Shown here: positions 1 to 22,406 of the stretch, piece after piece | Position numbering within the stretch: the stretch's first letter is position 1 | How the letters are laid out: each line of letters opens with the position of its first letter | Origin: Reyranella sp. | Lineage (GTDB): Bacteria; Pseudomonadota; Alphaproteobacteria; Reyranellales; Reyranellaceae | Direction: 5' to 3' | NCBI GenBank assembly: GCA_004296815.1 | Contig: SCVT01000680.1 | Location: forward strand, 1 to 22,406 | Length of the DNA stretch: 22,406 nt | Made by a program: the position numbers and the translations under genes | The notes under the pieces: model-generated | Seen by the model: the letters and a program-made list of their open reading frames with translations, nothing else | Database searches by the model: none | What the model was told of the DNA's origin: nothing

Positions 1-13
1 GCTCTTCCGATCT
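1..13. other. Illumina adapter remnant at contig end
   Basis: The first 13 bases read GCTCTTCCGATCT, identical to the 3' end of the standard Illumina TruSeq adapter. The class II aldolase frame on the minus strand reads normally down to base 14 and then runs into this stretch, where the translation stops looking like the family. I infer untrimmed adapter rather than genomic sequence. Confidence 0.9.
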
Positions 14-379
14 CTTGCCGTCCTGGATCGAGGTCAGCGCCGTCGCATAGGGCATGTGGGTGTGCAGCACGACCTTGGCTCGCGGGTTGCCGGCATGGAT
101 GCGGGCATGGATGAAGAAGGCGGTCGCCTCGACCTCGTACTTGCCCTCGATGATGTTGCCCTCGCCATCGGCCATGACGAGGTCGGACGGCGTGATCTCC
201 GACCAGTGCAGCCCCTGGGGGTTGACCAGGAACAGGTCCTCGCGGCCGGGCACGGTCATGCTGAAGTGGTTGCACACGCCCTCGTTCAGGCCGTGGTGCG
301 CGGCCGCCCTGAGCGCCGTCGTCAGGTCGATTCGGGCCTGTGTGACCGGGTCATTGGCGAGCATCGAAAAGGGCTCCAT
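14..379 (-). CDS. Class II aldolase/adducin family protein, truncated at C-terminus
   Basis: The first 122 residues of a class II aldolase/adducin-domain protein are present; the rest is lost at the contig end. Members are Zn-dependent aldolases or epimerases acting on sugar phosphates or related hydroxy acids. Visible landmarks are an N-terminal segment with NHFSMTVPG (about 37-45), a conserved EATAFFIHARIH (85-96), and HTHMPYATALT (106-116), whose two His residues are two of the usual metal ligands. The third metal His would lie in the missing part. The start is the ATG at 377-379. The substrate cannot be deduced. The gene lies 69 bp downstream of the DUF1194 gene on the same strand. Confidence 0.85.
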
Positions 380-448
380 CCTCGGATTTCATGCAGCCCG
401 GATGATGCGGCCTAAGGCCCCTTCGGCCAAGAAAATTCAGGGCTCCGA

Positions 449-1174
449 TCAGGCGGGCGAGGAACGGCGCGGCCCATCGGCATCGGAGATCTCGCGTACC
501 AGCTTGGTGCGCACGGCGCGGCCGAAATGGTCGAAATTGTCGGCCACGATCATGAACGAGCCCGGTCCGCCGATGACGTTCTCCTCGTAGTACTTGTCGA
601 GGGTGAGGTCGGGCGGGCGGCCGAAGTTGGTGCGGTTCATCATGACGGGCAGGCCGTTCACCACGATGCCCTGGTTCACCAGCTTGTCGCGGATGATCTC
701 GGCGGCCGGTCCGTCGTTGGTGCGTCCGTCACCCGACACGTCGATGACGCGGCGCTTGGAGGTGAGGCCGGACACCTCGAAGCGCTGGCCGGCATGGGCG
801 AGGGCAGCACCAACGGCGGTCCAGCTCTGCGACAGGCGTGGCGCCTCGGAGAGCTTCTCGGCGAAACGCCGCGCCGCCGACGGGCTGTCGATCACCGTCC
901 AGTCGAGCACGACGACCTGATAATGCGCGCCGGCCCACTCGGTGTAGCAGACGGCGATGCGCCGGTGCTCGCCGGACAGGATGGCGTCGATCACGCGGTC
1001 GTTGGTCAGCGCCTCGATGTAGCCTCGGCGTTGGAGTTCGGCTTCGACCTCATCGATTGAGCGCGAGACGTCAACGGCAAGGACGAGCTGCAGGTCGACC
1101 GGCTGCTGCGCCCTGGCCTGCGTCGCTGCAGCCAAGGTCGCCAGGGAGCCCACAAGCGCCGACCGTCGCTTCAT
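449..1174 (-). CDS. DUF1194 domain-containing exported protein (von Willebrand A-like)
   Basis: A 241-residue protein. It has a signal peptide (MKRRSALVGSLATLAAA, probable cleavage near residue 22 in the ARAQ region), so it is likely periplasmic. The mature part begins with LQLVLAVDVSRSID; DVSRS (35-39) is a DxSxS MIDAS motif, followed by WTAVGAAL (the MIDAS Thr) and VIDVSGDGRTND, which fit a von Willebrand A fold with an intact metal site. The length matches DUF1194 proteins, whose function is unknown. An in-frame ATG 33 bases upstream exists, but the one at 1172-1174 is chosen because GGAGG lies about 7 nt before it and the signal peptide then starts correctly. Confidence 0.85.
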   Translation of the reverse strand: MKRRSALVGSLATLAAATQARAQQPVDLQLVLAVDVSRSIDEVEAELQRRGYIEALTNDRVIDAILSGEHRRIAVCYTEWAGAHYQVVVLDWTVIDSPSAARRFAEKLSEAPRLSQSWTAVGAALAHAGQRFEVSGLTSKRRVIDVSGDGRTNDGPAAEIIRDKLVNQGIVVNGLPVMMNRTNFGRPPDLTLDKYYEENVIGGPGSFMIVADNFDHFGRAVRTKLVREISDADGPRRSSPA

Positions 1175-1220
1175 GCCTGCCTCCGTCGAAGGGGGAAAGC
1201 ATAGCACCCGGTCGAAGCCA

Positions 1221-1254
1221 CAAACAAAAACGCCGGAGGAAAACCTCCGGCGTT
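1221..1254 (-). terminator. Rho-independent terminator of the RNA-binding protein gene
   Basis: A perfect 11-bp inverted repeat: AACGCCGGAGG (1229-1239), AAAA loop, CCTCCGGCGTT (1244-1254). On the minus strand the stem is followed by TTTTTGTTTG (1230-1221). It lies 28 bp past the stop of the RRM gene and just before the DUF1194 gene, so it separates the two same-strand units. Confidence 0.9.
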
Positions 1255-1282
1255 CGTGCCTGCTTTCCGGGCAGTTCGATTT

Positions 1283-1975
1283 CTACTGGTCGTCGTCGAA
1301 GCCGCGCTTGCGCGGCTCGTAGTCCCGGTCGCGACGCGGGCGATCCGCACCGCCGCCGCCATGACGCCGCGGCGGCTTGCCGAAGTCGCCACCACCGCCG
1401 GGAGCGCCGGCATCGAAGCCACCGGGCGCCGGCGGAGCGCTGGAGAAGTCGGCGCGACGATCGCGCATCGGGCCGCCGCCACCGCCGCCGCCGCCATCGC
1501 GGGCGCCGTAGCCGCCGCCGCCGCCACCGCCATCGCGACCACCGCCGCCGTAGCCGCCGCCACCACCGCCGCCGCGATAGCCACCGCCACCGCCGCCACC
1601 GTAGCCGCCACCACCACCACCGCCGCCGCCGTAGGGCGGACGCGGACCGCGCGGACGGAAGCCACCGCCGTCGCGACCACCACCACCGCCGCCGCCGAAG
1701 CCGCCGCCACCACCGCCACCGCCGGGCTGACGCTCGACAGCTTCACGGACCGCGATCGAGCGGCCATCCAACAACGCGCCGTTCATGGCCTGCATGGCCG
1801 CGGCGCCCTGGTCATCGGTTTCCATCTCGAGGAAGGCGAAGCCGCGGCTGCGGCCGGTCTCGCGATCCACGATCACTTTCGAAGAGGTGACGTTGCCGAA
1901 CTGGGAGAACGCTTCAGACAGACGCTCGGACGTGACCGAATAGGGCAGATTGCCCACAAACAATTTGCGACTCAT
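1283..1975 (-). CDS. RRM-domain glycine-rich RNA-binding protein
   Basis: A 230-residue protein with one RNA recognition motif and a long disordered tail. The RRM spans residues 1-80, with RNP2 as KLFVGNLPY (4-12) and RNP1 as RSRGFAFLEM (about 43-52). From about residue 85 the chain is mainly Gly runs broken by Tyr, Arg, Asp and Phe, ending in an acidic/basic tail (FDDDQ). This resembles cyanobacterial and proteobacterial Rbp proteins and eukaryotic glycine-rich cold-stress proteins that bind single-stranded RNA and act as chaperones; the role here is inferred from that. The start is the ATG at 1973-1975, with no clear Shine-Dalgarno sequence. About 288 bp of non-coding DNA lies upstream, and a strong terminator follows. 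The tail is longer than in the roughly 100-residue bacterial Rbp proteins. Confidence 0.92.
   Translation of the reverse strand: MSRKLFVGNLPYSVTSERLSEAFSQFGNVTSSKVIVDRETGRSRGFAFLEMETDDQGAAAMQAMNGALLDGRSIAVREAVERQPGGGGGGGGFGGGGGGGRDGGGFRPRGPRPPYGGGGGGGGGYGGGGGGGYRGGGGGGGYGGGGRDGGGGGGGYGARDGGGGGGGGPMRDRRADFSSAPPAPGGFDAGAPGGGGDFGKPPRRHGGGGADRPRRDRDYEPRKRGFDDDQ
1472..1723 (-). repeat. GGN-codon low-complexity tract (Gly-rich tail)
   Basis: On the plus strand this is a near-continuous run of GCC/ACC/CCG triplets, encoding runs of 5-9 Gly spaced by Tyr, Phe, Arg or Asp in the RNA-binding protein. It is low-complexity coding DNA rather than a separate element. Unit copy number may vary between strains or be misassembled. 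Boundaries are approximate. Confidence 0.75.
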
Positions 1976-2263
1976 TCAAGGCTCTGGGCTAGAGGAAGGA
2001 TCGAGCGGAGTCCGGCGCGCGCTTGCTGGACAGATGCGTCCAAGCGTTTCGTAGACCTTTGACAGATGACCAAGAAGCTCACGGAAGACGTTGACCGGTA
2101 TCGCGCTCCGCGACTGTGTGCCGAGACTCGTGATGATGCTCGTCGGCCAGTGTCGCAATGCAGCACTTATGCGCTGATTCAGCGGATGAGTCCACCCGCG
2201 CCGAAGGGTTGAGGCCGCGCCGACCACGTCACACAATCGCCACGGAATCGGGAGGGATTGAGA
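1976..2263. other. Divergent intergenic region / probable long leader of the RRM gene
   Basis: 288 bp lie between the divergently read RRM gene (minus) and NIPSNAP gene (plus). I find no convincing coding sequence. It contains a 13-bp dyad CGCTGA-T-TCAGCG (2172-2184) and a weak promoter candidate for the minus strand. A long untranslated leader would suit an RNA-binding or cold-shock-type gene. The NIPSNAP Shine-Dalgarno (GGAGGG, 2251-2256) is at the right end. Confidence 0.5.
2166..2194 (-). promoter_or_regulatory. Candidate promoter for the RRM gene
   Basis: On the minus strand, TGGACT (2194-2189) and CATAAG (2171-2166) are 17 bp apart, each matching four of six sigma-70 consensus bases. 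The spacer holds the dyad CGCTGA/TCAGCG. If used, it would give a leader of about 185 nt. The match is weak. Confidence 0.25.
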
Positions 2264-2578
2264 ATGATCGTCGACCATCGCACCTACGAGCTGCAGCCGG
2301 GACGGCTGAGGGACTTCCTCGCCCTCTACGAGAAGGAGGGGCTGCCGGTGCAGCTCAAGCATCTCGGCAACCTCGTCGGCTACTACTCGACCGAGGTCGG
2401 CAACGTGAACGAGATCGTCCATATGTGGGGCTACCAGGACCTCGCCGACCGCACCAAGCGCCGCGCCGCGATGGCCGCCGACCCCGCCTGGCAGGCCTAT
2501 TTGCAGAAGAGCCGTGAGTTTATGAAGACGATGAACAACAAGATATTGGTGCCCACCACCTTCTCACCCACGAAGTAA
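2264..2578 (+). CDS. NIPSNAP family protein
   Basis: A 104-residue protein opening with MIVDHRTYELQPGRL, the usual start of bacterial NIPSNAP-family (ferredoxin-like alpha/beta barrel) proteins, and later containing NEIVHMWGYQDLADRTKRR, typical of the family's central strand and helix. Such proteins are cytosolic dimers of unclear biochemistry, often next to catabolic enzymes. The ATG at 2264 follows GGAGGG by 7 nt and is preferred over the TTG 6 nt upstream. The next gene starts 16 bp after its stop, suggesting one operon with the ThDP enzyme and Bug protein. A role in the same catabolic route is inferred from position only. Confidence 0.88.
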   Translation: MIVDHRTYELQPGRLRDFLALYEKEGLPVQLKHLGNLVGYYSTEVGNVNEIVHMWGYQDLADRTKRRAAMAADPAWQAYLQKSREFMKTMNNKILVPTTFSPTK

Positions 2579-2594
2579 GGGAAAGACCGTCCAA

Positions 2595-4283
2595 ATGGCT
2601 ACCGCATACCCGCGCCGCAGCGGCGCGCAGGTTCTGATCGACCAGCTCCGCATCCATGGCACCGAGACGATCTTCGGCGTGCCCGGCGAGAGCTACCTCG
2701 CCGCCCTCGACGCGCTCTACGCCCAGCGCAATTCGATCCGCTACGTGATCTGCCGCCAGGAGGGCGGGGCGTCCTACATGGCCGAGGCCTACGGCAAGCT
2801 GACCGGCAAGCCCGGCATCTGTTTCGTCACGCGCGGGCCGGGCGCCACCAATGCCAGCGTCGGAATGCATACCGGCTTCCAGGATTCGACGCCCATGATC
2901 CTGCTGGTCGGGCAGGTCGCCCGCGAGCAGTCCGAGCGCGAGGCCTTCCAGGAGATCGACTACCGCCGCATGTACGGCCAGCTCGCCAAGTGGGTGACGC
3001 AGATCGAGGACGCCCGCCGCATCCCTGAGATCGTGAGCCAGGCCTTCCATCGCGCCATGAACGGCCGGCCGGGTCCGGTGGTGATCGCGCTGCCGGAGGA
3101 CATGCTGGTCGACGAGGTCGAGGTGGCCGATGCCGGTCCCTACAAGACCGCGCGCGGCGCGCCGGCGCCGGAGGACATGGTGACGTTCCGCGAGCTGCTC
3201 GCCGCGGCCAAGCAGCCATTGGTCGTGCTGGGCGGCGGCGGCTGGGACGCCAAGGCCTGCGCCGACATCAAGGCGTTCGTCGAGGCCAACCACCTTCCGG
3301 TGACGACGGCCTTCCGCAACCAGGACCTGATCGACAACCGCCACGCCAACTTCGTGGGCGATCTCGGCCTCGGCGTGAACCCGCCGCTCGGCAAGCGCAT
3401 CAAGGAGAGCGATCTCATCATCGCCATCGGTCCGCGTCTCGGTGAGGCGACGACCGGCGGCTACACCATGTTCGACCTGCCGGTACCGGCGCAGACGATG
3501 GTGCATGTGCACGCCGGCGCCGAGGAACTCGGCCGCGTGTACCAGGCGACCTTGCCGATCAACGCCGGCATGGCGCAGTTCGCCTCCGCGGCGAAGGCGA
3601 TGAAGCCGGTCGACGCCTCGGCATGGAAGGCGAGCGTGCCCGCCGCGCGCACCGACTACCTCAAGAACATCGAGCCGACGCCGCAGCCGGGCTCGGCCAA
3701 CCTCGCCGAGATCGTGGCCTGGCTGAACAAGCGCCTGCCCGACGATTGCATCGTCACCAACGGTGCCGGCAACTATGCGGGCTACGTCCATCGCTTCTTC
3801 CAGTATCGCGGCTTCCGCACCCAGCTCGCGCCGACCAACGGCTCGATGGGCTACGGCGTGCCGGCCGGTGTGGCGGCGAAGATCGCCGCGCCGGAGCGCA
3901 CGGTCGTGTCGTTCTCGGGCGACGGCTGCTTCCTGATGAACGGCCAGGAGTTCGGCACCGCCGTCCAGCACGGCGCCAACGTCGTGTTCGTCGTGGTCGA
4001 CAACGGCATGTACGGCACGATCCGCATGCACCAGGAGCGTGAGTATCCGACACGCGTGCACGGCACCGAGCTGAAGAACCCGGACTTCGCGGCCTACGCG
4101 CGCGCCTTCGGCGGCCACGGCGAGACGGTCGAGAAGACGGCGGACTTCGAGGCGGCGTTCGAGCGCTGCCTCGCGGCCGGCAAGCCGTCGATCATCCATG
4201 TGAAGACAGATGCCGAGGCCATCACGTCGCGCATCACGCTGACCAAGCTGCGCGAGCAGGCGCTTGCCAAGCAGAAGCACTGA
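2595..4283 (+). CDS. Thiamine diphosphate-dependent enzyme, acetolactate synthase-like
   Basis: A 562-residue protein with the three-domain layout of the IlvB/pyruvate decarboxylase-type family. The N-terminal pyrimidine-binding domain has FGVPGESYL and RQEGGASYMAEAYG, with E56 in the position of the conserved cofactor-activating Glu. A central domain begins near residue 190. The C-terminal pyrophosphate domain has GDG (442-444) and DN (469-470), the Mg-ThDP motif with normal spacing. Family members include acetolactate synthase, oxalyl-CoA decarboxylase, sulfopyruvate decarboxylase and benzoylformate decarboxylase. No small regulatory subunit is adjacent, which argues against a biosynthetic acetolactate synthase. 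The neighbouring NIPSNAP and Bug genes suggest degradation of an imported carboxylate. The substrate is unresolved. Confidence 0.9.
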   Translation: MATAYPRRSGAQVLIDQLRIHGTETIFGVPGESYLAALDALYAQRNSIRYVICRQEGGASYMAEAYGKLTGKPGICFVTRGPGATNASVGMHTGFQDSTPMILLVGQVAREQSEREAFQEIDYRRMYGQLAKWVTQIEDARRIPEIVSQAFHRAMNGRPGPVVIALPEDMLVDEVEVADAGPYKTARGAPAPEDMVTFRELLAAAKQPLVVLGGGGWDAKACADIKAFVEANHLPVTTAFRNQDLIDNRHANFVGDLGLGVNPPLGKRIKESDLIIAIGPRLGEATTGGYTMFDLPVPAQTMVHVHAGAEELGRVYQATLPINAGMAQFASAAKAMKPVDASAWKASVPAARTDYLKNIEPTPQPGSANLAEIVAWLNKRLPDDCIVTNGAGNYAGYVHRFFQYRGFRTQLAPTNGSMGYGVPAGVAAKIAAPERTVVSFSGDGCFLMNGQEFGTAVQHGANVVFVVVDNGMYGTIRMHQEREYPTRVHGTELKNPDFAAYARAFGGHGETVEKTADFEAAFERCLAAGKPSIIHVKTDAEAITSRITLTKLREQALAKQKH

Positions 4284-4312
4284 CGAACAAAAGAAAAAAT
4301 AGAGAGGAAACG

Positions 4313-5281
4313 ATGGGTATCACACGTCGCGCGGCGGTCGCCGCGTCATTGGCTGCGCTCGCCGTGCCGGCACGCGCTCAGACCGAATGGCCGAAGGGGC
4401 AGCCGATCAAGGTGCTGATCCCCTTCGCGCCGGGCGGCGTGCCCGACATCATCTCGCGCATTGTGACGCCGAAGATGGGCGAGGCGCTCGCCCAGTCCTT
4501 CGTCGTCGACAACAAGCCGGGCGCCGGCGGCGGGCTCGCGGGCCAGCTGCTGACGCAGGCCGCGCCGGACGGCTACACGCTGCTGATGGGCACGGTCTCG
4601 ACCATGTCGATCGTGCCTGCCATCAACCCGTCGCTGAAGTACGACCCCAACAGCTTCGCCGCGATCGGCCTCGCGGCCGTGGTGCCCATGGTCGTCGTGG
4701 TGCGGGCCGAGTCGCCCGCGCAGGACATGAAGGGCCTGGTCGAGCTCATCAAGAGCAAGCCCAACTTCAACTACGGCTCCTCGGGCAACGGCTCGATCCT
4801 TCATCTCACCGCCGAGCTCTTCAAGCTTCGGACCGGCCTCAAGATGCAGCACATCCCCTACCGCGGCTCGGCACCCGCACTGCAGGCGTTGCTCGCGGGC
4901 GAGATCGACGTCGTCTTCGACGCGCTGCCGCCGACCATGGGCCAGATCAAGGCGGGCAAGCTGCGCGCGCTCGGCCTCGCCATGGCCAAGCGCTCGCCTG
5001 CGCTGCCCGACCTCAAGACACTCGGCGAGCAGGGCATCCCCGGCGTCGAGGCCTATACCTGGGCCGGGCTCTACGCACCGGCCGGCACCGCGGCGCCGAT
5101 CGTCACGCGCCTCAACGCCGAGCTCTTGAAGTCGCTCGCCGACCCGGAGAACGCACGCAAGATCTCGGAGCTCGGCTACGAGCTCTCGCCCTCGACGCCG
5201 GCGGAGCTGCAGGCGCACACCGCTGCAGAGCTGAAGAAGTGGACGGAGGTCGCCAGGGCCGCCGACGTGAAGGCCGACTGA
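4313..5281 (+). CDS. Tripartite tricarboxylate transporter substrate-binding protein (Bug/TctC family)
   Basis: A 322-residue periplasmic binding protein. A twin-arginine-like signal peptide (MGITRRAAVAASLAALAVPARA, cleavage near 22) is followed by family landmarks: IKVLIPFAPGGVPDIISRIV, VDNKPGAGGG, APDGYTLLMG, and FNYGSSGNGSILHL. Bug proteins bind carboxylates, amides or vitamins, and many are orphans lacking the TctA/TctB membrane partners, as here. It starts 29 bp after the ThDP enzyme gene, with AGAGGA upstream, and is probably the last gene of that operon. The likely ligand is the substrate of the ThDP enzyme, but this is only inference. Confidence 0.93.
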   Translation: MGITRRAAVAASLAALAVPARAQTEWPKGQPIKVLIPFAPGGVPDIISRIVTPKMGEALAQSFVVDNKPGAGGGLAGQLLTQAAPDGYTLLMGTVSTMSIVPAINPSLKYDPNSFAAIGLAAVVPMVVVVRAESPAQDMKGLVELIKSKPNFNYGSSGNGSILHLTAELFKLRTGLKMQHIPYRGSAPALQALLAGEIDVVFDALPPTMGQIKAGKLRALGLAMAKRSPALPDLKTLGEQGIPGVEAYTWAGLYAPAGTAAPIVTRLNAELLKSLADPENARKISELGYELSPSTPAELQAHTAAELKKWTEVARAADVKAD

Positions 5282-5286
5282 GGGGC

Positions 5287-5315
5287 TTGCGCCGCCGCGG
5301 TTCCGCCTCTATAGA
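5287..5315 (+). promoter_or_regulatory. Promoter of the SAM-II riboswitch-metZ unit
   Basis: TTGCGC (5287-5292) and TATAGA (5310-5315) are 17 bp apart. A start about 7 nt downstream would fall at 5321-5323, exactly where the riboswitch P1 stem begins. The -10 lies inside a perfect 16-bp palindrome, CGCCTCTATAGAGGCG (5304-5319), which may be a regulator site or chance. Confidence 0.6.
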
Positions 5316-5322
5316 GGCGCCT

Positions 5323-5375
5323 CGTGGAGATTTGAGCCGACCGGCTTGCGACCACGTTAAACATCGCTAAAAGGT
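5323..5375 (+). promoter_or_regulatory. SAM-II riboswitch aptamer
   Basis: The region fits the SAM-II H-type pseudoknot. P1 is CGTGG (5323-5327) with CCACG (5352-5356). The loop carries the conserved GATTTGA, an optional small hairpin AGCC/GGCT (5335-5338/5343-5346), and TTGC (5346-5349). The 3' tail has TTAAACATCGCTAAAAGGT. GGT (5373-5375) can pair with ACC (5340-5342), and GC with GC, to form the second pseudoknot stem. SAM-II elements sit mainly in Alphaproteobacteria before metA, metX or metZ, and metZ is 95 nt downstream. High SAM should lower metZ expression. Confidence 0.93.
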
Positions 5376-5388
5376 CGGAGGCACTCGC

Positions 5389-5420
5389 AAAGCCCCCGTC
5401 CTTCCAGGTCGGGGGTTTTT
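5389..5420 (+). terminator. Intrinsic terminator in the metZ leader (probably riboswitch-controlled)
   Basis: CCCCCG (5393-5398) pairs with CGGGGG (5410-5415), with an inner CCT/AGG and a TCC loop, followed by TTTTT (5416-5420) and matched A residues upstream. It lies between the aptamer and metZ. An alternative pairing of 5373-5381 with 5393-5401 (seven of nine pairs) could act as antiterminator. SAM binding would tie up 5373-5375 and free the terminator. The hairpin is seen; the switching is inferred. Confidence 0.85.
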
Positions 5421-5469
5421 CGTTTGCGCAACGGCCCGAGGGCAGCGCAGGCGGGAAGGAGAGAGTGTC

Positions 5470-6681
5470 ATGGACGGATCGATCAGCAGGAAGAAGACCC
5501 AGGCCGATGCCAAAAAGTGGCGGCCGCAGACTCGCGCCGTGCGCGGCGGCCAGGTGCGTAGCAACTTCGACGAGACGTCGGAAGCGCTCTTCCTGACCTC
5601 GGACTACGCCTACAACAGCGCCGAGGAGGCCGAGGCCACCTTCAAGGGCGAGAGCACCCACTACCAGTATTCGCGCTTCGGCAACCCGACCGTGACCATG
5701 TTCGAGAACCGGCTGGCCGCGCTCGAAGGCGCCGAGGCCTGTCGCGCCACCTCGACCGGCATGTCGGCCGTGTTCTTCGCGCTGCTCGCGCTGCTCAAGT
5801 CGGGCGACCGCGTCGTCGCGGCCCGCCAGCTCTTCGGCTCCTGCCACTACATCGTGAACGAGCTCCTGCCGAAGTACGGCATCGCCGGCGAGTTCGTCGA
5901 CGGCGGCGATCTCGCCCAGTGGGAGAAGGCACTCAGCAAGCCGACGCAGGCCGTGCTCTTCGAGTCACCCTCCAACCCGATGCTCGACATCGTCGACGTC
6001 AAGGCGGTGTGCGATCTCGCGCACAAGGCCGGCGCCACCGTCGTGCTCGACAACGCCTTCGCCACGCCGATCCTGCAGCGCCCGCTCGAGTTCGGCGCCG
6101 ACGTGGTGATCCACTCGGCCACCAAGTACATCGACGGCCAGGGCCGGACGCTCGGCGGCGCGGTGCTGGGCTCGAAGGAGTTCATCCTCGACAAGCTGCA
6201 GCCGATCATCCGTAACACCGGCCCGTCGCTCAGCCCGTTCAACGCTTGGGTGCTCGTCAAGGGCCTGGAGACGCTGGGCTTGCGCATCGACCGTCATTGC
6301 GCCAACGCGCGGCGCGTCGCCGATGCGCTGGCCGCCCATCCCGCGGTCGGCCGCGTCCTCTATCCCGGCCGTCCCGACCATCCGCAGCACAAGCTCGCGG
6401 CCAAGCAGATGTCGGACTTCGGCGGCGTCGTGACCTTCGACCTCAAGGCCGGCAAGTGGGCGGCGTTCGAGACGCTGAACCGCCTGCAGCTCGTCGACAT
6501 CTCCAACAATCTCGGCGACGCGAAGAGCCTGGTCACGCATCCGGCGACCACGACGCACATGCGCATCGGCGCCGAGGAGCGTGCCAAGCTCGGCATCAAC
6601 GACGGCACGGTCCGCATCTCGGTGGGCCTCGAGGACGTCGAGGACATCATCACCGACCTGCAGCAGGCGCTGGGCGGCTGA
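5470..6681 (+). CDS. metZ: O-succinylhomoserine sulfhydrylase
   Basis: A 403-residue PLP enzyme of the Cys/Met metabolism family, which makes homocysteine directly from O-succinylhomoserine and sulfide in methionine synthesis. Landmarks are the N-terminal QTRAVRGGQVRSNFDETSEALFLTS split around the usual MetZ opening, YSRFGNPTV (PLP phosphate binding), SGM-type turn STGMSAVF, and HSATKYIDGQGR with K219 as the PLP lysine. Length and the extended N-terminus fit MetZ better than cystathionine gamma-synthase. AAGGAG (5456-5461) sits 8 nt before the ATG. It is preceded by a SAM-II riboswitch and terminator and followed after 7 nt by a tenA-like gene, so both may be under SAM control. Confidence 0.93.
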   Translation: MDGSISRKKTQADAKKWRPQTRAVRGGQVRSNFDETSEALFLTSDYAYNSAEEAEATFKGESTHYQYSRFGNPTVTMFENRLAALEGAEACRATSTGMSAVFFALLALLKSGDRVVAARQLFGSCHYIVNELLPKYGIAGEFVDGGDLAQWEKALSKPTQAVLFESPSNPMLDIVDVKAVCDLAHKAGATVVLDNAFATPILQRPLEFGADVVIHSATKYIDGQGRTLGGAVLGSKEFILDKLQPIIRNTGPSLSPFNAWVLVKGLETLGLRIDRHCANARRVADALAAHPAVGRVLYPGRPDHPQHKLAAKQMSDFGGVVTFDLKAGKWAAFETLNRLQLVDISNNLGDAKSLVTHPATTTHMRIGAEERAKLGINDGTVRISVGLEDVEDIITDLQQALGG

Positions 6682-6688
6682 GCCCGGC

Positions 6689-7312
6689 GTGGCCGACGAC
6701 GACAGACTGTCCGCGAAACTCTGGACGGCCAACACCGACATCGCCGAGCGCATCCTGGCGCACGGCTTCATGCGCGGGCTGGCCGACGGCACGCTCCCGC
6801 TGCAGAGCTTCAAGGGCTACGTCGCGCAGGACGCCTATTTTCTCGAAGGCTTCGCGCGCGCCTACGCCTTCTGCCTCGCGCATTCGACGGCGCGCGAGGA
6901 TCTCTACGGTTTCGCCGCCCTCATTCAGGGCGTGATCGACGAGCTCAAGCTTCACAGGAGCTACGCCGAGCGCTGGAAGGTCGAGCTGGCGGGCGTCCTG
7001 CCGGTCGAGGCGACCAAGGCCTATGTCGACTTCCTGCTGGCGACGGCCGGGCGCGGCGAACTCGGCGAGACGATCGCGGCCATGACGCCCTGCATGCGGC
7101 TCTACGCCTTCCTCGGCCGCGCGCTCGCCAAGGCCAAGGTGGCGCCGCTCTACGCCGAGTGGGTGAAGACCTACGCCGATCCCGGCTTCGAGGCGTTGGC
7201 GGTCCAGCTCGAGACGCTGCTCGACGCGCATGCGACGGACACGGAGGCCGTGCGCGGCAACTACCGCCGCGCCATGGAGCTCGAGTTCGGCTTCTTCGCC
7301 GCGAATCTCTAG
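6689..7312 (+). CDS. TenA family protein (aminopyrimidine aminohydrolase / thiaminase II)
   Basis: A 207-residue helical-bundle protein of the TenA/PQQC family. TenA enzymes hydrolyse aminomethyl-pyrimidine from degraded thiamine to HMP for salvage. Active-site features are visible: D48 in YVAQDAYFL, TPCMRLYAFLG with C135 at the catalytic Cys position (TenA_C type), and E199 in MELEFGFF matching the C-terminal Glu. GTG at 6689 is chosen because residues from there match the family start and it is 7 nt after the metZ stop, implying translational coupling; no separate Shine-Dalgarno is needed or obvious. Its placement behind a SAM-controlled methionine gene is unusual. It ends 10 bp from the convergent MarR gene. 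Confidence 0.88.
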   Translation: MADDDRLSAKLWTANTDIAERILAHGFMRGLADGTLPLQSFKGYVAQDAYFLEGFARAYAFCLAHSTAREDLYGFAALIQGVIDELKLHRSYAERWKVELAGVLPVEATKAYVDFLLATAGRGELGETIAAMTPCMRLYAFLGRALAKAKVAPLYAEWVKTYADPGFEALAVQLETLLDAHATDTEAVRGNYRRAMELEFGFFAANL

Positions 7313-7322
7313 AGGTCGGGCT

Positions 7323-7769
7323 CTAAAGCGCGGCGAGCTTTTCCATCGAGCGGTCGAGCGCGCCGTGAAGGTCGGCCGTCAGCTTGGCGCCCATCGCGGT
7401 GCGCACTTCCTGTTCGGCCGCCGACCAGAGCGGCAGCGCGCGCTTGAAGAGGGCGCGACCGGCCTGCGTGGCGACCAGCTCGTGGCGTCTCTTGTCGCCC
7501 GCCGTCGCGCGCTCGATGACGCCCGAGCCGATCAGCGGCCGCAGGTTGCGCGTCAAGGTCGTGCGGTCCGTCGCCAGCAGGTCGGAGAGCTGGGTGATGG
7601 TCACCGGGCCCTTGGCGATCACGAAACCCAGCAGCGAGAACTGCGAGATCTTGAGGCCGGTCGGCGCCAGGTGCCGCGTGTAGATCTGCGTCACCCGGCG
7701 GGCCGCGCCGCGGACCCGGAAGCAGGTGCATTCGGCCGGCGACAGGCGGATCGGGGCGGGGGCGTTCAT
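7323..7769 (-). CDS. MarR family transcriptional regulator
   Basis: A 148-residue winged-helix regulator. After a short N-terminal part with CTCFRVRGAARRV come the dimer helix, then the DNA-binding core: ITQLSDLLATDRTTLTRNLRPL (recognition helix, about 58-79) and a wing around GVIERATAGDKRRHELVAT. MarR proteins are dimers that usually repress a divergent neighbour until they bind a small aromatic or fatty ligand. It is divergent from a thioesterase gene, with 79 bp between them holding a partial dyad, so local control is likely. CTC at residues 14-16 might be redox-active, but this is not a known motif. No Shine-Dalgarno is obvious before the ATG. Confidence 0.88.
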   Translation of the reverse strand: MNAPAPIRLSPAECTCFRVRGAARRVTQIYTRHLAPTGLKISQFSLLGFVIAKGPVTITQLSDLLATDRTTLTRNLRPLIGSGVIERATAGDKRRHELVATQAGRALFKRALPLWSAAEQEVRTAMGAKLTADLHGALDRSMEKLAAL

Positions 7770-7812
7770 GGCGCCAGACTAGCGCCGCCGGTTGCGCGGG
7801 CAAAGCACAGAT

Positions 7813-7824
7813 GTGTATATGCAC
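7813..7824. promoter_or_regulatory. Candidate MarR operator over the divergent promoter
   Basis: GTGTATATGCAC is a 10-of-12 palindrome in the 79-bp gap between marR and the thioesterase gene. It covers a plus-strand -10-like TATATG (7816-7821; TTGCGC at 7792-7797, 18 bp away) and a minus-strand TATACA. The position suits repression of both genes. MarR sites are usually longer, so this is tentative. Confidence 0.35.
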
Positions 7825-7848
7825 TCAATTGTGACGACGGAGACGAGC

Positions 7849-8319
7849 ATGGCGGACGCTGGTTACGGGGTGGTGCCGATCGAGCAGGCCCGCACGATGG
7901 ATGGGCTGACGCTGTTCAAGGGCCTGCTGGAGGGCAAGTTTCCCGCGCCGCCGATCAGCAAGGCGCTGGGCTTCAACGTGTCCGAGGTCGAGCTCGGCCG
8001 CGTGGCGTTCCACTACACGCCGGTGTTCGACCACTACAACCCGCTCGGCACCGTGCATGGCGGCATCGCCGCCACGCTGCTCGACTCGGTGATGGGCTGC
8101 TGCATCCACACCACGCTGAAGGCGGGCATCGGCTATACGACGGTCGAGATCAAGGTGAACTATGTGCGTGCCATGACCGACAAGACCGGTCCGGTGAAGG
8201 CCGAGGGCAAGGTGATCAACGTCGGCTCGCGCATCGCCACGTCGGAAGGCCGCCTGACCGACGCCTCCGGCAAGCTGCTCGCCCACGGCACGACGACCTG
8301 CCTGATCTTCCCGATCTGA
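7849..8319 (+). CDS. PaaI family thioesterase (HotDog fold)
   Basis: A 156-residue HotDog-fold protein. The motif NPLGTVHGGIAATLLDSVMG (H70 G71 G72, D79) is the PaaI/YdiI-type acyl-CoA thioesterase signature, and YTTVEIKVNYVRAM follows as the central strand. Such enzymes hydrolyse acyl- or aryl-CoA in the cytosol, often as housekeeping for blocked CoA esters. The start at 7849 has GGAG (7839-7842) 6 nt upstream. In-frame upstream starts (ATG 7819, TTG 7792) lie in the promoter/operator region and have no ribosome site. The divergent MarR gene suggests induction by an aromatic or fatty acid; the actual substrate is not visible. Confidence 0.9.
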   Translation: MADAGYGVVPIEQARTMDGLTLFKGLLEGKFPAPPISKALGFNVSEVELGRVAFHYTPVFDHYNPLGTVHGGIAATLLDSVMGCCIHTTLKAGIGYTTVEIKVNYVRAMTDKTGPVKAEGKVINVGSRIATSEGRLTDASGKLLAHGTTTCLIFPI

Positions 8320-8385
8320 CGACCGCGCGGAGCGTTTGACCTTTCGATGTGAAGCGCCCATGTCTGGAACAGGGAACCATCCAGC

Positions 8386-8778
8386 ATGTTCGTCGCCACA
8401 ACCCGTGCCATCCGAGTGACGGTCACACCGCAATATCTGCCCGACCAGTCGGAGCCCTCAAAGTCACAATTCGTGTGGGCCTATACGGTTCGCATCGAGA
8501 ACCAGGGCGATGTCGCAGTGCAGTTGCGCAGCCGGCACTGGAAGATCACCGACGGGCTCGGCCGCCTGCAGGAAGTGAAGGGGCCGGGCGTCGTCGGCAA
8601 GACGCCGTTGCTGCGCCCCGGCGAAATGTTCGAGTACACTTCCGGCACCCCGCTCTCGACGCCATCCGGTTTCATGAGCGGCACGTACCAGATGGTGGCT
8701 GAGTCCGGCGAGAAGTTCGACATCGACGTTCCGACCTTCTCTTTGGACACACCGGGCTCGAAGCGTCAGCTCAACTGA
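8386..8778 (+). CDS. apaG: ApaG domain protein
   Basis: A 130-residue protein covering the whole ApaG domain, an immunoglobulin-like beta sandwich. Landmarks are QFVWAYTVRIENQGDVAVQLRSRHW in two parts, ITDGLGRLQEVKGPGVVGKTP and FEYTSGTPLSTPSGFMSGTYQM. It was linked in enterobacteria to Co/Mg resistance, but its molecular function is unsettled. In many Alphaproteobacteria apaG lies beside metZ; here tenA, marR and the thioesterase gene intervene. The gap upstream (8320-8385) has a TTGACC at 8336-8341 that might be a -35 box, with no good -10. folE follows after 24 bp. Confidence 0.93.
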   Translation: MFVATTRAIRVTVTPQYLPDQSEPSKSQFVWAYTVRIENQGDVAVQLRSRHWKITDGLGRLQEVKGPGVVGKTPLLRPGEMFEYTSGTPLSTPSGFMSGTYQMVAESGEKFDIDVPTFSLDTPGSKRQLN

Positions 8779-8802
8779 GCGGCGCGATAGCGAGGAGCGA
8801 CG

Positions 8803-9429
8803 ATGAACAGGATCCTGAAGAAGAGCGAGGTGGTCTCGCTCGCCACTGGCGTTTCCCGCCCCTCGCGCGAGGAGGCCGAGGCCGCCGTGCGCACCCTGAT
8901 CCGCTGGGCTGGCGACGATCCCGACCGCGAAGGCCTGGTCGGCACGCCCGACCGCGTCGCGCGCTCCTACGAGGAATTCTTCGCGGGCTACGACGTGGAG
9001 CCGGGCGAGATCCTGAAGCGGACCTTCGAGGAGGTCGAGGGCTACGACGAGGTCGTGGTCCTGCGCGACATCCGGCTCGAGTCTTACTGCGAGCACCACA
9101 TGGTGCCGATCATCGGCAAGGTTCATATCGGGTACCTGCCCGACCGGCGCGTCGTCGGCATCAGCAAGCTCGCCCGTGTGGTCGACGCCTTCGCCAAGCG
9201 CCTGCAGATCCAGGAGAAGCTCACGGCGCAGATCGCCAACACGCTGCAGGAAGAGCTGCAGCCGCGCGGCGTTGCTGTCGTGATCGAGGCGGCGCACCAG
9301 TGCATGACCACGCGCGGCGTGCACAAGTCCGACGTCGCCATGGTGACCAGCCGCATGCTGGGTGCGTTCCGCGACAATGGCGAGACACGGCGCGAGTTCC
9401 TGACCATGATAGGCCGGACTTCCATCTAA
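8803..9429 (+). CDS. folE: GTP cyclohydrolase I
   Basis: A 208-residue enzyme that converts GTP to 7,8-dihydroneopterin triphosphate, the first step of folate and pterin synthesis; it forms a cytosolic decamer. The Zn ligands are visible as C96 and H99 in SYCEHHMVP and C167 in HQCMTTRGV, with the same 3- and 71-residue spacing as the E. coli enzyme. [17 protein letters not shown] and [19 protein letters not shown] are family blocks. AGGAG stands 7-8 nt before the ATG. Presence of all Zn ligands marks it as the zinc-dependent FolE1 type. It lies between apaG and an argE-type gene in a plus-strand run with short gaps. Confidence 0.96.
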
Positions 9430-9447
9430 CCAAGCGTCGGAGTTTTC

Positions 9448-10617
9448 GTGGCCGGAGAGACTGTCAGTTCCATCGAAATGCTGCGCAAGCTCGTGGCGTT
9501 CGACACCACCTCGCGCAATTCCAACCTCGAGCTGATCAAGTACGTGCAGAGCTACCTCAAGGGCCACGGCGTCGAGTCGAAGCTCGTGCCCAACGAGGAC
9601 GGCTCCAAGGCCAACCTGTTCGCCTCGATCGGCCCGAACGTGAAGGACGGCGTTGTGCTGTCGGGCCACACCGACGTGGTGCCGGTCGACGGCCAGCCCT
9701 GGGTCACCGATCCGTGGACGCTGACGCTCAAGGACGGCAAGTGGTACGGCCGCGGCACCTGCGACATGAAGGCGTTCTACGCCATCGGCCTCGCCATGCT
9801 GCCGCAGTTCCTCAAGGCGCCGCTCAAGAAGCCGATCCACTTCGCGCTCTCCTACGACGAGGAGATCGGCTGCTTCGGTGCGCATTCGCTGGCCGCCGCG
9901 ATGGCGGCCCAGGTGCCGCGCCCCAGGGTCGTGATCATCGGCGAGCCGACCATGATGACCGTGGTGCACGCCCACAAGGGCACGCAGGTCTATGTCACCA
10001 AGTTCACCGGCTTCGAGGCGCATTCCTCGATGACCCATCTCGGCGTCAGCGCCATCCATTTCGCCGGCGAGTTCGTGCACTACCTCAACACGGTGCAGGA
10101 AGAGCTCGAGGCCAAGGCGCCGAAGAACAGCGAGTTCATGCCGGCCGCCGCGACCTTCAACGTCGGCACGATCGTGGGCGGCACGGCGGGCAACATCCTG
10201 GCGCGCGAGTGCGAGGTCCTGTGGGGCTACCGCGAGCTGCCGAGTCAGCCGATCGATGCGCTGGGCGACCGTGCGACCAAGTGGCTGAAGGAAGAGCTGC
10301 TGCCCAAGATGAAGGCCAAGCATCCGGCCGCGACCATCGAGACCGAGCTGCGCTCCTCGACGCCCGCTTTCTCGCCCGAGGGCAACGACGAGGCCAAGAC
10401 CTTGGCGGGAAGCTGGTCGGGCTCCAACACGGTGGGCAGCGTCGTCTACGCGACCGAAGCCGGCATCTTCAGGAAGACGCTGGGCGTGCCCACGGTCGTG
10501 TGCGGGCCCGGCGACATCGCCCAGGCGCACCAGCCCAACGAATACATCCTCGCCTCGCAGATCGACGCCGGCGAGGATTTCATGCGCCGCATGCTGGAGT
10601 GGTGCTGCCGGGACTGA
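9448..10617 (+). CDS. argE: Acetylornithine deacetylase (M20 family)
   Basis: A 389-residue M20 metallohydrolase. Di-zinc residues are visible: H74 and D76 in SGHTDVVPVDG, D106 in YGRGTCDMKAF, the catalytic pair E138/E139 in YDEEIGCFGA, E166 in GEPT, and H361 in AHQPNEY. GTCDMKAF and the late HQPNEYI block match ArgE better than DapE (which has GAADMK). ArgE removes acetate from N-acetylornithine in arginine synthesis; related deacylases of other N-acyl compounds cannot be ruled out. The start is GTG 9448, with GGAG 5 nt upstream, 18 bp after folE. Confidence 0.88.
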   Translation: MAGETVSSIEMLRKLVAFDTTSRNSNLELIKYVQSYLKGHGVESKLVPNEDGSKANLFASIGPNVKDGVVLSGHTDVVPVDGQPWVTDPWTLTLKDGKWYGRGTCDMKAFYAIGLAMLPQFLKAPLKKPIHFALSYDEEIGCFGAHSLAAAMAAQVPRPRVVIIGEPTMMTVVHAHKGTQVYVTKFTGFEAHSSMTHLGVSAIHFAGEFVHYLNTVQEELEAKAPKNSEFMPAAATFNVGTIVGGTAGNILARECEVLWGYRELPSQPIDALGDRATKWLKEELLPKMKAKHPAATIETELRSSTPAFSPEGNDEAKTLAGSWSGSNTVGSVVYATEAGIFRKTLGVPTVVCGPGDIAQAHQPNEYILASQIDAGEDFMRRMLEWCCRD

Positions 10618-10630
10618 GGTGGGGCATCTC

Positions 10631-11038
10631 ATGGACGGGCCTGAACGCATCGACCGGATGATCGCCGAGCTCGAGGACTGGCGCGGCAAGACCTTCGCGC
10701 AGGTCCGCAAGGCCATCCTCGCGGCCGATCGCGGGATCGTCGAGGAATGGAAGTGGATGGGCAGCCCGGTCTGGTCGCTGGGCGGCATGATCGCGGTCGG
10801 CAACGCCCACAAGGCCAAGGTCAAGATCACCTTCGCCTACGGCGCGCACCTGCCCGATCCCGACAAGCTCTTCAACGCGAAGGACACGGGCAACACGCGT
10901 CGCGCGATCGACCTCGCCGAGGGCGACAAGGTCGACGTCCCCGCGCTCACGAAGCTCGTGCGCGCGGCCATCGCCTACAACCAGGTGCGGTTCAAGAAGA
11001 AGGCGCCTGCGAAGGCTGGCAAGAGCAAGAAGGCATGA
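10631..11038 (+). CDS. DUF1801 domain-containing protein (first copy)
   Basis: A 135-residue protein of the DUF1801/YdhG-like fold. Key features are VEEWKWMGSPVWSLGGMIAVGNAHKAKVKITF in adjoining blocks, which form the conserved W-x-S-P-x-W core, then FNAKDTGNTRRAIDL and a Lys-rich tail (KKKAPAKAGKSKKA) that could touch nucleic acid. The function of the family is unknown. The ATG at 10631 is preferred, with GAGGTGGGG overlapping the argE stop; a GTG at 10619 is possible. The last codon overlaps the start of the second DUF1801 gene (ATGA), so the two are translated together. Confidence 0.85.
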   Translation: MDGPERIDRMIAELEDWRGKTFAQVRKAILAADRGIVEEWKWMGSPVWSLGGMIAVGNAHKAKVKITFAYGAHLPDPDKLFNAKDTGNTRRAIDLAEGDKVDVPALTKLVRAAIAYNQVRFKKKAPAKAGKSKKA

Positions 11039-11457
11039 CCAAGCCCGCCCGGAAGCCTGTCGTCCTGCTCTCGGGTGGCAACCCGCAGATCGCCAAGGGC
11101 GAGGGCGACGCTCCGGTGAAGGCCTATCTCGCCGCCATGCCGGGCTGGAAGCGAAAGCTCGGCAGGCGTCTCGACTCGCTGATCGTGCAGGCAGTGCCGA
11201 AGGTGCAGAAGGCGGTGAAGTGGAACTCGCCCTTCTACGGCCTTGAGGGGGAAGGTTGGTTTCTGAGCTTCCATTGCTTCACCCGCTACGTGAAGGTGAC
11301 CTTCTTCCGCGGCACGTCGTTGAAACCCGTCCCGCCCGGCGAGTCCAAGCAGAAGGAAGTACGCTACCTCGACATCCACGAGGACGTCCCGCTCGACGAG
11401 GCCCGCTTTGTCGCCTGGGTGAAGCAGGCGAGCCGCCTGCCCGGCGAGCGACTGTAA
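11035..11457 (+). CDS. DUF1801 domain-containing protein (second copy)
   Basis: A 140-residue member of the same family as its upstream neighbour but clearly diverged. KAVKWNSPFYGLEGEGWFLSF is the W-N-S-P-F-Y core, followed by YVKVTFFRGTSLKPVPPG and LDIHEDVPLDEARFVAWVKQA. Its AUG overlaps the previous stop as ATGA (11035-11038). It carries an N-terminal extension (VVLLSGGNPQIAKGEGD) typical of the longer DUF1801 subgroup. Being coupled, the two proteins may form a heteromer. dgoK starts 7 bp after it, but no functional link to galactonate use is evident. Function unknown. Confidence 0.85.
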   Translation: MTKPARKPVVLLSGGNPQIAKGEGDAPVKAYLAAMPGWKRKLGRRLDSLIVQAVPKVQKAVKWNSPFYGLEGEGWFLSFHCFTRYVKVTFFRGTSLKPVPPGESKQKEVRYLDIHEDVPLDEARFVAWVKQASRLPGERL

Positions 11458-11464
11458 TCCGGGC

Positions 11465-12337
11465 ATGCCCGACCTGATCGCCGTCGACTGGGGAACGAGC
11501 TCGCTGCGCGGGGCGCGCCTCGATGCCGAGGGGCGCGTGCTCGAGGAGAAGAGTGCGCCACTCGGAATCCTGAACGTCCCCAACGGTGACTTCGCCGGCA
11601 CCTTCGCCGCGCAGTTCACCGACTGGATGAAGCCGGCGGGCAGCGTCTGCCTGATCTCCGGCATGGCCGGCAGCCGGCAGGGCTGGGTCGAGGCGCCCTA
11701 CGCGGCGTGCCCCGCGGGCCCCGGCGAGCTGGTGAAGAATCTCCACTGGATCGAGCCGGGGCGCATCGCGATCGTGCCCGGCCTCAGCGACGAGCAGGGC
11801 GACGTGCCCGACGTGATGCGCGGCGAGGAAGTGCAGATCTTCGGCGCGATGCGGCTTGCCAACCTGAAGGACGGGCTGTTCGTGCTGCCCGGCACGCACA
11901 GCAAATGGGCCACCGTGCGCGGCGGCAAGGTCATGGGCTTCCGCACCTTCATGACCGGCGAGTTCTATGGGCTGCTCGGCCAGCATTCGATTCTCGCGCG
12001 AACACTGGAAGCCGATGCGCCGCTCGATGAGGCAGCCTTCTTGCGTGGCGTGACGCGGGCGGCCGCAGGCGAGGGGCTGCTGCACAATGCCTTCGGCGTG
12101 CGCGCGCTCGGCCTGTTCGGCCGGCTGACGCCGACAGAGTCCGCGAGCTACCTCTCCGGCCTGCTGATCGGCGAGGAGATGCGGGCGCAGGATCTGTCTG
12201 GTGGCGCAGAGGTGATCGCGATCGGCGCACCGGCGCTCACGGCGCGCTATGCTCTCGCTCTTGGGCAAAGGAACGCGCGCGTGCGCAGCTTTGGCGCCGA
12301 GGCGACGTGGGCGGGATTGAGGGCGCTGCTGCCATGA
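11465..12337 (+). CDS. dgoK: 2-dehydro-3-deoxygalactonokinase
   Basis: A 290-residue sugar-acid kinase that phosphorylates 2-keto-3-deoxygalactonate at O6 in the De Ley-Doudoroff pathway. The N-terminal IAVDWGTSSLRGARLD (5-20) is the DgoK phosphate-1-type motif. SGMAGSRQGWVEAPYAACPAG and LPGTHSKWATVRGGKVMGF-type blocks are characteristic, as is FMTGEFYGLLGQHSIL. The length matches DgoK. It overlaps the downstream aldolase by ATGA (12334-12337), giving coupled translation. The third pathway enzyme, a galactonate dehydratase, is not adjacent; a candidate acid-sugar dehydratase lies at 20687. Confidence 0.93.
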   Translation: MPDLIAVDWGTSSLRGARLDAEGRVLEEKSAPLGILNVPNGDFAGTFAAQFTDWMKPAGSVCLISGMAGSRQGWVEAPYAACPAGPGELVKNLHWIEPGRIAIVPGLSDEQGDVPDVMRGEEVQIFGAMRLANLKDGLFVLPGTHSKWATVRGGKVMGFRTFMTGEFYGLLGQHSILARTLEADAPLDEAAFLRGVTRAAAGEGLLHNAFGVRALGLFGRLTPTESASYLSGLLIGEEMRAQDLSGGAEVIAIGAPALTARYALALGQRNARVRSFGAEATWAGLRALLP

Positions 12338-12966
12338 AGGCGATCGACAAGTTCACGGCCGCGATGGCGGAGCTGCCGCTGGTCGCGATCCTGCGCGGGC
12401 TCAAGCCCGCCGAAGCGGCCGAGATCGGCGACATGCTGGCCGAGGCGGGTTTCCGCCTGATCGAGGTCCCGCTCAACTCGCCGCAGCCGTTCGACAGCAT
12501 CGCCACCTTGCGCAAGCGCTTGCCACAGGCGGTGATCGGCGCCGGCACGGTGCTGACCGCGGCGGAAGTGCGCGACGTGGCGCAGGCCGGCGGCGAGCTG
12601 GTCGTCGCACCGAACTTCGAGCGCGACGTCGTCGCCGAGACAGTGCGGCTCGGCATGGTGAGCCTGCCCGGCATCATGACTCCCACCGAAGCCTTCGCAG
12701 CGCTCGCCGCTGGCGCGCATGGGCTGAAACTCTTCCCGGCCGAGATCGCGTCGCCCGCCGTCGTGAAGGCGCTGCTGGCCGTCCTGCCCAAGGGCACGAA
12801 GATCGTGCCGGTCGGAGGCGTCGGTGCCGACAATCTCGGGCCCTGGCGCGCTGCTGGCGCCGCGGGCTTCGGTCTCGGCTCGTCGCTCTACAAGCCCGGT
12901 GACGATGCCGCGACGGTGCGCGCCAAGGCCGCCGCCATCGTGTCGGCCTTTCGCCGTTCGTCCTAG
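12334..12966 (+). CDS. dgoA: 2-dehydro-3-deoxy-6-phosphogalactonate aldolase
   Basis: A 210-residue class I aldolase that splits 6-phospho-2-dehydro-3-deoxygalactonate to pyruvate and glyceraldehyde 3-phosphate. The TIM-barrel landmarks are [26 protein letters not shown] (E44, general acid/base), [28 protein letters not shown], and GLKLFPAE with K132 as the Schiff-base lysine. LNSP and VAPN features favour the galactonate (DgoA) over the gluconate (Eda) enzyme, and the upstream dgoK agrees. Start codon ATG overlaps the dgoK stop. Its stop TAG shares bases with the stop of the convergent gene (12963-12966). Confidence 0.93.
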
Positions 12967-14249
12967 GCGCTTGCCGCCAGCGCCTGCGTGAGGTCGGCGA
13001 CCAGGTCGTCGGGATGCTCGATGCCGACCGAGAGGCGGATGGTCGTGTCGAGCACGCCGATGCGGTTGCGGACGTCCACCGGCACGCCGGAATGCGTCAT
13101 GGCGGCGGGATGGCTGGCGAGCGACTCGGTGCCGCCGAGGCTGACCGCGAGCTTGAAGATCTCCAGCGCGTTTAGGAACGCGAACGCCTCCTTCTGCCCG
13201 CCCTTGATGTCGAACGAGAAGGTCGAGCCGGCGCCGGTGCACTGCCGCGCGAATACCGCCTTGGCCTCGGGCTGGTCGTCGAGGAACTCGAGATAGTGGA
13301 CCTTCGCCACCCGCGGATGGTCGCGCAGGTATTCCGCGACCTGCCTCGCATTCGTGTTGGCGCGCTCCATGCGCAACCCCAGCGTCTCGAGCGAGCGGCC
13401 CAGCATCCAGCAGGAATGCGGATCGAGTTGCGTGCCGAGGCTGCCGCGCAGCGCCTTGATCGGGCCGATGGTCGCCTGCGCGCCCAAGGCGGCGCCGGCG
13501 ATCAGGTCGGAGTGGCCGCCGACATACTTGGTGAGCGAATAGACCGAGACGTCGGCGCCGTGACCGAGCGGCCGCTGGAAGACCGGGCCGAGCAGCGTGT
13601 TGTCGCAGACCACGACGGGGCGGAAACCCTGCTCGGTGCCGATCTCGTCGGCGATGCGCCGAACAAGCGCCACGTCGACCAGCGAGTTGGTCGGATTGGC
13701 CGGCGTCTCGGTCATGATGACGGAGAGGCGGCCCTTCTTGCGCGCCTCGGCGACGGCCTTGGCGATCGCGGCCTCGTTGACGCCGTCGACGAAGCCCACC
13801 GCGGCGATGCCGAACTCCGCCAGGTTTCGTGCCAGCAGGGTCTCCGTGCCGCCATAGAGCGGCTGCGAATGCAGGATCACATCGCCGGGGCGGGCGAAGG
13901 CCAGGATGGTCGTGGCGATCGCCGACATGCCCGAGGAGAACAGCACGCACTCCTCCGCGCCCTCGTAGACCGCCAGCCGGTCCTCGACGATCTCGCTGTT
14001 GGGATGGTTGAAGCGCGAATAGACCAGACCAGGCTCGGTACCGGCCGGCGGCTTCTTGCGGCCCGAGACATAGTCGAAGAAGTCGCGGCCCTCCTCGGCC
14101 GAGCCGAACACGAAGGTCGAGGTCAGGAAGACTGGCGGCTTCACCGCGCCCTCCGACAGCTTCGGGTCGAAGCCGTAGCTCAGCATCAGCGTCTCGGGCT
14201 TGAGCTGGTGATTGCCGATGTGGGTCTTGGAGGGGCGTGGCGCGACCAT
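12963..14249 (-). CDS. Cystathionine gamma-synthase family PLP enzyme
   Basis: A 428-residue Cys/Met-metabolism PLP protein. Family features: [33 protein letters not shown] (PLP phosphate), [34 protein letters not shown], and [14 protein letters not shown] with K241 as the PLP lysine. The reaction could be cystathionine gamma-synthase, gamma-lyase or methionine gamma-lyase; YGGT in place of the YGCT of methionine gamma-lyase argues mildly against the last. AGGAG precedes the ATG (14247-14249), and the reading frame stays open far upstream by chance. It lies 89 bp downstream of the ABC operon on the same strand. No SAM riboswitch is seen here, unlike metZ. Confidence 0.87.
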
Positions 14250-14338
14250 GGCGGTTCTCCTGTCGGCTGATCCGATGGGGCAGGCTAGCCCGGAGAGAAG
14301 GCCAACATTGTGGCCCCCGCACAAGAAGTCGTTGTCGG

Positions 14339-14956
14339 TCAGTCGGCGAGGGCGCCGAGATAGCGCCGGACGTCGGCGTCCGCGACGATCGTGCCGAAGT
14401 CGGCGAAAGGCCGCACGCTGCCGCCGCCCACGAAGAAGAAGCGCTCGCAGATCTCGCGCAGCAGCTCGAGATGGAGCCGCGCGGTCGGATGGAGACAGAC
14501 GAACACCAGCCGCCGCTCGTCGCGCAGGCGGCGGAAGAAATCGAGCATGAAGCCGATATAGCCATCCTGGGTGTTGAACTGCGGCTCGTCGAACAGATGC
14601 ACGACGGGATAGGCGCTGCCTGCCGGCTCCAGCATGAAGTTCGGCCGCGTGCGCGAGAAGCGGCGCACCTGGTAGCTCTGGTGATAGTGGATGGCCAGCC
14701 GGTCGCGCTCGCGGTAGCGGACCTGCTGCATGTCGTGCCCGGCCACCATCACGCGGCCCTGGGTGGGCGTGTTGGAGCCGGCAATCATCTCGAACAGCGT
14801 CGTCTTGCCCGCGCCATTGGGGCCCATGACGCCGACGATCGCCGGTTCGTCGATCCGGAAGTCGACGTCGAGCCGGAACGCCGGCGTGCGGTCGAGCAGG
14901 CCGCGGCGGTAGATCTTGCTGACGCCTTCCAGTGCGAGCAGTGGGGCGTCGCTCAT
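14339..14956 (-). CDS. ABC transporter ATP-binding-like protein lacking the signature motif
   Basis: A 205-residue shortened ABC ATPase, last of the liv-type operon. Walker A is GPNGAGKT (45-52), a Q-loop Gln lies at 93 or 96, Walker B is VVHLFDEPQ (D123, E124), and an H-loop His is at 156 in VFVCLHPT. There is no LSGGQ-type signature, and only about 28 residues separate Q-loop and Walker B where 60-70 are usual, so most of the helical subdomain is missing. The frame is open and motif order is intact, so it does not look like a frameshift. It overlaps the livF-like stop by ATGA. It may be a regulatory or paired ATPase; its function is unknown. Confidence 0.8.
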
Positions 14957-15654
14957 CGCGCGCCTCCCAGCAATGTCCGCTTGAGCGCGGGATCGGCGGC
15001 GAGCTGGGCCGCATCGCCGCTCCAGGCCACGGTGCCGTGCGACAGCACGACGACGCGGTCGGCGACGGAGAGCGCGATGTCGGCGTTCTGCTCCACCACG
15101 ATCGAGGCGATGCCCTCGGTCTTGAGGCGGCGGACCACGCCCATCACGTCGTCGACGATCTTGGGCGCGAGGCCCTGGCTCGGCTCGTCGAACAGGACGA
15201 GGCCGGGTGAGCCCAGCAGCGCCCGGCCGATCGCGACCATCTGCATCTCGCCGCCCGACAGCGTCTCGGCCTCGCGCGCCATCAGGTACTTCAGCGCCGA
15301 GAAGATGTCGGTCACTTCCGACATCGACCAGGCGCGGAAGCGCGTCGACTTGATGCCGAGCGCCAGGTTCTTGGCGACGGTCAGGGTCGGGCAGAGGCGG
15401 CGGTCGTCGGGCACCCAGCCGATGCCGGCGCGGGCGATCTCGTGCGTGGCGCGGCTGCCGAGCGGCCGGCCTTCGAAGGCGATGTCGCCCGTGCGCGGCC
15501 GGGTGAGGCCCAGGATCGAGCGCAGCACCGTGGTCTTGCCCGCGCCGTTGGCGCCCAGCAGCGCAAGCACCTCGCCGGCCGCGACCGACAGGGAGACGCC
15601 GAACAGCGCCTGCGTCTCGCCGTAGTAGGTGTCGATGGAGCGGACCTCGAGCAT
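14953..15654 (-). CDS. Branched-chain amino acid-type ABC transporter ATP-binding protein (LivF-like)
   Basis: A 233-residue ABC ATPase of the LivF type. Walker A GANGAGKT (34-41), signature LSGGEMQ (132-138), Walker [14 protein letters not shown] (D156, E157) and [15 protein letters not shown] with the LivF-type EQN in place of EHD (H-loop region). The length is normal. It would pair with the LivG-like ATPase to drive transport at the inner membrane. Its ATG overlaps the LivG stop (TCA/CAT at 15652-15656 on the plus strand), and its own stop overlaps the next start, so translation of the operon is coupled. Confidence 0.93.
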
Positions 15655-16397
15655 CAGGCGAGCTTCCCGAGGTTGGAGTTCTTCACCCAGGGATTGGTCC
15701 TGAGCTCGTCGGGGCTGCCGCGCGCGATCACCTGCCCCCAGTGGATGACCGAGATGGTGTCGGCGAGCGAGAACAGGAACTCCATGTCGTGCTCGATCAC
15801 CACAAGGGTCACCTGGCCCTTCAGCCGGCGCACTAGCTCTGCCAGCCGCGCGCGGCCGTCGCTGCCGAGACCCGCCGTCGGCTCGTCAAGAAAGAGGAGC
15901 TTCGGCCGCGAGGCCAGCGCCACGGCGATCTCGAGCGCGCGCCGCTCGCCGTAGGGCAGCGCTTTGGCGATGTGGTCGGCGCGGGCGCCCAGCCCGACCG
16001 TGTCGAGCAGCTCGTGCGCCTCCTCGACGACAGTCGCGTCGCCATAGGCCTGCCCGATCGGATCGGCGCCGCGCCGGCGCGTTTGCGGCAGCGCGATGGC
16101 CACGTTCTCGAAGACCGTGAACTCGTCGAACAGGTTCATGAGCTGGAACGACCGCGCGATGCCCAGCCGCGCGATCGCCTGCGGCGAGCGGCCGGTGATG
16201 TCGGCGCCGTCGAACATCACCCGTCCGCGGTCGGGCCTGTAGCGGCCGGTCAGCACGTTGAAGCAGGTCGTCTTGCCCGCGCCGTTGGGGCCCATGATGC
16301 CCGAGAGCCGGCCGGCCTCGAAGGCGAGCGAGACGTCCTCCAGCACGACGCGATCGCCGAAGCGCAGGTGAAGCTGGTGGGCCTCGAACAGCGCCAT
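15654..16397 (-). CDS. Branched-chain amino acid-type ABC transporter ATP-binding protein (LivG-like)
   Basis: A 247-residue ABC ATPase of the LivG type. Walker A GPNGAGKT (36-43), the LivG-type ARSFQLMNLFDEFTVFENV Q-loop region, signature LPYGERRALEIA, Walker B LLFLDEPTAGLG and H-loop VVIEHDMEFLFSLAD. The start at 16397 gives the normal LivG opening (MALFEAHQLHLRFG); a longer reading from 16505 lacks family similarity. It begins 2 bp after the LivM-like stop and overlaps the LivF-like start. With the two permeases it forms the transporter core. Confidence 0.93.
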   Translation of the reverse strand: MALFEAHQLHLRFGDRVVLEDVSLAFEAGRLSGIMGPNGAGKTTCFNVLTGRYRPDRGRVMFDGADITGRSPQAIARLGIARSFQLMNLFDEFTVFENVAIALPQTRRRGADPIGQAYGDATVVEEAHELLDTVGLGARADHIAKALPYGERRALEIAVALASRPKLLFLDEPTAGLGSDGRARLAELVRRLKGQVTLVVIEHDMEFLFSLADTISVIHWGQVIARGSPDELRTNPWVKNSNLGKLA

Positions 16398-16399
16398 GG

Positions 16400-17386
16400 C
16401 TATTTCTTCGCGTCCGCGGGCGCAGGACGCGCCGGGCGGATGAACATGCCGCCGAGGCCCTCGGGCTTGTGGATGACCAGCGCCACGAACAGCAGGCCGA
16501 ACCACAGCATCCAGCCCGTGGTGACGGCGCCAATGACGTCACGCGCCAGCAGGAACACGATGGCGCCCAGCACCGGCCCCCAGAAAGTGACGAGGCCGCC
16601 GCCGACCAGCGTCATCATCACGATGTAGCCGGAGTAGTGCAGGCTCATCACGTCGGGGAAGGCCGAGCTCTGCGCCATCGCGAACAGGCCGCCGGCCAGC
16701 CCGGACAGGCCGGCCGACAGGACCAGCACCGCGGCCTTGAAGCGCCACACGTCGTAGCCCACGAAGCGGGCACGGGTCTCGTTCTGCTTGATCGCCTTCA
16801 GGATGCGGCCGAACGGCGAGTGGACGAGGCGCCACAGTAGCAGCGAGACCACGACGAAGATCGCCAGCACGAAATAGAACAGCGAGATGTTGTGCGTGAG
16901 GTCGAAGGTCGCCACGCCGAACCGCGCCGGCAGGCGGGCGATCTTGAGCAGCCCGTCCTCGCCGCCGGTGATCGCGTGCGACTTTATGGCGATGAACCAG
17001 AAGACCTGGCCGAAGGCGATGGTGAGCAGCGAATAGTAGATGCCGCGGCGATGCGAGATGAAGGCCGCGACGAGCGCGCCGCCCACCGATGCCACGACGA
17101 CGGCGGCGGCGAGGCAAAACCACAGGTCGGGCACCAGGTTGAGCTGCGCCAGGCCGAAGCCGTAGGCGCCCAGCCCGAAGAAGGCGCCGTGCCCGAACGA
17201 GGGCAGGCCGCTGTGGCCGAGCACGAGATTGTAGGCCAGCGCATAGGTGGCGAAGATCAGGATCTCGACGCCGAGATACTGGTAGAGCCCGACCTTCTCG
17301 ATCCACAGCGGCACCGTGGCGAAAGCGAGCCAGATCGCGATCATGGCCGGCGTGAGGGTGGGAACCGTGCGACCCGTGCGCATCAT
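16400..17386 (-). CDS. Branched-chain amino acid-type ABC transporter permease (LivM-like)
   Basis: A 328-residue inner-membrane permease with roughly nine to ten hydrophobic segments. LivM landmarks are YALAYNLVLGHSGLPSFGHG (the G-x-x-S/G-FGHGAFFG loop), IYYSLLTIAFGQVFW, SPFGRILKAIKQNETRARFVGYD (the EAA-like cytoplasmic loop contacting the ATPase), and VGGGLVTFWGPVLGA. It starts with ATG 17384-17386, overlapping the LivH-like stop; a second ATG follows directly. A 30-residue upstream extension from 17476 is rejected because it reads through LivH coding sequence and has no family similarity. Confidence 0.92.
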   Translation of the reverse strand: MMRTGRTVPTLTPAMIAIWLAFATVPLWIEKVGLYQYLGVEILIFATYALAYNLVLGHSGLPSFGHGAFFGLGAYGFGLAQLNLVPDLWFCLAAAVVVASVGGALVAAFISHRRGIYYSLLTIAFGQVFWFIAIKSHAITGGEDGLLKIARLPARFGVATFDLTHNISLFYFVLAIFVVVSLLLWRLVHSPFGRILKAIKQNETRARFVGYDVWRFKAAVLVLSAGLSGLAGGLFAMAQSSAFPDVMSLHYSGYIVMMTLVGGGLVTFWGPVLGAIVFLLARDVIGAVTTGWMLWFGLLFVALVIHKPEGLGGMFIRPARPAPADAKK

Positions 17387-18309
17387 GCCTCCAGGACGCT
17401 CTTCTTGCCGAACAGGCCGCGCGACCTGAACGTGACGATCAGGATCAGCAGCAGGTACATCGAGAGCATCGACCATTCCGAGGCGTAGGCGCCGGACAGG
17501 CCGACCACCATGCCGACCAGCAGGCCACCCAGCACGGCGCCCCAGAAGCTGCCGACGCCGCCCAGCACGATGATCACGAAGGCGGGGATCACGGCATCGA
17601 CGCCCATGTGCGGGCGGATGCCCCAGATCGGCGCCAGGATCACGCCGGCGACCGCGGCCATCACCGTGCCCAGCACGAACACCCAGACGCGCAGCTTCTC
17701 GAGATTGTGGCCCAGCGCCTGGACGATCTCGCTGTCGTGGGCACCGGCCTTGACCAGCGCGCCGAAGCGCGTGCGCTCGATGACCAGCCAGACGACCGCC
17801 ATGGCGATCACCGCGAAGCCTGCCGCCCAGAAACGGTAGGTCGACCAGATGAGGTCGAGCATCAGGAAGCCGCCCGAGATGCCGCGCGGCACCGGCAGCA
17901 TGTAGTCGCGCGTGCCCCAGGCGATGCGGATCAGCTCCTCGATCACCATCGCCGCGCCGAAGGTGAGCAGCAGTCCGTAGAGCGGGTCGCGGCCATAGGT
18001 CCGCCGCATGAGCCGCTCGAGGATGACGCCGAACGGCGCCACCAGCACGGGGGCGAGGAACATCGCGGCGGTGAAGCGCCAGCCCAGCGGCACCTGCGCC
18101 CAGACCTGCAGCATGTCGGGCGGCAGCGGCAGGCGCGGCGTCGCGATCGCGTGGGCGAAGTAGGCGCCCAGCGCGAACAGCGAACCGTGCGCGAGGTTGA
18201 TCTGCTCCATCAGCCCCAGGATCAGCATGAATCCCAGGGCCAGCAGGGCGAACAGCAGGCCGAGGGCCAAGCCGTTCACCAGATGGGGCAGAAGTCCGAC
18301 GATCGACAC
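17383..18309 (-). CDS. Branched-chain amino acid-type ABC transporter permease (LivH-like)
   Basis: A 308-residue inner-membrane permease. LivH landmarks are LVNGLALGLLFALLALGFMLI, LMEQINLAHGSLFALGAYFA (N-L-A-H-G loop), RTRFGALVKAGAHDSEIVQALG (ATPase-contact loop) and FVIIVLGGVGSFWGAVLGG. The start codon is GTG at 18309 (MSIVGLL), 18 bp after the binding-protein stop, with no strong Shine-Dalgarno, which may keep its level below that of the binding protein. The stop overlaps the LivM-like start. Confidence 0.92.
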   Translation of the reverse strand: MSIVGLLPHLVNGLALGLLFALLALGFMLILGLMEQINLAHGSLFALGAYFAHAIATPRLPLPPDMLQVWAQVPLGWRFTAAMFLAPVLVAPFGVILERLMRRTYGRDPLYGLLLTFGAAMVIEELIRIAWGTRDYMLPVPRGISGGFLMLDLIWSTYRFWAAGFAVIAMAVVWLVIERTRFGALVKAGAHDSEIVQALGHNLEKLRVWVFVLGTVMAAVAGVILAPIWGIRPHMGVDAVIPAFVIIVLGGVGSFWGAVLGGLLVGMVVGLSGAYASEWSMLSMYLLLILIVTFRSRGLFGKKSVLEA

Positions 18310-18327
18310 TCTACGCTACGCCGAAGG

Positions 18328-19620
18328 TTACTGTTCGTAGGTCGGGATGTCGGTGTAGGCCTTCAGCTTGCAGGTCGTGAGCGAGGCCGTGTCGATGGCC
18401 TGCTCCGGCGTCGCCGCGCTGATGATCTCGAACAGGTCGGTGTTGTCGGCCGGCTTGGGATTGCGCTTGGCGAGGTAGATGGTCTGCTGGATCTGGTGCG
18501 TCACCGGATCGATGTAGGCGTCGTAGGTCTGCATCCGGTCGACGGCGGCCATCTTGCGGCCTTCCAGGGCTTTGATGATCGCGATGTTGTTGGTCGAGCC
18601 TACCTGCTCGATGACGCGCAGCAGCTCGCGCGTCGCCATGTAGCCGTTGTACGAGACGTTGCCCGGCACGGGGATCGGCGACTGCGGATAGGTGGTCTGC
18701 CAGCGCTTCACGAACTCCGGCACGCCGGGCAGGGCGAGCTTGTGGTACCAGTTGGTGCCGAACACGCCGAACAGCGTCTCCGGCACGCCCCAGATGTCCG
18801 GCCAGTCCTGCTGGTTGTTGATCCAGGCGGCCTTGTCCTCGAGCTTGAGGTCGGCGATCTGCTGGCGCAGCGCCTTGATGTCGTCGCCGCCGATCGCCAT
18901 CGCGATGACGTCCGGCTTGATCTGCTGGACCTTCAGCAGATAGGCGGTGAAGTCGCGGGTGTTCTGCGGGACCAGCAGGTTGTCGACGATCTGGCCGCCG
19001 GCCTTCTCGACCTCGGCCTTGGTCGCGGCCGCCGTGGTGTGGCCCCACACATAGTCGTTGGTCAGCAGCAGCCACTTCTTGCCGATCTTCTGCACGGCGT
19101 TCGCGACGGCGGCCTTGGAGAAGTTGGTGCCGTTGCCGTCCCACACGAACTTCACGCGGCTGCAGTTCTCGCCGGCCTCGCTGGGCGCCGACGAGTTGGT
19201 GTTCATGTAGATGGTGCCGTACTTGTTGGCGACCTGGGTGATGGCGTTGGCCACGCCCGAGTGGATTGCACCCAGCAGAAAGCCGCACTGCTCCTGGGCG
19301 ATGAAGCGCTCGGCGACGCGCGTGCCGGTCGCCGGGTTGGTCTCGGTGTCGGCAGTGATCCACTCGACCTTGCGGCCGAGCACGCCGCCCTTGGCGTTGA
19401 ACTCGTCGATCGCCAGCCGCATGCCGCGCATGTCGTCCTGGCCGCTGTTGCCGTACTGGCCGCTGGCGTCGCAGGTGAGGCCGAGCTTGATCGGCTTCTT
19501 GCCCTGCGCCCAGACCCGGTTGTGCTTCCAGGGGCCGAAGAAGCTCGCGGTGCCGGCGAGCGTGGCGGTCATCAGGCTGGCTTTCAGCGCGCCGCGCCGC
19601 GTAATGCGTGACTTGGTCAT
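18328..19620 (-). CDS. ABC transporter substrate-binding protein (LivK / type 1 periplasmic binding fold)
   Basis: A 430-residue periplasmic protein and first gene of the operon. A twin-arginine-type signal (ITRRGALKASL) ends near VWA-Q (residue 38). The mature part has the LivK-like IKLGLTCDASGQYGNSGQD, AIDEFNAKGGVLGRKVEWI, and SGVANAITQVANKYG. The fold is the type 1 periplasmic binding protein used for branched-chain amino acids, urea, amides and aromatic acids. The sequence alone does not tell which. GGAGGAGAT precedes the ATG. It is divergent from an RpiR regulator across an 87-bp gap with a perfect dyad, suggesting that regulator controls the transporter. Confidence 0.92.
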   Translation of the reverse strand: MTKSRITRRGALKASLMTATLAGTASFFGPWKHNRVWAQGKKPIKLGLTCDASGQYGNSGQDDMRGMRLAIDEFNAKGGVLGRKVEWITADTETNPATGTRVAERFIAQEQCGFLLGAIHSGVANAITQVANKYGTIYMNTNSSAPSEAGENCSRVKFVWDGNGTNFSKAAVANAVQKIGKKWLLLTNDYVWGHTTAAATKAEVEKAGGQIVDNLLVPQNTRDFTAYLLKVQQIKPDVIAMAIGGDDIKALRQQIADLKLEDKAAWINNQQDWPDIWGVPETLFGVFGTNWYHKLALPGVPEFVKRWQTTYPQSPIPVPGNVSYNGYMATRELLRVIEQVGSTNNIAIIKALEGRKMAAVDRMQTYDAYIDPVTHQIQQTIYLAKRNPKPADNTDLFEIISAATPEQAIDTASLTTCKLKAYTDIPTYEQ

Positions 19621-19670
19621 GGGATCTCCTCCAGATCTGAATTTCCGGGCAAATTCGATTGCTCTTGGGG

Positions 19671-19690
19671 CGTAGAATGAACATTCTACG
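19671..19690. promoter_or_regulatory. Perfect 9-2-9 dyad, probable RpiR operator
   Basis: CGTAGAATG (19671-19679), AA, CATTCTACG (19682-19690) is a perfect inverted repeat in the 87-bp gap between the transporter operon and the RpiR gene. It abuts the GGAGGA ribosome site of the RpiR gene (19690-19695). RpiR-type regulators bind short dyads with GAA/TTC-type arms, so it is a natural candidate operator for both directions and for autoregulation. A hairpin role in RNA is possible, but no T-run follows. Confidence 0.7.
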
Positions 19691-19707
19691 GAGGACTGTA
19701 AAGTGGA

Positions 19708-20580
19708 ATGGATGATTCAGTGAAGAGTCGAGCCAAATCCCGCAAGGCAGCCAACGGCTCCGAGCCGGATGCCTACGACCGCCTGCGTGCCGACATCGCG
19801 GCGAAGCACGCGACACTGTCGGACCGGCTGCGCAACATCGCGGAGTTCGCGCTGGAGAACCCGACGGACATGGCGCTGGGCACGGTGGCCGAGGTCGCCC
19901 GGCGAGCGGGCGTGCAGCCTTCGGCGATCGTCCGCTTCGCCAACACGCTGGGCTTCGGCGGCTTCACCGAGATGCAGCAGGTCTTCCGGCTGCGCCTCGT
20001 GGCGAGCCTGGCGCCTTCGTACAAGGACCGCATCGACCGGCTGAAGCAGGACGGGCCGTGGCGCGCCGGCGAGGAGCCGCGCGCGGTGCTGAACCGCTTC
20101 GTCACCGAGGGCATCGCCTCGCTGGAGACGCTGAACACGACGGTGCGCGAGGCCGATCTCGTGCGCGCGATCGAGCTGCTCGAGTCGGCGGAGACCATCT
20201 ACCTGCTGGGCCTCGGCGGCTCCTATCCCGTGGTCGCGCACCTGGCCTATGTCCTGCGCAAGCTCGGCCGGCGGACCGTGCTGCTCGATGCGATCGGCGG
20301 CGGCCTCCGCGAGCAGGCGGTGTCGGCCACGCGCGCCGATGCGCTGCTCGCCGTGAGCTTCAAGCAGTACAACGCCGACACGGTGCGGCTGTTCGCCGAA
20401 CTGATCGCGCGCGGGATACGCGCCGTGTCGATCACCGACAATCTGCTGAGCCCGATCGCGCGTGGTGCCGAGATCGTGTTCGAGCTGCACGACATGCCCG
20501 AGCCCGCTCTGCGGACGCTGGTGGCGCCGTTGTCGCTGGCCCAGGCACTGGCCGTTGGGTTGGGCCTCGTGCAGGACTGA
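19708..20580 (+). CDS. MurR/RpiR family transcriptional regulator
   Basis: A 290-residue regulator with an N-terminal HTH_6 domain and a C-terminal SIS sugar-phosphate-binding domain. The HTH is around MALGTVAEVARRAGVQPSAIVRFANTLGF split over helices 2-3 (about 55-85). The SIS domain spans about 130-280 with YLLGLGGSYPVVAHLAYVL and VSFKQYNADTVRLFAELI. SIS domains sense phosphosugars or sugar acids. Between the divergent transporter and the acid-sugar dehydratase, it likely controls one or both. GGAGGA (19690-19695) is 12 nt before the ATG, somewhat far; a nearer GTGGA exists. Confidence 0.9.
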   Translation: MDDSVKSRAKSRKAANGSEPDAYDRLRADIAAKHATLSDRLRNIAEFALENPTDMALGTVAEVARRAGVQPSAIVRFANTLGFGGFTEMQQVFRLRLVASLAPSYKDRIDRLKQDGPWRAGEEPRAVLNRFVTEGIASLETLNTTVREADLVRAIELLESAETIYLLGLGGSYPVVAHLAYVLRKLGRRTVLLDAIGGGLREQAVSATRADALLAVSFKQYNADTVRLFAELIARGIRAVSITDNLLSPIARGAEIVFELHDMPEPALRTLVAPLSLAQALAVGLGLVQD

Positions 20581-20686
20581 CCTTCGATTCTGTCGGGGCG
20601 TGATCGCTGGACGCCAAGCGGATCGGCCCCGACAATCCCGCCGGTATGCGCACGACCGAACGGATGCGCCGGCCGGAGGGGAAACG

Positions 20687-21877
20687 ATGAAGGTCAAGAG
20701 CTACGAGATTTTCCGCTGCGACGCGGGCTGGCGCATCTTCTCCTTCCTCAAGCTGGTCACCGATACGGGCCCCATTGGCTGGTCGGAATACAACGAGAGC
20801 TTCGGCAGCCCGGGCTTGTCCGGCGTCATCGAGAACCTGATGCCGAGCGTGATCGGCATGGATCCGATGGACATCGAGCTGGTGAACGCGGTCCTCGCGA
20901 CCAAGTCGACGCAGTCGCGCGGCGGTGTGGTGCGCCAGGCGATCGCCGCCATCGAGAACGCACTCCTCGACATCAAGGGGAAGGCGCTGGGCGTGCCGGT
21001 CTATGCGCTGTTCGGCGGCAAGCTGCGCGATCGCATCCCCGTCTACTGGTCGCATTGCGGCTCGTACCGCATGCGCAATCCCGACATCTGCGGCACCCCC
21101 GCGGTTCGGAGCTACGAGGATTTCATGCGCACCGCCGAGGAGGTGAAGGCCAAGGGCTTCACGGCGTGCAAGACCAACATCGCCATCGAGGTCGACGGCA
21201 AGCTGCGCGCCTACCGGCCAGGCTTCGTCGTCGGCAAGGGCTTCCCAGAGCGCAACTGGGACGCCTTCATCGCGCGCAGCGCGGCGAAGACCGTCGAGGC
21301 CTTCCGCAAGGGCGGCGGCCAGGATCTCGGCATCATGCTCGACACCAACTTCCACTTCCGCACCGAAGGCTTCCGCCGCATCGCCGACGCGGTCGGGCCG
21401 ACCGGCCTCACCTGGCTCGAGCTCGACATCCACGACCCCAAGTCGATCGCGCTGCTGCGCCGCGATTCGCCGGTGCCCATCGCCTCGGGCGAGACACTGC
21501 TCGAGCGTCGCGACTTCCGGCCCTACCTCGAGGAATATGCCTTCGACACCGCGATCGTCGACGTGATCTGGAACGGCTTCAACGAGTCGGTGAAGATCGC
21601 CGCGATGGCCGACGTCTACGAGGTGAACGTGGCGCCGCACAATTTCTACGGCCATCTCGCCAGCGCCATCTCGGCGCACTTCTGCGCCACCGTGCCGAAC
21701 TTCCGCATCATGGAGATCGACATCGACGGCGTGCCGTGGCGCGACGAGATCGTCGACAACCCGGCAGTGTTCGAGAACGGCGACTACATCCTGCCCAAGG
21801 GGCCGGGCTGGGGCGTCGAGCCCAACGAGGCCGCGATGCGCAGGCACCCGCCCAAGAATTACGTGGTCAGCCAATAG
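20687..21877 (+). CDS. Mandelate racemase/muconate lactonizing enzyme family protein (probable acid-sugar dehydratase)
   Basis: A 396-residue enolase-superfamily enzyme. Capping-domain N-terminus (MKVKSYEIFRCDAGW), then SRGGVVRQAIAAIENALLDIKGKALG, ACKTN with K162, and Mg ligands D219 (LDTN), E245 (WLELD) and E269 (SGET). The spacing of 26 and 24 residues is normal. H318 in APHNFYGHL is the expected catalytic His. K-x-N in place of K-x-K, and His in HNFYGHL, point to the sugar-acid dehydratase branch rather than mandelate racemase. The substrate is unresolved; galactonate-like acids are attractive given dgoK-dgoA 8 kb away. GGAGGGG sits 5 nt before the ATG. It follows the RpiR gene by 106 bp. 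Confidence 0.9.
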   Translation: MKVKSYEIFRCDAGWRIFSFLKLVTDTGPIGWSEYNESFGSPGLSGVIENLMPSVIGMDPMDIELVNAVLATKSTQSRGGVVRQAIAAIENALLDIKGKALGVPVYALFGGKLRDRIPVYWSHCGSYRMRNPDICGTPAVRSYEDFMRTAEEVKAKGFTACKTNIAIEVDGKLRAYRPGFVVGKGFPERNWDAFIARSAAKTVEAFRKGGGQDLGIMLDTNFHFRTEGFRRIADAVGPTGLTWLELDIHDPKSIALLRRDSPVPIASGETLLERRDFRPYLEEYAFDTAIVDVIWNGFNESVKIAAMADVYEVNVAPHNFYGHLASAISAHFCATVPNFRIMEIDIDGVPWRDEIVDNPAVFENGDYILPKGPGWGVEPNEAAMRRHPPKNYVVSQ

Positions 21878-21918
21878 TTACCATTCGGTAACCAGCCTGC
21901 GAGATTTTTTCTCCAGGC
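21877..21918 (+). other. Two stem-loop candidates downstream of the dehydratase gene
   Basis: GTTACC-ATTC-GGTAAC (21877-21892) is a perfect 6-bp stem starting at the stop codon. Next, GCCTG-C-GAGA (21895-21904) pairs with TCTC-CAGGC (21910-21918) around a TTTTT loop. They may help end transcription, but the T-run lies inside the second loop rather than after a stem, so this is not a classical terminator. Confidence 0.4.
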
Positions 21919-21941
21919 AGGGGTTGAATATCAGAACATTC

Positions 21942-21970
21942 AAGATATATCTTAGACATGTTCAAACATG
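21942..21970. promoter_or_regulatory. Dyad cluster upstream of the PadR gene
   Basis: AAGATATATCTT (21942-21953) is a perfect 12-bp palindrome, and CATGTT-CA-AACATG (21957-21970) is a second perfect-armed repeat. Together with GAACAT (21934-21939) and ATGTTC (21958-21963) they form a larger imperfect dyad. PadR-family sites commonly have ATGT/ACAT half-sites, so autoregulation is plausible. The segment is distinctly AT-richer than its surroundings and may include the promoter. Confidence 0.55.
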
Positions 21971-21984
21971 AAAGGACACGGTCT

Positions 21985-22406
21985 ATGAGACCCTCCCATC
22001 ACCACGGTTCGGGCGAGCACGCCCACAGGCACCATTTCGGTCGGCGCGGCTTTGGCCGGCATGGCCACGGCTTCGGCGGCGAACGGGGCGAGCGCGGCGA
22101 GGGCCGCGGCGGACGCCGGCGCGTCTTCGGATCGGACGAGCTCAGGCTCGTGCTGCTGAAGCTGATCGCCGACGAGCCGCGTCACGGCTACGAGCTGATC
22201 CGCGCGATCGAGGAGCTGACCGGCGGCAGCTACGTGCCGAGCCCCGGCATGGTCTATCCGACGCTGACCATGCTCGACGAGATGGGCCACATCGCCGAGG
22301 CGAAGTCGGAAGGAGCGCGCAAGGCGTTCGCCGTCACCGACGCCGGCACGACGCACCTCGCCGAGCGCAAGGCGGAGGTCGAGGCACTGTTCGCTCGGTT
22401 GGCCGA
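21985..22406 (+). CDS. PadR family transcriptional regulator, truncated at window end
   Basis: The first 140 codons are present. The winged helix begins near residue 50 with LRLVLLKLIADEPRHGYELI, followed by GGSYVPSPGMVYPTLTMLDEMGHI (the PadR recognition-helix and wing region) and a coiled dimer helix at the end. The N-terminal 48 residues are unusual: rich in His, Gly and Arg (HHH, HAHRHH, RHGHG, RGERGEGRGGRR). The ATG at 21985 has AGGA (21973-21976) 8 nt upstream; an in-frame ATG at 21958 overlaps the dyad and lacks a ribosome site. PadR proteins repress stress or efflux genes and often themselves. The target is off the window. Confidence 0.88.
   Translation, partial: MRPSHHHGSGEHAHRHHFGRRGFGRHGHGFGGERGERGEGRGGRRRVFGSDELRLVLLKLIADEPRHGYELIRAIEELTGGSYVPSPGMVYPTLTMLDEMGHIAEAKSEGARKAFAVTDAGTTHLAERKAEVEALFARLA

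Follow-up and report, generated by a model that had tools for sequence, protein, structure and literature searches.

The two-signature ATP sandwich is the textbook core of ABC transporters. In each site of the ABC dimer, the signature of one subunit meets the Walker motifs, the Q-loop and the H-loop of its partner, and the helical subdomain of ABC importers normally contacts the permease. PhnK and PhnL of the C-P lyase are both complete ABC proteins, and LptB likewise contains a complete signature. PhnK and PhnL are reported to be two different ABC ATPases in one machine, forming a double dimer on an enzyme complex; they offer a precedent for dual ABC ATPases but are not importer subunits (PMC9947105). 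LptB is the dimeric ATPase of the LPS exporter, and passages on its C-terminal region report that this region is partly conserved with LivF/G and essential for LPS transport (PMC6703430).

The window analyzed in this study is a stretch of 22,406 nucleotides from Reyranella sp., which encodes a Liv-type operon on the minus strand with the gene order substrate-binding protein (SBP), LivH, LivM, LivG, LivF and a sixth gene, here called X. The SBP (Peripla_BP_6, PF13458; 18328..19620) is followed by two PF02653 permeases of the LivH type (17383..18309) and the LivM type (16400..17389; its ORF opens at 17476 and its start codon is not settled). According to profile matches and alignment, the LivG-type ATPase (247 aa; 15654..16397) has a Q-loop Gln, an H-loop His and the signature LPYGE, and the LivF-type ATPase (233 aa; 14953..15654) has the signature LSGGE, with Asp as its Q-loop and Gln as its H-loop residue. 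X itself is a signature-less short ABC ATPase of 205 aa (14339..14956, minus strand), delineated from its ORF and translation and from relatives in other contigs, and overlaps LivF by 4 bases. A divergent regulator with a SIS domain (PF01380; 19708..20580, plus strand), which we take to be of the RpiR type, has a homologue in 64 of 80 loci. X resembles LivG and LivF of the HAAT (Liv/Urt) importers in sharing their operon, in its ABC core, in the C-terminal V-R-x-YLG and in a profile match from Walker A to the Q-loop. Unlike the LivF and LivG of the window, it is 28-42 residues shorter, has no signature or helical subdomain, carries a unique D-loop helix and is a third ATPase beside two complete ones.

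Relatives of X were taken from the best 80 of 221 stretches found at E≤1e-3 (57-90% identity) and from four loci of genome relatives. The resulting 84 proteins comprise 83 of full length (204-220 aa) and one that is ended by a contig edge; they correspond to 80 and, for the full-length set, 79 distinct sequences, as three genomes came from both searches and two loci are identical. The nearest relatives among the best 80 of 221 are from Reyranella (90% identity).

The Pfam profile ABC_tran (PF00005) matches only residues 30-98 of X, corresponding to profile positions 3-71 of 137. All motifs of X are read from the minus strand. Walker A (residues 45-53; 14798..14824) follows the pattern GxNGxGKTT in 83/83 full-length relatives. 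The subsequent strand, Q-loop and post-Q-loop segment (residues 84-98; 14663..14707) is nearly invariant and includes HQSYQ, which is present in all 83. The Q-loop glutamine is Q93 or maybe Q96, the latter being the residue paired when X is aligned by profile with another family that lacks the signature (see below). A short linker (residues 97-118; 14603..14668) of constant length (83/83) but variable sequence in the alignment stands in place of the helical subdomain and LSGGQ. Gln93 and the Walker B Asp123 are 29 residues apart in 83/83 proteins; the equivalent spacing in the same operons is 72 in LivF (79/81; the motif used for the search is absent from the other two) and 85 in LivG (80/80), counts that take in the window and duplicate genomes. 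In the predicted structure, the stretch that links strand 88-91 to strand 119-123 contains only a three-residue helix (106-108). Walker B (VVHLFDEP, residues 118-125; 14582..14605) contains D123 and the catalytic-type Glu124, and its FDEPQ is kept in 83/83. It is followed by an X-specific, near-invariant D-loop and helix (residues 126-141; 14534..14581), the H-loop CLHP with H156 (residues 154-157; 14486..14497; pattern in 83/83) and a C-terminal VRRYLG of the LivF/LivG kind (residues 196-201; 14354..14371), of which Y199 and G201 are invariant in 47 aligned sequences. The same alignment shows Gln93, Q96, Glu124 and His156 to be invariant as well.

Compared with a canonical ABC NBD, X thus has Walker A, Walker B with its catalytic Glu (83/83), a Q-loop Gln and an H-loop His (both in the 47 aligned sequences), and lacks the LSGGQ-type signature and the helical (ABC-alpha) subdomain. 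This agrees with the preliminary description of the locus, which had presented X as the sixth gene of a liv-type operon and an addition to the usual two ATPases, with intact Walker A, Walker B and H-loop, with LSGGQ and most of the helical subdomain missing (about 28 residues left between Q-loop and Walker B), and therefore incapable of forming a normal sandwich alone. In a comparison with NCBIfam (25 of 140 families listed), X scores below the curated cut-offs (given in brackets), with 41.4 bits for UrtE (285.8), 41.4 for UrtD (304.1) and 39.7 for LivG (362); the listed families do not include the LivF model.

The short form is a fixed property of the family. A regular expression for the signature matched two of the 83 full-length proteins, both times within the 'PSSGQ' loop directly after Walker A, so that no X has a signature in its place (0/83). 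The preliminary description had also considered a deletion derivative kept by coupling, in which case relatives with a full-length LSGGQ version might be expected at this locus; none was found among the 84 relatives examined (best 80 of 221 plus four), and none of intermediate or full length between E 2.2e-98 and the cut-off of 1e-22 in 398 genomes of the phylum. Although the ATGA overlap with LivF, seen in 21/80 loci, would fit a non-functional derivative or a sequencing error retained by translational coupling, we give this explanation practically no weight, as all 83 full-length relatives are short with intact motifs and X evolves under constraint. Five comparisons with close relatives gave dN 0.07-0.12, dS 0.50-0.71 and dN/dS 0.10-0.20. 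The mean distance over 52 loci is 0.340 for X, 0.346 for LivG and 0.308 for LivF; X hence diverges at about the rate of LivG and slightly above that of LivF. Given the fixed short form, intact motifs and purifying selection, sequencing error or decay was rejected. X is thus a real, motif-intact protein family under purifying selection and tied to its operon.

X is rare but discrete: it occurs in 8/337 genomes of the class, in 5/61 relatives and in 5/398 genomes of the phylum, the window's own included each time. All phylum matches (seven candidates scored per genome) have E≤2.2e-98. The taxa with X comprise Alphaproteobacteria, Ramlibacter, Polaromonas, Aquabacterium, Gammaproteobacteria, Desulfosarcina, the Olavius Delta symbiont, Deltaproteobacteria and Binatia, a range in which binning errors are possible because many records are metagenome-assembled genomes (MAGs). 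No X match (E≤1e-30) was found in 72,556 plasmid records. A search for defence systems gave just three weak ATPase matches, and this identity of X was rejected. The 60 solved structures listed, of 369 matched sequences, are ordinary ABC proteins by name and match X to about residue 91 at most; no solved structure matched LivG at 1e-40 or LivH at 0.001. With regard to the substrate, the hits of the SBP are extracellular, branched-chain or urea binding proteins. Narrow phrase searches of CC-licensed PMC text returned, by title and passages, no paper on a signature-less ATPase of liv operons.

The shortened ATPase recurs in other liv-type operons, where the preliminary description had proposed to look for it: the complete order SBP-LivH-LivM-LivG-LivF-X is found in 68/80 loci. 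In six of the 12 incomplete loci (Ramlibacter, Polaromonas, Aquabacterium), the SBP lies on the opposite strand and LivH is absent from the available stretch; another four loci lie at contig ends, and the last two (L029 and L039) are without other operon genes. LivF is located immediately upstream of X in 78/80 loci; of the other two, L087 is interrupted by the end of its contig and L028 has a gap of about 0.5 kb. X and its cognate SBP occur in the same 8/337 genomes of the class, own included, and stand together in six of them; in the other two the operon is split by contig ends into complementary pieces. In partial distance correlations over 52 loci, X has its highest value with LivF (0.29), followed by LivM (0.21) and LivG (0.12), while LivF's top partner is LivH and that of LivG is LivM; the X-LivF correlation is weak and the 52 loci share phylogeny, so it may serve as a hint.

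The two loci without other operon genes have bearing on a further explanation, by which the partner of X is not part of the transporter but, for example, a catabolic enzyme or the adjacent regulator, and X is placed in the operon for co-expression. In L029 (1548-7615), the LivF-X pair is found amid dehydrogenase genes, beside an NMT1-type SBP, a permease and an ATPase, with no LivG, LivH, LivM or cognate SBP; the genome, a MAG of unknown completeness, has no SBP match and no LivG above 44% identity. L039 also has LivF-X alone, but its LivF may be decaying, since it is N-truncated with an altered Walker A. Such pairs without adjacent permease genes would suit an outside partner. We nevertheless consider this explanation unlikely, because X is encoded directly after LivF and shares its 8/337 genomes with the SBP, and the downstream enzymes vary among loci. 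Genes around X include short-chain dehydrogenases (clusters c7 and c11, in 44 and 17 of 80 loci), an aldehyde dehydrogenase (24), a Gfo/Idh/MocA oxidoreductase (19), an upstream NAD_binding_2 dehydrogenase (18), an IlvD/Edd dehydratase (14) and an HpcH/HpaI aldolase (9), each cluster being identified from one representative; that of the IlvD/Edd dehydratase scores above the L-arabinonate dehydratase cut-off. In the window, a 2-keto-3-deoxygalactonokinase and a 2-dehydro-3-deoxy-6-phosphogalactonate (KDPGal) aldolase are encoded beside the transporter (11465-12966, plus strand). Together with the genes at other loci, these two enzymes hint at a sugar-acid importer of the Liv type, and a sugar or sugar acid as the transported substrate is a lead. 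A cystathionine gamma-synthase family enzyme (NF005455; 12963-14252, minus strand) follows X on the same strand.

The two complete ATPases of the operon are asymmetric. All 81 LivF sequences of the X operons carry Asp as the Q-loop residue, and all 81 have SGGE; LivG has a Q-loop Gln and a variable xxYGx signature in 80/80. In an aligned subset, the H-loop residue of LivF is Gln in 12/13 and His in 1/13, and that of LivG is His in 13/13; when a crude pattern was applied to the whole set, 64/81 LivF showed Gln and 74/80 LivG showed His. Paralogues in the window's genome were compared as well. Among the 13 most LivF-like of 31 matches, the Q-loop residue is Glu in 12 and Gln in one, and the H-loop residue is Gln in 12 and Lys in one; the 10 LivG-like proteins, of 18 matches, all have Gln and His, respectively. 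The Q-loop Asp of LivF in X operons (14953-15654, minus strand, in the window) therefore differs from the Glu of 12/13 same-genome paralogues. LivF thus has an odd Q-loop and H-loop with a good signature and LivG the reverse, which implies that the canonical site consists of the LivG core and the LivF signature and that the other site is non-canonical.

A second signature-less core was found in the same MAG, on contig C685 (G000:C685; L006 499-2031; L170 571-2100), as a LivM-LivG fusion of 510 aa with Walker A, FQ, DEP, DHD, a C-terminal VRxxFLG and 26 residues from Q-loop to Walker B. The fusion is present in 19/61 genomes, one of them the window's own; all 19 belong to the 37 genomes of this genus, and a class-wide search (E≤1e-48) found it in 1/337 genomes, the window's own; it is confined to the genus among the 61 and 337 genomes searched. 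No match was found in the 72,556 plasmid records (E≤1e-100). The Q-loop Gln and Walker B Asp are separated by 26 residues in 14/19 and by 25 in 5/19, Walker A and DHD are kept in 19/19, and the LivG half has a signature in 0/19. Four of the 19 matches contain an internal stop, and some copies may therefore be damaged. A LivF match is located downstream in 19/19 (partial in three), with LSGGQ in the two fully read LivF. Five regions examined (6.8-16 kb) gave no match to another LivG, so that the signature-less LivG core appears to be the sole LivG beside LivF there. The fused half has lost the same region as X, its spacing of 25-26 residues comparing with 26 in the window's X when counted from Q96. 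It differs from X in being joined to LivM, in apparently substituting for LivG instead of being extra, and in sequence (27% identity in the profile alignment). Its core model (pLDDT 87.7) has a linker helix (102-111) before Walker B that is absent from X. In trees, the branch leading to X has a length of about 2.2 substitutions per site, and two of three trees place it beside the signature-less LivG; the linker-free tree groups both inside LivG (UFBoot 100), and the AU test rejects none of three placements of X (p 0.68, 0.31 and 0.41).

Both X and the fused LivG half retain the canonical half and lack the signature that serves the other site. Dropping a signature that is used only in a non-canonical site could explain why these losses are tolerable, and predicts LivF as the partner of X; the persistence of the LivF-X pair in L029 points in the same direction. 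We propose that X is a dedicated subunit in one clade of HAAT importers, that it forms a sandwich with LivF which contains a single signature, and that it replaces LivG or gates it; we estimate the probability of this reading at about 0.45. X would bind ATP and bring in Walker A, Walker B, the Q-loop and the H-loop. With the LSGGE of LivF, these would make up a single full canonical ATP site, the one that the LivG core and the LivF signature would also form. The site forgone would be the LivF core with the LivG signature, which is already non-canonical (Asp/Glu Q-loop and Gln H-loop of LivF). The preliminary description had left it between asymmetric pairing with a LivG- or a LivF-like subunit; on comparative grounds, LivF is favoured. 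Because the operon also retains a complete LivG, X would most likely alternate with LivG or displace it on LivF. The retention of LivG also means that X is not needed to complete the motor, and the adjacency to LivF may reflect gene order only. Both Glu124 and His156 are invariant, which suggests a role of hydrolysis in X. As X has no permease-contacting helical subdomain, an ATP-dependent brake or gate would be likelier than a second power stroke, this gate role being the least supported step of the proposal.

Two other arrangements of X have to be weighed here. The conservation of HQSYQ in 83/83 proteins would be compatible with a homodimer that has no signature and uses the HQSYQVR segment behind the Q-loop in place of LSGGQ, but the near-constant LivF neighbour makes a hetero-pair simpler, and we regard the homodimer as very improbable. 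X might instead be a regulator, a role that the preliminary description had also considered. It would then sense ATP and bind to LivF, LivG or a permease loop without entering the ATP sandwich, its contacts being the post-Q-loop segment and the YIGFMLDFF helix. Both are among the most conserved parts of the family, Phe136 of the helix aligns with Arg/Gln in LivG and Asp in LivF, and residues 91-100 have the lowest confidence in the structure model, as a partner-ordered loop might. Against this stand Glu124, His156 and both candidate Q-loop glutamines, whose invariance in 47 sequences exceeds the need of a pure ATP sensor, and the fused signature-less LivG, which suggests that such a core can occupy the motor position. 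We regard a regulator outside the sandwich as somewhat less probable than pairing with LivF.

More speculatively, the Liv-type motor may be so asymmetric that the signature and helical subdomain of one partner are dispensable. This would have been exploited in two settings, independently or not: LivG was shrunk in the fusion, and X was added as a spare half-motor that swaps with LivG on LivF to switch between working modes. X and the fused LivG are natural deletion mutants with which to ask if a single composite site is enough and which function the helical subdomain has, and the third ATPase X may serve as the recognition mark of a subtype of Liv-type transporters.
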